A DNA stretch of 64,000 nt from positions 1 through 64,000 of the forward strand of contig NZ_JAKFYR010000002.1 of assembly GCF_022554085.1 (NCBI RefSeq), read 5' to 3'. Numbering within the stretch: position 1 is the stretch's first letter; each line of letters starts with the position of its first letter. The notes under the pieces are model-generated. The model made no database searches and had not been told where the DNA came from. It saw only the letters and a list, made by a program, of their open reading frames with translations. Both the position numbers and the translations under genes were made by a program. Shown here one piece after another: positions 1-64,000 of this stretch. The stretch comes from Rhodococcus sp. CH91 (GTDB taxonomy: Bacteria; Actinomycetota; Actinomycetes; Mycobacteriales; Mycobacteriaceae).

Positions 1-4
1 GTTA

Positions 5-37
5 CCGAAGACCCCCAACCTTGTTGGGGGTCTTCGG
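5..37. terminator. Strong hairpin terminator at left edge
   Basis: A perfect 14-bp stem (5-18 with 24-37) closes a 5-nt loop and is followed by a short T-run (40-43). It probably ends a transcription unit lying left of the window and insulates the ehu operon. Bases 38-231 hold no other gene that I can support; they form the ehuB leader. Confidence 0.85.
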
Positions 38-231
38 CATTTTCGGGACTTCCCGTCCGATGGTCAGGCTTCTGCGGGGCCGTTCCGGATCACGAGATGG
101 TAACAACCGGTCTCGGCCCCGGGCTTCCCTGTGAGATGTGGGTAACGTCCGCTCATGCGATCCGTACGGTTCGTGCAGATTTCGGACGTGTCGCCCGGAG
201 GCGGCCCGTCCGACGAGAAGGGGGCGTAGCG

Positions 232-1125
232 ATGAGGGACCTCACGAGAACGACCGCTGCCGGCAGGATCACCGCGGCAATCGCGGGATTCGGCCTTCTC
301 GGAGCTGCAGTCACGGGCTGCACCAGCGTCGACAACGAAGGTGGCGGGTCCACCTTGGAACGACTTCGGGACGACGGAACGGTGACCGTCGGGTTCGCCG
401 GCGAGGCGCCGTACAGCTTCATGCAGGACGGTGAACTGACCGGCGCGACGGTCGCACTGCACCGCGAGATCTTCCGGAACCTGGGCATCGAGAACGTCGA
501 GGGAGTGTCCACCGACTTCGGCGCACTCATCCCCGGCCTGCAGGCGGGACGCTTCGATGTGGTCAGTGCCGGCATGTCGATCCTGCCGCAGCGCTGTGAA
601 CAGGCACTGTTCAGCGAGCCGGAATTCAACTACACCACTGCTCTGATGGTTCCGCAGGGAAATCCGGAGCAACTCGACGACATGCAGTCGATCGCCGACA
701 GCGGCGTCCGTATGGCGGTACTGACCGGTGCCATCGAATCCGATTATGCGTCGGCGCTCGGTATCGATGCCCTGCAGGTCGCCTCTCCGCAGGACGGTAT
801 GGACGCGGTCGTCAACGGGCGCGCCGACGTCTTCGCTCTCACCGGTATCTCCCTGAACTGGATGAAGCAGAACAACGAGAACGCACCGGTGGATGTCACC
901 GAGTCGTTCGTCGCAGAGATCGACGGAGTGCCCCAGGTCGGAGCCGGCGGAACGGTCTTCCGCAAGGAGGACACCGAACTTCGTGATGCGTACAACGCGG
1001 AACTCGAGAAGATCACCTCCGACCGGGACAGGTATCTGTCGATCGTGGGGGAGTTCGGCTTCACGGAGGCGGAAATGCCCGACCCGGAACTGACCACAGA
1101 AGTGCTCTGCGAAGGCGTTTCCTGA
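232..1125 (+). CDS. ehuB: Ectoine/hydroxyectoine-type ABC transporter substrate-binding lipoprotein EhuB
   Basis: Extracytoplasmic solute-binding protein (SBP_bac_3 fold) of an amino-acid-type importer. The 297-residue product has a signal peptide ending in a lipobox (AVTGC, Cys30), so it should be anchored to the outer face of the membrane. The segment FGALIPGLQAGRFDVVSAGM followed by P.RC is, from memory, typical of EhuB proteins. I chose the ATG at 232 because it follows a purine-rich site (GAGAAGGGGG) and puts the signal peptide at the N-terminus; a longer reading frame upstream to 97 has no such support. It is first in a four-gene operon with two permeases and an ATPase. Known family role: uptake of the compatible solutes ectoine and hydroxyectoine. 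Substrate here is inferred; another polar amino acid remains possible. Confidence 0.8.
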   Translation: MRDLTRTTAAGRITAAIAGFGLLGAAVTGCTSVDNEGGGSTLERLRDDGTVTVGFAGEAPYSFMQDGELTGATVALHREIFRNLGIENVEGVSTDFGALIPGLQAGRFDVVSAGMSILPQRCEQALFSEPEFNYTTALMVPQGNPEQLDDMQSIADSGVRMAVLTGAIESDYASALGIDALQVASPQDGMDAVVNGRADVFALTGISLNWMKQNNENAPVDVTESFVAEIDGVPQVGAGGTVFRKEDTELRDAYNAELEKITSDRDRYLSIVGEFGFTEAEMPDPELTTEVLCEGVS

Positions 1126-1141
1126 ATCAGGCTGCGTCGTC

Positions 1142-1876
1142 ATGGATTTCGCATCCCAGATCGACGTGCTGTGGGACTTCCTGCCGCGCTTGCTCGACGG
1201 CATGCTCGTCACCGTCGAACTGACCGTCGGGAGTGCTGTTTTCGCGTTCCTGCTCGCGGTCGCCTTCGGGCTGGCCGCGGGTGCGAAGAACATCGTTCTG
1301 CGCGGGAGCGCCCGCGTGGTCATCGAGTTCTTCCGGGGAACGTCGCTTCTCGTGCAGCTCTTCTGGTTCTTCTACGTGCTGCCCCTGTTCGGCTACCGGC
1401 TCGAACCGATCGTCTGCGGAATCCTCGCGCTGTCGCTGAACTACGGCGCTTACGGAGCGGAGGTGGTGCGCGGTGCCATCGCGTCGGTGCCGAAGCCCCA
1501 ATGGGAGGCGGCGACGGCGTTGAATTTCGGCTACTGGCAACGGATGCGGCGGGTGGTCTTCCCTCAGGCCTGGGCCGAAATGATCCCTCCGTTGACGAAT
1601 CTGCTCATCCAGCTGCTCAAGGGGACAGCGCTCGCAAGCTATATCCTCTTGCAGGATCTGACCTTTCAGGTCGAGCAACTCCGGCGAGGAACCGGCGACA
1701 CGATCTTCGCCTTCGGTGTCGGCCTGGTGTTGTACTTCGTGCTCGGTTACGTCCTCACTCTCCTGATGAATGCGCTGGAGGTGCGTGCGAAGAGCCGGCT
1801 GGGCACGGGCCCGACGCTGCGTGAGATCTTCGGGTTCGCACCGGTGCTCGACGAACCGGTGGGAGCGAGACCATGA
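1142..1876 (+). CDS. ehuC: ABC transporter permease EhuC
   Basis: Inner-membrane permease (244 aa) of the HisM/GlnP type, with about five hydrophobic segments. The EAA loop that contacts the ATPase starts near residue 121 (EAATALNFGYWQRMRR, then PQA). The stretch IEFFRGTSLLVQLFWFFYVL and the phrase GTALASYILLQDLTFQ fit EhuC closely. It starts 16 nt after ehuB stops and its last bases overlap the ehuD start codon, which indicates translational coupling. Confidence 0.82.
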   Translation: MDFASQIDVLWDFLPRLLDGMLVTVELTVGSAVFAFLLAVAFGLAAGAKNIVLRGSARVVIEFFRGTSLLVQLFWFFYVLPLFGYRLEPIVCGILALSLNYGAYGAEVVRGAIASVPKPQWEAATALNFGYWQRMRRVVFPQAWAEMIPPLTNLLIQLLKGTALASYILLQDLTFQVEQLRRGTGDTIFAFGVGLVLYFVLGYVLTLLMNALEVRAKSRLGTGPTLREIFGFAPVLDEPVGARP

Positions 1877-2517
1877 ACGTGGACTGGAGTTGGGAGAGGG
1901 CGGCCGAAGCACTGCCGGTGTTGCTCGAAGGCTTCCGGATCACGCTGCTCGCGACCGTTCTCGGGTTCGTGGTGGCGGCCGTGCTCGGGCTCGTGGTGGC
2001 GATCGCGCGCCGATCGCTTCCCAAGCCGCTGGCGACCGCGCTCTCCACCGTCGTGCAATTCATCCGGCTCACACCGCTGGTGGTGCAGCTGCTGTTCGTG
2101 TACTACCTGCTGCCGCAGTTCAGTGCGCTGCAGATAGGTATCGCAGTACTGGGAATCCACTATTCGACCTATATGGCCGAGGTGTACCGGGCGGGTATCG
2201 ACGCGGTCCCCAAGGGGCAGTGGGAAGCGTGCCGTGCACTGTCGCTGTCGCCGACGCACACCTGGCGTGCGGTGATCCTTCCCCAGGCGGTACGCCGGGT
2301 CGTCCCCGCCCTGGGGAACTATGCGATCTCTCTGTTCAAGGACACGCCGTTCCTGTTCACGATTTCGGTCGTGGAGATGGTGACGGCCGCGCAGCAGTTC
2401 GGGGCGCGCAACTTCCAGTACCTCGAACCGCTGACCATGGCGGGCCTGATCTTCCTCATCGCCAGTTACCCGACGTCGTTGCTCGTACGCCGATTGGAGC
2501 GTCGCCTTGCCTATTGA
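1873..2517 (+). CDS. ehuD: ABC transporter permease EhuD
   Basis: Second permease subunit (214 aa), paralogous to EhuC. It should form the heterodimeric channel. The EAA loop begins near residue 118 (EACRALSLSPTHTWRAV, then LPQA), and several hydrophobic helices span the chain. Its ATG overlaps the ehuC stop (ATGA, 1873-1876), and its 3' end overlaps the first codons of the ATPase gene, so all four genes are probably one transcript. Confidence 0.82.
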   Translation: MNVDWSWERAAEALPVLLEGFRITLLATVLGFVVAAVLGLVVAIARRSLPKPLATALSTVVQFIRLTPLVVQLLFVYYLLPQFSALQIGIAVLGIHYSTYMAEVYRAGIDAVPKGQWEACRALSLSPTHTWRAVILPQAVRRVVPALGNYAISLFKDTPFLFTISVVEMVTAAQQFGARNFQYLEPLTMAGLIFLIASYPTSLLVRRLERRLAY

Positions 2518-3343
2518 GACGAACAAGGAACCCGGCGGGGGAAGCGAATCGCCACCTGCCGCGACATCCGACGGGGCGATGATCCGATTCGACTCCGTCG
2601 TCAAGAAGTTCGGTGATCACGTCGTCCTCGACCATCTGGACTTCGCGGTCTCCGCCGGTGAACGGGTCACCCTGATCGGCCCGAGCGGCTCGGGCAAGAC
2701 GACGATCCTGCGCCTGCTCATGACACTCGAGAAGGTCGACGACGGTGTGGTGTGGGTCAAGGGCGAGCCCCTCAGCCACGAACGCAAGGGGTCACGGCTC
2801 GTCCCCGCATCCGAACGATATCTACGCAGGATGCGTCGAAGCATCGGCATGGTCTTCCAGCAGTTCAACCTGTTTCCCAACATGAACGTGATGGAGAACC
2901 TCACCGAGGCGCCGGTCCACGTCCTCGGCCGCAGCAAGTCCGACGCTCGGGATCGTGCACGAGAACTGCTCGCGATGGTCGGACTGTCCGACAAGGAGAA
3001 CGCGCATCCCACCCAATTGTCGGGCGGTCAGCAACAGCGGGTCGCCATCGCGCGTGCCCTGGCGATGGACCCCGAGATCCTGCTGCTCGACGAGGTCACC
3101 TCGGCACTCGATCCCGAGCTCGTCGCCGATGTGCTCGACGTGCTGCGCACCATCGCCGACACCACGGACATCACGATGCTGATCGTCACGCACGAGATGC
3201 ACTTCGCCCGGGACGTCTCCGATCGGGTGTTGATGTTCGACCGGGGCCGCATCGTGGAAGAGGGACCACCCGACCGCATCTTCACCGACCCCAGAGAGGA
3301 ACGCACCCGGAAGTTCCTCGACGCAGTGCTGGCGGGGGAGTGA
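2507..3343 (+). CDS. ehuA: ABC transporter ATP-binding protein EhuA
   Basis: Cytoplasmic ATPase of the polar amino acid/ectoine importer. It has Walker A (GPSGSGKT, near residue 57), Q-loop (VFQQFNLFPNMNV), signature LSGGQQQR (near 171), Walker B (ILLLDEVTSALD) and the switch His (IVTHEMHFA). The frame opens with TTG at 2507 inside the ehuD 3' end, giving 278 aa. An ATG at 2579 (254 aa, starting MIRFDSVVKKFG) is closer to where such ATPases normally begin and is an equally plausible start. The last gene of the operon ends 4 nt before the convergent adenylate cyclase stop codon, with no room for a separate terminator. Confidence 0.82.
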   Translation: MPIETNKEPGGGSESPPAATSDGAMIRFDSVVKKFGDHVVLDHLDFAVSAGERVTLIGPSGSGKTTILRLLMTLEKVDDGVVWVKGEPLSHERKGSRLVPASERYLRRMRRSIGMVFQQFNLFPNMNVMENLTEAPVHVLGRSKSDARDRARELLAMVGLSDKENAHPTQLSGGQQQRVAIARALAMDPEILLLDEVTSALDPELVADVLDVLRTIADTTDITMLIVTHEMHFARDVSDRVLMFDRGRIVEEGPPDRIFTDPREERTRKFLDAVLAGE

Positions 3344-3347
3344 ATGC

Positions 3348-4910
3348 TCACGAGGTCGAGAGCTGTGCTCGTCGCGGAACGGCCAGCCGTGTCGGTTCCG
3401 TGCGGCCGCGCAGCACGACCTCCTGACCCGGCTCCCACAGGGATCCCTCGTCCTCGGGCGCGAGTTCCACCGTGCGCGCAGACGCCGCCACGTAACCGGG
3501 AACGGTTTTGGCGAGATCGGACAGTCGCGCTGCTTCGTTGACGGGGTCACCGATGACCGTGTACTCGAAGCGTTCCTGCGCGCCGATGTTTCCGGCGACC
3601 GCGCGACCCGCCGTGACCCCGATCCCGGCGCGGCACTCGGGCACCTCGTCCGCCAGACGGCTCGCCATCCTTCGTGCCGCGCCGAGTGCGCACCCCGCGG
3701 CGTTGTCGAGGTCTACGGGAGCCCCGAAGATCGCCAGTGCCGCATCGCCTTCGAACTTGTTGACGAATCCGCCGGCCGCGTGCACTTCATCCACGACGAC
3801 CGCGAAGAACCGGTTGAGCAGCGCCACCACCTCGGTGGGTGGGTGACTGGCGGCCAGGGCGGTGGAGCCGACGATGTCGACGAAGAGGACCGCGACGTCC
3901 CGTTCCTCGCCGCCGAGACCACCGGGTTCCGCCAGGGCCGCGTCCGCGACGTCCCGGCCGACGTGCTTACCGAACACTTCGCGTAGTCGTTCCCGTTCGC
4001 GCAGTCCTTCGGCCATCCGGTTGAAGCCGGTCTGCAGCTGTCCCAGTTCGGTTCCGTCGTACACGATGACGGCGGTGTCGAAGCGGCCGGCCTCGATGCG
4101 TTGCATCCCGGCCCGCACCGACTCGATCGGCGCGATGGTCGAGCGGATGGTGAGGAACATCAGCAGGGAACCGGTGAGCAGACCGAGCCCGCCGATCGCG
4201 AAGATCGTCACCGCCAGCCGCGTGGACGTCACCGGACGGATGAAACTGAACACCGCGATGAAGATCAGCCCGACGATCGGTACGGCACTGCCCAGAGTCC
4301 ATGCGAGCATCACCCGCCCGGTGGTACCGGCCAGTCGGGGGCGGCGCGGTATGCCGGCCTCGAGAGCACGTGCGGCGATGGGGCGCAGTGCAAAATCGGT
4401 GAACATGTAGGCGAATCCGCACACCGTGATCCCGGCCAGAGTGATCGTCAGCGCGACCTTCGGGATCGTCTGCGGGTCGATCACCCCGAACCCGATGGTG
4501 AAGAGGATCAACCCGATGAACCACAGCGCTCCCTGCTGGAGGGTGGTGCGCCACGGCATCCGCAGGGCGACCCGTTGTTCCTGCGGGGTGGGAGGGCGGT
4601 TCTCCAGCGCCCACCGCAGCCGTCGGAGCGCGGCACGTGTGCCGAAGACCGAGCCGATCACGACAGCCGAGAACACGTAGACCGGGGCGAGGATCGCGGT
4701 GACCACGAGGAAGTCGGAGGTCAGCACGGACGGGCCCGGGATCACGACGTTGATCAACGCCGCCACGATCAGCGCGCCGACGAGATGGGTGCCGATCAGC
4801 GACAACGTCAACAGGGATTGGATCCGTATCCGTTGGCGCCGGATCGGTTCGGCGGGCTCTCCCAGGATCGCCGAGCCGAGCGGGGCCGTGCGGTGTCTGC
4901 GTGCGGGCAT
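3348..4910 (-). CDS. Membrane-bound class III adenylate cyclase with HAMP domain
   Basis: Converts ATP to cAMP at the cytoplasmic membrane. The 520-aa protein has an N-terminal membrane domain of about six helices (residues ~30-255), a HAMP linker (~255-315) and a class III cyclase domain. Metal-binding Asp345 (VLFVDIVGST) and Asp389, and substrate-determining Lys385 in NKFEGD, are present. The second specificity Asp lies in VIGDPVN, and the transition-state Asn and Arg in NEAARL. All catalytic residues are therefore intact. The layout matches the mycobacterial Rv1318c-Rv1320c cyclases, which also lie beside nucS. The start at 4910 (MPARRHRT) was chosen because the frame extends upstream only through divergent nucS. 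HAMP suggests that membrane-received signals tune the activity. Confidence 0.88.
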   Translation of the reverse strand: MPARRHRTAPLGSAILGEPAEPIRRQRIRIQSLLTLSLIGTHLVGALIVAALINVVIPGPSVLTSDFLVVTAILAPVYVFSAVVIGSVFGTRAALRRLRWALENRPPTPQEQRVALRMPWRTTLQQGALWFIGLILFTIGFGVIDPQTIPKVALTITLAGITVCGFAYMFTDFALRPIAARALEAGIPRRPRLAGTTGRVMLAWTLGSAVPIVGLIFIAVFSFIRPVTSTRLAVTIFAIGGLGLLTGSLLMFLTIRSTIAPIESVRAGMQRIEAGRFDTAVIVYDGTELGQLQTGFNRMAEGLRERERLREVFGKHVGRDVADAALAEPGGLGGEERDVAVLFVDIVGSTALAASHPPTEVVALLNRFFAVVVDEVHAAGGFVNKFEGDAALAIFGAPVDLDNAAGCALGAARRMASRLADEVPECRAGIGVTAGRAVAGNIGAQERFEYTVIGDPVNEAARLSDLAKTVPGYVAASARTVELAPEDEGSLWEPGQEVVLRGRTEPTRLAVPRRAQLSTS

Positions 4911-4940
4911 GGTCGTTCGAGAGTAGACGAGTCGATCCTC

Positions 4941-4946
4941 TAGGGT
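4941..4946 (+). promoter_or_regulatory. Candidate leaderless -10 (TAGGGT) for nucS
   Basis: TAGGGT is followed by exactly 6 nt and then the nucS GTG, so transcription would start at the start codon. No Shine-Dalgarno sequence precedes that GTG. Confidence 0.5.
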
Positions 4947-4952
4947 GGCTGT

Positions 4953-5627
4953 GTGCGTCTTGTGATTGCCCGTTGCCGTGTGGACTACATCGGACGCCTG
5001 ACGGCTCATCTGCCGACGGCCCGACGTCTCCTTCTCGTCAAAGCCGACGGTTCCGTGAGTATCCACGCCGACGACCGTGCCTACAAGCCTCTGAACTGGA
5101 TGAGCCCGCCCTGCTGGCTCGAAGAGGAATCCGTCGAGGATGCCGAGGCGCTCTGGGTGGTGACGAACAAGGCGGGCGAGCAGTTGCGGATCACCCTGGA
5201 AGAGGTCGACCACGACTCGAGCCACGAACTCGGCGTCGACCCCGGCTTGATCAAGGACGGCGTCGAGGCGCACCTGCAGGAACTGCTCGCCGAACACGTC
5301 GAGACTCTCGGTGCAGGCTTCACGCTGATCCGTCGTGAGTACCCCACAGCCATCGGACCGGTGGACCTGTTGTGCCGGGATGCCGACGGCGCCACCGTCG
5401 CGGTGGAGGTGAAGCGGCGCGGGGAGATCGACGGTGTGGAACAGCTCACCCGCTATCTCGAACTGCTCAACCGGGATCCGCTGCTCGCTCCGGTCACCGG
5501 CGTCTTCGCGGCGCAGCAGATCAAGCCGCAGGCACGGACCCTGGCCACGGACCGGGGCATCCGCTGCATCGTTCTCGACTACGAGGCGTTGCGCGGTACC
5601 GAGAGCACCGAGTTCAGATTGTTCTGA
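4953..5627 (+). CDS. nucS: NucS/EndoMS mismatch-specific endonuclease
   Basis: Endonuclease of the non-canonical mismatch repair used by actinobacteria that lack MutS/MutL. It cuts both strands at mismatched bases and works with the beta clamp. The 224-aa protein has the family length and the opening [16 protein letters not shown]. The nuclease core shows Asp138 (GPVDLLC) and Glu152 plus Lys154 (VEVKRR), a complete PD-(D/E)xK triad. The GTG start at 4953 has no Shine-Dalgarno sequence but a TAGGGT hexamer ends 6 nt before it, which suggests a leaderless transcript. It diverges from the cyclase gene across 42 bp, as in M. tuberculosis Rv1320c/Rv1321. Confidence 0.95.
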
Positions 5628-5629
5628 TC

Positions 5630-5953
5630 GTGCCGCGTCGCAACAGATCCCGCACCGGCCGCACGCGCGCCGGAGAGACCGGCGACGCTCCGGCCTACTT
5701 CGGGGCCACCGTTCGCACGGAGAACGGTCCCGCGGGCGCGGAGGGGGAGCGTTTCACGGTGCGGACCGTTCCCGGTTCACGCGCCACCAAGCCGTATCGG
5801 TGCCCGGGCTGCGATCACGAGATCGCTCCGGGGACACCGCACGTCGTCGCATGGCCGAGCGACACCCTCGGTGGTGCCGAGGATCGTCGGCACTGGCACA
5901 ACGGGTGCTGGTCGAGTCGGGCGACACGTCGTCCGACGCGGCGCTGGTCCTGA
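5630..5953 (+). CDS. Small conserved actinobacterial protein with CxxC/His-Cys residues
   Basis: A 107-aa basic protein starting at GTG 5630, two nucleotides after nucS stops, so likely co-transcribed with it. The N-terminus is Arg-rich. The centre carries YRCPGCDHEI and, further on, HVVAW and HWHNGCW, a Cys/His spacing that could bind zinc. Streptomyces and mycobacterial relatives are often labelled ATP/GTP-binding protein, but I see no P-loop and do not support that name. It occupies the position of M. tuberculosis Rv1322. Function unknown; the tight coupling to nucS hints at a role in DNA metabolism, which is inference only. Confidence 0.75.
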   Translation: MPRRNRSRTGRTRAGETGDAPAYFGATVRTENGPAGAEGERFTVRTVPGSRATKPYRCPGCDHEIAPGTPHVVAWPSDTLGGAEDRRHWHNGCWSSRATRRPTRRWS

Positions 5954-5972
5954 CCGTCTCCCGTTCCGCACG

Positions 5973-6482
5973 TCATCGGGCGGGGCCGGGAGCGGACGCT
6001 CGCGGGCCCGTGTCACGGACGGCGACGGCCTGCCGAACCTCACGGACCGCCGAGCGGATGGTGTCGCCGTACGGACCGTCGGGAAGTGCGGGCATCCGCT
6101 CCTCGGCACGGTCGAGGTGATCTCCGGCCGCCCGGAACGCGCCGAGACGACGGAAGTCGTCGGCCAGGTTCAGATGGAGGCTCGGGTAGAAGCCCGCGAC
6201 ACGAAGGGCGTCGTGGTGCCGCCGGACGCGTCCGTCGGTGAGCGCATCGGCGGCGTCGAGGGCGCGCACGTCCCATACGAGTGACTCGGCGGGGTCGTCG
6301 CAGAGGTCGGCCAGATGGTGCGCCAGTGTGCAGCGGTGGAGTGGATCGCCCGTCACTCCGATCTGCCGCCAGAGGGACAGCAGGTCGCGCACGGCCGAGT
6401 CGGCATCGCCGCGGTGACCGAGGGCTACGGCGACGGCGATCGCGTCCATCGTGAGATCGGATGTGGTGGGGGCGTCGGACAT
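5973..6482 (-). CDS. Hypothetical helical (TPR-like) protein
   Basis: A 169-aa soluble protein with no signal peptide. It is rich in Ala, Leu and Asp with repeated helix-pair patterns (LGHRGDADSAVRDLLSLW; AHHLADLCDDPAESLVWDVR; DDFRRLGAFRAAGDHLDRAE). These resemble tetratricopeptide repeats, a fold for protein contacts. The start at 6482 is set by a perfect GAGGAGG site a few bases upstream. It lies 29 nt downstream of the MerR/clamp gene on the same strand and is probably in the same operon, so it may be a partner of that regulator (inference). Function unknown. Confidence 0.65.
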   Translation of the reverse strand: MSDAPTTSDLTMDAIAVAVALGHRGDADSAVRDLLSLWRQIGVTGDPLHRCTLAHHLADLCDDPAESLVWDVRALDAADALTDGRVRRHHDALRVAGFYPSLHLNLADDFRRLGAFRAAGDHLDRAEERMPALPDGPYGDTIRSAVREVRQAVAVRDTGPRASAPGPAR

Positions 6483-6511
6483 GGAACCTCCTCGGCGAGA
6501 GCCGGCGTGGG

Positions 6512-7573
6512 TCAGGCTGCGGGGGCGTGGCGGGGCATGACGAGCATGGTGAGATCGCCTTCGTCGGCCGACCGGACCGTGACCGGCAGATCGGGGCCTC
6601 GCAGGTCGAGCATCAGGTCGTCGCCGATCGCGTGACTCCATGCCGGATACACTGTGGTCAGGTCGAACCATGTGGTCAGGCCGGGACCGCTGGCGGTGCC
6701 GTCGAGACATATCTCGTCGCCGTCGACCAGGATCAAGCGAGGCTTGCCACCGGAGGTGTGCAGACCGACGATCTCCGGCGCCTGCTGCTCGAGCACTCTC
6801 ACGACCTGGCGCTTCCCGATCGTGATCCGGTGGGTCACCGGCGGGAGCGATCGCACCAGCAGACGGTGGTCCGGAAATCGATCGGTCAGCAGGCGGCAGT
6901 GGTGGACGTCGCCGTCGACCGTGCGGAAAGCCGACCATCGTTCGTTCGCTTCGATCGTCACCACGGAGCTGCGGCGGAGCCGGGAAGTAAGGGAGCGGAG
7001 TTCGTCGCCCGCAAGCGTGCCCGTCCAGGACGGGGCGACGGAGTGCAGGGGCACCAGCGTTCGGGTGGCGAGCCGGTACCGGTCGGTGGCGGTCAGGGTC
7101 ACCGCGCCGGAATCGGCCTCCACGTGAACACCCCCGAGAACCGGTGCGGCGGGGTCGTGACTCGTGGAGGCCGAGATCTGATCGATGGCTGCGGCCAGGA
7201 CCGGGCCCGGCAAGGTGGCAACGATCGGGCAGGAACCGGAACGGAGGGACGCCCGGAGGTCCGCGGCGACCCGTCGGACCCTGTCCGCCTCGGCGGTCAC
7301 CTCGGCGACCTGCTCGTCGATCAGTCGCGCAGCCTCGTCCGCATCGGCGGCGAAGAAGTCGGCGACGACGGACAACGGCATCCCGATCTCGCGCAATCGG
7401 CGCAGCCGGGAGGCCTGGGCCAGTTGAGACGGACCGTAGAACCGATATCCGGTCGACGGATCGACCCGCTCGGGGCGCAGCAGGCCGGCATCGTCGTAGA
7501 ACCGCAGGGCACTCGCGGTCAGCCCCACGCGTTCGGCGAAAACACCGATCGACATCAACTTCGGGTCCGTCAC
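6512..7573 (-). CDS. MerR-family regulator fused to DNA polymerase III beta-clamp-like domains
   Basis: A 353-aa protein of unusual architecture. Residues ~7-75 are a MerR winged helix-turn-helix (MSIGVFAERVGLTASALRFY, then GYRFYGPSQLAQASRLRRLR), followed by a short coiled linker (~80-112). From ~118 onward the chain reads like the middle domain of DnaN: LPGPVLAAAIDQISAST, then APVLGGVHVEADSG, then LTATDRYRLATRTL. RLLTDRFPDHRLL aligns with the clamp segment RLLDGEFPKYR and leads into a third-domain-like tail. Clamp domain 1 is absent and replaced by the DNA-binding domain. It starts at GTG 7573 (MTDPKLMSIG); an ATG six codons in is an alternative. The domain pairing suggests a DNA-bound regulator or a clamp-derived ligand/protein-binding module. 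Target genes are unknown. Confidence 0.8.
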   Translation of the reverse strand: MTDPKLMSIGVFAERVGLTASALRFYDDAGLLRPERVDPSTGYRFYGPSQLAQASRLRRLREIGMPLSVVADFFAADADEAARLIDEQVAEVTAEADRVRRVAADLRASLRSGSCPIVATLPGPVLAAAIDQISASTSHDPAAPVLGGVHVEADSGAVTLTATDRYRLATRTLVPLHSVAPSWTGTLAGDELRSLTSRLRRSSVVTIEANERWSAFRTVDGDVHHCRLLTDRFPDHRLLVRSLPPVTHRITIGKRQVVRVLEQQAPEIVGLHTSGGKPRLILVDGDEICLDGTASGPGLTTWFDLTTVYPAWSHAIGDDLMLDLRGPDLPVTVRSADEGDLTMLVMPRHAPAA

Positions 7574-7668
7574 GGGGCCATCATCGACCCTCGACCGACT
7601 CGAAGGTCAACCCCCGGCTCCGGAGCATCGACAATCGGCCCCCGGAGTCGTTCGGCGACGCACCCCCG

Positions 7669-8919
7669 TCAGTTGCGGACCTTGCTGGCCACCGCGGGGG
7701 AACGCCCCTGGACACCGGCACCGGCCGAGGGCGGTCGGGGTGCCGTCGAGGCAGTCGGTGAGGGTGAGGATGCGGCCGCACGGGGACCGGTCGCCGAACC
7801 CTGCTGTGTGCTCGGTTGCGGGGCCGTATTCGGTTCTGGTGCCGAACCCTGCCGCTCGTTCCGGACCTCATCGGGCCTCTTCGCATCGGCCTGCGGGATC
7901 CGCGCGGTCTCGTCCGGCGTCGCGGCGACCGGCTCGGCCGCCACCGACGTCGTATCGGCCGAGCCGCCGGCGGCGGGCTTCGCCGAGCCGTCGCCGGCGG
8001 GCTCCTTCGCATCGCGTGCGGGGCCGAGCACCGTCGTGCGGGGTTCGTCGAGGGAGATCTCCCGGTCGAGCAGGTCCCCCTCGCGATTGATCGCTGCCAG
8101 CAGGGTCGGCACGTCGTCGAGCTGTTCGCGAACCGCCTCGAGCTGGCCGAGGATGCGTCCGCGCAGGACACGAAGTTCCTCGGTGAGGTCGCGCGCGTTG
8201 GCCACCTTCCGTTCGGATTGCTCGGTGGCGCGGGTGAGCCGCCGTTCCGCCTCCTGCGTCGCCTGTTCGACGCGGCGCTCGGCTTCGGCCTTGCTCGTCC
8301 GTTCGAGCTCGTCGAGAGCGCCGAGCAGCTTGGTGCGGCGTTCGGCCATGGTGATCTCGAAGTCCTGCTGCACCTGCTCGCGCTTGGCCTGCGCTTCGGC
8401 TCCGAGGCGCTCTGCTTCGGCCCGAGCGGCCGCGACGATGCGATCGGCCTCGCTGCGGGCCGCGGCCATCGTGCGCTCGTGCTCCGCGGCGAACGCGAGA
8501 CGGGTGTCCTCGAGCTCGGCGAGCTTCTTCTCGTAGTCGCCGCGCAGGCGGATGCCTTCCTGCTCCGCGAGCGAGATCATCTCGGCGGCGTCCGCCTCGG
8601 CGCGGGCACGCAGCTCCGAGGCCTCGTCGGAGGCGAGACGCAGCATCCGCGAGATACGGTCGCTCATGCCCTCGGCGGTAGTGGGCGGAACCGACAGCCG
8701 ATCGACATCCTTGCGCAGTTCGTCGATCTCGTTTCGCGCGTTCTCGAGCTGGCGGGCCAGATCCCGGGCCTGCGCCGCCGCCGCGTCGCGGTCGGTGGCG
8801 GTCACGCGCAGCTCGGCCTCGAACCGTGCGAAGTAATTGGTCACCTCGTCGCGGTCGAAGCCCTTACGCACGATGGAGAACGGCAGGTGGCTGGGTGCGC
8901 GATCACGATCGAAGACCAT
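7669..8919 (-). CDS. DivIVA-domain coiled-coil protein
   Basis: A 416-aa cytoplasmic protein. Residues ~10-50 resemble the DivIVA/Wag31 membrane-binding N-terminus (FSIVRKGFDRDEVTNYFARF). Residues ~45-300 form a long Glu/Ala/Arg-rich coiled coil. The last ~110 residues are Pro, Ala and Thr-rich and probably disordered. Known family: polar scaffolds that organise cell-wall growth in actinobacteria. It is too long and too divergent in the tail to be Wag31 itself, so I call it a paralogue or accessory scaffold. A TAGATT hexamer ends 6 nt before the ATG at 8919, which supports the start. It sits between the Rv1322-like and epimerase genes, where M. tuberculosis has none that I recall. Confidence 0.78.
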   Translation of the reverse strand: MVFDRDRAPSHLPFSIVRKGFDRDEVTNYFARFEAELRVTATDRDAAAAQARDLARQLENARNEIDELRKDVDRLSVPPTTAEGMSDRISRMLRLASDEASELRARAEADAAEMISLAEQEGIRLRGDYEKKLAELEDTRLAFAAEHERTMAAARSEADRIVAAARAEAERLGAEAQAKREQVQQDFEITMAERRTKLLGALDELERTSKAEAERRVEQATQEAERRLTRATEQSERKVANARDLTEELRVLRGRILGQLEAVREQLDDVPTLLAAINREGDLLDREISLDEPRTTVLGPARDAKEPAGDGSAKPAAGGSADTTSVAAEPVAATPDETARIPQADAKRPDEVRNERQGSAPEPNTAPQPSTQQGSATGPRAAASSPSPTASTAPRPPSAGAGVQGRSPAVASKVRN

Positions 8920-8925
8920 GGAGAC

Positions 8926-8931
8926 AATCTA
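8926..8931 (-). promoter_or_regulatory. Candidate leaderless -10 (TAGATT)
   Basis: On the minus strand TAGATT is separated by 6 nt from the ATG of the DivIVA-like gene. Confidence 0.45.
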
Positions 8932-9002
8932 CCCGCTGTATGCGGGTACGACCCCGGTGCGCTCCCGTCCGATCCACGCTCGGGAGCACACCGGAACGGC
9001 CG

Positions 9003-9488
9003 TCAGTGAGCGGGGTGCGCTGCAGGTTCGACGAGTTCGACGAGGACGCCGCCCGCGTCCTTCGGGTGCAGGAAATTGATGCGCGAATCCGCGGTACCGC
9101 GACGGGGAGCGTCGTACAGCAACCGCACGCCGCGCTCACGCAGCGCGGTGGAGATCGCGTCGAGGTCGGAGACACGGTAGGCGAGCTGCTGCAGGCCCGG
9201 CCCGCTGCGGTCGAGGAACTTGGCGATCGTCGAGTTCTCGTCGAGCGGGGCGAGCAGCTGGATCTGCGTGGCGCCCTCGGGGCTGCCCGGCACGGACAGC
9301 ATTGCCTCACGTACGCCCTGTTCCTCGTTCACCTCCTCGTGAGTGGAGACGAGGCCGAGGTTCTCGGCGTACCAGGCGAGCGCTGCATCCAGATCGGGAA
9401 CCGCGATGCCGACGTGATCGATGGCGGTGACGAGCCCGGAGGCGAGAACGGACGCCGCCGGAGAAGATGTGGGAGAGGTCTCGGTCAT
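9003..9488 (-). CDS. mce: Methylmalonyl-CoA epimerase
   Basis: Interconverts (2S)- and (2R)-methylmalonyl-CoA, linking propionyl-CoA catabolism to succinyl-CoA. The 161-aa protein is a two-module glyoxalase/VOC fold. IDHVGIAVPDLDAALAWY carries the first metal-ligand His, IQLLAPLDENSTIAKFL the middle motif and GGVLVELVEP the C-terminal Glu. The start at 9488 (MTETSPTS) follows TACCGT by 7 nt. A longer frame to 9566 has no supporting signal. It diverges from the thiolase gene, matching M. tuberculosis Rv1322A next to fadA4. Confidence 0.9.
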   Translation of the reverse strand: MTETSPTSSPAASVLASGLVTAIDHVGIAVPDLDAALAWYAENLGLVSTHEEVNEEQGVREAMLSVPGSPEGATQIQLLAPLDENSTIAKFLDRSGPGLQQLAYRVSDLDAISTALRERGVRLLYDAPRRGTADSRINFLHPKDAGGVLVELVEPAAHPAH

Positions 9489-9495
9489 GCTGTAG

Positions 9496-9501
9496 ACGGT
9501 A
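9496..9501 (-). promoter_or_regulatory. Candidate leaderless -10 (TACCGT) for the epimerase gene
   Basis: TACCGT on the minus strand is followed by 7 nt and the ATG at 9488. Confidence 0.4.
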
Positions 9502-9592
9502 GCGGTACCGTTGGATGCACTCCTATCGGGATTCAGCCGGATGCCCGAGCGGAGTTTCCCGATCAAATGCCGATCTCCCGGAGGAATGTCCC

Positions 9593-10783
<1,191 letters not shown>

Positions 10784-10802
10784 TCCACTTCCCGAGCACG
10801 AT

Positions 10803-10834
10803 CACGGCCCCGGCGCAAGCGTGCCGGGGCTGTG
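10803..10834 (+). terminator. Hairpin terminator after the thiolase gene
   Basis: A 12-bp GC-rich stem with one G-T pair (10803-10814 with 10823-10834) lies 20 nt after the thiolase stop. Confidence 0.7.
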
Positions 10835-10886
10835 ATGTCGCTCACTGAACTACGGCTTGTCGTAGGCCCTTCGGCACAATGGCCGC

Positions 10887-11246
10887 ATGACCAACATCCT
10901 CGACGTGTCCACCCCTGCGAAACGCTTTCGCCTGATCGCCATCTGGGAAGCAGTGACCTGGCTCGCGCTCCTGATCGCCATGTTCTTCAAATGGGTTCTC
11001 GGTTACGAGGAAGCGATCGCGATTCCGGGCATGGTGCACGGCGTGGCCGGGTTCATCCCGTTCGTCGTCATCTCGCTCGTCACGGCGGTCTCGCTCAAGT
11101 GGGACCTGAAGACGACCTTCCTCGCACTCGTCTCCAGCGTGCCGCCCTTCGGCACGATCGTCTTCGAGCGCTGGGCGGTGCGCACCGGCCGCCTCGCGGA
11201 GCTGTCCGCTCCCGGAACCCGCGAAGAAGTTCCGGCGACCGCCTGA
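10887..11246 (+). CDS. DUF3817 membrane protein
   Basis: A 119-aa protein with about three hydrophobic helices (WEAVTWLALLIAMFFKWVLG; AIPGMVHGVAGFIPFVVISL; TTFLALVSSVPPFGTIVFE). The pattern of a first helix ending in a basic/aromatic patch, then MVHG and PFGTxxFE, is that of DUF3817. Function is unknown for the family. A second DUF3817 protein is encoded at 37207-37584, so the window holds two paralogues. CACAAT sits 6 nt before the ATG. Confidence 0.82.
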   Translation: MTNILDVSTPAKRFRLIAIWEAVTWLALLIAMFFKWVLGYEEAIAIPGMVHGVAGFIPFVVISLVTAVSLKWDLKTTFLALVSSVPPFGTIVFERWAVRTGRLAELSAPGTREEVPATA

Positions 11247-11290
11247 CCGCCGGACCGCGCAGCGCGACTCGGTGAACTCGTGACAAACTG

Positions 11291-12235
11291 GTGGACGTGA
11301 CTCGACCCGGTTCCCGTCCAGCACGTTCTGCCGCCGTCGCCGCGGCGATGTCCGGCGCGGTGGATCTCTCACCGCTCAAGGAGAGGGCCGCCGCTCCGCC
11401 TCCGCCCGCGGCCGGCGGCGACGGCGCCGCACCCGGCGGCATCGCCCCGATAGTGGACGTCACCGAAGCGACGTTCGAAACCGAAGTGCTGCAGCGTTCG
11501 ATGCAGGTACCCGTGATCGTCGATCTGTGGGCGACCTGGTGCCAGCCGTGCAAGCAACTCTCACCCGTCCTCGAGAAACTCGCGAACGAGGCCGGCGGTG
11601 CGTGGGTTCTCGCGAAGGTCGACGTCGACGCGAATCCGCGTATCGCGCAGGCTTTCGGTGTCCAGTCGGTGCCCACGGTCGTCGCGCTCGCCGCCGGACA
11701 GCCGCTCGCCGACTTCCAGGGGGTCCAGCCCGAAGCTGCACTGCGGCAGTGGCTCGACGCCATCCAGAACGCCGTGGTCGGCAAGCTGTCGGGTCCGCCC
11801 GGTGCGGAGCCCGAGGAGCAGCCGGCCGACCCGCGCTTCGAAGCTGCCGAACAGGCCCTCGAGAACGGCGACTTCGACGGCGCCGAGGCGGCCTACCAGC
11901 TGGTCCTGAATTCCGAGCCCGGTAACACCGAGGCGCAGGCCGCCCTGCGGCAAGTGCGCTTCCTCGCGCGCGCGAGCAGCCTCCCGGAGGATGCGATCGA
12001 GCGCGCGGATGCCGCACCGGCCGATCTCGAGGCCCAGTTCGCCGCGGCGGACGCAGAACTGTTCGCCCAGAAACCGGAGGCCGCCTTCGGTCGGCTCATC
12101 GAGTTCGTGCGGCGCAGTGCCGGTGACGAACGGACCGCGGCGCGCACCCGGCTCCTCGAACTGTTCGAGCTGTTCGACCCGTCGGACCCGGCCGTGGTGG
12201 CGGCGCGTCGCAAGCTCGCGATGGCGCTGTACTGA
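11291..12235 (+). CDS. Thioredoxin-fold/TPR co-chaperone (CnoX/YbbN-like)
   Basis: A 314-aa cytoplasmic protein matching M. tuberculosis Rv1324. A Pro/Ala-rich N-terminal stretch (~1-50) leads into a thioredoxin domain (~52-160) with the motif [11 protein letters not shown] (Cys84, Cys87). The C-terminal TPR-like half starts at [22 protein letters not shown]. This is the domain order of YbbN/CnoX, which protects proteins under oxidative stress and hands them to chaperones. Unlike the E. coli protein, both redox cysteines are present, so disulfide exchange should be possible. GTG 11291 is used; GTG 11297, two codons on, is an equally good start. Confidence 0.85.
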
Positions 12236-12254
12236 CGGTCCACCGCAGGTCGTA

Positions 12255-12286
12255 CCGGCCGCTCGCCCCCAAGGGTGAGCGGCCGG
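12255..12286. terminator. Bidirectional hairpin terminator
   Basis: A 14-bp stem with one G-T pair (12255-12268 with 12273-12286) lies between the convergent thioredoxin-like and metallopeptidase genes. Confidence 0.75.
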
Positions 12287-12293
12287 TGTCGTC

Positions 12294-13742
12294 TCAGCGG
12301 TAGCGCCCGGTGCAGGCGGCTTCGCCGCCGAGCACCCCGGTCCGGAAGGCATCCACCCGGGAGAAACCGCTCGGTACCGTGTTGCCGTTGACATCGCTGG
12401 CCGCCAGGCCGTCGGTGAGCAGGCCCGACACGGCTTCGTCGAGATCCCCGGGTGAGAGCCACACCAGCACCTCGGCGGGATCGACATCCGAGGCGACGGT
12501 GCTCTCCGGACTCAGGGCCGCGCTGATCACCCCCGCCAGGCAGGCGGCCCGCAGGGCCGTGCGCGGCTCGGTGAGCGACTGGCTCGCCTCCCGCTGCACG
12601 GCCAGGGTGTACCGGGAGGCGACGAGCACGTAGGCGTTGTAGTCGCCGCGCACGCCGGGGTCGAAGCCGCTTCCCGAGGGAGCGGCCGTACCGAGCTCCG
12701 CCAGCACGTCCACGTCGACGCCCACCGTGTTCGTCGCCGGGCAGTACGACACCGGGGAGGTGGCCCGGGCGTCGGGGCAACCCAGGTCCGCGCCGGACAG
12801 GTCGAGGGCGGGCGGCGACTCGAGATCGAAGACCTGATGGAACGAATCGAAGATCATCTCGACGGACTCCGCGGTGACCGGGAGCTCGCCGTCGCCCTCA
12901 CCGCCGTGGTACCGGGGCAGGTCGGCGCGGCGCGACTCGACCTCGGCGGCGTCGATGCGCGCGCACGCGGCCGATCCGTCCGTGAACCCGATCTGCACTG
13001 CCGTGACGCGTTCGAACGCCGAGCCGTGAACGGAATCCGGGTCGTGCGGATCGGCGTCCCTGAACAACACCATCGACGCGAGCACGTTGTTGAGCCCGTC
13101 CGAGGTGTCGAGCCGGAAGTGCGCCGACCGCCCCTCCGCGACGTGCCGCATGAATGCCCCGGCGAAACAATCGGCCTGCTGCTCGAAGACGATGCCCGGA
13201 TCGTCCTCGGCGACCAGTCCTGCGGTGTGCTGGACGGCGTGCCCGTATTCGTGGGCCAGGACCATCACCGCTGCCATCGGACCGAAACTGTCGATCAGCT
13301 GCGGCATGAGGAAGGTGCGGTCCCATCCGATCTCGTCACCGCCGCTGCAGTAGGCCGCGTTGATGAAATCGTAGGTGGGCTTGCCGCAGAATCGCGGCCC
13401 CCACCGGTCGGACGGATCCCACGACACGATCGTCTCCACAGGACGGAAGGCGCCCCGGGCGACGGAACCGAACTCCTGGCGCCAGTACTCCTCGATGTCG
13501 GCGATCGCATTGGCGGCGAGGATGTCGACGGGACCGCCGTCGGTGTTCTCCACGGTCACGTCCGCGTCGGGAACACCGTCACGCGGACCGGACGCCCCCG
13601 ACGTGACGGGCAGGCCCGCGACCGCGTAGGGGTTGTCGTAGATCGATACCGCCGTTCCTTCGATCTGCTGAGCGCATCCTGCCAGCAGGACGACGGTCAG
13701 TGCGGGCACCACCAGTCGCGCGAACCGGTGCGTCCGTCGCAT
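12294..13742 (-). CDS. Neutral zinc metallopeptidase lipoprotein
   Basis: An exported 482-aa protein. A basic, hydrophobic signal peptide ends in the lipobox LLAGC (Cys23), so it should be a surface lipoprotein. The zinc site is VLAHEYGHAVQH (His164, Glu165, His168), and a downstream EQQADCFAG likely supplies the third ligand, as in the putative neutral zinc metallopeptidase family. Cysteine pairs such as RFCGKPTYDFINAAYCSGG fit an extracellular, disulfide-bonded enzyme. It starts 28 nt after glgB on the same strand and could be read with glgE-glgB. No substrate can be inferred. Confidence 0.85.
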   Translation of the reverse strand: MRRTHRFARLVVPALTVVLLAGCAQQIEGTAVSIYDNPYAVAGLPVTSGASGPRDGVPDADVTVENTDGGPVDILAANAIADIEEYWRQEFGSVARGAFRPVETIVSWDPSDRWGPRFCGKPTYDFINAAYCSGGDEIGWDRTFLMPQLIDSFGPMAAVMVLAHEYGHAVQHTAGLVAEDDPGIVFEQQADCFAGAFMRHVAEGRSAHFRLDTSDGLNNVLASMVLFRDADPHDPDSVHGSAFERVTAVQIGFTDGSAACARIDAAEVESRRADLPRYHGGEGDGELPVTAESVEMIFDSFHQVFDLESPPALDLSGADLGCPDARATSPVSYCPATNTVGVDVDVLAELGTAAPSGSGFDPGVRGDYNAYVLVASRYTLAVQREASQSLTEPRTALRAACLAGVISAALSPESTVASDVDPAEVLVWLSPGDLDEAVSGLLTDGLAASDVNGNTVPSGFSRVDAFRTGVLGGEAACTGRYR

Positions 13743-13770
13743 GTCGTTGTGCTCCTGTCGTCGGGCAGCG

Positions 13771-15987
13771 TCACCTCCGCAGCGACAACCAGATCGCTCC
13801 GTGCGCAGGCAAGGTCACCCGAGCCGACGCGGGACGTCCGTGCCACGAATGCTCGCCCGCCTCGACGGCGCCGAAATTGCCGGCCCCGTTGCCCTGGTAG
13901 TCGATCGCGTCCGTGTTCAGGACTTCCTCCCACGTGCCCGGTTCGGGCAATCCGACACGATAGTCCGCGTACGTGGTGCCCGAAAAGTTGTGCAGACACG
14001 CAACCACCGAACCGTCGCTGCCGTAGCGCAGGAACGACAGGACGTTGTTGTGGGCGTCGTTCGCATCGATCCAGGAATATCCGCCGGGAGTGGTGTCGAG
14101 CGTGTAGAACGCCTGATGCGAGCGGTAGATCCCGTTGAGATCGCACACGAGGCGACGGACGCCGGCGTGGAGCGGCTCGTCGAGCTGCCACCAGTCGAGC
14201 CCACGCTCCTCGGACCATTCGGCGACCTGCCCGAACTCCTGGCCCATGAACAGCAGCTGTTTGCCGGGATGGGCCCACATGTACGCGAGCATCGAACGCA
14301 GACCCGCGGCGCGCGTCGCGTCGTCGCCCGGCAGGCGCGTCCACAATGTGCCCTTGCCGTGGACGACCTCGTCGTGGCTGATGGGCAGCACGAAGTTCTC
14401 GCTCCACGCGTACACGAGCGAGAACGTGATCTCGTGGTGGTGGAAGGTGCGGTGCACCGGATCCCGGCCGAGATAACCGAGGGTGTCGTGCATCCAGCCC
14501 ATATTCCATTTCATGGTGAAGCCGAGCCCGCCGACATTCGTCGGCCGGGTCACGCCCGGCCACGAGGTCGACTCCTCGGCGACCGTGACGATGCCCGGAT
14601 AGTGCTTGTGCACCGTGGCGTTGAGCTCCTGCAGGAAGGCGACGGCCTCGAGGTTCTCCCGGCCCCCGTAGATGTTCGGAGTCCATCCGCCTTCGGGACG
14701 CGAGTAGTCGAGATACAGCATCGAAGCGACGGCGTCGACGCGCAGGCCGTCGATGTGGAATTCCTCGATCCAGTACAGCGCATTGGCGACGAGGAAGTTG
14801 CGGACCTCCGGCCGGCCGTAGTCGAAGACGTAGGTTCCCCAGTCGAGTTGTTCGCCCCGGTGCGGATCGGGATGTTCGTATTGGGGACTGCCGTCGAAGC
14901 GCGCGAGCGCCCACTCGTCCTTGGGGAAGTGCGCAGGCACCCAGTCCACGATCACGCCGATCCCGGCTGCGTGGAGCCGGTCGACGAACGCGCGGAAGTC
15001 GTCGGGACTCCCGAAACGGGAGGTGGGCGCGTAATAGGAGGTGACCTGGTATCCCCACGACCCGCCGAAGGGATGTTCGGCGACCGGCAGCAGCTCGACG
15101 TGTGTGAAGCCGGTTTCGAGGATGTACTCCGCCAGCTGGTCGGCGAGCTCACGGTAGTTCAGTCCGGGCCGCCAGGACCCGAGGTGCACCTCGTACACCG
15201 ACATCGGTTCCTGCCAGGGCTGCGACTTCTCGCGGGCGGCGATCCACTCCTCGTCGCGCCAGACGTGCCGGCTCTCGACGACCTTCGACGCGGTCGCGGG
15301 CGGTACCTCGGTGCCGAACGCCATGGGATCGGCCTTGTCGCGCACCGAACCGTCGCGGCCGTGCACGCGGTACTTGTAGAGCGCGCCGGGTTCGACGCCC
15401 GGGACGAACACCTCCCAGACCCCGCTCGAGCCGAGCACGCGCATCGGCGCGGTGCGTCCGCCCCAGCCGTCGAAGTCCCCGACGACCGTGACCCCGCGTG
15501 CACCCGGCGCCCAGACGGCGAAGGAGGTTCCCGTCACGGGTCCGTCCGGAGTCTCGTAGGTCCGCGGATGGGCGCCCAGCGCCTCCCACAGGCGTTCGTG
15601 CCGTCCCTCGCTGAGCAGGTGCCGGTCGAGCTCGCCCAGTGTCGGCATGAAGCGGTAGCCGTCCGCGACGACCTCGACATGGTCGAACGGATAGGTCACG
15701 ACCAATCGGTAGTCGGCGAGATCGAACACCGGGATCAACGCGCTGAAGACGTCCCCGCCCACGGGTTCGAGCGGATGGTCGCGGCCACCGATGCGCGCGG
15801 CGACCTTCTCTGCGCCCGGTCGCAGTGCCCGGACGACGGTGCCCTCCGGATGCGGATGGGCGCCGAGCACCGAGTGCGGATCGTGATGCTCGCCGGCGGC
15901 GAGCAACGCCAGATCCTCCGGTCGCGGACTGTGACGGCGGCGCGGTGCATCGGCGCCCGAGGCCGGCGACTGGGGCGGCACGGTCAC
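13771..15987 (-). CDS. glgB: 1,4-alpha-glucan branching enzyme GlgB
   Basis: Introduces alpha-1,6 branches into linear alpha-1,4 glucans made by GlgE or GlgA. The 738-aa product has two N-terminal beta-sandwich/CBM48 regions (~20-230), a GH13 barrel (~250-620) and a C-terminal beta domain. Catalytic residues are visible: nucleophile Asp418 in [12 protein letters not shown], the acid Glu in VAEESTSWP, and the HDE triad in [14 protein letters not shown]. The GTG start at 15987 overlaps the glgE stop by 4 nt (GTGA) and has a perfect AGGAGG a few bases upstream. glgE and glgB are thus translationally coupled, as in M. tuberculosis Rv1327c-Rv1326c. Confidence 0.97.
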
Positions 15988-18002
15988 GACTGCCTCCTGT
16001 AGGCGAGCGTTGTGCGGGTAGGGATGCCGATCGGGGGCAGCGCCAGGATGTGTGCCACCGCCCGCCACGGCTCGAGACGCACGTAGTTGGCCTGTCCCCA
16101 CGAGTACTGTTCCCCGCTGACTTCGTCGTAAACGGGAAAGTGGTCCTGCCAGTCGTGTCCGAGGGCCGGCATGTCGAGCCACACCGTGCCCTGCTCGGCT
16201 CCGTAGGGATTGAGGTTGATCACCGTGAGTACACAGTCGCCCGTGGTCGGATCGAACTTCGAATAGGCGATCAGGGATTCGTTGTCGACGTGGTGAAAGG
16301 TGATGTTGCGCAGCTGCTGCAGTGCGGGGTGAGCGCGGCGGATGCGATTGAGGCTGGTGATCCACGGCTCGAGGGATTCACCCCGTCGGCGGGCTTCGTC
16401 GAATCGTCGTGGCCGCAACTGGTATTTCTCCGAGTCGAGATATTCCTCGCTCCCGGGCCGCACCGCGACGTGCTCGTACAGCTCGTAACCCGAGTAGACC
16501 CCCCAGGAGGGGGACAGCGTCGCGGCGAGCGCCGCACGCAGGGCGAACATTCCCGGACCCCCGTGCTGCAGTGATTCGTGCAGGATGTCGGGGGTGTTGA
16601 CGAACAGGTTGGGTCTCGCCTCGTCGGCCTTCGCGGCGATCTCGGTACCGAACTCGGTGAGCTCCCACTTCGCCACCCGCCACGTGAAATACGTGTAGGA
16701 CTGGGTGAATCCGCGTCGCGCGAGCCCGTACATGCGGGCGGGCCGGGTGAACGCCTCCGACAGGAACAGCACGTCCGGATCGGTCTGCTTGATCTCGGCG
16801 ATGAGCTTCTCCCAGAAGCTCGGAGGCTTGGTGTGCGGATTGTCCACACGGAAGATGCGCACGCCCAGGCCGATCCAGTGGCGGGCCACGCGCAGCACCT
16901 CGGCGTAGATGCCGTCCGGGTCGTCGTCGAAGTTGATGGGATAGATGTCCTGATACTTCTTCGGCGGGTTCTCGGCGTACGCGATCGTGCCGTCCGGGAG
17001 CACGGTGAACCATTCCGGATGCTCCCGTGCCCACGGATGGTCGGGAGCGCACTGCAGCGCCAGGTCGAGGGCGACCTCGAGGTCGAGCTCCCGTGCCCGG
17101 GTCACGAAATCGCGGAAGTCCTGCTCGGTTCCGAGCCGGGGATGGATCGCGTCGTGGCCCCCTTCGTCGGATCCGATCGCCCACGGCGAGCCCACGTCGT
17201 CGGGGCCGGCGACGAGGGTGTTGTTCGGACCCTTGCGATTGATCTTGCCGATCGGATGGATCGGCGGCAGGTAGACGACGTCGAATCCCATCGCCGCGAT
17301 CCGCGGCAGATCGGCCGCGGCGGTGGCGAAGGTGCCGTGCCGCGGTGTGCCGTCCTCGTTCCAGCCTCCGGTGGAGCGCGGGAAGAATTCGTACCAGGAA
17401 CCGAACAGTGCGCGCCGCCGGTCGACGACCGCGGTGTACGCCTTCCCGCGGGTGACGAGTTCGCGCAGCGGATGCGCGCGCAGGATCTCGGTGACGTCGG
17501 GGGAGAAGGCCGGAGCCACACGCTCGGGCAGCGACCGCTCCGAGCGCAGCGACAGGGCGACGGCCAGCAGTGCGGGGCGGCTGCCCCGGGGAGCACTCTT
17601 GGCGGCCTTCTCGAAGATCCGGGCACCGATCTCGAGGTCGTTCGCCAGTTCGGCGGCGTCCTGCCCGGCATCGATCTTCGCCGTGACGGCGTGCCGCCAG
17701 GTCGAGACCGGATCGCTCCACGCCTCGATCCGGTAGGTCCACGTGCCGACGCTCGTGGGGGAGAAGGTGGCGTGGAAGACATCCGGTTCGCTTCCCTCGA
17801 CCATCGGGATGCGCAGCAACTTCCCGGCGGACTCCGGGTCGTCGGCCGGACCCCGGACGGCCAGGGTCGCGGCGATCGCGTCGTGGCCTTCCCGCCACAC
17901 CACGGCGGTCACCGGCACCACCTCCCCGACCACCGCTTTGGTCGGATAGCGCCCTCCGTCGATGGAGGGTTGTACGTCGTCGATGGCGAGCCGACCTGTC
18001 AC
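15984..18002 (-). CDS. glgE: Alpha-1,4-glucan:maltose-1-phosphate maltosyltransferase GlgE
   Basis: Transfers maltosyl units from maltose-1-phosphate to growing alpha-glucan, the key step of the GlgE pathway that feeds capsular and intracellular glucan in mycobacteria. The protein has 672 aa (family ~670-700). An N-terminal beta domain carries [20 protein letters not shown], then a GH13_3 barrel. Nucleophile Asp387 sits in [15 protein letters not shown] and acid/base Glu416 in [14 protein letters not shown] start at 18002 is preceded by a GGAG site; the frame runs further up to 18074 but that stretch has no homology. First gene of glgE-glgB(-peptidase). The maltose kinase and trehalose synthase genes that supply its substrate are not in the window. 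Confidence 0.97.
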
Positions 18003-18173
18003 GCTAGCTCCGTTCCGTCCGGGTCCGGGTGGACGAGCAGGGCCGATAGGGCAACGGCCGTGTCTCGGCACCACCGTAATGGAGGTCGCGTCGCACGGCT
18101 GTGTGTGCGGCGGGACGCGCGAAGGATCCCCGCGCAGACCCCGGAATTATCTGTAACCCACAGTTCACTTCGG

Positions 18174-18241
18174 TTGACCGGAGAGCAACACGAGCCTCTC
18201 TACTGTTTGTTTCGCACCACAAAGAAAGCCTCTCGGGAGGC
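18174..18241 (+). promoter_or_regulatory. Leader region of the small peptide gene
   Basis: TTGACC (18174-18179) resembles a -35 element; TACTGT (18201-18206) is a possible -10, but the 21-nt spacing is long. A short stem-loop (18228-18232 with 18237-18241) precedes the Shine-Dalgarno sequence of the 22-residue ORF. The region also serves as the glgE upstream region on the other strand. Weak, pattern-based call. Confidence 0.3.
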
Positions 18242-18260
18242 ACGACGAAGGGATGAACAC

Positions 18261-18329
18261 ATGGGTCTGGTCGCCGGTTTGATCGGTTTTGTCGGAGAGC
18301 TTCTGCACCTGCTCCTCGGCGGCCTCTGA
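18261..18329 (+). CDS. 22-residue hydrophobic peptide
   Basis: A tiny ORF beginning MGLVAGLIGF and ending in LLLGGL, with a single acidic residue (Glu13) and one His. A good ribosome site (GAAGGGA, 18247-18253) lies 7 nt upstream, and the ORF is closed 38 nt downstream by a strong palindromic terminator (18367-18392). It is therefore a self-contained gene-like unit in the 527-bp gap between divergent glgE and glgP. The sequence can form an amphipathic or membrane-spanning helix. It resembles small membrane peptides or type I toxin-like peptides in general character only; I recognise no family. Leader peptide or chance ORF are the alternatives. Confidence 0.5.
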   Translation: MGLVAGLIGFVGELLHLLLGGL

Positions 18330-18366
18330 TCCGCCGGCCGACGGGGGGTCGGCCATCGGGAGGGAC

Positions 18367-18392
18367 GCCCCGCGGTGTGCACACCGCGGGGC
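18367..18392 (+). terminator. 26-nt perfect palindrome terminator
   Basis: 13-nt arms (18367-18379 with 18380-18392) are perfectly complementary and are followed by a pyrimidine-rich stretch. It separates the small peptide ORF from glgP. Bases 18393-18515 hold no further gene that I can support. Confidence 0.75.
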
Positions 18393-18515
18393 CTTCTCGC
18401 GTGTGTCCACCACGCCTCCGGCCTCGTGCGGGCGTTCCGCCCGGCGAAAACCGCGCACGCCGGAGCCGCTGCGTGCGATGTGCCGCCACAACCGCCGCGA
18501 AGCGCCGACGGTCGG

Positions 18516-18521
18516 TAGTGT
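18516..18521 (+). promoter_or_regulatory. Candidate leaderless -10 (TAGTGT) for glgP
   Basis: TAGTGT is followed by 7 nt and the glgP GTG; no Shine-Dalgarno sequence is visible. Confidence 0.45.
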
Positions 18522-18528
18522 TCCCCTC

Positions 18529-21111
18529 GTGAAAGCACTGCGCCGGTTCACCGTACGAGCCCATCTTCCCGAGCGGCTGGCTGCATTGGGAGCATTGACC
18601 GCGAACCTTCGATGGTCGTGGCATCCCCAGACCCAGGACCTGTTCGAATCGGTCGACCCGGACCTGTGGCGCAGATGCGGCAACGACCCGGTCCGGCTGC
18701 TCGGCGAGGTGCCGCCGGCCCGGCTCGACGCACTGGCCGAGGACAGGGACTTCCTCGCACGTCTCGACGCGGCCGCGGCCGACCTCGAGCACTACCTCAC
18801 GCGCCCGCGCTGGTACCAGCAACAGCAGGAGCGCGGCACGACCCTGCCGGTGGGTATCGCCTACTTCTCCATGGAGTTCGGCGTCACCGAGGTTCTCCCG
18901 AACTACTCCGGTGGACTCGGCATCCTCGCGGGCGACCACCTCAAGGCGGCTTCCGATCTCGGACTGCCCCTGGTCGGTGTCGGCCTGCTCTACCGCTCCG
19001 GATACTTCCGGCAGTCGCTCAGCGCCGACGGCTGGCAGATGGAGCACTATCCCTCCTACGACCCGCAGGGCCTGCCGCTGAAGCTGCTCACCGAGACGGA
19101 CGGTTCCACTACCCTCGTCCGGCTCGACATGCCGGGCGGACGCACGCTCGACGCGCGGATCTGGATCGCCCAGGTGGGGCGCGTCCCGCTGCTCCTGCTC
19201 GACTCCGACCTGCCGTCCAACGACGAGGAACTGTGCGGGGTGACCGACCGCCTCTACGGCGGCGACCAGGACCACCGGATCAAGCAGGAGATCCTCGCGG
19301 GCATCGGTGGGGTCCGTGCGGTGCGCGCCTACACGCGCATCCACGGCCTGCCGGACCCCGACGTCTTCCACATGAACGAGGGGCACGCCGGTTTCCTCGG
19401 CGCCGAACGCATCCGTGAATTCGTCACCGGTGCCGGGCTGGACTTCGACGAAGCGCTCGCAGTGGTACGCGCCGGCACCGTCTTCACCACCCATACCCCG
19501 GTACCCGCGGGCATCGACCGCTTCCCGATCGATCTCGTGCGCCACTACTTCTCGGGTACCAACGGCGAGAACGAGTCGGCGCTGCTACCCGGTCTCACCG
19601 TCGATCGCATCCTCGCCCTCGGCCGCGAGAAGAATCCGGACGTGTTCAACATGGCGCATCTCGGGCTGCGTCTCGGGCAACGGTGCAACGGCGTCTCCCG
19701 ACTGCACGGTGAGGTCAGTCGCGAGATGTTCGAGGGATTGTGGCCCGGTTTCGACGCCGCGGAGGTCCCCATCGGATCGGTCACCAACGGCGTGCACGCC
19801 CCCACCTGGGCGGCGCGCGAATGGGTGGCCCTCGCGAACCGGCTCGCCGGGCCGGACCGCGTCGAGGAGGCCCGCGGCTGGGAACTGCTGCAGACCGTCG
19901 ATCGCAAGGATCTGTGGTCCACCCGCAACACGCTGCGAGCTCAGCTCGTCGCGGAGGTCCGTCGCCGGTTGCGCGAATCGTGGCTCGAACGCGGCGCCAC
20001 CGAAGCCGAGCTGGGCTGGATCGAATCGGTCTTCGATCCGAACGTGCTCACCGTCGGATTCGCGCGACGTGTGCCCACCTACAAGCGGCTCACCCTCATG
20101 CTCCGCGACCCCGAGCGGTTGCGCGCGCTGCTGCTCGACGAGGAACGGCCCCTCCAGCTCGTCGTGGCCGGTAAGAGCCATCCCGCCGACGACGGGGGCA
20201 AAGCGCTCATCCAGCAGATCGTCCGGTTCGCCGACCAGCACGACGTGCGCCACCGGATCGTCTTCCTGCCCAACTACGACATGTCCATGGCCCGCTATCT
20301 GTACTGGGGGTGCGACGTGTGGCTGAACAACCCGCTTCGACCCCTCGAGGCGTGCGGTACCTCGGGCATGAAGTCCGCCCTCAACGGCGGTCTCAACCTG
20401 TCCATCCGCGACGGATGGTGGGACGAGATGTTCGACGGGGAGAACGGCTGGGCGATTCCCACCGCCGACGGTGTCGGCGATGCCCGGCGTGACGATCTCG
20501 AAGCCGCAGCCCTGTACGAACTGCTCGAACGCTCCGTGCTGCCGCGCTTCTACGATCGTGACATCGACGGGATGCCGACCCGGTGGGTCGAGATGGTGCG
20601 TCACACCCTCGAGAATCTCGGTCCGAAGGTGCTCGCCTCGCGAATGGTGCGCGATTACGCCGTCGACTACTACATCCCCGCCGCCGCCGCAGCTGCCGCG
20701 GTGACCGCCGACGACTACATCGGTGCCCGCGCACTCGCCGAGTACCGGCATCGCATCGAGGCGTCCTGGCCGGGAGTGCGTGTGGCGCAGGTCGATTCGA
20801 CGCCCATTCCGGACGTGCCGGAGATCGGGCTCCCGCTGGGGCTGACCGCGCACGTCCAGCTCGGCGAGCTCACGCCCGAGGACGTCGACGTGCAGGTCGT
20901 CGTCGGCCGCGTCGGCCCCGACGAAGTGCTCAGCGACACCGTCGCCGTGCCGATGGAACACACGGGTGCCGACGCTCTCGGCGACGAGTTCACCGCGACG
21001 GTGCCGCTGCCCCTCGCCGGGGCGGTCGGCTACACGGTGCGGGTCCTGCCCCGGCACGACCTGCTCGCTTCGCCCGCGGAACTGGGCATGGTGGCCCTGC
21101 CTCAGCAATAG
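18529..21111 (+). CDS. glgP: Alpha-glucan (maltodextrin) phosphorylase GlgP
   Basis: Phosphorolyses alpha-1,4-glucan to glucose-1-phosphate with a pyridoxal-phosphate cofactor. It can also run in the synthetic direction for maltose-1-phosphate metabolism in some relatives. The 860-aa length is close to M. tuberculosis GlgP (Rv1328). The PLP lysine is Lys615 in ACGTSGMKSALNGGLNLS. YFSMEFGVTEVLPNYSGGLG and FHMNEGHAGFL are conserved family segments. The N-terminal domain of unknown function typical of actinobacterial glycogen phosphorylases is present (RRFTVRAHLPERLAALGAL). The GTG at 18529 is set by that domain and by TAGTGT 7 nt upstream. Divergent from glgE. Confidence 0.95.
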   Translation: MKALRRFTVRAHLPERLAALGALTANLRWSWHPQTQDLFESVDPDLWRRCGNDPVRLLGEVPPARLDALAEDRDFLARLDAAAADLEHYLTRPRWYQQQQERGTTLPVGIAYFSMEFGVTEVLPNYSGGLGILAGDHLKAASDLGLPLVGVGLLYRSGYFRQSLSADGWQMEHYPSYDPQGLPLKLLTETDGSTTLVRLDMPGGRTLDARIWIAQVGRVPLLLLDSDLPSNDEELCGVTDRLYGGDQDHRIKQEILAGIGGVRAVRAYTRIHGLPDPDVFHMNEGHAGFLGAERIREFVTGAGLDFDEALAVVRAGTVFTTHTPVPAGIDRFPIDLVRHYFSGTNGENESALLPGLTVDRILALGREKNPDVFNMAHLGLRLGQRCNGVSRLHGEVSREMFEGLWPGFDAAEVPIGSVTNGVHAPTWAAREWVALANRLAGPDRVEEARGWELLQTVDRKDLWSTRNTLRAQLVAEVRRRLRESWLERGATEAELGWIESVFDPNVLTVGFARRVPTYKRLTLMLRDPERLRALLLDEERPLQLVVAGKSHPADDGGKALIQQIVRFADQHDVRHRIVFLPNYDMSMARYLYWGCDVWLNNPLRPLEACGTSGMKSALNGGLNLSIRDGWWDEMFDGENGWAIPTADGVGDARRDDLEAAALYELLERSVLPRFYDRDIDGMPTRWVEMVRHTLENLGPKVLASRMVRDYAVDYYIPAAAAAAAVTADDYIGARALAEYRHRIEASWPGVRVAQVDSTPIPDVPEIGLPLGLTAHVQLGELTPEDVDVQVVVGRVGPDEVLSDTVAVPMEHTGADALGDEFTATVPLPLAGAVGYTVRVLPRHDLLASPAELGMVALPQQ

Positions 21112-21116
21112 GGTCC

Positions 21117-21146
21117 GGCGCTCACCCGTGCAGGCGGGTGAGCGCC
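21117..21146. terminator. Bidirectional hairpin terminator between glgP and dinG
   Basis: A perfect 12-bp stem (21117-21128 with 21135-21146) overlaps the dinG stop and begins 5 nt after the glgP stop. Confidence 0.75.
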
Positions 21147-23155
21147 CGCCGGACCACCGCGGGATCGGTCGTCTCCCAGAAGGGCGGCAGGGACGCGCGG
21201 AGGTAACCTCCGTACCGCGCGGTCGCGAGACGCGAATCCAGTATCGCCACCACACCGCGGTCGCTGGTGCTGCGCAACAGTCGCCCGACCCCCTGCGCGA
21301 GCAGCAGAGCGGCGTGGTTCGCGGCGACCGCCATGAACCCGTTGCCACCGCGCGCCTCGACGGCGCGTTGCCGGGCGACGAGCAGCGGATCGTCCGGTCG
21401 CGGGAACGGGATGCGGTCGATGATCACCAGCGACAGCGACGGCCCCGGCACGTCGACGCCCTGCCACAGCGACAGGGTTCCGAACAGGCTCGTCGCCTCG
21501 TCGGCTGCGAACTTCTCGACCAGCGCGCCCGTCGCGTCGTCGCCCTGGCACAGGATCGGGGTGCCGAGGCGCTCCCGGAGCGCTTCGGTAGCGGCCTTGG
21601 CGGCCCGCATCGAGGAGAACAACCCGAGGGTCCGTCCCTCGGCCGCGGTGACGAGTTCGGCGATCTCGTCCAGATGCGAGGGCGGCAGACCGTCGCGTCC
21701 GGGCGGGGTGAGATGTTTGGCGATGTAGAGGATCCCGGACTTGGCGTGATCGAAGGGCGAACCGACGTCGATGCCGTTCCAGGCGAGATCGCCCTTGTCG
21801 GACGGTGGTTCGGCGCCGGACGCCGAGGTGGTGTCGCTGCGGCCGGGCGCCTGCGGCGGAAGCCCCCAGTTGACCGCGAGCCCGTCGAAGGATCCACCCA
21901 CCGTGAGTGTCGCGGAGGTGAGGATCACCGTGGACTCACCGAACAGCCGGCTGCGCAGCAGACCCCCGACCGACAGCGGCGCGACCCGCACGGTACGGCG
22001 GACGTTGCCGCGGAACTCGTCGGCGGCGAGCCACACCACGTCCGGACGTTGCGAGGGGTCGCGCTGCTCGAAGGTGGTGAGCACCCGGACGGCGCAGTCG
22101 TGCACCTCGTCGATCTCCGCCAGCGCCTGGCTGCGGGCCGCGGCGACCTCGGGATCGGTGCCCGGTTTCGCCGGTCCGATCGCCGTGTGCACGGCCCAGG
22201 CGGCGTCGCGGATGGAGGCCAGCGCGGCAGCGGCACCCTCGGGCAGGTCGTCCCAGCGCCCCGGGGGCAGCTCCTCGAGGAAGGACTCCCAGTTCTCGGC
22301 GGCACCCTCGAGCCGGTCGATCTCCTCGTCCTCGACGAGTTTGACGCAGCGGCGCGCGGCCGCCGAGACCGTTCCCGACGACAGTTCGGCGGTCGCGACG
22401 TTCGTCACCCGGTCGACAAGCTCGTGGGCCTCGTCGACGACCACGACGTCGTGCTCGGGAAGAATCGAGATACCGGTGATCGCGTCGATCGCGAGCAGGG
22501 CGTGGTTGGTGACGACGACATCGACCTGCGCGGCCTCGGCGCGCGCGATCTCGGCGAAGCAGTCCTCGCCCACCGGGCAGCGCGACTTGCCGAGGCATTC
22601 GCGGGCCGTGACGCTCAGCTGGCGCCAGGCCTGGTCGGAGACGCCGGGGGAGAGGTCGTCGCGATCGCCGGTCTCGGTGGTGGACGACCACTCGGTCACC
22701 CGCTTCACCTCGCGGCCGATGCGCGACAGGGCGAACGCGTCGAACAGTCCTGCGTCCGGCGTCTCCTCCGCGAGCCCGGTGTGGATCTTGTTCAAGCACA
22801 GATAGTTTCCGCGCCCCTTGAGGATCGCGAAACGGGGACGCCGGCCGAGGGAACCGGTCAGGGCGTCGGCGAGCCGGGGCAGGTCGCGCTCGACGAGCTG
22901 CCGCTGCAGCGCGATCGTCGCGGTCGAGACCACCACTGTGCGTCCGGTCTTCACCGCGTACCGGATGCTCGGCACGAGATAGGCCAGCGATTTGCCGGTG
23001 CCCGTCCCGGCCTGCACGGCAAGATGCTCACCGGTGTCGATGCTGTGCGCGACGGCCGAGGCCATCGTCAGCTGGTTTCGCCGTTCCTTCCCACCCAGCG
23101 CGTGCACCGCGGTTCGCAGCAACTCGGGGACTTCGGGGAGATCCGGCACCGGCAC
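21122..23155 (-). CDS. dinG: DinG-family ATP-dependent DNA helicase
   Basis: Superfamily 2 (XPD-like) helicase of the DinG group, acting on damaged or structured DNA. Walker A is AGTGTGKS in the segment VQAGTGTGKSLAYLVPS. An iron-sulfur cluster site is suggested by cysteines in GRGNYLCLN and CLGKSRCPVGEDCFAE. The DEAH box reads VVVDEAHELV. The C-terminal motif VAANHAALLLAQGVGRLLRS includes the conserved QGxGRxxR. I use GTG 23155 (677 aa). GTG 23149, two codons in, is preceded by TACCCT at leaderless spacing and may be the real start. Only 19 nt separate it from pncA upstream, so a pncB-pncA-dinG operon is likely. Confidence 0.92.
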   Translation of the reverse strand: MPVPDLPEVPELLRTAVHALGGKERRNQLTMASAVAHSIDTGEHLAVQAGTGTGKSLAYLVPSIRYAVKTGRTVVVSTATIALQRQLVERDLPRLADALTGSLGRRPRFAILKGRGNYLCLNKIHTGLAEETPDAGLFDAFALSRIGREVKRVTEWSSTTETGDRDDLSPGVSDQAWRQLSVTARECLGKSRCPVGEDCFAEIARAEAAQVDVVVTNHALLAIDAITGISILPEHDVVVVDEAHELVDRVTNVATAELSSGTVSAAARRCVKLVEDEEIDRLEGAAENWESFLEELPPGRWDDLPEGAAAALASIRDAAWAVHTAIGPAKPGTDPEVAAARSQALAEIDEVHDCAVRVLTTFEQRDPSQRPDVVWLAADEFRGNVRRTVRVAPLSVGGLLRSRLFGESTVILTSATLTVGGSFDGLAVNWGLPPQAPGRSDTTSASGAEPPSDKGDLAWNGIDVGSPFDHAKSGILYIAKHLTPPGRDGLPPSHLDEIAELVTAAEGRTLGLFSSMRAAKAATEALRERLGTPILCQGDDATGALVEKFAADEATSLFGTLSLWQGVDVPGPSLSLVIIDRIPFPRPDDPLLVARQRAVEARGGNGFMAVAANHAALLLAQGVGRLLRSTSDRGVVAILDSRLATARYGGYLRASLPPFWETTDPAVVRRALTRLHG

Positions 23156-23174
23156 AGGGTATCGGTCCCCACCG

Positions 23175-23774
23175 TCACGTCCGGTCCGTGACCCTCCCGG
23201 TTGTGATCCCGGGGACATCGGTGGCGATGTCGACCCCGGCCGCCCGCATCCGGTCGAGGGCCACGCGGATCGTGGTCTCCGAGACGCCGGCCGTGCAGGG
23301 CAGGAGCACGCGCACCCCGAGGCCCTCCGCGATCCCGTCGAGAGCCGTCGCACGCACACAGTGGTCGGTCGCGATACCCGCGATGTCCACCTCCGTCACG
23401 CCGCGTTCGCGCAGCCACACGGCCAGCGGCGTGGCATCGTCGTCGGCACCCTCGAAACCCGAATAGGCGGCCTCGTAGGCACCCTTCGAGAAGACGGCAC
23501 CGAAGGGATACGACGCCAGCTCGGGCCGGAGGTCGGCGCCGGGCGTGCCGGCCCGGCAGTGCGGGGGCCACGAATCGACGAAATCGGGTTCGGTGGAGAA
23601 GTGCGGACCCGGATCGATGTGGTGGTCGCGGGTCGCGACGACGTACGCGTAGTCGTCGCCCGACGAGCGGAGCAGCCGCGCGAGATCGGACGCCACCGCA
23701 GCGCCACCAGCCACGGCGAGCGAGCCGCCCTCGCAGAAATCGTTCTGGACGTCGACGACCAGCAGTGCGCGCAT
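23175..23774 (-). CDS. pncA: Nicotinamidase/isochorismatase-family hydrolase PncA
   Basis: Hydrolyses nicotinamide to nicotinate for NAD salvage; homologues also activate pyrazinamide. The 199-aa protein shows the complete catalytic triad: Asp8 (VVDVQNDFCEGG), Lys97 (VFSKGAYEA) and Cys139 (IATDHCVRAT). The metal-binding D-H-H cluster is in TRDHHIDPGPHF. Its ATG lies 5 nt after the pncB stop, so the two salvage steps nicotinamide to nicotinate to nicotinate mononucleotide are co-expressed. In M. tuberculosis pncA is elsewhere, so this pairing differs. Confidence 0.93.
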   Translation of the reverse strand: MRALLVVDVQNDFCEGGSLAVAGGAAVASDLARLLRSSGDDYAYVVATRDHHIDPGPHFSTEPDFVDSWPPHCRAGTPGADLRPELASYPFGAVFSKGAYEAAYSGFEGADDDATPLAVWLRERGVTEVDIAGIATDHCVRATALDGIAEGLGVRVLLPCTAGVSETTIRVALDRMRAAGVDIATDVPGITTGRVTDRT

Positions 23775-23779
23775 CGCAC

Positions 23780-25111
23780 TCACCTCTCCCGGACGAATCG
23801 GGTGGGGATCGCGGGATCCCCGGCCGAGAGCGTCAGCCCCTCCCACGGCAGACTCACCATGCCCTGCCGGAGGAACTCCCGGCTCTCCTCCAGCGTAGGC
23901 AGACCCTCGACCGGATCGCCGGCGCGGACCAGTGGAATCGTCAACGGGTGCACCTGCGAACCCTCGCCGGGCGGGACCTGCGCGGCACGCGCGGGATACA
24001 CGACCTCCTCGACGAGCGTGCCCGTCCGCCGCGCGTAGCGCACGGCGTTCTTCGCGCCGCCGCGGGATTCCTTCGCCGCGCTGCGCTTCTCGACCGGTAT
24101 GCCGTCGACCTCCACGAGTTTGAAGACCATCCCGGCGGTGGGGGCGCCCGAACCGGTGACCACCGAGGTGCCGACTCCGTACCCGTCGACAGGTTCGGCA
24201 CGCAGACCCGCGATCCCGTACTCGTCGAGGTCGCCGGACATCACGATCTTCGTGCGTGTCGCGCCGAGCCCGTCGAGCTGCTCGCGGACCTGACGTGCCA
24301 GCACACCGAGATCGCCCGAATCGATGCGTACGCCACCGAGCTCGGTACCGGCCACCTCGATCGCGGTCTTCACGCCCTCGGTGATGTCGTAGGTGTCCAC
24401 GAGCAGGGTCGTGCCGACCCCGAGGCTCTCGACCTGACTGCGGAAGGCCGACGCCTCGTTGCGCCCCTCCGTCGTGGTGTGGAGCAGGGTGAACGCGTGC
24501 GCGGCGGTACCGGCAGCCGGGATTCCGTACCGCTGCGCCGCCTGTAGGTTCGACGTGGAGTCGAAACCCGCGAGATAGGCAGCGCGGGCAGCGGCGACCG
24601 CGGCTTCCTCGTGGGTGCGCCGCGACCCCATCTCGATGAGGGTGCGGCCGTCGGCCACGCTGACCATGCGGGCCGCCGCGGAGGCGACGGCACTGTCGTG
24701 GTTGAAGATCGACAGGGTGAGCGTTTCGAGCAGGACACACTCGGCGAAGGTGCCGCTCACCGACAGGATCGGGGAGCCCGGAAAGTAGAAGTCGCCCTCG
24801 CGGTAGCCGTCGATGTCACCGGAGAACCGGAAATTGCGCAGCCACTCGACGGTCCGCGGCGCCAGGAAACCGGCAGCCAGCTCCAGTTCGGACTCGTCGA
24901 ACCGGAAGGACTCGAGCGCCTCGATCAGCCGGCCCGTACCCGCCACCACCCCGTACCGGCGACCGGCGGGCAGGCGCCGGGCGAAGACCTCGAACACGCA
25001 CGGCCGGTCGCCCGAACCGTCCGCGAGCGCCGCCTCGAGCATCGTCAGCTCGTATTTGTCGGTGAACAGTGCGGTGCCGGAACGACCGGCACGGAGAATG
25101 GCATCGGGCAC
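23780..25111 (-). CDS. pncB: Nicotinate phosphoribosyltransferase PncB
   Basis: Forms nicotinate mononucleotide from nicotinate and PRPP, the first Preiss-Handler step. The 443-aa protein has the family N-terminus ([16 protein letters not shown]), the His-containing [10 protein letters not shown] segment (regulatory phospho-His in this family) and the substrate motifs [14 protein letters not shown] and [12 protein letters not shown] 25111 follows TAGAGT by 6 nt, which supports the start. It corresponds to M. tuberculosis pncB1 (Rv1330c) and is divergent from clpS, as there. Confidence 0.94.
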
Positions 25112-25117
25112 CCGATC

Positions 25118-25123
25118 ACTCTA
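25118..25123 (-). promoter_or_regulatory. Candidate leaderless -10 (TAGAGT) for pncB
   Basis: TAGAGT on the minus strand ends 6 nt before the GTG at 25111. Confidence 0.45.
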
Positions 25124-25168
25124 GAGCCACGGGTGCAGGCACGGGTTTTTCATGGTGCTCCGAGGTCG

Positions 25169-25174
25169 TACCCT
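25169..25174 (+). promoter_or_regulatory. Candidate leaderless -10 (TACCCT) for clpS
   Basis: TACCCT is followed by 6 nt and the ATG at 25181, which favours that start over the internal ATG at 25235. Confidence 0.4.
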
Positions 25175-25180
25175 TGTCCC

Positions 25181-25525
25181 ATGGCGCCGTGTACGACAAC
25201 CCCGCTCGACGTCGGGTCGCTCGACATCCGTTCCATGGCCGGACAGGCTGTGCCGGCAGAAGCCGAGATCGTCGAGGAAGTCGAGGCCGTCGACCGGCCC
25301 TGGGTCACCGTGGTCTGGGACGATCCGGTCAACCTGATGCACTACGTGACGTTCATATTCCAGAAGCTCTTCGGGTACAGCAAGGCGAAGGCCACCGAAC
25401 TGATGCTCAAGGTCCACAACGAGGGCAGGGCGGTCGTGTCCAGCGGTTCGCGTGACAAGATGGAACACGATGTGCAGCGTCTGCATGCCGCCGGTCTGTG
25501 GGCGACGATGCAACGCGACGAATGA
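25181..25525 (+). CDS. clpS: ATP-dependent Clp protease adaptor ClpS
   Basis: Delivers N-degron substrates to the ClpC1-ClpP protease. 114 aa; the core ([20 protein letters not shown], then [19 protein letters not shown]) contains the Asp/Asn and Met/His residues of the N-degron pocket. The first ~18 residues are outside the family core; ATG 25235 ([10 protein letters not shown]) would give a protein nearer to typical length. The upstream ATG is preferred because TACCCT lies 6 nt before it. Next in line is the DUF2017 gene, as in M. tuberculosis Rv1331-Rv1332. Confidence 0.92.
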
Positions 25526-25549
25526 TCCCCACAGGAGGACCCGACCGAC

Positions 25550-26128
25550 GTGCGGCAGTGGACCAGGAAGAACTCTCTCAGCGGCCCGAAGTTCAGGTCG
25601 GAGATGGACGCTCACGAGGCCTCGGTGCTGCGGTCCCTCGTTTCCTCCGTGCTCGGCATGCTCGAGGACCGCGCCGGCCAGACACCGCAGGACGACCTCG
25701 CGGCGTTGACAGGTCTGCGGACCGGTAACGCGACTCCTCCCGAGATCCCGGCGCTGCGCCGCCTCCTGCCCGACTTCCACCGCCCGGACTCCGAATCCGT
25801 CGCCAACACCGACGACGAGGCCGCGGACATCAACGGTGCCATGCGGAGCCTGCACGAGCCGAGCATCATCGACTCCAAGCTCGCGGCCGGCGCGGTCATC
25901 CTGCGCACCGTGCCCGAAGGGGGCGGCAAGGTCGTACTCAACCCCGAGCAGGCCGAAGCGTGGCTGTACGGACTCAACGACGTACGGCTGGCGCTCGGCA
26001 CCACACTCGGGATCGACGCCGACACTCCCGACGTCCTCGACGACGAGGATCCGCGTGCCCCGCACCTCGACGTCTACCACTGGCTGACATGGATGCAGGA
26101 CTCCCTCGTACAGGCACTGCAGCCGTGA
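25550..26128 (+). CDS. DUF2017 protein
   Basis: A 192-aa soluble protein in the Rv1332 position. The GTG at 25550 has an AGGAGG site 10-15 nt upstream. It reads MRQWTRKNSLSGPKFRSEMD at the N-terminus, with a helical remainder including HEASVLRSLVSSVLGMLEDR and HLDVYHWLTWMQDSLVQAL. Rv1332 is annotated as a putative regulator, but I see no DNA-binding motif. The adjacency to clpS is conserved in actinobacteria and suggests a proteolysis-related function (inference). Confidence 0.8.
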   Translation: MRQWTRKNSLSGPKFRSEMDAHEASVLRSLVSSVLGMLEDRAGQTPQDDLAALTGLRTGNATPPEIPALRRLLPDFHRPDSESVANTDDEAADINGAMRSLHEPSIIDSKLAAGAVILRTVPEGGGKVVLNPEQAEAWLYGLNDVRLALGTTLGIDADTPDVLDDEDPRAPHLDVYHWLTWMQDSLVQALQP

Positions 26129-26159
26129 TGACCGTGCAGGTACTGCAGCCGTGATGACG
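26108..26159 (+). repeat. 26-bp tandem duplication at the DUF2017/DmpA gene junction
   Basis: Two adjacent 26-bp copies (26108-26133 and 26134-26159) differ at three positions. Each contains CTGCAGCCGTGATGAC, that is, a TGA stop overlapped by GTG/ATG starts. The first copy ends the DUF2017 gene and the second starts the DmpA-type gene. Confidence 0.85.
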
Positions 26160-27245
26160 GTGGGACCGACCGACTCGCTGCTCGACGTCGCGGGTCTGAG
26201 CGTCGGTCACTGGCAGCGGCTCGATCCCGACGTGACCCTCGGCACACCCGAGAGCCCCGGCACGGGTGCCGCGACCGGATGCACTGTCGTGCTCGCCGAC
26301 CCCTCGGCCGTCGCCTCGGTGGACGTACGTGGCGGGGGGCCGGGCACACGGGAAACCGATCTGCTCGACCCCAGCCATTCGGTGCACCGTGTCGACGCGA
26401 TCGTCCTCACCGGCGGCAGCGCGTACGGGCTCGCCGCCGCCGACGGAGTGATGCGCCATCTCGAGGAGAGCGGCAGGGGGATCCCCATGGGAGCTCCCGG
26501 CGCGGTGGTCCCGATCGTCCCCGGTGCCGTGATCTTCGACCTGCCGGTCGGGCAGTGGTCCGTACGTCCGACCGCCGAATCCGGATATCTCGCCGCCGCC
26601 GCCGCGAGTTCCGTGCATCTCGAACGTGGAAGCGTCGGTGCCGGTACCGCCGCCCGGGCCGGCGCGCTCAAGGGTGGTGTGGGATCGGCGAGCGTGCGGA
26701 TCACCGACGGTCCCGCGGCGGGCGTCACCGTGGCGGCGCTGATGGTCGCCAACCCGGTCGGCTCGGTGTTCGACAGCGCCACCGGTCTGCCGTGGGGTGT
26801 CGATGCCCGCCGGGCCGAGGAACTGGGCCTGTCGTCGCCCTCCGCATCGGATCTCGCCGCAGCCAGGAGCCTCGCCGACAAGGGCACCGTCCTCAACACC
26901 ACCATCGGTGTGGTCGCCACCGACGCGCCGTTGTCGAAGGCCGCATGCCGCCGGGTCGCGGTCACCGGCCACGACGGTCTCGGCCGGGCGGTGCGTCCCG
27001 CCCATTCCCCGCTGGACGGGGACACCGTCTTCGCCCTGGCGACCGGCACCGCGGAGATCTCGGAGACTCTCCGCGAGATGCCGTCGATCCCGGCGTTCGC
27101 CGCCGAACTTCCGGTCCTCGCCGCGGTCTGCGAGGCCGCGGCCGTGGTGGTCGAACGGGCGATCGTCGACGCCGTCCTCACCGCGACATCCGTGGCCGGG
27201 ATCCCGGCCTACCGCGACGTACTGCCGTCGGTCTTCGGTCGCTGA
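26151..27245 (+). CDS. P1/DmpA-family aminopeptidase
   Basis: Self-processing N-terminal-nucleophile hydrolase (S58 family) in the Rv1333 position. 364 aa; features include SVGHWQRLD, the glycine-rich IVLTGGSAYGLAAADGV and the probable processing site VLNTTIGVVATDA, where cleavage before Thr250 would expose the nucleophile. Members release N-terminal residues from peptides or beta-peptides, and the physiological substrate is unknown. Start ambiguous between GTG 26151 and ATG 26154. A 26-bp tandem duplication separates it from the DUF2017 gene, where an overlapping stop/start probably once existed. Confidence 0.88.
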   Translation: MMTVGPTDSLLDVAGLSVGHWQRLDPDVTLGTPESPGTGAATGCTVVLADPSAVASVDVRGGGPGTRETDLLDPSHSVHRVDAIVLTGGSAYGLAAADGVMRHLEESGRGIPMGAPGAVVPIVPGAVIFDLPVGQWSVRPTAESGYLAAAAASSVHLERGSVGAGTAARAGALKGGVGSASVRITDGPAAGVTVAALMVANPVGSVFDSATGLPWGVDARRAEELGLSSPSASDLAAARSLADKGTVLNTTIGVVATDAPLSKAACRRVAVTGHDGLGRAVRPAHSPLDGDTVFALATGTAEISETLREMPSIPAFAAELPVLAAVCEAAAVVVERAIVDAVLTATSVAGIPAYRDVLPSVFGR

Positions 27246-27305
27246 TCCCCTCGGGCGTCCCGGTCGGAGACCACCCCTTCCGTGAAGTCGCGGCAGAATG
27301 GTCCC

Positions 27306-27944
27306 ATGACTGTTCCCACCGGCACCGGCACCGGTGCCGACACCGGACCGCGTCCGATCTGGCAGCGTGCCGCTCTGTGGATCGGCGGCTTCGTCGCGAT
27401 GCTCTACGGCATCGAAGCCGCCGACACGGTGCTTCCGGCCGATCTCGATGCGGCCGGTGTCGAACCCCGTACGGCCGACGGGCTGTGGGGGATCCTGTTC
27501 GCCCCGATCCTGCATGCGGACTGGGCACACCTGACGGCGAACACCGTCCCCGCTCTCGTCCTCGGATTCCTCGTTCTGCTCTCGGGGATCGGGCGCGGTA
27601 TCGCCGCGACCGTGATCGTCTGGGTCGTCGCCGGACTGGGGACATGGCTGGTCGCCGGGTCGGGTGAAACCCACATCGGCGCGTCGAGCCTCATCTTCGG
27701 CTGGCTCACCTATCTGATCGTGCGCGGTGTCTTCACACGCAAGGCGGGACAGATCCTGCTCGGTGTCGTGGTGCTGTTCCTCTACGGCGGAATGCTGTGG
27801 GGAGTGCTGCCCAGCGAACCGTGGATCTCGTGGGAGGGGCATCTGTTCGGGGCGCTCGGCGGCATCCTCGCAGCGTGGCTGTTGTCGGCCGATGCCCGGC
27901 GTGCCCGTCGTGCCGGCGCCGCCGCGCCCGTCCTCCCACGCTGA
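27306..27944 (+). CDS. Rhomboid-family intramembrane serine protease
   Basis: Integral membrane protease cleaving within transmembrane segments, in the Rv1337 position. 212 aa with about six hydrophobic helices. Rhomboid hallmarks are HADWAHLTANT in helix 2, the serine motif GASSLIFG (Ser127) in helix 4 and the partner His179 in WEGHLFGALGG of helix 6, so the catalytic dyad is intact. ATG 27306 is preferred to GTG 27282, which would add an eight-residue polar tail. Genes found between Rv1333 and Rv1337 in M. tuberculosis (mec, cysO, cysM) are not here. Confidence 0.9.
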   Translation: MTVPTGTGTGADTGPRPIWQRAALWIGGFVAMLYGIEAADTVLPADLDAAGVEPRTADGLWGILFAPILHADWAHLTANTVPALVLGFLVLLSGIGRGIAATVIVWVVAGLGTWLVAGSGETHIGASSLIFGWLTYLIVRGVFTRKAGQILLGVVVLFLYGGMLWGVLPSEPWISWEGHLFGALGGILAAWLLSADARRARRAGAAAPVLPR

Positions 27945-28072
27945 CCGTTCGCACACAGTCGCAGGACGCTCCCGGAGGATCTGCGCGTCACACCCTCGCA
28001 GCTACTGTGAGTCTGCGCCGCAATACTCGCGTTGGCTTCATTGCGGGACCTTCGACATGGCAGCATGGCCTC

Positions 28073-28834
28073 ATGCGCATGACCGTTCTGGGGTGCTCGG
28101 GCAGTGTGGCCGGGCCGGATTCCGCCGCCTCCGGCTACCTGCTGACGGCACCGGACACCCCACCCCTGGTCATCGACTTCGGTCCCGGCGTTCTCGGGGC
28201 ACTCCAGCGCCACGCCGATCCCGGCGAAGTGTCGATCCTGTTGTCCCACCTGCACGCCGACCACTGTCTCGATCTGCCGGGTCTTCTCGTCTGGCGCCGT
28301 TACTCGCCGTCCCCGCCGCGGGGACGGGTCGTCACCTACGGTCCCGCCGGCACCGCCCATCGCATCGGCGTCGCATCCGCCGAAGTGCCCGGTGATGTCG
28401 ACGACGTGAGCGACACCCTCGACGTCCGCCTGCTGAACGACGGCGAACGGATCCGGTTCGGGAGCCTGACCATCTGCCCGGGGCGCGTCCATCATCCGCC
28501 GGAGGCCTACGGTTTCCGCATCACGAGCGATTCCGGCCGCACCCTCGTCTACACCGGCGACACCGGGATGTGCGAGTCCGTCGTCGAACTCGCACGCGGG
28601 GCGGACGTGCTCCTGGCCGAAGCGTCGTGGACGCACGCGCCGGGGGAGCGCCCCGAAGGTGTCCACCTGTCCGGCACCGAAGCGGGTCGCGTGGCCGCTC
28701 TCGCCGGCGTCGGTGAACTCCTCCTGACCCACATCCCGCCGTGGACCTCCCGCGAGGACGTCATCGCGGAGGCGAAGAGCGAATACTCCGGCCCGGTCCA
28801 CGCTGTCTCGGCCGGAGACGTGTACCGCATCTGA
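28073..28834 (+). CDS. Metallo-beta-lactamase-fold hydrolase, Rv1339-type cAMP phosphodiesterase
   Basis: A 253-aa MBL-fold protein with the metal motif [14 protein letters not shown] (HxHxDH), plus [20 protein letters not shown] and LTHIPPW for the remaining ligands. It matches M. tuberculosis Rv1339 in position (before rphA) and in its opening [20 protein letters not shown]. Published work reports Rv1339 as an atypical cAMP phosphodiesterase, so this protein may oppose the cyclase at 3348-4910. tRNase Z-like or other phosphodiesterase activity remains possible. No murI precedes it, unlike in M. tuberculosis. Confidence 0.87.
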
Positions 28835-28855
28835 GAGCCCTCCGCCCGGATCGCC

Positions 28856-28861
28856 TAGGCT
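28856..28861 (+). promoter_or_regulatory. Candidate leaderless -10 (TAGGCT) for rph
   Basis: TAGGCT is followed by 7 nt and the rph GTG. Confidence 0.45.
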
Positions 28862-28868
28862 CGAACGC

Positions 28869-29657
28869 GTGACGACACGAGAAGACGGCAGAGCGGACGA
28901 CGAACTCCGGACCATCCGCATCACCCGGGGTTTCACCAATCATCCGGCGGGTTCGGTGCTCGTCGAATTCGGGCAGACCCGCGTGATGTGCACCGCCAGC
29001 GTCGAAGAAGGCGTTCCGCGGTGGCGCAGGGGATCGGGGCTCGGCTGGGTGACCGCGGAATACGCGATGCTTCCCGCCGCCACCCACACCCGGAGCGGAC
29101 GCGAATCGGTCAAGGGCAAACTCGGTGGGCGCACCCAGGAGATCAGCCGGCTGGTGGGCCGCTCGCTGCGCGCGTGCATCGACCTCGCGGCGCTGGGTGA
29201 GAACACCATCGCGATCGACTGCGACGTGCTGCAGGCCGACGGGGGTACCCGCACCGCTGCGATCACGGGCGCATACGTCGCCCTGTGCGACGCGGTGACC
29301 TGGCTCCGCGCGGCGGACCGTCTCGCCGACCCCCAGCCCATCTCGTGTCAGATCGCCGCGGTCAGCGTGGGTGTGGTCGACGGACGTGTCCGCCTCGACC
29401 TTCCCTACGAGGAGGACGTGCGCGCCGAGGTCGACATGAACGTCGTCGCTACCGAGACCGGCACCCTCGTCGAGGTCCAGGGCACCGGGGAAGGCGCGAC
29501 CTTCCCGCGTTCGACGCTCGACGCGATGCTGGATTCCGCGCTCGCAGGTGTCGAGGAACTCTGCCGGATCCAGCGCGACGTGCTCGCCGAACCGTATCCG
29601 GGTTCACTTCCCGAACCCACCGTGCCGGAGATCGTCAAGAAGAAGTTCGGAGTCTGA
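28869..29657 (+). CDS. rph: Ribonuclease PH
   Basis: Phosphorolytic 3'-5' exoribonuclease that trims tRNA 3' ends. The 262-aa length is normal. Conserved segments are [54 protein letters not shown] (phosphate and metal site) and [14 protein letters not shown] 28869 is supported by the family N-terminus and by TAGGCT 7 nt upstream. It is followed one base later by rdgB, a conserved rph-rdgB pair (Rv1340-Rv1341). Confidence 0.97.
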
Positions 29658-29658
29658 C

Positions 29659-30276
29659 GTGCGCGTGCTGGTCGCGAGCCGCAATGCCAAGAAGCTGCGC
29701 GAGTTGCAGCGAGTTCTCGACAGGGCCGGGATCGCCGGCATCGAACTCGTAGGCCTCGACAGCGTGCCGCCCTATCCCGAGGAGCCCGAGACCGGGGAGA
29801 CCTTCGAGGCGAACGCCGCCGCCAAGGCGCGGGACGGTGCTGCCGCGACCGGAATGCCGTGCGTGGCAGACGATTCCGGTCTCGAGGTCGACGCGCTCCG
29901 CGGTATGCCCGGAGTGCTGTCGGCGCGCTGGAGCGGCCGCCACGGTGACGATCCGGCGAACACCGCGCTGCTCCTCGGGCAACTGCAGGACGTACCGGAC
30001 GACCGGCGCGGCGCAGCCTTCGTCTCGGTGTGCGCGCTCGTGGTGCCCGCGGACGACGGGGTCGTCACGACGATCGCGCGTGGCGAGTGGCGCGGCAGCA
30101 TCGTGCGTGAACCGCGCGGCGAGAACGGTTTCGGTTACGACCCCGTGTTCCTCCCGGAAGGCGAGGATCGCACGGCGGCGGAACTGTCCGCGGAGGAGAA
30201 GGACGCACATTCGCATCGAGGACGGGCACTTGCGCAACTCGTGCCCGCCCTCGCTGCGCTCGCTGCGGTGCCCTAG
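29659..30276 (+). CDS. rdgB: dITP/XTP pyrophosphatase RdgB
   Basis: House-cleaning nucleoside triphosphatase that removes dITP/XTP and prevents mutagenic incorporation. 205 aa (Ham1 family). It has the substrate motif VASRNAKKLRELQRVL, the metal and base-recognition motif VADDSGLEVDALRGMPGV, SARWSG, and GFGYDPVF near the C-terminus. GTG 29659 comes one base after the rph stop, implying coupled translation. Its TAG stop shares CTAG with the stop of the convergent DUF3349 gene. Confidence 0.96.
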   Translation: MRVLVASRNAKKLRELQRVLDRAGIAGIELVGLDSVPPYPEEPETGETFEANAAAKARDGAAATGMPCVADDSGLEVDALRGMPGVLSARWSGRHGDDPANTALLLGQLQDVPDDRRGAAFVSVCALVVPADDGVVTTIARGEWRGSIVREPRGENGFGYDPVFLPEGEDRTAAELSAEEKDAHSHRGRALAQLVPALAALAAVP

Positions 30277-30698
30277 CGCGCGCCGGCCTGGGTTCCCGGC
30301 TGTTCGAGGATCGGGTCCTCGGCACCGGCGTCCTGCCTCACCCGTACCGGCGCTTCCGGTTCGGCCGGTTCGGCGAGCTCGTCCCCACGGGAGAGCTCGC
30401 CGCCCACCACGGGCCAGCCCGCTGCCACGAGATGTTCACGGACCCGTTCGACGTCCTCGGGGTTCGGCTCCTCGTGGATCACTCCGGCCACGATCTTCCG
30501 CAGGGTGTCGTGGTCGACCGGCCGTTCCGGGTGTTCGTAGGCCGTTGCCGCCGCCGTCTCGATGGCTTCCAGGAGTTCCTCGTCCGTGAGACGGCGTTTG
30601 AGAACGGCGAGCAGGGCGAAATGATCCTTGGCCGGAATTCCTTCGGGATAGCCCGCCCGCAACCAGTCCAGTACTGCACGTGGATTCCATCGCGCCAT
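30273..30698 (-). CDS. DUF3349 protein
   Basis: A 141-aa protein. Residues 1-~90 match DUF3349 (RWNPRAVLDWLRAGYPEGIP; FALLAVLKRRLTDEELLEAI), a compact helical domain known structurally from mycobacteria (Rv0543c) but without assigned function. The last ~50 residues are Glu/Pro-rich and probably disordered. GAGGAGGCGACG directly before the ATG at 30698 fixes the start. Confidence 0.85.
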   Translation of the reverse strand: MARWNPRAVLDWLRAGYPEGIPAKDHFALLAVLKRRLTDEELLEAIETAAATAYEHPERPVDHDTLRKIVAGVIHEEPNPEDVERVREHLVAAGWPVVGGELSRGDELAEPAEPEAPVRVRQDAGAEDPILEQPGTQAGAR

Positions 30699-30832
30699 CG
30701 TCGCCTCCTCGCTCACTGCCCGACCGGGCACTTCGTGGCCGAAGCGTCCGGCGGAACCTCCTGTCGAAGTCACAGGATTCCCGCCACGATAGCGAGGGAC
30801 ACCCTCTGTGCGCGCGTCGAGGGCACGATCGA

Positions 30833-31456
30833 TCAGGAGGTGGTCATGTCCTGCAGATATGCCGTGACCATGGCCGTGAGTTCGTCGGCCACCGTGTCCC
30901 GATCCACCGGGGGACGGTCGAGCACGTAGGAGACGGCGACGTTCTCGACCGTGCGCACGAGCATCCACGCGATCGCCTCCACCGGACGGGTGCCGCGTCC
31001 GCGAAGCCGGAACCGCAGCCACATGGTGAGCAGGTCGTCGATCCTGCGTTCGAACTCCGCGAGTCTGCTGTCGGGGGAGCGCGGCAGTTCTTCGATGAGC
31101 ACCCGCAGAAGCCGGGGATTCTCGCCGAGCGCGTCGAGCAGTTCGCGCATCGTGTCGCGGACGGACACGGGGGTGGGTGGCCCTTCCAGAGCATCGGCGA
31201 ACACGCGCGAGATGCGAGCATGCAGCGCGTCCGTCCAGCGATCCACCACCTCGGCGACGATCGCGTCCTTGTCCGGGAAGTACTGATACAGCGAACCCGG
31301 ACTGATCCCCGCAGCACGGGCGATCCGGTTCGTCGACGCCCCTTCGTAGCCGTTCTCCAGCAGAACGGTGCGGCCCGCGGTGATGATCCGCTCGACCATC
31401 GCCCGGGAACGGTCCTGCTGCGGCATACGCCGTCGACGTCGGCCCGTGGCACTCAT
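30833..31456 (-). CDS. TetR-family transcriptional regulator
   Basis: A 207-aa regulator with a basic N-terminus and a TetR helix-turn-helix at ~15-65 (IITAGRTVLLENGYEGASTN, then GISPGSLYQYFPDKDAIVAE). The C-terminal ligand domain is helical. It is divergent from the DUF2236 gene across only 56 bp, so it probably regulates that gene and itself. The gap has no obvious perfect palindrome. Confidence 0.9.
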   Translation of the reverse strand: MSATGRRRRRMPQQDRSRAMVERIITAGRTVLLENGYEGASTNRIARAAGISPGSLYQYFPDKDAIVAEVVDRWTDALHARISRVFADALEGPPTPVSVRDTMRELLDALGENPRLLRVLIEELPRSPDSRLAEFERRIDDLLTMWLRFRLRGRGTRPVEAIAWMLVRTVENVAVSYVLDRPPVDRDTVADELTAMVTAYLQDMTTS

Positions 31457-31512
31457 CGCCGGACCGGAAACGCGAATTGAACGCGAGCTCGAACTCGTGT
31501 GACCATCGGCTC

Positions 31513-32754
31513 ATGGTGACACAGGAGTTGCTACGAGACGAGAGCACCCGCCCGTATCCCGCCCGGTACGAAGGCAACCGCTCCCGTAACGAGCGCATCG
31601 GGAAACCGCTGAAGCAGTTCGCCCGGATCGGCGAGGTGGACGAGCAACTGCTGGATCGCATCGGACGACGGATGTTCGCCCGCGACGAGGTGGGGGCGGC
31701 GCTCGTCCGCGGGATGCGCCGAGATCGTGACGATCCCGAACGCGTCACCATGAAGCAGTTCCACCAGGCACTGGAACACGGCATCGATTCCGTGGCCGAT
31801 GCGCCCGCCGCGCTGCGTGAGTATTTCGCCGTCGTCGACACCGTTCCCGAGTGGGTCGACCGGGATCTCCTCGAGAAGGGAGCACGGGCGTTCCGAAGAA
31901 TGGGCCGCACCCGCAACGACGTGCTGCTCCAGCTGTCGCTCATCGGCGGTTACCGGTTCGGCGGGCCCCCCGACCTCCTCGTCGAGACCGGGGGCCTGAC
32001 CGGTTCCACCGCGATGCGCAGACTCGGCGAGACCCAGAAGTGGGGCACCGCTGTCGGCGAGCCCGGTGGCATGCGCCGCGACGGGGACGGTTTCAGACTC
32101 ACCGTGCACGTGCGCGCGATGCACGCGCTCGTCAACCACCGCTTCGAGACCAACGGCCGCTGGGATGTCGGCCACTGGGGCCTGCCCATCAACCAGACGG
32201 ACCAGGCGGCCACCCTCGGACTGTTCAACGGCACCCTGCTGCTCGGCGCCCGGGCACTCGGGTACACCGTGAGCCGCGACGAATCCCGCGCCGTCATGCA
32301 CCTGTGGAAGTACGTCGGCTGGCTCATGGGCGTCGACGAGGAGTGGTTGTTCGACTCCGAACGCGAGCAGCATCGCTTCAACTACCACGTGGTGCTCGTG
32401 CAGGACGATGTCACCCCGGCCGGCGCTGCACTGTCCCGCGCACTCGTGGACGGCCAGCGTACCCTCGATTACGGAAGGTTCTCGGAGCTCCGAGGTACCT
32501 ACGAACGTCTGCGGCTGCTCAGCATGCTGCGCTTCTTCCTCGGCACGCAGGGCCTCGACGATCTCGGGCTGCCGACGGTCCCGCCCTGGGCGGTCGTTCC
32601 CGTGATCGCGACGAACGTCGTCAAATCACAGATCCTGAAGAGATGCGCCCCCGGGCGCCGACTGCTCGAGCACATCGGTGACCGGGCGGCGCGGCGCGAG
32701 CTTGCACTCAGATTCGGCACTGCGAAACCGGAGGTCGGCGCCCTCCAGCTGTGA
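31513..32754 (+). CDS. DUF2236/MpaB-family oxygenase-like protein
   Basis: A 413-aa soluble protein of the MpaB/latex-clearing-protein fold group, many members of which bind heme b. The central region GFRLTVHVRAMHALVNHRF contains a His in the place expected for the heme ligand, followed by WGLPINQTDQAATLGLFNG and MHLWKYVGWLMGVDEEWL, both typical of DUF2236. It has no signal peptide, unlike secreted rubber oxygenases, so extracellular polyisoprene cleavage is unlikely. ATG 31513 is used. Substrate unknown; control by the divergent TetR is inferred. Confidence 0.82.
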   Translation: MVTQELLRDESTRPYPARYEGNRSRNERIGKPLKQFARIGEVDEQLLDRIGRRMFARDEVGAALVRGMRRDRDDPERVTMKQFHQALEHGIDSVADAPAALREYFAVVDTVPEWVDRDLLEKGARAFRRMGRTRNDVLLQLSLIGGYRFGGPPDLLVETGGLTGSTAMRRLGETQKWGTAVGEPGGMRRDGDGFRLTVHVRAMHALVNHRFETNGRWDVGHWGLPINQTDQAATLGLFNGTLLLGARALGYTVSRDESRAVMHLWKYVGWLMGVDEEWLFDSEREQHRFNYHVVLVQDDVTPAGAALSRALVDGQRTLDYGRFSELRGTYERLRLLSMLRFFLGTQGLDDLGLPTVPPWAVVPVIATNVVKSQILKRCAPGRRLLEHIGDRAARRELALRFGTAKPEVGALQL

Positions 32755-32755
32755 C

Positions 32756-32800
32756 GAGCCGGCGGGGGGAGGATCACGGAGATCCTCCCCCGGCCGGCTC
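32756..32800. terminator. Long hairpin terminator
   Basis: A long interrupted inverted repeat (GAGCCGGC...GGATC paired with GATCC...GGCCGGCTC) lies between the convergent DUF2236 and RsbW-like genes. Confidence 0.75.
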
Positions 32801-32842
32801 GTTCGCTTCGGAGAACTCGCGACGCGGTCCTTACCGCGCGTA

Positions 32843-33325
32843 TCAGCCCGCGTCGTGCGACGACAATTCGTCGCTCATCGCTCGTTCTGCCTCGTCGAGC
32901 GCCCACCGCATCTCGATGATCGTCCCGGTGGGTCCGGTCGAGACCTGGACATCGCTGGCCAGATTGCGGATCAGCGTCAGCCCGTGACCACGTGAACGCC
33001 GGGCGTCGCTGTCGACGGCATCGTGCCACGTCCCGTGATCGGTGACGCGCACGATCACCTCACCCTCACTCGGCAGGAACATCGCCTCGAAATCGAGCGT
33101 CCCGTGCAGGTCACCGGGGGCGTACGCATGCTCGACAGCATTCGCGAGCGCTTCGTAACTTGCGAGCAGGATGTCCTGCCGTCGGTCCTCGGCGAGGGGA
33201 AGCTTCGACAGCCACCGCCTCGTGACGACCCGCAGGCCTGCGATTTCGGTCGGGTCGGCTCGAACCCCCGACGAGCGAAGTCCGTCGGGGAAGAACGATG
33301 CTGACTCCTCAGGCGCAGACGACAT
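32843..33325 (-). CDS. RsbW-like anti-sigma factor serine kinase (HATPase)
   Basis: A 160-aa GHKL ATPase of the SpoIIAB/RsbW class. N box ASYEALANAVEHAY with Glu and Asn, G1 box VTDHGTWHD and G2 box RSRGHGLTLIRNL are present, so ATP binding should be intact. Such proteins sequester a sigma factor and phosphorylate a STAS antagonist. The neighbouring STAS gene upstream on the same strand is the natural partner. No sigma factor gene lies nearby, so the target is encoded elsewhere. ATG 33325 follows a region without strong Shine-Dalgarno; the STAS stop is 28 nt upstream. Confidence 0.85.
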   Translation of the reverse strand: MSSAPEESASFFPDGLRSSGVRADPTEIAGLRVVTRRWLSKLPLAEDRRQDILLASYEALANAVEHAYAPGDLHGTLDFEAMFLPSEGEVIVRVTDHGTWHDAVDSDARRSRGHGLTLIRNLASDVQVSTGPTGTIIEMRWALDEAERAMSDELSSHDAG

Positions 33326-33353
33326 GGCTCCTCGGTTCGTCGGGTACGGCGGT

Positions 33354-33740
33354 CTACTCGGAGACGCCGTTCGGCGTACCTCCGAGGCCGACGAGAGCGT
33401 CGTCGAGCTTCGGATGGATCGCCAGGACCTCCCCGAGGCCGAGCAGTTCGAGCGGACGTGCCGTGGCGCTTCCCTGGGCGACAACGGCGAAACCGACGGA
33501 GTCGGCAGCACGCTTGGACAACTCGACCAACAGAGCGATACCCATCGAGGCGAGGAAATCAACACCGCTGAGGTCGACGATCAATCCGGTGATGCTCTCG
33601 TCGAGAAGCCCCAGGGCTTCCTTCTCGAGCAGCGGGGCACTCGTCATGTCGACTTCGCCGTTGACGGACAGCACCGCCACGGAGCCGTTCCGGGCGGTCG
33701 AAAGGGTCATATGTGGATGCGCGGTCAGTGGATCGTTCAC
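33354..33740 (-). CDS. STAS-domain anti-anti-sigma factor (RsbV-like)
   Basis: A 128-aa STAS protein. The core VAVLSVNGEVDMTSAPLL and LIVDLSGVDFLASMGIALLV are diagnostic. The phosphoacceptor region reads FLASMG where the usual form is (F/Y)(I/M)DSSG: the Ser is kept but the preceding Asp is Ala and the following Ser is Met. GTG 33740 is preceded by GAGAAG at short spacing. The frame continues to 33908 but that stretch overlaps the divergent phosphatase promoter. Phosphorylation by the adjacent RsbW-like kinase and dephosphorylation by the PP2C protein are inferred from the standard partner-switch scheme. Confidence 0.85.
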   Translation of the reverse strand: MNDPLTAHPHMTLSTARNGSVAVLSVNGEVDMTSAPLLEKEALGLLDESITGLIVDLSGVDFLASMGIALLVELSKRAADSVGFAVVAQGSATARPLELLGLGEVLAIHPKLDDALVGLGGTPNGVSE

Positions 33741-33868
33741 CTTCTCATCATGCAAGATCGTGCCGACAGATGCACACGTCGGTCCATCCGTGGTCGCGGT
33801 GACCCCCGGGAGCGCTGCGCCGCGCCCGCTGTAATGTTCCCGTCGAGCAGGAGGGAGGGGCGGGCCGA

Positions 33869-35059
33869 GTGGACGTGCACCGCGTACAGAGTGAGTCGGT
33901 TGAGCCACCTTCGTTGCTCCTCATCGAGGACGACCCCGGCGACGCGCTCATAGTGGAAGAGCTCGTCGTCGACAGTGCTCCCGAGATGAGCGTCGTGTGG
34001 GTGCAGACACTCGCACAGGCGCGCGACGAACTCGCCACGTCGACGCCCGATTGCGTGCTCCTCGACCTCCATCTGCCCGACGCGAGCGGACTCGAGGCGG
34101 TTGCCCGCATCCAGGAGATCACCGATTCGGTGCCCATCGTCGTCCTCACCGGTCTCGCCGAGGAGCAGACCGGCCTCGCCGCACTCTCGGTCGGTGCCCA
34201 GGACTATCTCGTCAAAGGACGCGTCGAGCCCGACCTGTTCGGTCGCGCCGTCCGCTACGCGATCCAGCGAAAGCACACCGAGATCGCGGCCGCGGAACTT
34301 CAGGCCAGCCAATTGCACGCGCAGGAGAACGCCCGCCTCGAGCGCGGCCTGCTTCCCTCCCCGCTGCTCCGGAACGGACAGGACTTCGACGTCGTCACCC
34401 GGTACCGGCCGGGCAGGTCCTCCGCACTGCTCGGTGGTGACTTCTACGATGTGGTCCAGACCGAGGACGGCACGGTGCACGTGCTCATCGGCGACGTCTC
34501 CGGTCACGGGCCCGACGAAGCCGCGCTCGGCGTGGGTCTGCGTATCGCCTGGCGCACCCTCGTGCTCACCGGTGTGGCCGGCCCCCGGCGCCTGCACCAG
34601 CTCGAGGAACTGCTCGTTGCCGAGCGGACCGAGAACAGGTTCTTCGCGTCGATGACCAACTTGACGATGCCCGCCCATCGACGCACTGTGGAGGTCATGA
34701 GGGCCGGGCATCCCGGCCTGCTGCTGCGTCATGCAGGAGACGTCGAATGGGTCGAAGCCCCGGGCGGTCCTGCTCTCGGCCTCCTGCCGGGCATGGCCAC
34801 CTGGCCCGTCCACGAGGTGGAACTGCCCGAGGACGGCGCGATCGTGCTCTTCACCGACGGCCTGTTCGAAGGCCATCGTGGCCCCGGCCCCGAACGACTC
34901 GGTGAGGAAGGGCTCCTCGAGCTCGCGCGAGAACGCGCCCATCTGGCGCCGGCAGCCTTCATCGACGCGCTCATCGACGGCGCCGAGAAGCTCGCGGACA
35001 GTAGAGGGGGGCTGTCCGACGATGTGGCAGTCGTCCACGTGAAATGGAACAGGAAGTGA
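33869..35059 (+). CDS. Receiver-PP2C (RsbU/SpoIIE-type) phosphatase
   Basis: A 396-aa two-domain regulator. Residues ~14-130 are a response-regulator receiver with acidic pocket Glu20-Asp22, phosphoacceptor Asp66 (VLLDLHLPDASG) and Lys116 (YLVKGR). A helical linker (~135-165) leads to a PP2C/SpoIIE phosphatase with GGDFYDVV, IGDVSGHGPDEA, LFTDGLFE and DDVAVVHV; all metal Asp residues are present. The architecture lets a histidine kinase control dephosphorylation of a STAS anti-anti-sigma factor. GTG 33869 follows GGGAGGGG. The kinase gene begins 10 nt downstream. Confidence 0.92.
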   Translation: MDVHRVQSESVEPPSLLLIEDDPGDALIVEELVVDSAPEMSVVWVQTLAQARDELATSTPDCVLLDLHLPDASGLEAVARIQEITDSVPIVVLTGLAEEQTGLAALSVGAQDYLVKGRVEPDLFGRAVRYAIQRKHTEIAAAELQASQLHAQENARLERGLLPSPLLRNGQDFDVVTRYRPGRSSALLGGDFYDVVQTEDGTVHVLIGDVSGHGPDEAALGVGLRIAWRTLVLTGVAGPRRLHQLEELLVAERTENRFFASMTNLTMPAHRRTVEVMRAGHPGLLLRHAGDVEWVEAPGGPALGLLPGMATWPVHEVELPEDGAIVLFTDGLFEGHRGPGPERLGEEGLLELARERAHLAPAAFIDALIDGAEKLADSRGGLSDDVAVVHVKWNRK

Positions 35060-35069
35060 TCACCACCGC

Positions 35070-36695
35070 ATGACGAAGAGCGACGCAACGGCAGGGGCGC
35101 GGGACGTGCGTCGCTCGCCGGTCCGGGGGATGACGGTTCAGGGATGGTTCCTGCTCGTCCTGAGCGTGATGGGATTGCTGGTGGTCGTCGGTACCGTCGT
35201 CGGCAGCCACTACCTCCGGCAGACCACCGAGGTCTCCAACTACGTACGTGACCGGATCCAGCCCGCGCGAGCGGAGGCCTATCGGCTCCAGGGTGCGCTG
35301 CTGAACCAGGAGACCGGCGCACGGGGATACATCCTGGCCGCCGATCCCGATTTCCTTTCCCCGTACGAACAGGGCCGGCAGGAGGAAACAGCGGCGGCAG
35401 CCGAACTGCGTGCGCTGATCGGAGACGACGAGAAGCTGCTCGCCGACCTCGAGTCGATCGAAACGCACGCCGCGGAATGGCGCCGGGTGTACGCCGAGCC
35501 GCTTGTCGACGCCGTCGTGCCGGGTCGGCCGCAGTTCGTGGACCCCGCAGCCGTTGAAGCGGGGCGTGTCGCGTTCGACCGGCTCCGCGAAGCATTCGAG
35601 GTCCAGAACATCGACCTCGCGCAGGCCAAGGAATCGGGCATCGCCGCCCTCGACGACATCCGGAAGATGCGCGATCGGATCCTCGCCGGCATGGTCGTGG
35701 TGTTCCTGGTCACGGCGGTGGGCCTGGCCATCCTGCTCCAGACGCTCGTGGTGCGGCCGCTCCAGCGTCTGCGGCAAGCATCGCGTGCCGTCATCGCAGG
35801 GGAGAACTTCGATCATGAGATCGAACCGCAGGGCCCCGCCGACATCCGCGCTCTCGGTCAGGACGTCGAGGACATGCGCGAGCGCATCGTGCACGAACTG
35901 CAGGTCGCGCACGAACGTGAGGAACAGCTCGAGAACCAGACGACGGAACTGCGACGCTCGAACTCCGAACTCGAACAGTTCGCCTACGTCGCATCGCACG
36001 ACCTGCAGGAACCGCTCCGGAAGGTGGCGTCGTTCTGCCAGCTGCTCGAGAAACGCTACGGCGACAAGCTCGACGAACGCGGCACCCAGTACATCGCGTT
36101 CGCGGTGGACGGCGCCAAGCGTATGCAGGTCCTCATCAACGACCTGCTGACCTTCTCGAGGGTCGGACGCGTCAGTGACGCACACGTGCGCACCGAACTC
36201 GATGTCACGCTCGACGCGGCGCTGACGAACATCTCGCACGCGGTCGAGGAATCGGGCGCGAAGATCTTCCGACCCGAATCTCTACCCGCGATCGTGGGTG
36301 ATCCCACACTGATGATCATGTTGTGGCAGAACCTGCTCGGCAACGCGATCAAGTTCCGGCACGAGGACCGGCCCGTGGAGATCCGCATCGACTGCGAGGA
36401 GATCGGCGAGGGGGACGAGGCCGCCTGGCGATTCTGCGTGCAGGACAACGGCATCGGCATCGCCGAGGAGTTCGCCGACAAGGTGTTCGTGATCTTCCAG
36501 CGACTGCACGGCCGGGACGTCTACACGGGGACCGGTATCGGTCTGGCCATCTGCCGCAAGATCGTCGAATATCACGGCGGAGAGATCTGGCTCGACCTCG
36601 ACTACCGGGAGGGCAGTCGCTTCTGCTTTACCATTCCGAAGGCAGGCGACGACATGTCTGCAACCGAAGTCGCTCTGAAAGGGGCATCAGTATGA
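35070..36695 (+). CDS. CHASE3 sensor histidine kinase
   Basis: A 541-aa membrane kinase. TM1 (~22-45) and TM2 (~208-230) flank a CHASE3-type extracytoplasmic sensor containing LLNQETGARGYILAADPDFL, a typical CHASE3 phrase. HAMP spans ~230-285, then a short coiled coil, HisKA with His310 (YVASHDLQEPLRK) and HATPase_c with NLLGNAIKF, DNGIGI and GTGIGLAICRKI. The kinase core resembles the bacteriophytochrome Cph1 group. It overlaps the following receiver gene by ATGA. Likely phosphorylates that receiver and/or the receiver-PP2C protein. Confidence 0.93.
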   Translation: MTKSDATAGARDVRRSPVRGMTVQGWFLLVLSVMGLLVVVGTVVGSHYLRQTTEVSNYVRDRIQPARAEAYRLQGALLNQETGARGYILAADPDFLSPYEQGRQEETAAAAELRALIGDDEKLLADLESIETHAAEWRRVYAEPLVDAVVPGRPQFVDPAAVEAGRVAFDRLREAFEVQNIDLAQAKESGIAALDDIRKMRDRILAGMVVVFLVTAVGLAILLQTLVVRPLQRLRQASRAVIAGENFDHEIEPQGPADIRALGQDVEDMRERIVHELQVAHEREEQLENQTTELRRSNSELEQFAYVASHDLQEPLRKVASFCQLLEKRYGDKLDERGTQYIAFAVDGAKRMQVLINDLLTFSRVGRVSDAHVRTELDVTLDAALTNISHAVEESGAKIFRPESLPAIVGDPTLMIMLWQNLLGNAIKFRHEDRPVEIRIDCEEIGEGDEAAWRFCVQDNGIGIAEEFADKVFVIFQRLHGRDVYTGTGIGLAICRKIVEYHGGEIWLDLDYREGSRFCFTIPKAGDDMSATEVALKGASV

Positions 36696-37132
36696 GCGTT
36701 TCCGGGAGGCCGATCGACGTCCTCCTCGTCGAGGACGATCCCGGCGACGAGTTGATGACGCGTGAAGCGTTCGAGGACAACAAAATCGGCAACACCCTCC
36801 ACGTGGTGCGCGATGGTGAGGAAGCGCTCGACTTCCTCTACAAGCGTGGGGCGCACAAGGATGCGCCGCGGCCCGACCTCATCCTGCTCGATCTGAACCT
36901 GCCCAAGTACGACGGGCGACAGGTCCTCGAACATGTGAAGTCCGACAACGATCTCACCGACATCCCCGTCGTGGTCCTCACCACCTCGGCAGCGGAGGAG
37001 GACATCCTGCGCAGCTACAAATTGCACGCCAACGCGTACGTGACGAAACCGGTCGATCTCGACCAGTTCATCCGCGCGGTGCGACAGATCGACGAGTTCT
37101 TCGTCCAGGTGGTGCGGTTGCCGGGGCGCTGA
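36692..37132 (+). CDS. Single-domain response regulator (Rcp1-like)
   Basis: A 146-aa stand-alone receiver with Glu14-Asp16, phosphoacceptor Asp67 (LILLDLNLPKYDG), Thr in VLTTS and Lys119 (VTKPVDL). The insert after DFLYKRGAH and the ending FFVQVVRLPG are typical of Rcp1-type partners of Cph1-like kinases. It has no output domain, so it probably relays or buffers phosphate. Its ATG overlaps the kinase stop (36692-36695). Confidence 0.93.
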   Translation: MSVSGRPIDVLLVEDDPGDELMTREAFEDNKIGNTLHVVRDGEEALDFLYKRGAHKDAPRPDLILLDLNLPKYDGRQVLEHVKSDNDLTDIPVVVLTTSAAEEDILRSYKLHANAYVTKPVDLDQFIRAVRQIDEFFVQVVRLPGR

Positions 37133-37157
37133 GCCTGCAGACTGTACAGACGACATC

Positions 37158-37181
37158 GGGCGGATCCAGCAGGATCCGCCC
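37158..37181. terminator. Hairpin terminator
   Basis: A perfect 10-bp stem (37158-37167 with 37172-37181) with a 4-nt loop lies between the convergent receiver and DUF3817 genes. Confidence 0.78.
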
Positions 37182-37206
37182 GATTCGTGTGTGGGGAGGT
37201 CGTGGC

Positions 37207-37584
37207 TCAGACGCCGAAGTCGGCCTTGACCTGCTGGGTGCGCTTGTGTTCGACGAAGAACGACAGGAACGGGATCGTGCCTGCGAGAAGCGTCCAGACG
37301 GTGCGGGCGATGGGCCAGCGCACCTTGATCGACAGATCGAAGGTGAGCACCAGGTAGATCGCGTACACCCAGCCGTGGACGATCGCGATCCAGGCCGGCA
37401 CGTTCTCGATGCCGATGATGTACTTGGCGACCATCTCACCGGTGAGGATCAGCAGCCAGATACCGGTCGCGTAGGCGAGCACGCGGTAACGCAGCAGCGC
37501 GGACCGGATCTTCTTCCGATCGGCATCGCTGACGACGCGCGGTGTGGTGCCCTGGCCGGACGCCTGCTCGGGGGTCGTGCTCAC
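37207..37584 (-). CDS. DUF3817 membrane protein (Rv1342c-like)
   Basis: A 125-aa protein with three hydrophobic helices (YATGIWLLILTGEMVAKYII; IAIVHGWVYAIYLVLTFDLS; TVWTLLAGTIPFLSFFVEHK). The tail ends in KADFGV. Its GTG overlaps the stop of the upstream membrane-protein gene (GTGA at 37581-37584), so the two are co-translated. Same order as M. tuberculosis Rv1343c-Rv1342c. Paralogue of the 10887-11246 product; function unknown. Confidence 0.87.
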   Translation of the reverse strand: MSTTPEQASGQGTTPRVVSDADRKKIRSALLRYRVLAYATGIWLLILTGEMVAKYIIGIENVPAWIAIVHGWVYAIYLVLTFDLSIKVRWPIARTVWTLLAGTIPFLSFFVEHKRTQQVKADFGV

Positions 37585-37997
37585 TGAGCGCTCCTATCGG
37601 ACCTGCGCGCGAGCTGCGCGAGGTACTCGTTGTACTCGTTGATCTGCCGTGCGTCGGGATCGCTGTCTTCCTCGGCCCTCGCCTCCGCGAGTGTGCGCGG
37701 GCGGGTGGGAAGAAGGTCCTCGGGAATCTCGCTGGGTTCGTCCGAGTCGGACGGGCGACGACCGCCGGTACTCTCGGCTTCCTTCTCCTCGGCCTCGAGG
37801 CGGACGAAGCGCCGGTAGGCGTAGACGCAGAAGAAGGCGAAGGCCGGCCACTGGAGGGCGTAGCCGAGGTTCTGGTAGGTGCCGCCCACCTGTTCGAATG
37901 CCGTCCACTGCCAGTAACCGAGGCCGAGGCACACCGCCGCGGCCACCAGAACCAGGACGATCAGGGCCAGTCGGCGGGGAGGACGATACTCGGACAC
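37581..37997 (-). CDS. Small membrane protein (Rv1343c/LprD-like)
   Basis: A 138-aa protein with two hydrophobic helices (RLALIVLVLVAAAVCLGLGY; GYALQWPAFAFFCVYAYRRF) and a charged cytoplasmic tail of ~70 residues. I place the start at GTG 37997 (MSEYRPPRRLAL). A start at 38024 would fall inside the tRNA-Leu terminator hairpin. I see no lipobox, so despite the M. tuberculosis name LprD it need not be a lipoprotein. Function unknown. Confidence 0.8.
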   Translation of the reverse strand: MSEYRPPRRLALIVLVLVAAAVCLGLGYWQWTAFEQVGGTYQNLGYALQWPAFAFFCVYAYRRFVRLEAEEKEAESTGGRRPSDSDEPSEIPEDLLPTRPRTLAEARAEEDSDPDARQINEYNEYLAQLARRSDRSAQ

Positions 37998-38017
37998 GTC
38001 CTCGACGGTACCCGAGC

Positions 38018-38050
38018 GGTGCACCGACCTGCCAAGACGGTCGGTGCACC
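38018..38050 (-). terminator. Terminator of tRNA-Leu
   Basis: A perfect 12-bp stem (38018-38029 with 38039-38050) begins 16 nt beyond the encoded CCA of tRNA-Leu on the minus strand. Confidence 0.7.
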
Positions 38051-38065
38051 GTGGGTGAGGTCACG

Positions 38066-38150
38066 TGGTGCGCGAGGGGGGATTCGAACCCCCACGTCCT
38101 GAGGACACTGCGTCCTAAGCGCAGCGCGTCTGCCGTTCCGCCACTCGCGC
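38066..38150 (-). tRNA. tRNA-Leu (anticodon UAG)
   Basis: On the minus strand the acceptor arms GCGCGAG and CTCGCGC pair over 7 bp. The anticodon stem CTGCG/CGCAG encloses CTTAGGA with anticodon TAG. A long variable arm and GGTTCGAATCC T-loop mark a class II tRNA. Discriminator A is followed by an encoded CCA (38066-38068). Decodes CUA (and possibly other CUN). Confidence 0.95.
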
Positions 38151-38167
38151 GTCACGGACACAATACG

Positions 38168-38664
38168 TCACGAGAGCGGGTTGTTCTTGCTGAAGGTGAA
38201 GCGGCGTCGGCCGGCCCACGTCGGCGTCTGACTGTGGCAGTTGGGGCACAGGAATCGGACATTCTCGGGCCGCGAGTCGTTCGGATTTCCGTCGACATGA
38301 TCGACGTGGAAGACCAATGTGTTCCCGCACCACAGCGGCTCGGTTCCGCACCCTTCGCACTTGTGCGGTCGGCCGGATTCGATGAGAGCCCGGCGTAACA
38401 GATGGGGTTTGGTGCGTGCAGAGCCTGCGGGGGTCTCGACGAGGATCGTGGTCCAGTGTCGCTTGACCACGGCCCGGCGGGAAGTCGTGGTCGACCGGTG
38501 AAATGAGATGTATCGATGCCGAGTGCTCTGATCCTGCGGCTGAGATGCGTGTGGTGACCGCCGTTCGGCTTCAGTCCGAAATAACGCATCACTTCGGCGA
38601 AGTTGGTGCTGTCGCGCACCGCCTCTTCGAGCATCTCTTTCGTGTACTTGACCCGCCGCGTCAT
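38168..38664 (-). pseudogene. HNH endonuclease, frameshifted
   Basis: Two reading frames make up one gene. The N-terminal part, from ATG 38664 behind a GAGGGGGG site, reads TRRVKYTKEMLEEAVRDSTN and continues to IRALGIDTSHFTG. The C-terminal part in the frame ending at 38168 carries RRALIESGRPHKCEGCG, then FHVDHVDGNPNDSRPENVRF and LCPNCHSQTP. This is a complete HNH core with zinc CxxC pairs. The frames join around 38480-38505 in a way that fits a single-base deletion. Unshifted translation would give a 170-aa product lacking the nuclease core. This type of HNH gene is common in actinobacterial genomes and phages. A sequencing error is the other explanation. Confidence 0.75.
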
Positions 38665-39064
38665 ATCGCCCCCCTCGAATGTGTGTTCGATTCGAGCGGA
38701 AGGCTATCCCGGCTGTCCGACAGCCTCGGGTCGCCGGATGCATGCGATCGCGCCGTCGTCAACAGGTAACGATTGTATAACGAAAAACGTGAGGGTTTCC
38801 TCGGGTTCATGGACGTCCATGCACCCGTCCGGCCAGGAGTGATCCGGGTTACCGACCGGTTACTTTTTCGGACAGCTGTGAGGGAAATCACCGGTCGGGG
38901 AAGGATGCCGCAAATTGCGCGCAACAAAACATGAGGAACCCCTCATGATTTTGTGCGAACCTGGGCGTGCCCGAAAGCGGACCACTAGTCCAGCAGCACA
39001 CCGGCGCGCAGCGCTGAACCATCGATGCCTCGACGCCGGGGTGTTCAGGAGAGGAACCACACGC
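38665..39064 (+). promoter_or_regulatory. fas control region with palindromes and direct repeats
   Basis: About 400 bp without a gene that I can support, and more AT-rich than its surroundings. It contains TATAAC (38776-38781), a pair of GGTTAC elements 11 bp apart (38847-38852 and 38858-38863), a 10-bp palindrome TTGCGCGCAA (38915-38924), and a 7-bp inverted repeat CATGAGG/CCTCATG with 4-nt loop (38930-38947). The fas Shine-Dalgarno is AGGAGAGG (39048-39055). These are candidates for promoter and operator sites of fas-acpS; which protein binds is unknown. Confidence 0.5.
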
Positions 39065-42000
39065 GTGACGATCGACGAGACCACACCAGGCGACAACGGA
39101 CGGAACTCGAAGGCATCACGACGCACCACCGACCGGTCCACGGCAGCTGCTCCGGCCCGTGCCCTGGTCGACAAGCTCCTCGCGGGGGAGCCCTACGCGC
39201 TCGCGTTCGGCGGCCAGGGCGCCCCCTGGCTCACCTCGCTCGAGGAGCTCAGCCGTGACAACGGCCTCGAACCCGTGCTCACCGACCTGGTCAACCGTGC
39301 CGCCGCCCACCTCGATCCGGTCGCGAGCGACCTCGTGGTGGTCCGCCCGACGGGATTCGATCCCGTCGCCTGGATCCTCGAGAACGAACTCGCCGACGAG
39401 GACGACGCGCCCACCGGCCCGTCCGGAGCTGCCCTCACTTCTGCCGCCGTGTCGCTGCCCGGCGTCTTCCTCACCCAGGTCGCCGCGCTGCGCGCGCTCG
39501 CGAACCAGGGCCTCGACATCGATTCCGTGGCACCGAGCGCGGTCATCGGACACTCTCAGGGTGTCCTCGCCGTCGAGTCCGTCGCCGCTGCCGGCCGCAA
39601 GGACGCCGAGATCCTGGCGATCGCCCAGCTCATCGGTGCCGCCGCGACCCTCGTCGGTCGTCGCCGCGGCCTGATCTCCGGCGCCGGCCGGTACCCGATG
39701 CTCGCAGTCGCCAACGTCGACCCCGAGCGCCTGCGCGCGATCGTCGCCGAGGTCTTCGAGGGCCAGGATCCCGAGCGCAGCGCCGTCGTCGCGATCCGCA
39801 ATGCCCGTCGTCGCGTCGTCCTGTCGGGCCCGCCCGCCGCTCTCGAGCGCGTGCAGCAGCGCTGCGAGCAGATCTCCGCCGCGGAGACCCGCGAGCGTGA
39901 GGCCAAGAAGCGCGGCGGTGCGGTCTTCTCCCCGGCCTTCGAGCCCGTCGCGGCCGAGGTCGGCTTCCATCACCCCGCCTTCGCGGACGCCGTGGAGCAG
40001 GTCGCCGACTGGGCAGCTCGTTGCGAGCTCGACGCCGAACTCGCCCGCAGCCTGGCGGAGGCCATCCTCGTCGCCCCGATCGACTGGGTCGAGCAGGTCG
40101 ACTCCGCCGTCGCATCGGGCGCCTCGTGGATCCTCGACCTCGGTCCCGGTGAGCTCCTCACCCGCATGACCAGCTCGGGTCTGCGCGGTCAGGGCGTCGG
40201 CATCATCGCCGCCGCGACCCGCGGCGGTCAGCGCAACCTCCTCACTCCGGGCGCCGAGCCCGAGGTTCCGCGTGCCTGGTCGGAGTTCGCTCCGAAGCCG
40301 GTCGCGCTGCCGGACGGCCGCATCGCCGTCGAGACGGCCTTCACCCGCCTGACGGGCCGCTCACCGATCCTGCTCGCGGGTATGACTCCCACGACCGTCG
40401 ATCCGAAGATCGTCGCCGCGGCCGCGAATGCCGGCCACTGGGCCGAACTCGCCGGCGGCGGTCAGGTCACCGAGCAGATCTTCGCCGACCACGTCGCCGA
40501 GCTGACCGAGCTGCTCGAGCCGGGTCGCGCCGTCCAGTTCAATTCGATGTTCCTCGACCCCTACCTGTGGAAGCTGCACGTCGGTGGCAAGCGTCTGGTG
40601 CCCAAGGCCCGCGCGGCCGGTGCGCCCTTCGACGGGGTCGTCGTCACCGCCGGTATCCCGGAGCTCGACGAGGCCGTGCAGATCATCTCCGATCTGCGTG
40701 AGGCCGGCATCGAGCATGTCGCCTTCAAGCCGGGCACGGTGGCACAGATCCGTTCGGTGATCCGCATCGCCAACGAGGTTCCCGACTACCCGGTCATCGC
40801 CCACATCGAGGGCGGTCGCGCCGGTGGTCACCACTCGTGGGAGGACCTCGACGACCTGCTCCTCGACACCTACGCCGAGCTGCGCACGCGCCCGAACCTG
40901 GTGCTGTGCGTCGGCGGCGGTATCGGTACGCCGGAGAAGGCGGCCGAGTACCTGACGGGCCGCTGGTCCACCGTTCACGGTTTCCCGGCCATGCCGCTCG
41001 ACGGCATCCTCGTCGGCACCGCGGCGATGGCGACCCTCGAGGCCACCACCTCACCCGAGGTCAAGCAGCTCCTCGTCGACACGCCCGGCACGCCCGACTG
41101 GGTGGCCGCGGGTACCGCGACAGGCGGAATGGCCTCCGGCCGTAGTCAGCTCGGCGCCGACATCCACGAGATCGACAACGCCGCCTCCCGCACGGGCCGT
41201 CTGCTCGACGAGGTCGCCGGTGATGCCGAGGCGGTCGCCGCGCGCCGCGACGAGATCATCGAAGCCCTGAACGGCACGGCGAAGCCGTATTTCGGCGATC
41301 TCGACTCCATGACCTACCTGCAGTGGCTCGAGCGCTACCTCGAACTGGCGGTCGGCCCCGACGACGCCGCCGAGTTCGATTGCGGCAGCGACCTCGGCGA
41401 CATCCTGGCCGAGGCGCACACCAGCCCGTGGACGGATGTGTCGTGGCGCGAGCGTTTCCGCGACATGCTGCAGCGCGCCGAGGCACGTCTGCATCCCGTC
41501 TGCCGGGGTCCGATCCCGACCCTGTTCGACGACGACGCGGTGCTCGAGCGCCCGTACGCCGCGCTCAAGGCGCTCGCGGCCCAGTACACGGACGCGGGCG
41601 AGGTCGTGCTGCACCCCGCCGACGTGCCGTTCTTCGTGTCCCTGTGCCGCAGCCCGGGCAAGCCGGTCAACTTCGTCCCGGTGATCGACCGGGATGTGCG
41701 CCGCTGGTGGCGTTCGGATTCGCTGTGGCAGGCCCACGATCCGCGGTATTCCGCCGATCAGGTGTGCGTGATCCCGGGCACCGTCGCCGTCGCCGGTATC
41801 ACCCGCGTCGACGAGCCGGTCGGTGAACTCCTCGACCGCTTCGAGAAGGCCACGGCCGACGAACTCCTCGCCGAGGGCGTGGAGCCGGTGGAGCTCGCAG
41901 CCCGCCGCCACCGCGACATCGCGTCGGGTCTGCTCGACGCGGTGTTGTCCGCACCCGACGTCTCGTGGGCCGGCCGCCAGACGCGCAACCCGATCCACCG

Positions 42001-45000
42001 TCTCGGTGATCTCACGGAGTGGACCGTCGAGTCCGAGACCGCGGCCTCGCACGCCCCGACGGGTGCGACTCTGACGATCCTCGACGACGAGCACGTGGGC
42101 CTGCGTGTGCCGCTGGTACGCGGCAAGGCCGTCGAGATCCGCCTGACCGTGCCGGCTTCGGTCGTCTCGGGCGGTGCGCCCGTCGTCACCGAAGCCGATG
42201 CGGACGCGTCGATGTCGGCGCTGCTCGGTGTCGCCGCCGGTCAGGAGCTGCCGGAGGTGAGGAAGGGCGCTGCCCGCATCACCCTGGGCTGGCTGCCGGA
42301 GAAGGTCGCCGACCACGCCGGTGTCACCGGCTCGGGTCTGCCGCAGAACCTGACCCCCAGCGGCAACGGTGTTCCCGACGTCCTCGTCGGTGCCTGCTGG
42401 CCGGCCGTCTTCGCCGCGCTCGGTGCCGCCCGCACCGGCACCGGCCTCTCGGTGATCGAGGGCATGCTGGACCTGGTCCACCTCGATCACGGGATCGACG
42501 TGACGAGCGGATTGCCCACCGAGCCCGCCTTCCTCGGAGTGAAGGCCGAGGTCACCGGTGTGTCCGACACCGACCTCGGTCGCGTCGTCGAGGTGCACGT
42601 GGTCATCACGGCTGACAGCGGGGACGGCTCGGGCGACCGGGTGGTCGCGACGCTCGCCGAGCGCTTCGCGATCCGCGGCCGCACCGGCACCGCCGAACTC
42701 GCCGATCCGGCCCGCGCCGGTGGTGCCCTGACCGAGGCGGCCACCGACACGCCGCGTCGCCGTCGCCGGGACGCCGTCATCGTCGCCCCGACCGACATGA
42801 GCGCCTTCGCGAAGGTCTCGGGCGATCACAACCCGATTCACACCTCCGGTAACGCGGCTCTGCTCGCGGGACTGGGCACGCCGATCGTCCACGGCATGTG
42901 GCTGTCGGCCGCGGCCCAGCAGGTGGTGACCGCGATCGAGCAGGACGCGAAGCTTCCCGCCCGTCGTCTGACCTCCTGGACCGCCCGCTTCCTCGGCATG
43001 GTCCGCCCGGGCGCGAAGATCGATGTGCGTGTCGATCGCATCGCCACCGACGGTGGCGCCGAGGTCGTCGAGGTGGGTTGCCGCGTCGACGGCGATCTCG
43101 TGATGGTCGCGACCGGCCGGATCGCCGCGCCCAGGACGGTCTACGCCTTCCCGGGCCAGGGCATCCAACGCCCCGGCATGGGCCTCGACGCCCGTGCCCG
43201 CTCGAAGGCCGCCCGCGAGATCTGGGAGCGCGCGGACAAGCACACCCGTGAGGCTCTCGGCTTCTCGATCCTCGCCGTGGTCCGCGACAACCCGACCGTC
43301 CTCAAGGCCCGCGGAGTCACCCACAAGCACCCCGACGGCGTGCTGCACCTGACGCAGTTCACGCAGGTCGCGATGGCCACGCTGGGTGTCGCGCAGATCG
43401 CCGAGCTGAAGGAGTCCGGCGCGTTCGTCGAGGACGCCTTCCTGGCCGGTCACTCGGTGGGCGAATACAACGCTCTCGCCGCGGTCGCCGGTGTCCTGCC
43501 GCTCGAAGCCGTCCTGGAGGTGGTCTTCCAGCGCGGTTCCGCGATGCACGCTCTCGTGCCGCGCGACGAGCAGGGCCGGTCGAACTACCGCATGGCCGCG
43601 ATCCGGCCGTCGCAGTTCGGCGTGGCCGACGACGACCTGCAGGACTTCGTCGCCGGTGTCGCCGAGGAGACCGGAGAGTTCCTCGAGATCGTCAACCTGA
43701 ACCTGCGCGGTTCGCAGTACGCGATCGCCGGTACCGTCGCGGGCCTCGAAGCCCTCGAATCGGTGATCGAGCGCAAGGTCGCCGAGTTCGGTGGCAAGCG
43801 CGCGTTCATCCTGGTCCCGGGCATCGACGTGCCGTTCCACTCGACGGTGCTGCGTGGCGGTGTCGACGACTTCCGTGAGCGGTTGCTCGCACTGCTGCCG
43901 CAGGAGATCGACCCGAACATCCTCATCGGCCGGTACATCCCGAATCTCGTGCCCAAGCCGTTCGAGCTGGGCCGCGGGTTCGTCCAGGAGATCGCCGATC
44001 TGGTGCCCTCGCAGCCGCTCGCCGAGGTCCTCGCGGATTTCGACAGCTGGGCGGCCAAGCCCGTCGAGCTGACCCGTGTGGTGCTCGCCGAGCTGCTCGC
44101 CTGGCAGTTCGCGTCACCGGTCCGCTGGATCGAGACGCAGGATCTGCTGTTCGCCGACGAGGCCGACGGCGGTCTCGGTGTCGAGCGGTTCGTCGAGGTG
44201 GGCCTCGGCAGCGCTCCGACAGTGGCGAACCTGGCATCGCAGACGCTCAAGCTGCCCGGTCGTTTCGGTGGTCCCGTCGAGGTGCTCAACATCGAGCGTG
44301 AGGCGTCGATCGTCTACTCGACCGATACCGATCCGGCCCCGGTCGAGGACGACGAGCCCGCTGCTCCGTCCGCCGACGCCGCGCCTGCTGCTGCTGCGGC
44401 GCCGGCACCTGCTGCGGCGCCCGCTGCACCGGCGGGCGGTCCGGCCCCGGACGACATCGCGTTCAAGGCAGCCGATGCCACCAGGGTGCTCATCGCCCTG
44501 TGGACGAAGTTGCGCCCGGACCAGATCGGCCCGGCCGACACGATCGAGGCGCTGTGCGACGGCGTGTCCTCGCGGCGCAACCAGCTGCTCGTCGACCTCG
44601 GCTCCGAGTTGTCGCTCGGCGCGATCGACGGTGCCGCAGACGCCGACATGGGCGCTCTCGCCGGCACGGTCGACCGTCTGGCCCGCACCTACCGTCCGTT
44701 CGGCCCGGTGCTGACGGATTCGATCAACGATCACCTGCGCAAGGTCTTCGGTCCGTCCGGCAAGCGCCCCGGCTACATCGCCGATCGGGTCACGAAGGTG
44801 TGGGGCCTGGGCGAGGGTTGGGCATCGCACGTCACCGCGGAGGCCGCTCTCGGCAGCCGTGAGGGCTCGTCCGTTCGAGGTGGCGATCTCGGGGGGCTCA
44901 CCGACGGTGCGCTCTCGGACGCCGCTTCCGTCGACAAGCTGATCGACGCCGCTGTGCAGTCGGTCGCGTCGCGCCGCGGAATCGCCGTGTCGATGCCGTC

Positions 45001-48000
45001 CGCCGGTGGTGGTGGAGGCGCGACCGTCGACGCCGCCGCGCTCGGAGAGTTCGCCGAGCAGATCACCGGCCGTGACGGCGTTCTCGCGAACGCCGCCCGC
45101 CTGGTACTCGAACAGCTCGGCCACACCGAGCAGGTCTCGGGCATCGCGGACAAGGCGGACGACGAACTCGTCGACCTGGTGTCGGCGGAACTCGGATCCG
45201 ACTGGCCGCGGCTGGTCGCTCCGGCCTTCGACGAGCGCAAGGCCGTCCTGATCGACGATCGCTGGGCCACCGCCCGCGAGGATCTGGCCCGTGTCTGGCT
45301 CGGTGAACAGTTCGATACCGAACGTTTCACGGGCGCCGGCCGGACCGTCGCCGCGCACGCCGCCTTCTGGGGACGCAAGGCCACCGAGACCGGTCGCGCG
45401 GAGCTCGCGCAGACCTACGCCGCGATCGCCGAGGCCGCCCTCGTCACCGAGGGTGCCGAGTACGCGGACGAGGTGGCCGTGGTCACCGGTGCCAGCAAGG
45501 GCGGTATCGGCGCAGCCGTCGCCGCGAAGCTGCTCGCCGGTGGTGCAACGGTCGTCGTCACGACGTCCTCGCTGAACGACAGCCGCCTGGGCTTCTACAA
45601 GGAGCTGTACGCCCGCAACGCCCGCGCCGGTGCCGCTCTGTGGGTGGTTCCCGCGAACATGGCGTCCTACAGCGACGTCGATGCCCTGATCGAGTGGCTC
45701 GGCACCGAGACCGTCGAGGTCGCCGGTGGTGCGAAGAAGCTGATCAAGGACGCGCTGACCCCGACGCTGCTCTTCCCGTTCGCCGCGCCGCGTGTGGCGG
45801 GTTCGCTCGCCGACGCCGGGGCGCGCGCCGAGATGGAGATGCGGGTGCTGCTGTGGTCGGTCGAGCGACTGATCGCCGGACTGTCGAAGATCGGGTACGA
45901 CCGCGACGTCGACACCCACCTGCACGTCGTGCTGCCCGGTTCGCCGAACCGCGGCAAGTTCGGTGGCGACGGTGCCTACGGTGAGGCCAAGGCCGCACTC
46001 GACGCGATCATCAACCGCTGGAGCGCCGAGCGCACCTGGGCCGAGCGCGTCACCCTGGCCCACGCCCTCATCGGCTGGGTGCGCGGCACGGGCCTGATGG
46101 GTGGCAACGACCCGCTGGTCGAGGCCGTCGAGGCTGCCGGTGTCCGCACCTGGTCGACGGACGAGATGGCCGAGGAACTGTGCCGGCTCGTCACGCCGGA
46201 AGCCAAGCGCCTCGCGGCCGACGCGCCGCTCGTGGCGGATCTGACCGGTGGCCTGTCCGAGGTGGACGTCGACCTGCCCGCGCTCGCGAAGCAGGCGCAG
46301 GACGCGGCCGACGCCGTCGAGGAGACCGAGGATCACACCGCGACCATCGCGGCGCTGCCCGAACCTCCGCGCGCCGAGGCGCTGCCGACCCCCGAGTGGG
46401 GCACGGTCACCGCCGACCTGGCCGACATGGTCGTCATCGTCGGTGCCGGTGAGCTCGGCCCCTACGGCTCCGCTCGCACCCGCTTCGAGATGGAGGTCGA
46501 CGAGGAACTGTCGGCCGCCGGTGTGCTCGAACTGGCGTGGGTCACGGGCCTGATCGGCTGGGAGAACGATCCGAAGCCGGGCTTCTACGACACCGAGACC
46601 GGTGAACTGGTACCTGAGGCGGAGATCGCCGACCGCTACCACGACGCGGTGGTCGAGCGTTGCGGCATCCGCCGCTACGGCGACGACGGCGCGATGATCG
46701 ACAACACGGCCCCGCTGCTCACCTCGGTCTTCCTGGACAAGGACCTGTCCTTCGTCGTCGGCTCCGAGGCCGAGGCCCGCGCGTTCGTCGACTCCGATCC
46801 GGAGAACACGGTCGCGTCGGTCGACGCAGAGTCGGGCGACTGGACCGTCACCCGCAAGGCCGGCACCGAGATCCGCGTGCCGCGCAAGGCGAAGCTGACC
46901 CGCACGGTCGGCGGCCAGATCCCGACCGGCTTCGACGTCACGAAGTGGGGCATCCCCGCCGACATGGCGGACTCCGTGGACCGGGTGGGTCTGTGGAACA
47001 TCGTCAGCACGGTCGACGCCTTCCTCACCGGTGGCTTCACCCCGTCCGAGCTGCTGCGCTGGGTGCACCCGTCGATGGTCGCCAACACGCAGGGCACCGG
47101 TATGGGCGGCATGTCGTCGATGCGGTCGCTGTACATCGACACGCTGCTCGGCGAGTCCCGCGCGAACGACATCCTGCAGGAAGCCCTGCCGAACGTCATC
47201 GCTGCGCACGTCGTCCAGTCGTACGTCGGCGGTTACGGCGCGATGGTCCACCCGGTCGCGGCATGCGCCACGGCTGCGGTCTCCGTCGAAGAAGGCGTGG
47301 ACAAGATCAAGCTCGGCAAGGCCGACCTGGTCGTCGCCGGTGGCTTCGACGATCTCGGTATCGAGGGCATCGTCGGCTTCGGTGACATGTCCGCGACCGC
47401 GAAGTCTGAGGACATGCAGGCCAAGGGCATCAGCGATCGCCGCTTCTCCCGCGCCAACGACCGTCGTCGCGGTGGATTCGTCGAATCGGCCGGTGGCGGC
47501 ACCATCCTGCTCGCCCGCGGCGATGTCGCGCTCGAGATGGGCCTGCCGGTTCTCGGTGTGGTCGCCTGGGCGGGTTCGTTCGCCGACGGTGTGCACACCT
47601 CGATTCCGGCGCCCGGCATCGGTGCCCTCGGTGCGGGTCGCGGTGGACGCGAGTCGGGTCTGGCGAAGGAACTGCGCAAGCTCGGCCTCACCGCCGACGA
47701 CATCGCGGTGATCTCCAAGCACGACACCTCGACCGCGGCGAACGACCCGAACGAGGCCGAGCTGCACGAGCGTCTGGCCGCAGCACTGGGCCGCAGCGAG
47801 GGCAACCCGATGTTCGTGGTCTCGCAGAAGTCGCTGACCGGTCACGCCAAGGGTGGCGCCGCCGCCTTCCAGCTGATCGGCCTGTGCCAGATCCTCGCGC
47901 AGGGTGTGGTTCCGCCGAACCGCAGCCTCGACTGCGTCGACGAGAAGATGGCGGAGTTCGAGCACCTGGTGTGGCCGCGCACGCCGATCCGCTTCGGCGA

Positions 48001-48346
48001 GCAGCTCCCGCTCAAGGCGGGCATGCTCACGAGCCTCGGGTTCGGGCACGTGTCGGGTCTGATCGCGGTGGTCCATCCGCAGGCGTTCGTCGAGGCGATC
48101 CCGGCCGAGCGCCGGGACGCCTACCTGGCCCGGGCTGCCGAGCGCACCGTGGCAGGCAAGCGTCGCCTGGTGGACGCGATGACCGGTGGCGCCTCGCTCT
48201 ACCAGCGGCCCGCGGATCGTCGCCTCGGTGGCGATCACGTGCCGGCTTCGGCCACGCGTCAGCTCGAGGCGGACATGCTGCTCTCGCCGGAGGCACGCCT
48301 CGGCGAGGACGAGGTGTACCGCTCCGGTCTGCCCGGCTGCAAGTAG
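39065..48346 (+). CDS. fas: Type I fatty acid synthase (multidomain)
   Basis: A 3093-residue cytosolic megasynthase that builds C16-C26 acyl-CoAs, precursors of membrane lipids and mycolic acids. Domains in order: acetyltransferase (Ser164, GHSQGVLAV), enoyl reductase (~430-800, PILLAGMTPTTVDP), MaoC-like dehydratase (His1255, GDHNPIHTSGNAALLAG), malonyl/palmitoyl transferase (~1360-1700, Ser1464 in GHSVGEYNA), an Ala/Pro linker (~1766-1797), ACP (phosphopantetheine Ser1835 or 1836 in GVSSRRNQL), ketoreductase (~2138, TGASKGGIG) and ketosynthase (Cys2734 in VAACATAAVS, His in KHDTSTAAN and GHAKGGAAA). Length is close to M. tuberculosis Fas. GTG 39065 follows AGGAGAGG; the frame extends to 38915 without homology. 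acpS follows 29 nt later. Confidence 0.98.
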   Translation: MTIDETTPGDNGRNSKASRRTTDRSTAAAPARALVDKLLAGEPYALAFGGQGAPWLTSLEELSRDNGLEPVLTDLVNRAAAHLDPVASDLVVVRPTGFDPVAWILENELADEDDAPTGPSGAALTSAAVSLPGVFLTQVAALRALANQGLDIDSVAPSAVIGHSQGVLAVESVAAAGRKDAEILAIAQLIGAAATLVGRRRGLISGAGRYPMLAVANVDPERLRAIVAEVFEGQDPERSAVVAIRNARRRVVLSGPPAALERVQQRCEQISAAETREREAKKRGGAVFSPAFEPVAAEVGFHHPAFADAVEQVADWAARCELDAELARSLAEAILVAPIDWVEQVDSAVASGASWILDLGPGELLTRMTSSGLRGQGVGIIAAATRGGQRNLLTPGAEPEVPRAWSEFAPKPVALPDGRIAVETAFTRLTGRSPILLAGMTPTTVDPKIVAAAANAGHWAELAGGGQVTEQIFADHVAELTELLEPGRAVQFNSMFLDPYLWKLHVGGKRLVPKARAAGAPFDGVVVTAGIPELDEAVQIISDLREAGIEHVAFKPGTVAQIRSVIRIANEVPDYPVIAHIEGGRAGGHHSWEDLDDLLLDTYAELRTRPNLVLCVGGGIGTPEKAAEYLTGRWSTVHGFPAMPLDGILVGTAAMATLEATTSPEVKQLLVDTPGTPDWVAAGTATGGMASGRSQLGADIHEIDNAASRTGRLLDEVAGDAEAVAARRDEIIEALNGTAKPYFGDLDSMTYLQWLERYLELAVGPDDAAEFDCGSDLGDILAEAHTSPWTDVSWRERFRDMLQRAEARLHPVCRGPIPTLFDDDAVLERPYAALKALAAQYTDAGEVVLHPADVPFFVSLCRSPGKPVNFVPVIDRDVRRWWRSDSLWQAHDPRYSADQVCVIPGTVAVAGITRVDEPVGELLDRFEKATADELLAEGVEPVELAARRHRDIASGLLDAVLSAPDVSWAGRQTRNPIHRLGDLTEWTVESETAASHAPTGATLTILDDEHVGLRVPLVRGKAVEIRLTVPASVVSGGAPVVTEADADASMSALLGVAAGQELPEVRKGAARITLGWLPEKVADHAGVTGSGLPQNLTPSGNGVPDVLVGACWPAVFAALGAARTGTGLSVIEGMLDLVHLDHGIDVTSGLPTEPAFLGVKAEVTGVSDTDLGRVVEVHVVITADSGDGSGDRVVATLAERFAIRGRTGTAELADPARAGGALTEAATDTPRRRRRDAVIVAPTDMSAFAKVSGDHNPIHTSGNAALLAGLGTPIVHGMWLSAAAQQVVTAIEQDAKLPARRLTSWTARFLGMVRPGAKIDVRVDRIATDGGAEVVEVGCRVDGDLVMVATGRIAAPRTVYAFPGQGIQRPGMGLDARARSKAAREIWERADKHTREALGFSILAVVRDNPTVLKARGVTHKHPDGVLHLTQFTQVAMATLGVAQIAELKESGAFVEDAFLAGHSVGEYNALAAVAGVLPLEAVLEVVFQRGSAMHALVPRDEQGRSNYRMAAIRPSQFGVADDDLQDFVAGVAEETGEFLEIVNLNLRGSQYAIAGTVAGLEALESVIERKVAEFGGKRAFILVPGIDVPFHSTVLRGGVDDFRERLLALLPQEIDPNILIGRYIPNLVPKPFELGRGFVQEIADLVPSQPLAEVLADFDSWAAKPVELTRVVLAELLAWQFASPVRWIETQDLLFADEADGGLGVERFVEVGLGSAPTVANLASQTLKLPGRFGGPVEVLNIEREASIVYSTDTDPAPVEDDEPAAPSADAAPAAAAAPAPAAAPAAPAGGPAPDDIAFKAADATRVLIALWTKLRPDQIGPADTIEALCDGVSSRRNQLLVDLGSELSLGAIDGAADADMGALAGTVDRLARTYRPFGPVLTDSINDHLRKVFGPSGKRPGYIADRVTKVWGLGEGWASHVTAEAALGSREGSSVRGGDLGGLTDGALSDAASVDKLIDAAVQSVASRRGIAVSMPSAGGGGGATVDAAALGEFAEQITGRDGVLANAARLVLEQLGHTEQVSGIADKADDELVDLVSAELGSDWPRLVAPAFDERKAVLIDDRWATAREDLARVWLGEQFDTERFTGAGRTVAAHAAFWGRKATETGRAELAQTYAAIAEAALVTEGAEYADEVAVVTGASKGGIGAAVAAKLLAGGATVVVTTSSLNDSRLGFYKELYARNARAGAALWVVPANMASYSDVDALIEWLGTETVEVAGGAKKLIKDALTPTLLFPFAAPRVAGSLADAGARAEMEMRVLLWSVERLIAGLSKIGYDRDVDTHLHVVLPGSPNRGKFGGDGAYGEAKAALDAIINRWSAERTWAERVTLAHALIGWVRGTGLMGGNDPLVEAVEAAGVRTWSTDEMAEELCRLVTPEAKRLAADAPLVADLTGGLSEVDVDLPALAKQAQDAADAVEETEDHTATIAALPEPPRAEALPTPEWGTVTADLADMVVIVGAGELGPYGSARTRFEMEVDEELSAAGVLELAWVTGLIGWENDPKPGFYDTETGELVPEAEIADRYHDAVVERCGIRRYGDDGAMIDNTAPLLTSVFLDKDLSFVVGSEAEARAFVDSDPENTVASVDAESGDWTVTRKAGTEIRVPRKAKLTRTVGGQIPTGFDVTKWGIPADMADSVDRVGLWNIVSTVDAFLTGGFTPSELLRWVHPSMVANTQGTGMGGMSSMRSLYIDTLLGESRANDILQEALPNVIAAHVVQSYVGGYGAMVHPVAACATAAVSVEEGVDKIKLGKADLVVAGGFDDLGIEGIVGFGDMSATAKSEDMQAKGISDRRFSRANDRRRGGFVESAGGGTILLARGDVALEMGLPVLGVVAWAGSFADGVHTSIPAPGIGALGAGRGGRESGLAKELRKLGLTADDIAVISKHDTSTAANDPNEAELHERLAAALGRSEGNPMFVVSQKSLTGHAKGGAAAFQLIGLCQILAQGVVPPNRSLDCVDEKMAEFEHLVWPRTPIRFGEQLPLKAGMLTSLGFGHVSGLIAVVHPQAFVEAIPAERRDAYLARAAERTVAGKRRLVDAMTGGASLYQRPADRRLGGDHVPASATRQLEADMLLSPEARLGEDEVYRSGLPGCK

Positions 48347-48375
48347 TCGGCCGAGCAGGACGGGCGAGTACGGGA

Positions 48376-48774
48376 ATGGGAGTTGCGGGTGTCGGGTTCG
48401 ACCTCGTGTCGGTGCCGGAGTTCGCGGAACAGCTGAGTCGTACGGGAACGACGATGCTGGCGAACTTCACGCCGGGCGAGCGTCGCGACGCGAACACCCG
48501 CAGCTCCGATCCCGCTCGGCACTTCGCGGCCAGGTGGGCGGCGAAGGAAGCGGTGATCAAGGCGTGGTCGGCCTCGCTGTTCGGGAGTCCACCGGTGTTG
48601 CCGGAGACGATCCACCAGCAGATCGAGGTGGTGTCCGATGCGTGGGGACGCCCGAGCATCCGACTGCACCGGGAGGTCGCGGAGAGGCTGACCGGGATGC
48701 GGATCCACGTCTCGCTCACTCACGACGGGGACATGGCCGGCGCGTTCGTCGTCCTCGACGAGGCGGACGGGTGA
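48376..48774 (+). CDS. acpS: Holo-[acyl-carrier-protein] synthase AcpS
   Basis: Transfers 4'-phosphopantetheine from CoA to the ACP serine of Fas, activating the synthase. 132 aa. Magnesium-binding GVGFDLVSVPEF with its Asp, then FAARWAAKEAVIKAW with the second acidic/Lys motif, and IHVSLTHDGDMAGAFVV at the C-terminus are present. The ATG at 48376 is set by the family N-terminus. It is co-transcribed with fas, as in M. tuberculosis Rv2524c-Rv2523c; modification in trans is needed because Fas here lacks a fused transferase. Confidence 0.96.
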   Translation: MGVAGVGFDLVSVPEFAEQLSRTGTTMLANFTPGERRDANTRSSDPARHFAARWAAKEAVIKAWSASLFGSPPVLPETIHQQIEVVSDAWGRPSIRLHREVAERLTGMRIHVSLTHDGDMAGAFVVLDEADG

Positions 48775-48794
48775 GGTAACTGTTACGGCGGTGC

Positions 48795-49583
48795 TCAGGC
48801 CGAGGGAGTGGGAGCTTCCTCGGCCCGAGCCGTTTCCGTCTCCTGCTCTGCGCGTCGACGTTCGGATTCCTCGCGTCGTTTACGTCGCTTGGCCTGGGCG
48901 CGGGAATCCTGTTCGGCGACCTGCAGATAGGCGACCATGATCCGTTTGAGTTCGACGACGGCGTCGGCGTGTGTCTGGTCGTCCTGTACGGAGAAGTTCA
49001 GCATCGAGTACACGATGTGGACGAGCACCTCGGCCATGAGTTTGCGGCGCGGCCGCGGGGTGTCCGGGGTGAGGGGCGCGAGCATCCGGGCGACCTGCTC
49101 GGCGAACTCGCGTTCGTGGATGGCGCCGGTCGCGCGGGTGGACGGGGTGGACTGCATCGCCAGCCACACCTCCCGCCGCGAGGGGTCGGTCGTCCACAAT
49201 CCGGCGAGGTGGTCGACGAAGCTGTTGAGGAAACGCAACCAGTCGACGGAGGGGATGCGGCCGTTGAACTTCGCGAGTTCTTCCTGGACTCCGACGAGAT
49301 CCTGCCGGTTGAGTTCGCACACGATCACGTACTTGTTGGCGAAGAACTGGTACAGCGTGCCGATCGGGACATCCGCGCGGGACGCGACCTCCTCGCAGGT
49401 GAACGACTCGAAACCGACCTCGGTGAGCAGTTCCCGCGAGGCGGCCAGCAGTGCGTCGAACTTGCGGCGGCTGCGCTCCTGGGTGGGCCGCCGGCGGGGC
49501 ACGAGCTCCTGGGGCTCGGCCTGAACCTCGAGCGCCGGATCGATCCGGCGCGGGGCGCGGCGGCCGTTCGTTGCTGACTCCAC
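48795..49583 (-). CDS. TetR-family transcriptional regulator next to acpS
   Basis: A 262-aa regulator. The HTH lies at ~35-80 (LLTEVGFESFTCEEVASRAD, VPIGTLYQFFANKYVIV). The C-terminus is a highly charged helix (RAQAKRRKRREESERRRAEQ). GTG 49583 is supported by TAGCCT ending 7 nt before it; a longer frame to 49739 overlaps the divergent peptidase gene. It differs clearly from what I recall of mycobacterial FasR (which reads PVLYQHF), so it should not be called FasR. It converges on fas-acpS and diverges from the M20 peptidase gene; a lipid-related target is only a guess. Confidence 0.87.
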   Translation of the reverse strand: MESATNGRRAPRRIDPALEVQAEPQELVPRRRPTQERSRRKFDALLAASRELLTEVGFESFTCEEVASRADVPIGTLYQFFANKYVIVCELNRQDLVGVQEELAKFNGRIPSVDWLRFLNSFVDHLAGLWTTDPSRREVWLAMQSTPSTRATGAIHEREFAEQVARMLAPLTPDTPRPRRKLMAEVLVHIVYSMLNFSVQDDQTHADAVVELKRIMVAYLQVAEQDSRAQAKRRKRREESERRRAEQETETARAEEAPTPSA

Positions 49584-49590
49584 GCGCCCC

Positions 49591-49596
49591 AGGCTA
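49591..49596 (-). promoter_or_regulatory. Candidate leaderless -10 (TAGCCT)
   Basis: TAGCCT on the minus strand is followed by 7 nt and the TetR GTG at 49583. Confidence 0.42.
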
Positions 49597-49711
49597 GCCG
49601 GACGGTCGTACTTTCCCGAATACTCGATGCGAGTCCGAGTGTCACCGCTCGGCGGTGGTGAACGACTGCTGGACGGAATCGACGTACTCATCCCACCTGC
49701 GGAGGACGAAC

Positions 49712-51091
49712 ATGACATCGACAGGCACGGACCGATCACACGAGATCCGGGAGCGCATCCGGGCGGCGATGCCGACAGCTCGGGACGAACTCGCCCGCCT
49801 CGTCGCGTTCCGCTCCGTCGCGGACCCGCGCCAGTTCCCGGTCGAGGAATGCGTCGGTGCTGCGAACTGGGTGCGCGATGCCTTCACCGCGGCGGGGGTC
49901 GAGAACGTCGAGACGATCGAGACCTCCGACGGTTCACTCGCCGTGCTCGGGCACACCCCCGCGCCGGAAGGCGCTCCCACCGTCCTGCTCTACAGTCACT
50001 ACGACGTTCAGCCTCCCGGTGACGAATCACTGTGGCACAGTGAGCCCTTCGCCCTCACCGAACGCAACGGTCGCTGGTACGGCCGCGGTGCGGCCGACTG
50101 CAAGGGCAACATCATGATGCACCTGCTCGCGCTTCGTGCCCTCCGCGAGGACGGGCCGCTGCCGGTCGGAGTGCGCATCGTGATCGAGGGTTCGGAGGAG
50201 ATGGGCGGGGCCGGGCTCGACCGGCTGGTGGCCGAACGCCCCGACCTGTTCGACGCCGACCTCATCGTCATCGGTGACAGCGGCAACGCGGAGGTCGGGC
50301 GGCCCACCCTGACGACGACGCTGCGGGGAATCGCGAACGTCGACGTCCACATCGAGACGCTGAAGGGCGAGATCCACTCCGGGATGTACGGGGGAGCGGC
50401 CCCCGACGCCCTGGCCGCGCTCGTGCACCTGCTGGGCACCCTGCGTGACGAGAACGGCGACACGGTCGTCGACGGACTCGACTGCACCGCGACCTGGGAG
50501 GGTGTCCCGTATCCCGAGGACCGCTTCCGTGCCGACGCCGGTGTCCTCGACGGCGTCGCGCTGCCCACCTCCGGCACGGTGGCCGACGCCGTGTGGGCCC
50601 GGCCGGCGCTCACCGTCCTCGGGATCGATGCCCCGCCCGTCGTCGGGTCGGCGGCCGCCGTGGTGCCGCGGGCGGCCGCGCGGCTGAACCTGCGCGTACC
50701 GCCCGGCGTCGACGCCCGCGCCGCCCAGGACGCGCTCGTCGCGCACCTCGAGGCACACGTGCCCTGGGGTGCGCACCTGCGTATCGAACGGGACGTGCTC
50801 GGCGAACCGTTCCGCGCCTCGACGGACGGTCCCGGCTACGCGGCGCTGCGAGCGGCGCTCGAGACCGCCTACGGGTGTGAGGTCGGCACTGCCGGCCAGG
50901 GCGGCTCGATCCCGCTGTGCACCGCGCTGCAGCGCGCCGTGCCGCGGGCCGAGATCGCCCTGATCGGCGTCGAGGAACCCCGCTGCGTCATCCATGCCCC
51001 GAACGAGAGCGTCGACCCGACCGAGATCGAGAATCTCGCCGTGGCGGAAGCGCTGTTGCTGACCTCCCTCGACCGGCGGGCGGATCGCTGA
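49712..51091 (+). CDS. M20-family dipeptidase/peptidase
   Basis: A 459-aa cytosolic metallopeptidase in the Rv2522c position. Metal ligands are recognisable in LLYSHYDVQPPGD (His, Asp), GAADCKGNIMMHLLALR (Asp), VIEGSEEMGGAGL (catalytic Glu-Glu), VIGDSG (Asp) and the C-terminal VIHAPNES (His). A dimerisation domain lies between ~195 and 330. ATG 49712 has GGAGGA 5 nt upstream. Substrate class is dipeptides or N-acyl amino acids; not resolvable here. Confidence 0.92.
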   Translation: MTSTGTDRSHEIRERIRAAMPTARDELARLVAFRSVADPRQFPVEECVGAANWVRDAFTAAGVENVETIETSDGSLAVLGHTPAPEGAPTVLLYSHYDVQPPGDESLWHSEPFALTERNGRWYGRGAADCKGNIMMHLLALRALREDGPLPVGVRIVIEGSEEMGGAGLDRLVAERPDLFDADLIVIGDSGNAEVGRPTLTTTLRGIANVDVHIETLKGEIHSGMYGGAAPDALAALVHLLGTLRDENGDTVVDGLDCTATWEGVPYPEDRFRADAGVLDGVALPTSGTVADAVWARPALTVLGIDAPPVVGSAAAVVPRAAARLNLRVPPGVDARAAQDALVAHLEAHVPWGAHLRIERDVLGEPFRASTDGPGYAALRAALETAYGCEVGTAGQGGSIPLCTALQRAVPRAEIALIGVEEPRCVIHAPNESVDPTEIENLAVAEALLLTSLDRRADR

Positions 51092-51121
51092 ACCACACCG
51101 CTCCGGGGATGATCCGTCCGG

Positions 51122-51595
51122 TCAGACGGACAGGTCGCGGCGCAGCTTCGCCACGTGACCGGTCGCGCGGACGTTGTACTGCGCGACCTCGATCCGGCCC
51201 TCCTCGTCGACGAGGAAAGTCGAGCGGATGACGCCGGTGACGGTCTTGCCGTACATCTTCTTCTCCCCGAAGGCGCCCCATGCCGCGAGAGTGGCCTTGT
51301 CGGGATCCGACAGCAGCGGGAAGGTGAGCTGCTCGGCGTCGCGGAACTTCGCGAGCTTGGCGGGCTTGTCGGGCGAGATGCCGATCACGTCGAGGCCGGC
51401 CTCGTTCAGCTCGGCCAGGCTGTCGCGGAAGTCGCAGGCCTGCTTGGTGCACCCCGGAGTGCTCGCGGCGGGGTAGAAGTACACGATGACCTTGCGTCCG
51501 CGGTAGTCCGACAACGACACCTCGTTGCCGTCGGCGTCGGGGAGGGTGAAATCGGGGGCGGGATCGCCGGGGGCGAGTCTGCTGTTCTCGGTCAT
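51122..51595 (-). CDS. bcp: Thioredoxin-dependent peroxiredoxin (Bcp/PrxQ)
   Basis: Reduces hydrogen peroxide and organic or lipid hydroperoxides using thioredoxin. 157 aa. The peroxidatic and resolving cysteines lie five residues apart in TPGCTKQACDFRD, the alpha-type PrxQ pattern, so an intramolecular disulfide is expected. YFYPAASTPGC and GVIRSTFLVDEEG are conserved. ATG 51595 follows TACTCT by 7 nt. Position equals M. tuberculosis Rv2521. Confidence 0.95.
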   Translation of the reverse strand: MTENSRLAPGDPAPDFTLPDADGNEVSLSDYRGRKVIVYFYPAASTPGCTKQACDFRDSLAELNEAGLDVIGISPDKPAKLAKFRDAEQLTFPLLSDPDKATLAAWGAFGEKKMYGKTVTGVIRSTFLVDEEGRIEVAQYNVRATGHVAKLRRDLSV

Positions 51596-51602
51596 GATCG
51601 CG

Positions 51603-51608
51603 AGAGTA
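51603..51608 (-). promoter_or_regulatory. Candidate leaderless -10 (TACTCT) for bcp
   Basis: TACTCT on the minus strand ends 7 nt before the bcp ATG. Confidence 0.45.
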
Positions 51609-51684
51609 GTGGACCGTGCATCCATTCCCGGCGTGCGTCCATTACCGTGGTCGCAGCACACTGCAGCGACCTTCTGGAGGACAC

Positions 51685-51909
51685 GTGGGTAGGGACACCG
51701 AGGACATCGAGCGGGAGATCGAGAAAGCCCGCAACCAGCTCGCGAGCACACTCGACGAACTGAGCGTCCGCGCCAACCCGAAGAATCTGGTGGCGAACAC
51801 GAAGCAGACCATCGTCGTGAAGCTGAACCAGCCGCAGGTGAAGAAGTACGCGATGATCGCGGCGGGCACTGTCGTGGGATTGCTGGTGCTGCGCAGAATT
51901 CTGCGCTGA
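51685..51909 (+). CDS. DUF3618 small membrane protein
   Basis: A 74-aa protein in the Rv2520c position. The N-terminal amphipathic helix DTEDIEREIEKARNQLASTL followed by DELSVRANPKN is the DUF3618 signature. One transmembrane helix (~51-70, AMIAAGTVVGLLVL) leads to a short basic tail. GTG 51685 has CTGGAGG 4 nt upstream. Function unknown; related proteins sit at the membrane near phage-shock and envelope genes. Confidence 0.88.
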   Translation: MGRDTEDIEREIEKARNQLASTLDELSVRANPKNLVANTKQTIVVKLNQPQVKKYAMIAAGTVVGLLVLRRILR

Positions 51910-51927
51910 TCCTCCACGCTTCGCAGG

Positions 51928-51953
51928 GCACCCACGTCGAACGGCGTGGGTGC
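51928..51953 (+). terminator. Terminator after the DUF3618 gene
   Basis: A perfect 9-bp stem (51928-51936 with 51945-51953) is followed by a T-rich run (TTTCGTTTCG). Confidence 0.8.
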
Positions 51954-52004
51954 TTTCGTTTCGTGACCGGACGGGCTGTGATGCGGTACGGGATGCACGA
52001 ACGA

Positions 52005-52040
52005 CGAAGGCCGGACACCGTTTCCGGTATCCGGCCTTCG
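52005..52040 (-). terminator. Terminator of tRNA-Lys
   Basis: A perfect 11-bp stem (52005-52015 with 52030-52040) lies directly downstream of the tRNA on the minus strand. Confidence 0.7.
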
Positions 52041-52045
52041 TGTTG

Positions 52046-52118
<73 letters not shown>

Positions 52119-52375
52119 TTGGCGGTGTGTCTCCGGGCCGTTGTCCCGGCGACGAAGAGAACATTACACATCGTCTTTCGGCGCGCCAAATCGGCTGGTC
52201 AGAGCGATTTCTTCGACCCCGAGGCGTAACGGATCCGGCCGCCGGAGCGATTGTCATTCGAACGTTATCGGCGGTCCGGGGGTCGCGCCGGGGCGGCTGC
52301 ACGCGCAGCTGGCATCATCGTGTTCACGTGGTGTGACGTGCAGTTTCAGGCCTTCGGGGGAGGCAGGATCGGAGA

Positions 52376-53596
52376 GTGGCAGTGGCGGAAGTGAGTGCGA
52401 GGAACCCCCGGAACCGTCGGGTGCGGGGGATGCTCGGGATGGTCGTCGTCGGCGTTGTGGCATTCGTCACCGGGTGCGCGGGCGGGGCGGGCACGGGTGC
52501 CGAGGAGGTGCCCATCGACTCCAACCCGGTCGCTGCGCTGATCAAACCGACCGTGTCGTCGAGTGTGACCGACGGATCGGTCGGGTTCTTGCCGATCGAT
52601 CCGGTGACGGTGTCGGTCGTCAACGGCAAACTCGATTCGGTGGCGCTTCTCGATCCGGCGGGTGAACCCGTCGCGGGTGAACTCGCCGCCGACGGTCTGA
52701 GCTGGGTCAACACCGAACCGCTCGGGTACAACCGGTCCTACACGCTCGAGACCGTCGCGTACGGCCTCGGAGGCGCGACCAGCTCGGTCGCATCGTTCAC
52801 CACCTCCTCGCCGGCGAATCTCACCCAGCCCTACGTGCTGCCCGGCGAGGGATCGATCGTCGGTATCGGTCAGCCGATCGCCGTGCAGTTCGACGAGAAC
52901 ATCCCGGATCGGCTCGCGGCCGAGGCGGCCATCGCCGTCACCACGAACCCGCCTGTCGAGGGCGCCTTCTACTGGGTCAACAACCGTGAGGTGCGGTGGC
53001 GTCCGGAGAACTACTGGACTCCCGGCACCACGGTCACCGTCGACGTGGACGTCTACGGCAAGGATCTCGGCGACGGCCTCTTCGGCCAGTCCGACGTCCG
53101 TTCGACCTTCACCGTCGGCGATGCGGTGATCATCACCGCGGACGATGTGACCAAACAGGTCACGGTCAACCGGAACGGTGTCGACGTGATCACCATGCCG
53201 ACCTCGTTCGGTAAGGACGACACCCCGACCCCGAACGGTGTCTACGTCATCGGAGACCGTTTCGAGAACATGATCATGGACTCGTCGACCTACGGCGTCC
53301 CTGCGGACTCGGCCCAGGGCTACCGCACGCCGGTGGACTGGGCGGTGCGCATGTCCTACAGCGGCATCTTCTTCCACTCCGCGCCGTGGTCCCTCGGCGA
53401 CCAGGGGGTCCGCAATGTCAGTCACGGTTGCCTGAACCTGAGCCCGGCCAACGCGAAATGGATTTTCGACAACACCAAGCGTGGCGACATCGTCGTCGTC
53501 CGCAACACCGTCGGAGGCACCCTCTCGGGGACGGACGGCCTCGGCGACTGGAACATCCCGTGGTCGACGTGGAAGGCCGGTAACGCCGCGGCGTGA
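52376..53596 (+). CDS. L,D-transpeptidase lipoprotein (LdtB-like)
   Basis: Cross-links peptidoglycan by 3-3 bonds outside the membrane. The 406-aa product has a signal peptide with lipobox FVTGC, two immunoglobulin-like domains (~40-245; first [20 protein letters not shown], second [19 protein letters not shown]) and a YkuD catalytic domain. The catalytic motif is FFHSAPW followed by [17 protein letters not shown], with nucleophile Cys352. It corresponds to M. tuberculosis Rv2518c. GTG 52376 or the GTG two codons on is the start; a purine-rich AGGATCGGAGAG precedes. The 257 bp between tRNA-Lys and this gene hold no other gene that I can support. Confidence 0.93.
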
Positions 53597-53639
53597 CGAC
53601 GGAGGGGGCCGTCCGCTCGCGCGACGACCCGCACCGCCC

Positions 53640-54239
53640 GATCGGACCCCGAGAAGAGGTATCCGGGGCACTGGCTCGATTCCTGTTATGCGGTGGTCTC
53701 CGCCGATTATCCGGGTCTCGGCTCCGAAGGGCTCCACCGATATCTCGACGGCCCGAGCGCAGCCCGCAGCATCGTCGGACATCGTCCGTGCCGCCCGTGC
53801 TGTCGAGGCATCGCTGTCGGAGCGGTGGATGGTGATGGGACAGTCGCAGGGCGCCGGCGAATCTCGAGCGGGCGTTCACGATCGGCGTGCCCGGCTTTCC
53901 CGATCCAGGGCCGGCGGGCTCGGTGAGCGAGGTCGCCGTCGGGGATCTGCTCGCCCGGCCGTTGTCGCACGACCCCATGCCGGGCCTGCTCGACGACTAT
54001 CTCGCCGTTCCCGGGTCCGGATACGAGACCGCCCGGGCCTCCTCGAGCACGGCGTCCACGACGTGATGGTGCCCCTGCGCTGTCGGCCGCCCATGCGGCG
54101 GAGATGAAGGCTGCGGGAGCGGAGGTCGATTACCGCGTCTACATGGGATTACCGGGTCTACATGGGTGGGCACTTCACGACGGTGGAGCGGTCGATGCCC
54201 GAGGTCACGGCCTTCGTGGGTCGGGTGATGGGACCGTAG
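53640..54239 (+). pseudogene. Secretory lipase (LIP family), decayed remnant
   Basis: Fragments of one alpha/beta-hydrolase lie in order in different frames. YAVVSADYPGLGSEGLHRYL is at ~53687-53746, then DIVRAARAVEASLSERWMV and MGQSQG (nucleophile elbow) at ~53780-53855. VGDLLARPLSHDPMPGLLDD and YLAVPGSGYETA follow, then AEMKAAGAEVDYRVYMG (~54101-54146), then GHFTTVERSMPEVTAFVGRV up to the stop at 54237-54239. At least three frameshifts separate them, and the N-terminal half is missing. One shift is explained by a 19-bp tandem duplication at 54128-54165. No intact gene can be read in this ~700-bp stretch. Confidence 0.72.
54128..54165 (+). repeat. 19-bp tandem duplication inside the lipase pseudogene
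   Basis: 54128-54146 and 54147-54165 are identical except at one position (GATTACCGcGTCTACATGG versus GATTACCGgGTCTACATGG). Nineteen is not a multiple of three, so the duplication shifts the frame. Confidence 0.9.
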
Positions 54240-54259
54240 CGATCCGGAAACGAAGAAAC

Positions 54260-54283
54260 CCCCGACCGGAAATCCGATCGGGG
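54260..54283 (-). terminator. Terminator of tRNA-His
   Basis: A 10-bp stem with one G-T pair (54260-54269 with 54274-54283), followed on the minus strand by a T-rich tract, lies just past the tRNA. Confidence 0.75.
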
Positions 54284-54294
54284 GCCTTCTTCGG

Positions 54295-54368
54295 GGTGAG
54301 TGACGGGACTCGAACCCGCGACAGCCAGGATCACAACCTGGTGCTCTACCAACTGAACTACACTCACC
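54295..54368 (-). tRNA. tRNA-His (anticodon GUG)
   Basis: Minus strand: acceptor arms GTGAGTG/CACTCAC, an extra 5' G (G-1, position 54368) facing discriminator C as in all tRNA-His, anticodon stem CCAGG/CCTGG enclosing TTGTGAT (anticodon GTG). CCA is not encoded. TAGTAT at 54414-54419 on the minus strand is a possible -10. Confidence 0.95.
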
Positions 54369-54452
54369 ATCGCATTCGCCGGCAACCTTCGGTCGCTTGC
54401 GCCTGCGGTACAGATACTAGCCTGACGATGACGAAAAAAACGAATCGGCAGG

Positions 54453-55052
54453 TCAGGCCGGTCCGAGCTCCTGGACCACGGCGCTGAGCTCGGCGGGGTT
54501 CGGCCCGGGGGGAGCTACGAAGGCGGTGCGCCGGTAGTAGCGCAACTCCCGGATCGACTCCTTGATGTCGGCGAGAGCCCGGTGCGACAAGCCTTTCTCC
54601 GGCTGCCCGAAGTAGATGCGCGGATACCAGCGCCGGCACAGTTCCTTGATCGAGCTGACATCCACCATCCGGTAGTGCAGGTAGTTGTCGAGTTCGGGCA
54701 TGTCGCGGGTGATGAAGCCGCGGTCGGTCGCGATGGAGTTCCCGGCGAGCGGTGCGGTGCCCGGCTCGGGGACGTGCTCCCGGATGTACGCGAGGACCTG
54801 CTTCTCAGCCTCGGCGAGGCTCACGGTCGAGCGGCGCACCTCCTCGGTGAGTCCGGACCGTTCGTGCATCTGCTGCACGACCTCCGGCATGTCGGCGAGA
54901 GCGTCGTCATCGGCGTGGATCACGATGTCCACGCCCTCGCCGAGCACGTTGAGATCGCTGTCGGTAACGAGAGCCGCGATCTCGATCAGTTTGTCGCTGC
55001 CGAGCCGCAGCCCCGTCATCTCACAGTCGATCCATACGAGTTTGTCCTGCAC
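54453..55052 (-). CDS. orn: Oligoribonuclease Orn
   Basis: DEDDh exonuclease that degrades 2-5-nt RNAs, including pGpG and nanoRNAs. 199 aa. Motif I is WIDCEMTGL (Asp9, Glu11), [10 protein letters not shown] provides the second Asp, and [19 protein letters not shown] the final His/Asp. GTG 55052 has no Shine-Dalgarno; TAGTCT ends 7 nt before it. The frame extends to 55109 without homology. Corresponds to M. tuberculosis Rv2511. Confidence 0.96.
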
Positions 55053-55059
55053 GAGAGAC

Positions 55060-55065
55060 AGACTA
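55060..55065 (-). promoter_or_regulatory. Candidate leaderless -10 (TAGTCT) for orn
   Basis: TAGTCT on the minus strand is followed by 7 nt and the orn GTG. Confidence 0.45.
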
Positions 55066-55124
55066 GCCACCGGAGCCGCACCGACAAGGGCCGGTGTCGT
55101 GCGCGGCAAGCGGAAGCCCTCCTG

Positions 55125-56594
55125 TCACGCCTTCCCGGAGAGGGTGCGCGGTGCGGCCGTCCGGCCGGCCCGGCGCGCCGACGGAACGCGGTTCCGGTCG
55201 AGGGTCCGGCCTGGAGCGGCCGCCTCCCGTGCGGTGCCGCCGGAGGTGAAGTCGTGCCTCAGGAATGACTCGGGGGAGTCGTCGAGGATCTCCATCCACG
55301 GAGCCGGGAGAGGTGGTGCCACGGTGCCGGTCAGCGTCGACGCGTAGCTGTGGTTGCGGTACCCCATGATGTCGCGCTTCTTGTCCTTCTTCCACTGCTT
55401 GAACACCTCGGCCTGGCGTTCGACGTGGAATTCGGGATAGTCCGTGCGGTCGACGAGATCACGGATGTAGGCGGCCTGGAAGTCGATGTCCTCGGACGGC
55501 GACGACAGTGCCTCCTCGCGGGAACTCCAGAGGTCGATGTCCTTCTCCCGGGTCTCGAAGTCGGGAAGGGCGATCCGGCCCAGCATGACGTCCCGCGCGT
55601 ACCAGGCCTGGGCGTCGAACATGTTGAAGGTGAAGTACTGGTCCTGCATGCCCAGGTACATCAGTCGCGGATTGTCCTGGAAGAAGATCCCCTTGTAGAT
55701 GTTCCGGGGGTACAACCGGTTGCGGGTGCGCAGCGTCAGGTGGTCGGGCAGGAACGGGAAGTGGTGCTTGTATCCCGTGCACAGCACGATGGCGTCGACC
55801 TCGCGGCTGCTGCCGTCCTGGAAGTGCGCGGTATTGCCCTCGACATGCGTGAGGAGCGGAACCTCGGAGAACTGCTCGGGCCAGTCGTGACCCATCGGGG
55901 CGGTGCGATAGCTGAAGGTGACCTGCTCGGCTCCGTACTTGATGCACTGTGTCCCGATGTCCTCGGCCGAATAGCTGCTGCCGACGAGCAGGAGGCGCTT
56001 TCCGGTGAACTCACGGGCGTCACGGAAGTCGTGAGCGTGGAGTACTCGTCCGGGGAAGCGGTCGAGACCGTCGAAGTGGGGGGCGTTCGGGGTCGAGAAA
56101 TGGCCGGTCGCGACGACGACGTGGTCGAACTCCTCGGATTCGAGGACGTCGCGCTCGTGGTCCGCGACCGTGACGGTGAACTTCTGCGTCTCGTCGGACC
56201 AGTCGACCCAGCGCACCGCGGTGTTGAATCGAATGTATTTGCGCACATCGCTTTTCGCCACGCGCCCCATGATGTAGTCGAGGAGGACCGCGCGAGGCGG
56301 GTACGACGGGATCGGCCGGCCGAAGTGTTCCTCGAAGGAGTAGTCGGCGAACTCGAGGCATTCCTTCGGGCCGTTGGACCACAGGTATCGGTACATGCTG
56401 GCGTGGACCGGTTCACCGTTCTCGTCCAGGCCCGTGCGCCAGGTGTAGTTCCACATTCCACCCCAGTCCGGCTGCTTCTCGTAGCAGACGATGTCGGGGA
56501 TCTCTTCCAGACCGGCCTTCCGTGCGGCTTCGAATGCGCGCAGTTGCGCGAGTCCGCTGGGACCTGCTCCCAGAATGGCGATCTTGGACGTCAA
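55125..56594 (-). CDS. Flavin-containing monooxygenase, trimethylamine monooxygenase-like
   Basis: A 489-aa class B flavoprotein monooxygenase using FAD and NADPH. FAD motif GAGPSG (9-14), NADPH region [13 protein letters not shown], and the FMO signature [11 protein letters not shown] (FxGxxxHxxxF) are present. Segments [40 protein letters not shown] and [11 protein letters not shown] match bacterial trimethylamine monooxygenase (Tmm) as I recall it, so N- or S-oxidation of small amines such as trimethylamine is the best guess. The start is TTG 56594, 7 nt after AGGAGAG. The last ~45 residues (Arg/Ala-rich) extend beyond the usual Tmm end. No other methylamine-use genes are nearby. Confidence 0.85.
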
Positions 56595-56874
56595 TGTGTC
56601 TCTCCTGTGCTCGTGAAAATGTGTTGCGTAGTTCGTTGCTAGCACAGGTAATTGATTTTGCGAATGATCCTTGCTTCTCTCGAGCTGATGGATTCTCGCA
56701 CGGAACGCGCAGGTCACCCGAGGTTCCCGCACGGGTGGAATCGAGGCGGAAGCTGTGAGGGAAATCACTGTAATGCGACAATTCCGGCATGCGATACGAA
56801 TGGTCCTTCGGAGCGCCGACGGCCGGGTACCGTCGCGGATGGACACAGGCCGACGCCGAAGGGGGGGGCGAGGC

Positions 56875-58407
56875 ATGACCGGCAATCCGAAGATCTCCGC
56901 TGCGGCCATCGCGTCCGGATACGAGGTGATCGGTGAGGCACTCGAGCTGGGAACGGTCGTACTGGACGGCGTCGCCGATCCGTACGCTCCGGTACGCATC
57001 CCGCTCGCGACGCTCGACCGGCACGTCCTCGTCGCCGGCGCCACCGGCACGGGCAAGACCGCGACATTGCAGGTGGTGGCGGAACAGCTGTCGTCGGCAG
57101 GGATCCCGGTCGTGATGGCGGACATCCGGTCCGACCTCTCGGGTCTCTCGGCCGCCGGAGAGCCCGCCGAGGCCGTGCTCACCCGGGCGGGCGATACCGG
57201 CGACGAATCGTGGACCCCGACCGGATATCGGGTGTCCTTCTATTCGCTCGGCGCCGACGGCGTCGGTATCCCGGTCCGCGCCACCGTCACGTCGTTCGGG
57301 CCCATCCTGCTGTCGAAGGTTCTCGGACTCGAGGCCGACCCCGAATCCGTCCTCGGTCTCGTCTTCCGCTGGGCCGACCGCCACGGGTTTCCGCTGCTCG
57401 ACCTTGCCGACCTGCGCCAGGTCATCCGGCACCTGACGAGCGACGAGGGGCGCGGCGAACTCGTCACCCTGTCGCCCGAGTCCGTCGCCCCGATCCTCCG
57501 CGCCGTCGCCGACCTCGAGAGCACAGGAGGTGCCGGGATCTTCGGGGAGCCGGAACTCGAGATCGAGGACCTGCTGCGGGTGATCGACGGGCACGGCACG
57601 ATCCATCTGTTCGAGTTCGGCGCTGCCGCCGGTCGCCCCGTCCTGTACTCGACATTTCTCCTGTGGCTGCTCGCGGATCTCTTCCAGGTCCTGCCGGAGG
57701 TCGGCGACGTCGACAAGCCCCGGCTCGTCCTCGTCCTCGACGACGCCCACCTGCTCTTCACCGACGCGTCGGAGGCCTTCCTGCAACAGGTCGAACAGAC
57801 CATCGATGTCATCCGTTCCAGGGGCGTCGGGCTGGTCTTCTGCACGCCGCTACCCACCGGCATCCCCGGGAGCGTGCTGGCGCGACTCGGCGCGCGGGTG
57901 CAGCATGCCCTGCGCACCGACACGCCCGAGGACCGGCACGCGCTCGCGGAGGTCGTGCGTACCTTCCCGGAGACGGACGCCTACGACCTGACGGAAGCGC
58001 TGGCCGGGCTCGACACCGGCGAAGCCATCGTCACGGTCCTGTCGGAGGTAGGTGCGCCCACACCCGTCGCCTGGACCCGCCTGCGCGCACCACGCTCCCT
58101 GATAGGGACGGTGGGGGAGAGCGCGATGCGCGCATCGGCGCAGGCGAACTCGCTCTACGGCAAATACGGTCGCGTCATCGACCGGGAATCGGCTTACGAG
58201 AAGCTCACCGCGTCGGTCGTGGGGGCGACGGACGTCGAACCCGCCTCCGAGCTCTCACCGGACACCGCGACCACGGGCGAGCCGTCCGTCGTGGAACGGG
58301 TCCTCGGCAGTGCGGTGCATCGCAGCTTCCTGCGATCGTCGGCGTCCACGGCCGGACGAGAGATCGACCGGAGCCTGTTCGGCGCGGGCCGTCGCCGACG
58401 GCGGTGA
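56875..58407 (+). CDS. HerA-like/DUF853 ATPase
   Basis: A 510-aa cytoplasmic P-loop ATPase in the Rv2510c position. Walker A is [13 protein letters not shown] (~55), and Walker B reads [12 protein letters not shown]. The DUF853 family is related to the FtsK/HerA DNA-pumping ATPases. The C-terminus is basic (GAGRRRRR). The start at ATG 56875 ([18 protein letters not shown]) follows a long G-run that can act as ribosome site. The frame extends to 56755 without homology. The 280-bp gap to the divergent FMO gene shows nothing else I can support. Its stop lies in the first copy of a 26-bp tandem repeat. Confidence 0.85.
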
Positions 58408-58460
58408 GAACGGGCCGTCGCCGACGGCGGTGAGAACGGCCCGTCGCCGACGGCGGTGAC
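58386..58460. repeat. 26-bp tandem repeat, about three copies, each with a palindrome
   Basis: Copies at 58386-58411 and 58412-58437 are identical; a third, partial copy (58438-58460) has one mismatch. Each contains CCGTCGCCGACGG, able to fold as a hairpin with a 1-nt centre. The first copy encodes the Arg-rich end and stop of the HerA-like gene; the others fill the gap to the convergent cmrA stop. Confidence 0.9.
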
Positions 58461-58462
58461 GT

Positions 58463-59269
58463 TCAGTTGCCGCCGAGCTTCTTGTAGAACGCGCCGGCGA
58501 TCGGTGCGGAGATCGAACGCGGAGCGAACTGCCCCGCCGCAGACATCGCCTTGCTGATCACACCGGGAACGATCCGCATCCGGTTCGCCGCGAGCGCATC
58601 GAGCGATACCTTCGCTGTGTGTTCGCTCGAGATCCACAGGAAGTCGGGCACGAGCTTGTCGACGATCGACGCCTCCGCGGGATCGGGCTCCTCGGTACGC
58701 ACCGGGCCGGGTGCGAGCAGCGTGACGTGCACACCGGTGCCCTTGAGTTCGCCGCGCAGCGACTCGGAGAAGGTGTTGACGAACGCCTTCGTCGCAGCGT
58801 AGGTGGCATTGTTGGGAATCGGCATGTTGCCCGCTGCCGAACCCACCATGAGGATCGCGCCCGAATTCCGTTCCACCATTCCGGGAAGCACCGCGAGCGT
58901 GAGGTCGTGGACGGCGACGGCATTGAGTTCGACCTGCGCGCGCTCGTACCCGGGGTCGAGCTCCGCGACGGCACCGAAGGTGGCGATCCCGGCGTTGTTG
59001 CACAGGATGCTGATGCGGCGGCGGCCGAGTTCGTCGACGAGGGGTCTCCGCGCGTCGCGATCGGACAGATCGCACGCGCGCACCTCGACGGTCACGCCGT
59101 GCTTCGCGCGCAGGGTTTCGGCGAGGGCTTCCATCACCTCGCCGCGACGGGCGACGAGGATCAGCGAGTGGCCGCGGGCGGCGAGCTCGGTGGCGAGGGC
59201 CTCACCGATGCCGGAGGACGCTCCGGTGACGACGGCACGGGCATCGGGATGGGGATTCGGCAGAGTCAC
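58463..59269 (-). CDS. cmrA: Mycolate reductase CmrA-like short-chain dehydrogenase
   Basis: A 268-aa Rossmann-fold SDR. NADPH motif TGASSGIG (~15-22), NNAG, catalytic YAATK and a C-terminal tail SKAMSAAGQFAPRSIS are present. It occupies the position of M. tuberculosis Rv2509 between the DUF853 and MFS genes; Rv2509/CmrA reduces the beta-keto group of nascent mycolates on trehalose to give mature mycolic acid. GTG 59269 begins at the family N-terminus. Role is assigned by similarity and synteny; a generic SDR role is the alternative. Confidence 0.85.
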   Translation of the reverse strand: MTLPNPHPDARAVVTGASSGIGEALATELAARGHSLILVARRGEVMEALAETLRAKHGVTVEVRACDLSDRDARRPLVDELGRRRISILCNNAGIATFGAVAELDPGYERAQVELNAVAVHDLTLAVLPGMVERNSGAILMVGSAAGNMPIPNNATYAATKAFVNTFSESLRGELKGTGVHVTLLAPGPVRTEEPDPAEASIVDKLVPDFLWISSEHTAKVSLDALAANRMRIVPGVISKAMSAAGQFAPRSISAPIAGAFYKKLGGN

Positions 59270-59361
59270 AGTGGGTCAGCGTAGCGGCAGGGCTTTCGGG
59301 CTCTCCTACACAGCCGGGCAGCATTGTGGACTCGGGTGGTGCCGCGAACTCGCCGGAAGCC

Positions 59362-59367
59362 TAGGCT
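59362..59367 (+). promoter_or_regulatory. Candidate leaderless -10 (TAGGCT) for the MFS gene
   Basis: TAGGCT is followed by 7 nt and the ATG at 59375. Confidence 0.45.
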
Positions 59368-59374
59368 CCGGAAC

Positions 59375-60712
59375 ATGACCGAGTACACGCGCACGGCGGG
59401 TGAAGCAGGCCACGGCCAGGCCGCGACGCGTCGTCAGGTCCTCGCCTGGGGGCTGTGGGACTGGGGCTCGGCGGCGTTCAACGCGGTGATCCTGACGTTC
59501 GTGTTCTCCGTTTATCTCACCGATTCCGTGGGCAAGGACCTGCCCGGGGGTATCTCGGCGAGCACCTGGCTCGGCTGGTCGCTCGGCATCGCCGGGTTCG
59601 TCATCGCGGTCACCGCGCCGGTGTTCGGGCAGCGCTTCGACGCGGCCGGACGGCGGAAGTGGTCGCTCGGTCTGCTCACGGCAGTCACCGTCACCGCGAT
59701 GGCGGCGATGTATTTCGTTCGCGACGACTACCACTATCTGTGGCTGGGCCTCGTGCTGCTCGGTGTTGCGTCCGTGATGTCGGAACTGGCGCAGGTTCCG
59801 TACAACTCGATGCTGCGGCAGGTGTCGACGCAGGAGAACATCGGCCGGGTGTCGGGCTTCGGCTGGTCGATGGGCTATTTCGGCGGCATCGTGCTGCTGT
59901 TGTCGTGCTACGCCGGGTTCATCGCCGGCGACGGTGACAGGCGGGGGCTGCTCGACGTGCCGACCGCGGAGGGCACCAACATCCGGCTCGTGGCCCTGCT
60001 CGCGGCAGTGTGGTTCGCGGTCTTCGCCGTGCCCGTGCTGCTCTCCGTACCGGAGAAGCCCGTCACGAAGGCGGACGTCACCCGCCATGCCGGTTTCGTG
60101 GAGTCCTACCGGGTGCTGTGGGGCGATCTTCGCGAGTTGTGGCGGACGGATCGTCGCACCATCTGGTTTCTCGGCGCATCCGCGCTGTTCCGGGACGGTC
60201 TCGCGGGTGTGTTCACCTTCGGTGCGGTCCTCGCGGTCACCGTCTACGGGATCGGGACGGGAGATGTTCTGCTCTTCGGTGTCGCCGCGAACGTCGTCTC
60301 CGCGCTCGGAGCACTTCTGGCCGGGCGGGTGGACGACAGGATCGGGCCCAAGGCCGTGATCGTGGGTTCACTCGTCTCGATGATCGCGACCGGCATCGTG
60401 CTTCTCGTGGTCTCGGGACCGGGGATGTTCTGGATATTCGGTCTCGTGCTGTGCCTGTTCGTCGGTCCGGCACAGTCGTCGGCGCGTACCTTCCTCGCGC
60501 GTATCACCCCTCCCGGCCGGGAAGGACAGATGTTCGGTCTCTACGCGACGACCGGCCGCGCGGTGTCGTTCCTCGCACCGACCCTGTTCGGTTTCTTCGC
60601 ATGGTGGTTCGGTACCGACCGGGCCGGGATCGTGGGGTTGCTGGTCGTGCTCGCCGCCGGTCTGGCAGCGCTGCTCGCTGTGCGCTCTCCGGAGATGTCC
60701 CCGAGATCCTGA
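59375..60712 (+). CDS. MFS transporter, UMF1/Atg22-like
   Basis: A 445-aa integral membrane transporter with about 12 helices. The opening LAWGLWDWGSAAFNAVILTF and the loop AGRRKWSLGLL are typical of the UMF1 family related to yeast Atg22, which moves amino acids. It lies in the Rv2508c position next to cmrA. Substrate unknown. ATG 59375 is supported by TAGGCT 7 nt upstream. Confidence 0.9.
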   Translation: MTEYTRTAGEAGHGQAATRRQVLAWGLWDWGSAAFNAVILTFVFSVYLTDSVGKDLPGGISASTWLGWSLGIAGFVIAVTAPVFGQRFDAAGRRKWSLGLLTAVTVTAMAAMYFVRDDYHYLWLGLVLLGVASVMSELAQVPYNSMLRQVSTQENIGRVSGFGWSMGYFGGIVLLLSCYAGFIAGDGDRRGLLDVPTAEGTNIRLVALLAAVWFAVFAVPVLLSVPEKPVTKADVTRHAGFVESYRVLWGDLRELWRTDRRTIWFLGASALFRDGLAGVFTFGAVLAVTVYGIGTGDVLLFGVAANVVSALGALLAGRVDDRIGPKAVIVGSLVSMIATGIVLLVVSGPGMFWIFGLVLCLFVGPAQSSARTFLARITPPGREGQMFGLYATTGRAVSFLAPTLFGFFAWWFGTDRAGIVGLLVVLAAGLAALLAVRSPEMSPRS

Positions 60713-60718
60713 CCGTGC

Positions 60719-61612
60719 TCAGTCGCCGAGTTCGGCGAGCACCCGATCCGCGGCGTTGTGGTGGCCGGCAGCGTTGGGATGCAGCGGGATCGCGCCGGCG
60801 GTGACCTGCAGACCCTCCATCCACCGATTGTCGGGATCGGCACACGCGTCATGCCCCCGGGTCGAGTCACGAAGGTCGACGTAATCCACACCGGCGGCCT
60901 CGGCCTGCTCACGCATGACCGTGTTCAGCCGGTCGATCTTCGCCTGTAGATAGGTCGCATCGTCCGGCCAGATGCGTTGCTGCGGGAAACAACCACCGTC
61001 GCGGATCCCGGTGGGGTACCCGACGAGGACGATGCGGGCATCCGGGGAGCGACGCCGGATCTCGTCCACCACTGTGTCGTAGGTGGGAGCGAAGGTGTCG
61101 ATCGCCTCGTCGAATCGGTCGGTGCCGCCGGCGGTGTTCGTGACCGCACACGACGCGCCCTGCGGTGGTGCCGCCAGATTGACGCACCCGAGTGCCAGTT
61201 GGACGAGACCGATGTCGTTGCCACCGATGCCCACGGTCACGAGCTCGGTGTCGGTTCGGAGCGCGTCGTACTGGGGAGGCACCGTCGCGCCCCCGAAGGT
61301 GGTCTGCGGGAGCGTGAAAGCGGTCGAGTCCGCGGCGCTGCACGAGACGTCGACGAAATCGGTGATCGCGAGTTCGGCGGCGACGAGCGTCGGATAGTTG
61401 CTTCCCGACCGCCCGCACGGGTCGCCCTGGGTCTGTGGAGGGATGCCGGGTCCGGCGGTGAAGGAGTCGCCCAGCGCGACGTACGAGTCGTAACCCTCCA
61501 GTGGGGTCGCCTCCGGGGTGTCGGCGGCACACCCGGCGGTTCCCGCCATGACGAACACCACTGCGGCGCATGCGCCGAGGCCCGATCTGCTGAACAGTGC
61601 CGGAATGTGCAC
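60719..61612 (-). CDS. SGNH/GDSL-family hydrolase lipoprotein
   Basis: An exported 297-aa esterase/lipase-like protein. The signal peptide ends in lipobox AGTAGC (Cys28). SGNH blocks are YVALGDSFTAG (Ser), the Gly/Asn blocks VTVGIGGNDIG, and the terminal IPLHPNAAGHHNAADR (Asp/His). Cysteine pairs such as DPCGRSGS and VDVSCSAADS suggest disulfides. GTG 61612 is used. Convergent with the MFS gene (6 nt apart). Similar to Streptomyces SGNH lipases; natural substrate unknown. Confidence 0.9.
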   Translation of the reverse strand: MHIPALFSRSGLGACAAVVFVMAGTAGCAADTPEATPLEGYDSYVALGDSFTAGPGIPPQTQGDPCGRSGSNYPTLVAAELAITDFVDVSCSAADSTAFTLPQTTFGGATVPPQYDALRTDTELVTVGIGGNDIGLVQLALGCVNLAAPPQGASCAVTNTAGGTDRFDEAIDTFAPTYDTVVDEIRRRSPDARIVLVGYPTGIRDGGCFPQQRIWPDDATYLQAKIDRLNTVMREQAEAAGVDYVDLRDSTRGHDACADPDNRWMEGLQVTAGAIPLHPNAAGHHNAADRVLAELGD

Positions 61613-61680
61613 GGAGGACCTCGACTTCTCCCGGGGTGCGTGAATTCGAGGCTACATCGGCGCCGGCCGGCGCCGCGGCA

Positions 61681-62502
61681 TCACGCCTTGAAGTACACCA
61701 CCTGATGGGAGGTGGCGAGCAGCGCGCCGTCGCGTCCCCACAGATGCGCGCTCTGATCGAAGAAGCCCTCTCCGAAGCGGTGGGCGCGCGCGGTGGCGAG
61801 GAGAGGCTCGGTGCCCTGAGCGGCCACGGTTCCGGCACCGGCGTGGTAGTAGATCGTCAGGGAAACCGTCCCGGCGGGCACGGCCTTGCCCAGACGCAGG
61901 AACGCACGCGGATAGAAGATGTCGCACATCGCGGTCAACGAGGCGAAATCGAGAGGCCGGGCAGGGACGTCGTCCACCCACAGGGTGGAGGTGGAGTCGG
62001 AGTTCTCGGCACTTCCCTCGGCGGGGACCGCACCGTCGGTGAACCGCATCCGGTAGTTGCGCGCCCATGCGATGTAGTCGGGAAGCGGCGTCGGTTCGAT
62101 CGAGTCGGCGACGGGCACAGCAGGTGCGCTCACCTCTGTCGACGACCAGGTGGGACGGCGCAGGCCGAAGACCGCTGTCGCGGTGGTGGTGACCTCCCCG
62201 GCCTGGGCGAGTTCGACCGACCAGTGCTGGGTGGAGCGGTTCGTGCGCACCGGCCGCACCGTGATGTCGAACGGCCCGTCGGCGATCGGACCGGCGAAGT
62301 TGACCGTCAAGGAGATCGGGCTGCCGAGCACCTCGGGATGCCGTTCGATCGCCCGCAGCACGGTTGCGGCGGTGACGCCACCGAACGGTCCGACCATGTT
62401 CGCGTAGGCCGGGTGGGTGTGCCCCTCGGTGTGGTCCTCACGGACCGGGAACAGGTCGACGGCGGCGTCGAAGGCATGTGTGGTCACCGAGGTGTCGGTC
62501 AT
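61681..62502 (-). CDS. Acyl-CoA thioesterase (double hot-dog)
   Basis: A 273-aa cytosolic protein with two hot-dog domains (TesB-like). The N-terminal half reads HTHPAYANMVGPFGGVTAAT and ISLTVNFAGPIADGPFDITV; the C-terminal half ends RFGEGFFDQSAHLWGRDGAL followed by LATSHQ. It should hydrolyse acyl-CoAs to free acids and CoA. ATG 62502 follows GAGGAG. An alpha/beta-hydrolase gene lies 87 nt upstream on the same strand. Confidence 0.87.
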   Translation of the reverse strand: MTDTSVTTHAFDAAVDLFPVREDHTEGHTHPAYANMVGPFGGVTAATVLRAIERHPEVLGSPISLTVNFAGPIADGPFDITVRPVRTNRSTQHWSVELAQAGEVTTTATAVFGLRRPTWSSTEVSAPAVPVADSIEPTPLPDYIAWARNYRMRFTDGAVPAEGSAENSDSTSTLWVDDVPARPLDFASLTAMCDIFYPRAFLRLGKAVPAGTVSLTIYYHAGAGTVAAQGTEPLLATARAHRFGEGFFDQSAHLWGRDGALLATSHQVVYFKA

Positions 62503-62589
62503 GGCAGGGCTCCTCGAAGCAACGGGGTCGTTCGCACTGGGCGACCGGAGGTCGCGGCTACATTCTTGCGCGACATGCTCGGATTGTCG

Positions 62590-63423
62590 TCACGCGGTTC
62601 CGCGCCGTCGTACGGCATCCGCAACCTCGCGGGGCGCCTCCTCCGGGATCCAGTGCGAGACGTCCGGGAGAACCACGAATTCGTAATCGGCATCCACGAA
62701 TTCGCCGCACCGCTCGGCGCCGGCCCGTGCGATCGCCGTGTCGCCGGTGCTCCAGATGTAGGTGGTGGGCACCCGGACGACAGGAGTCGCATCCAGATCG
62801 CGGGTCATCGCTCGGTACCAGTTCAGGGTGGCGGTGAGCGCACCGGGAGCCGCCAGCGTCGCCACGTAATGATCGACGGCATCGCGGCCCACGCTGGGCG
62901 CGAACATGGCTCGCAAACGTCTCGCGTCGTCGGCGAGAAGGAGGTTCTCCGCCTTGCCCTCCTCGCGGAACACACGGATGTACGACGCGCGTTCGCGCTG
63001 GTCGTCGTCCTCCCGCAGCGCCCACCCGTAGGCGGCGAGATGGGGAATCGACAGCGCAGTGAGGGTCGAGATGCGGTCGGGATGGTGGGCTGCGAGATAC
63101 CACGCCACCGCCGCTCCCCAGTCGTGTCCGACGAGGTGCACCCGGTCGATCCCGAACTCGTCGAGCAGGCCGAGTACGTCCCCGGCGAGGGCCGGCATGC
63201 CGTAGTGGTCCACTCCCACCGGCCGGGCGCCGGGAGAGTATCCGCGCTGGTCGGGTGCGACGACACGGAAACCGTGCTCGACGAGCAGCCGCGCCACCGA
63301 CGTCCAGCTGCGCGAGGTCTGGGGAAAGCCGTGCAGGAGCACGACGGGGGTTCCGTCCGGTGGGCCTGCCACGCGAACGTCGAAGGTCAGCTCGTCGTAC
63401 CCGGCGGGCCCGGTCTCTGCCAT
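62590..63423 (-). CDS. Alpha/beta hydrolase, epoxide-hydrolase-like
   Basis: A 277-aa hydrolase. Oxyanion motif LLHGFPQTSRSW, nucleophile elbow VGHDWGAAVAW with Asp in place of Ser, an acidic residue in TYIWSTGDTAI and His in LPDVSHWIPEE match the epoxide hydrolase/haloalkane dehalogenase group. ATG 63423 is preferred to 63432 because TAACGT lies 7 nt before it. Substrate unknown. Confidence 0.88.
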   Translation of the reverse strand: MAETGPAGYDELTFDVRVAGPPDGTPVVLLHGFPQTSRSWTSVARLLVEHGFRVVAPDQRGYSPGARPVGVDHYGMPALAGDVLGLLDEFGIDRVHLVGHDWGAAVAWYLAAHHPDRISTLTALSIPHLAAYGWALREDDDQRERASYIRVFREEGKAENLLLADDARRLRAMFAPSVGRDAVDHYVATLAAPGALTATLNWYRAMTRDLDATPVVRVPTTYIWSTGDTAIARAGAERCGEFVDADYEFVVLPDVSHWIPEEAPREVADAVRRRGTA

Positions 63424-63430
63424 GGGAACC

Positions 63431-63436
63431 ACGTTA
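63431..63436 (-). promoter_or_regulatory. Candidate leaderless -10 (TAACGT)
   Basis: TAACGT on the minus strand is followed by 7 nt and the ATG of the alpha/beta-hydrolase gene. Confidence 0.42.
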
Positions 63437-63493
63437 CGGAAAGGCGCGTGCCTCCGACACGATTTCCCGTGCGCGCCGGTCGCGGCAGGGAGT

Positions 63494-64000
63494 TCACCGC
63501 GGCTTCCGGGTCGTGCGCCCGGGTTTCCATGCCGCTGTTCCGAGCAGGATCAGGCGCATCTGCTTCTCTCCGCGGGTGACCACGTCCGCTTCCTGCTCGC
63601 TGCCGGCACGGTCGACCGCGAGCAGATCGAGGACGAAATCGAGCATCGCGGTCACCAGGAGGTCCGCCGCCATCTCGAGGTCGTCGAATTCCCAGTTCTC
63701 GAGTCCGGGCGCGCGGCCCAGGTCGGCTGCCAGTTCGCTCGTCAGCAGACGCAGTTCGACGGAGATCGCGGATGCGACCTGGGGTAGCCCGCCGTGGCGT
63801 TCGCGTGCCAGGAAGCGGAAGGCCGCCTTGTGTGCCCGCACCTGCTGGACCAGGACGTCCAGAGACTGGCGTGCGCCCGCAGGGCCGGGTGTGCGCCGCG
63901 CCTCCCGTAGGAGGCGACGCAGCACGCGCATCGTGTCGGCCGCGAGGGTGACACCGAGTTCGTCCATGGAGGAGAAGTGCCGATAGAACGCCGTGGGCAC
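63494..64000 (-). CDS. TetR-family regulator, N-terminus beyond window
   Basis: The last 168 residues of a TetR protein. The visible part starts in the recognition helix (VPTAFYRHFSSMDELGVTLA) and continues through a helical ligand domain ending in KPGRTTRKPR. The beginning, including most of the helix-turn-helix, lies to the right of position 64000. An internal ATG should not be taken as the start. It is in the Rv2506 position and may regulate nearby lipid genes (inference). Confidence 0.88.
   Translation of the reverse strand: MPTAFYRHFSSMDELGVTLAADTMRVLRRLLREARRTPGPAGARQSLDVLVQQVRAHKAAFRFLARERHGGLPQVASAISVELRLLTSELAADLGRAPGLENWEFDDLEMAADLLVTAMLDFVLDLLAVDRAGSEQEADVVTRGEKQMRLILLGTAAWKPGRTTRKPR

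Follow-up and report, generated by a model that had tools for sequence, protein, structure and literature searches.

The locus lies within a stretch of 64,000 nucleotides of Rhodococcus sp. CH91 (the window), and centres on a gene whose product joins a MerR DNA-binding head to two domains of the bacterial sliding clamp DnaN (Table 1). The strand of this gene had been left unstated before; the open reading frame is on the minus strand. A promoter of MerR type precedes it, a gene for a TPR-like protein follows it as the second gene of the unit, and nucS and a gene for a DivIVA-like coiled-coil protein lie close by.

Table 1. Coordinates in the window of the MerR–clamp gene, its domains, its promoter and its neighbours
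Feature	Position	Strand	Basis and remarks
MerR–sliding-clamp fusion gene	6512..7573	minus	353 aa, GTG start; ORF call, Pfam and hhalign
MerR winged-helix DNA-binding domain (residues 7-75)	7349..7555	minus	Pfam MerR_1, 7.4e-15
Long helix (residues 78-112), a probable coiled coil for MerR dimerisation	7238..7342	minus	suggested by the single-sequence model only
Clamp domain 2 (residues 121-234)	6872..7213	minus	Pfam DNA_pol3_beta_2, 5.5e-9; pocket residues LTATDRYRLA and FPDHR
Clamp domain 3 (residues ~245-351)	6521..6841	minus	hhalign and column counts; C-terminal MP pocket motif; gap at E. coli 272-275 and 298
MerR-type promoter/operator	7580..7610	minus	-35 TTGACC (7605-7610), 19-bp spacer with dyad (7586-7604), -10 GATGAT (7580-7585)
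Second gene of the unit, encoding the TPR-like partner (169 aa)	5973..6482	minus	weak TPR matches; recurrent adjacency
nucS	4953..5627	plus	near the fusion in the window
DivIVA-like coiled-coil protein, directly upstream	7669-8919	minus	neighbour of the fusion, 95 bp before its start

Architecture of the fusion and fate of the clamp parts

An earlier note on this DNA had proposed that a MerR winged helix here takes the place of the first clamp domain and is followed by the middle and last domains of DnaN in order, and every part of this description holds. The N terminus is a MerR head (a further match, to Pfam MerR, has an E value of 4.4e-11), and the DNA_pol3_beta_2 match exceeds the cut-off of its family. 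Among the five Pfam families listed up to E = 1, a range in which the HMMER filters drop most matches above about 0.1, no other effector domain is present; TipAS and GyrI-like, which we take to be the names of effector families, do not appear in the list. NCBIfam TIGR00663 (dnaN) matches at 7.3e-10, far below its equivalog cut-off, and the processivity factor PHROG 947 at 2.6e-15 over residues 120-350. When nine clamp halves from the Rhodococcus group were aligned by hhalign to 15 DnaN sequences (probability 99.8%, E 4.3e-30), query columns 7-241 fell on DnaN 161-426, that is, on domains 2 and 3 as far as the C terminus. A search of the PDB with a profile of the nine clamp halves found sliding clamps and nothing else at E <= 0.01, with 48 distinct sequences and a best value of 3.7e-19. 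The profile alignment begins near residue 118, and the clamp boundary previously set at residue 115 is about right. The true, complete dnaN of the genome lies elsewhere, apart from the fusion. The single-sequence structure model is of low confidence (mean pLDDT 48, with the clamp half mostly below 50), and its long helix has a pLDDT of about 61-76, lower toward the end.

The whole gene is under purifying selection, with dN/dS values of 0.21-0.34 in five pairwise comparisons; for the same five pairs the clamp half gives 0.20-0.35 and the MerR head 0.07-0.24, except for 0.71 in the closest pair, where changes are very few. A fusion spanning both halves was found in 87 of the 251 sampled genomes of the window's family (88 rows, from 91 fusion rows taken after three second pieces had been left out; three of the 91 stop short of profile position 200 and do not count as spanning). 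Because the architecture recurs so widely in the family and evolves under this constraint, it is more than a chance junction. No description of a MerR–clamp fusion was found in the titles and abstract openings of the papers listed for MerR paired with clamp terms; domain databases may list the architecture. Two candidate reports, PMC10421592 and PMC7824862, were discarded, as 'MerR' in their retrieved portions belongs to author names.

Which clamp residues persist was judged from an alignment of 53 fusions and 25 DnaN sequences, without the two broken copies described below, in which 18 pocket columns were taken from a list in the consulted portion of a review (PMC11139829). In the fusions, mean entropy is 0.80 bits over subsite I, 2.09 bits over subsite II and 2.08 bits over the remaining columns (p 5e-5 for subsite I compared with these); the DnaN values are 0.44 for subsite I, 0.48 for subsite II and 1.43 for the rest. 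Only 13 of 227 columns are near-invariant in the fusions, and eight of them fall within the 18 pocket columns (hypergeometric 3e-7); L155, T172, R176, P242, M362 and P363 are each kept in 52 or 53 of the 53 sequences. DnaN itself conserves subsite I, so its conservation in the fusions is inherited; what points to a use is only that it has lasted while other parts diverged. The earlier note had raised the question of whether the pocket residues are kept, and the answer divides the pocket: compared with the DnaN of its own genome, the window's fusion is identical at 9 of 12 subsite I residues and at 1 of 6 residues belonging to subsite II only. Most subsite II residues (the equivalents of N320, Y323 and R365) have been lost in the window's clade, and Streptomyces-like copies of the fusion largely keep subsite II.

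Other parts of the clamp have fared differently. Positions 272-275 and 298 (E. coli numbering) of domain 3, which we take to be part of the clamp dimer interface, align to gaps in 48 or 49 of the 53 fusions and in none of the 25 DnaN sequences. A lysine or arginine stands at E. coli positions 198 and 205, presumably DNA-contacting basic residues of the clamp, in 4 and 1 of the 53 fusions, compared with 23 and 25 of the 25 DnaN sequences, respectively. The parts that serve ring closure and DNA contact, namely domain 1, the domain-3 segment and the basic contacts, are absent or mostly replaced.

Promoter, recurrent partner and neighbourhood

We compared 57 neighbourhoods (the window and L095-L150), with gene calls from a codon-usage script and neighbour names assigned by eye; the fusion was called in 55 of them and left uncalled by the script in L125 and L130. 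A strict operator pattern stands upstream of 43 of the 55 fusion genes, whereas of the 742 other genes in these loci only 3 have it. All three are TPR genes that precede the fusion in their locus, so the operator goes with the start of the unit. A looser pattern allowed 49 of the 55 sites to be aligned upstream of fusion genes, each with a 19-bp spacer. The search pattern did not include the -10 element, yet at the fixed 19-bp distance its second position is A in 48 of 49 sites and its sixth is T in 49 of 49. A start codon lies six bases past the -10 element in about three quarters of the aligned sites, as does the GTG of the window's fusion, 6 nt past GATGAT. The six loci in which the operator was missed are L128, L129, L143 and L148, where the TPR gene is first (in L129 its start is miscalled and only part of the site is in view), the broken copy L140, and L135, which has a near match.

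The window's genome contains one exact operator match, that of the fusion itself, and six others with 3 mismatches, compared with four for a reversed control. On this evidence the fusion protein most likely controls mainly its own operon, and direct control of distant genes via the operator is unlikely, since only one exact site exists in the genome. The MerR head would bind the 19-bp-spacer promoter of its own operon, and the same promoter plan is described for AlbA in the sections consulted of PMC10189885.

The sole recurrent neighbour is the TPR-like protein of about 160 aa, found in 27 of the 55 loci, directly downstream of the fusion in 23 and directly upstream in 4; in 11 of these 27 loci the two genes share a 4-base overlap. 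Any other neighbour family within seven genes occurs in at most nine loci, and among the recurrent neighbours in the 57 neighbourhoods there is no family for resistance or antibiotic synthesis. The family sample gives the same picture, with the TPR-like gene adjacent and on the same strand in 58 of 88 fusions (47 downstream, 11 upstream), which upholds the downstream operon partner that had been suggested for the window; the remaining 30 fusions lack this neighbour. The partner has weak Pfam matches to TPR families and matches nine chains among solved structures up to E = 1, the best (1.2e-5) being by name a designed protein. Docking of the partner in the clamp pocket was considered and is unsupported, with a clamp-binding motif pattern in just 1 of 28 partner sequences.

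TPR-like genes also occur solo, without a fusion and without a MerR operator. The adjacency count used 97 of the 146 TPR rows, the 49 left out being weaker or second copies, so that counts of solo genes are lower bounds. In three Streptomyces-like genomes (L177-L179; G406, G427 and G777), a solo TPR-like gene lies directly 3' of a uracil-DNA-glycosylase-like gene (3 of 3 loci, named by eye). One site in the Rhodococcus group, between genes that by eye are protein-kinase-like and LuxR-type response-regulator-like, holds the fusion with the TPR gene in L099, the fusion only in L100 and the TPR gene only in L189-L191; L124 belongs to the same site group. Since this site is found with both genes or with either alone, the parts of the unit are lost separately.

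The earlier note had also pointed to nucS, whose position near the fusion is as it said; a functional link finds no such agreement, as nucS is near the fusion in just 4 of the 57 neighbourhoods, all of them the same site in closely related Rhodococcus genomes, two with broken copies of the fusion. The nucS neighbourhood is local. The DivIVA-like gene, too, adjoins the fusion in 4 loci only, all at this Rhodococcus site.

Distribution and mobility

Across the window's class, fusion matches at E <= 1e-29 occur in 21 of 246 genomes, with eight candidates scored per genome as in the family search. In the phylum-wide sample, in which the five best candidates per genome were scored, a match spanning both halves was found in 11 of 396 genomes, all inside the class and none outside it. 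Each of the three samples takes in the window's own genome. No match was obtained among 50,697 phage records at E 1e-5, and three viral-contig matches align solely within query residues 116-192. Four Streptomyces or Kitasatospora plasmids carry the fusion (E <= 1e-10), all four with the TPR-like gene and the operator, and transposition genes are annotated near the unit on three of the four. The plasmid records name the fusion 'MerR family transcriptional regulator' and the partner 'hypothetical protein'. One Kitasatospora and one Streptomyces plasmid (L199 and L200, about 5856-8176) share nearly the same cassette, with 89% DNA identity over 2,325 bp; the TPR-like partner on these cassettes is longer, at 217 aa. 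On the Streptomyces plasmid L197 (971-4426), the unit has a plasmid-borne dnaE about 3.6 kb away and a Ku gene at 7 kb.

In a quick tree, from which L139 and L140 (broken), L142 and L145 were left out, fusions (51 rows) and DnaN (25 rows) fall on opposite sides of one branch (SH-aLRT 89); a single origin of the fusions would fit this split, without being proven by it. The Rhodococcus copies fall in three separate groups and two copies from a Streptomyces-like family (f4) nest among those of the window's family, which suggests horizontal transfer of the fusion.

Broken copies are present in two close Rhodococcus relatives. One has lost an internal part in frame and has its promoter stretch inverted; the other runs out of the clamp part after residue 190. 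In R. gordoniae (L140, G003; about 7901-8006), ~107 bp with the promoter and first codons are inverted relative to the intact relative L095, to which they have 96% identity on the opposite strand, and this copy also lacks part of the clamp half. The second broken copy (L139, G005) occupies the nucS site in a genome closely related to the window's species. From the single recurrent neighbour family, the four plasmids, three of them with transposition genes, the three tree groups and the broken copies, it appears that the fusion, its TPR-like partner and their own promoter often travel as a small mobile unit.

A switch that may read the clamp pocket

The earlier note had suggested a clamp-derived sensor or a regulator, and the MerR head, the operator at its own operon, the retained subsite I and the lost ring parts together make this the best reading. 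In the form towards which we lean, with modest confidence, the fusion would be a self-regulating MerR one-component switch of the TipA/AlbA build, with the clamp pocket as its effector and a foreign clamp-pocket ligand as the molecule that it traps. The MerR heads would bind the promoter at the start of their operon, and the MerR dimer would display two clamp pockets, the effector being clamp domains 2 and 3 stripped down mainly to the peptide and drug pocket, above all subsite I. A molecule that fits the clamp pocket would also bind the pocket of the fusion; the ligand-bound head would then twist the over-long spacer and raise transcription of the fusion and its partner. The extra fusion protein would soak up the ligand, as AlbA and TipA do with antibiotics, and the TPR-like protein would be made alongside it as an effector or adaptor. 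That the fusion binds DNA and forms a dimer, and that it binds a ligand, activates transcription and traps the ligand, are steps that we infer. As the distribution is patchy and mobile, a foreign and intermittent ligand is favoured over an everyday replication protein: most likely the ligand is a clamp-pocket attacker such as an antibiotic of the griselimycin or mycoplanecin type or a phage clamp-binding protein, and less likely an endogenous clamp-binding peptide.

The model for such a switch is TipA, described in the consulted text of PMC7762955 as a minimal autoregulated system in which one gene supplies sensor, activator and neutraliser. AlbA is called a self-regulatory sponge, and its operator is reported nowhere else in its genome, in the consulted text of PMC10189885. 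To the extent that these portions describe them, the fusion would resemble both in its MerR head, its C-terminal ligand domain and the control by one gene of its own over-long-spacer promoter; the placing of the operator at the start of its own operon, with one exact copy in the window's genome, is a further likeness, drawn for the fusion from sequence alone. It differs in that its effector is clamp domains 2 and 3, with no TipAS match, and in its usual TPR partner. With DnaN, it shares domains 2 and 3 in order and subsite I of the pocket, whereas it has neither domain 1 nor the three-domain ring, lacks the domain-3 segment, has mostly replaced the basic DNA contacts, has lost most of subsite II (in the window's clade) and has gained a MerR head.

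The nearest precedents for a second clamp-derived protein come from antibiotic producers. Griselimycin and mycoplanecin are natural ligands of the clamp pocket that use both subsites, and their producers carry a further DnaN gene (GriR or MypR) for self-resistance, according to the consulted part of PMC10817943. The fusion would be another clamp-derived protein able to meet such antibiotics; GriR and MypR, as presented there, are second DnaN genes within a biosynthetic cluster, whereas the fusion is a truncated clamp on a transcription factor, and no cluster of that kind was seen among its recurrent neighbours. Because these two antibiotics use both subsites and the window's version has lost most of subsite II, it may bind them more weakly or have a different ligand. 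The loss of the N320, Y323 and R365 equivalents thus counts against the switch as we read it, as do the solo TPR genes, the fusions without a TPR neighbour and the want of a resistance or biosynthesis family among the neighbours.

Subsite I, which takes the hydrophobic anchor of clamp-binding motifs, is also what makes docking onto replication or repair proteins, as the earlier note had envisaged, possible; that most of subsite II, the seat of the motif's Gln, has gone in the window's clade weakens it. The same residues bear on an alternative that we regard as unlikely, in which the fusion is a sensor of replication or repair stress: its pocket would bind an endogenous clamp-binding motif of a polymerase, ligase or translesion factor once these proteins exceed the free clamp in number, an event that the MerR head would report. 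One of the four plasmid copies lies near Ku and dnaE genes and the three Streptomyces-like solo TPR genes adjoin a glycosylase-like gene, as such a sensor might lead one to expect, but a patchy, mobile and decaying distribution is ill-suited to a core stress circuit, and the nucS link is not conserved.

That distribution, with the two-gene cassette on plasmids, mostly with transposition genes nearby, and decaying in relatives, would suit a phage-response decoy, in which the clamp half lures a phage protein that binds or inhibits the clamp, and the TPR-like protein acts as effector. We nevertheless consider this quite unlikely: the PADLOC defence library matches only the MerR head (mad1) and not the TPR protein, no toxin family is among the weak Pfam matches of the latter, and no defence family was recognised by eye among the recurrent neighbours.

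A caution attaches to the pocket itself. L155, D173 and P242 (of the FP pair) are conserved in clamp domain 1 as well, and domain 1 has no peptide pocket, so that the conservation is in part structural, and R174, Y175, R176, M362 and P363 are the better pocket markers. These shared residues and the loss of most of subsite II would suit a clamp half that is merely a structural dimerisation or scaffold domain with its conserved pocket residues as relics of the fold, but this is very unlikely given that every one of the 53 fusions has R176, M362 and P363, whereas non-pocket columns average 2.1 bits, and that R176 is not conserved in domain 1.

Returning to the self-regulating switch, we put forward only tentatively, and with more doubt than belief, its fullest form, a mobile and self-inducing sensor that mimics the target: the stripped clamp pocket would be both decoy and sensor, catching molecules that fit the clamp and switching on the trap together with the TPR partner. 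The fusion carries a copy of the pocket by which replication and repair proteins and some antibiotics grip the clamp, and it may sense or soak up a clamp attacker. This pocket is an antibiotic target validated with griselimycins, as stated in the consulted part of PMC10817943. If it is true that a widespread, mobile actinobacterial cassette senses or soaks up ligands of the clamp pocket, natural tolerance would have a source that has gone unrecorded, and the search for new clamp inhibitors a ready biosensor. In either case, a hub of replication would have been turned into a sensor for transcription, and plasmid genes annotated only as 'MerR family transcriptional regulator' and 'hypothetical protein' would gain a testable context.
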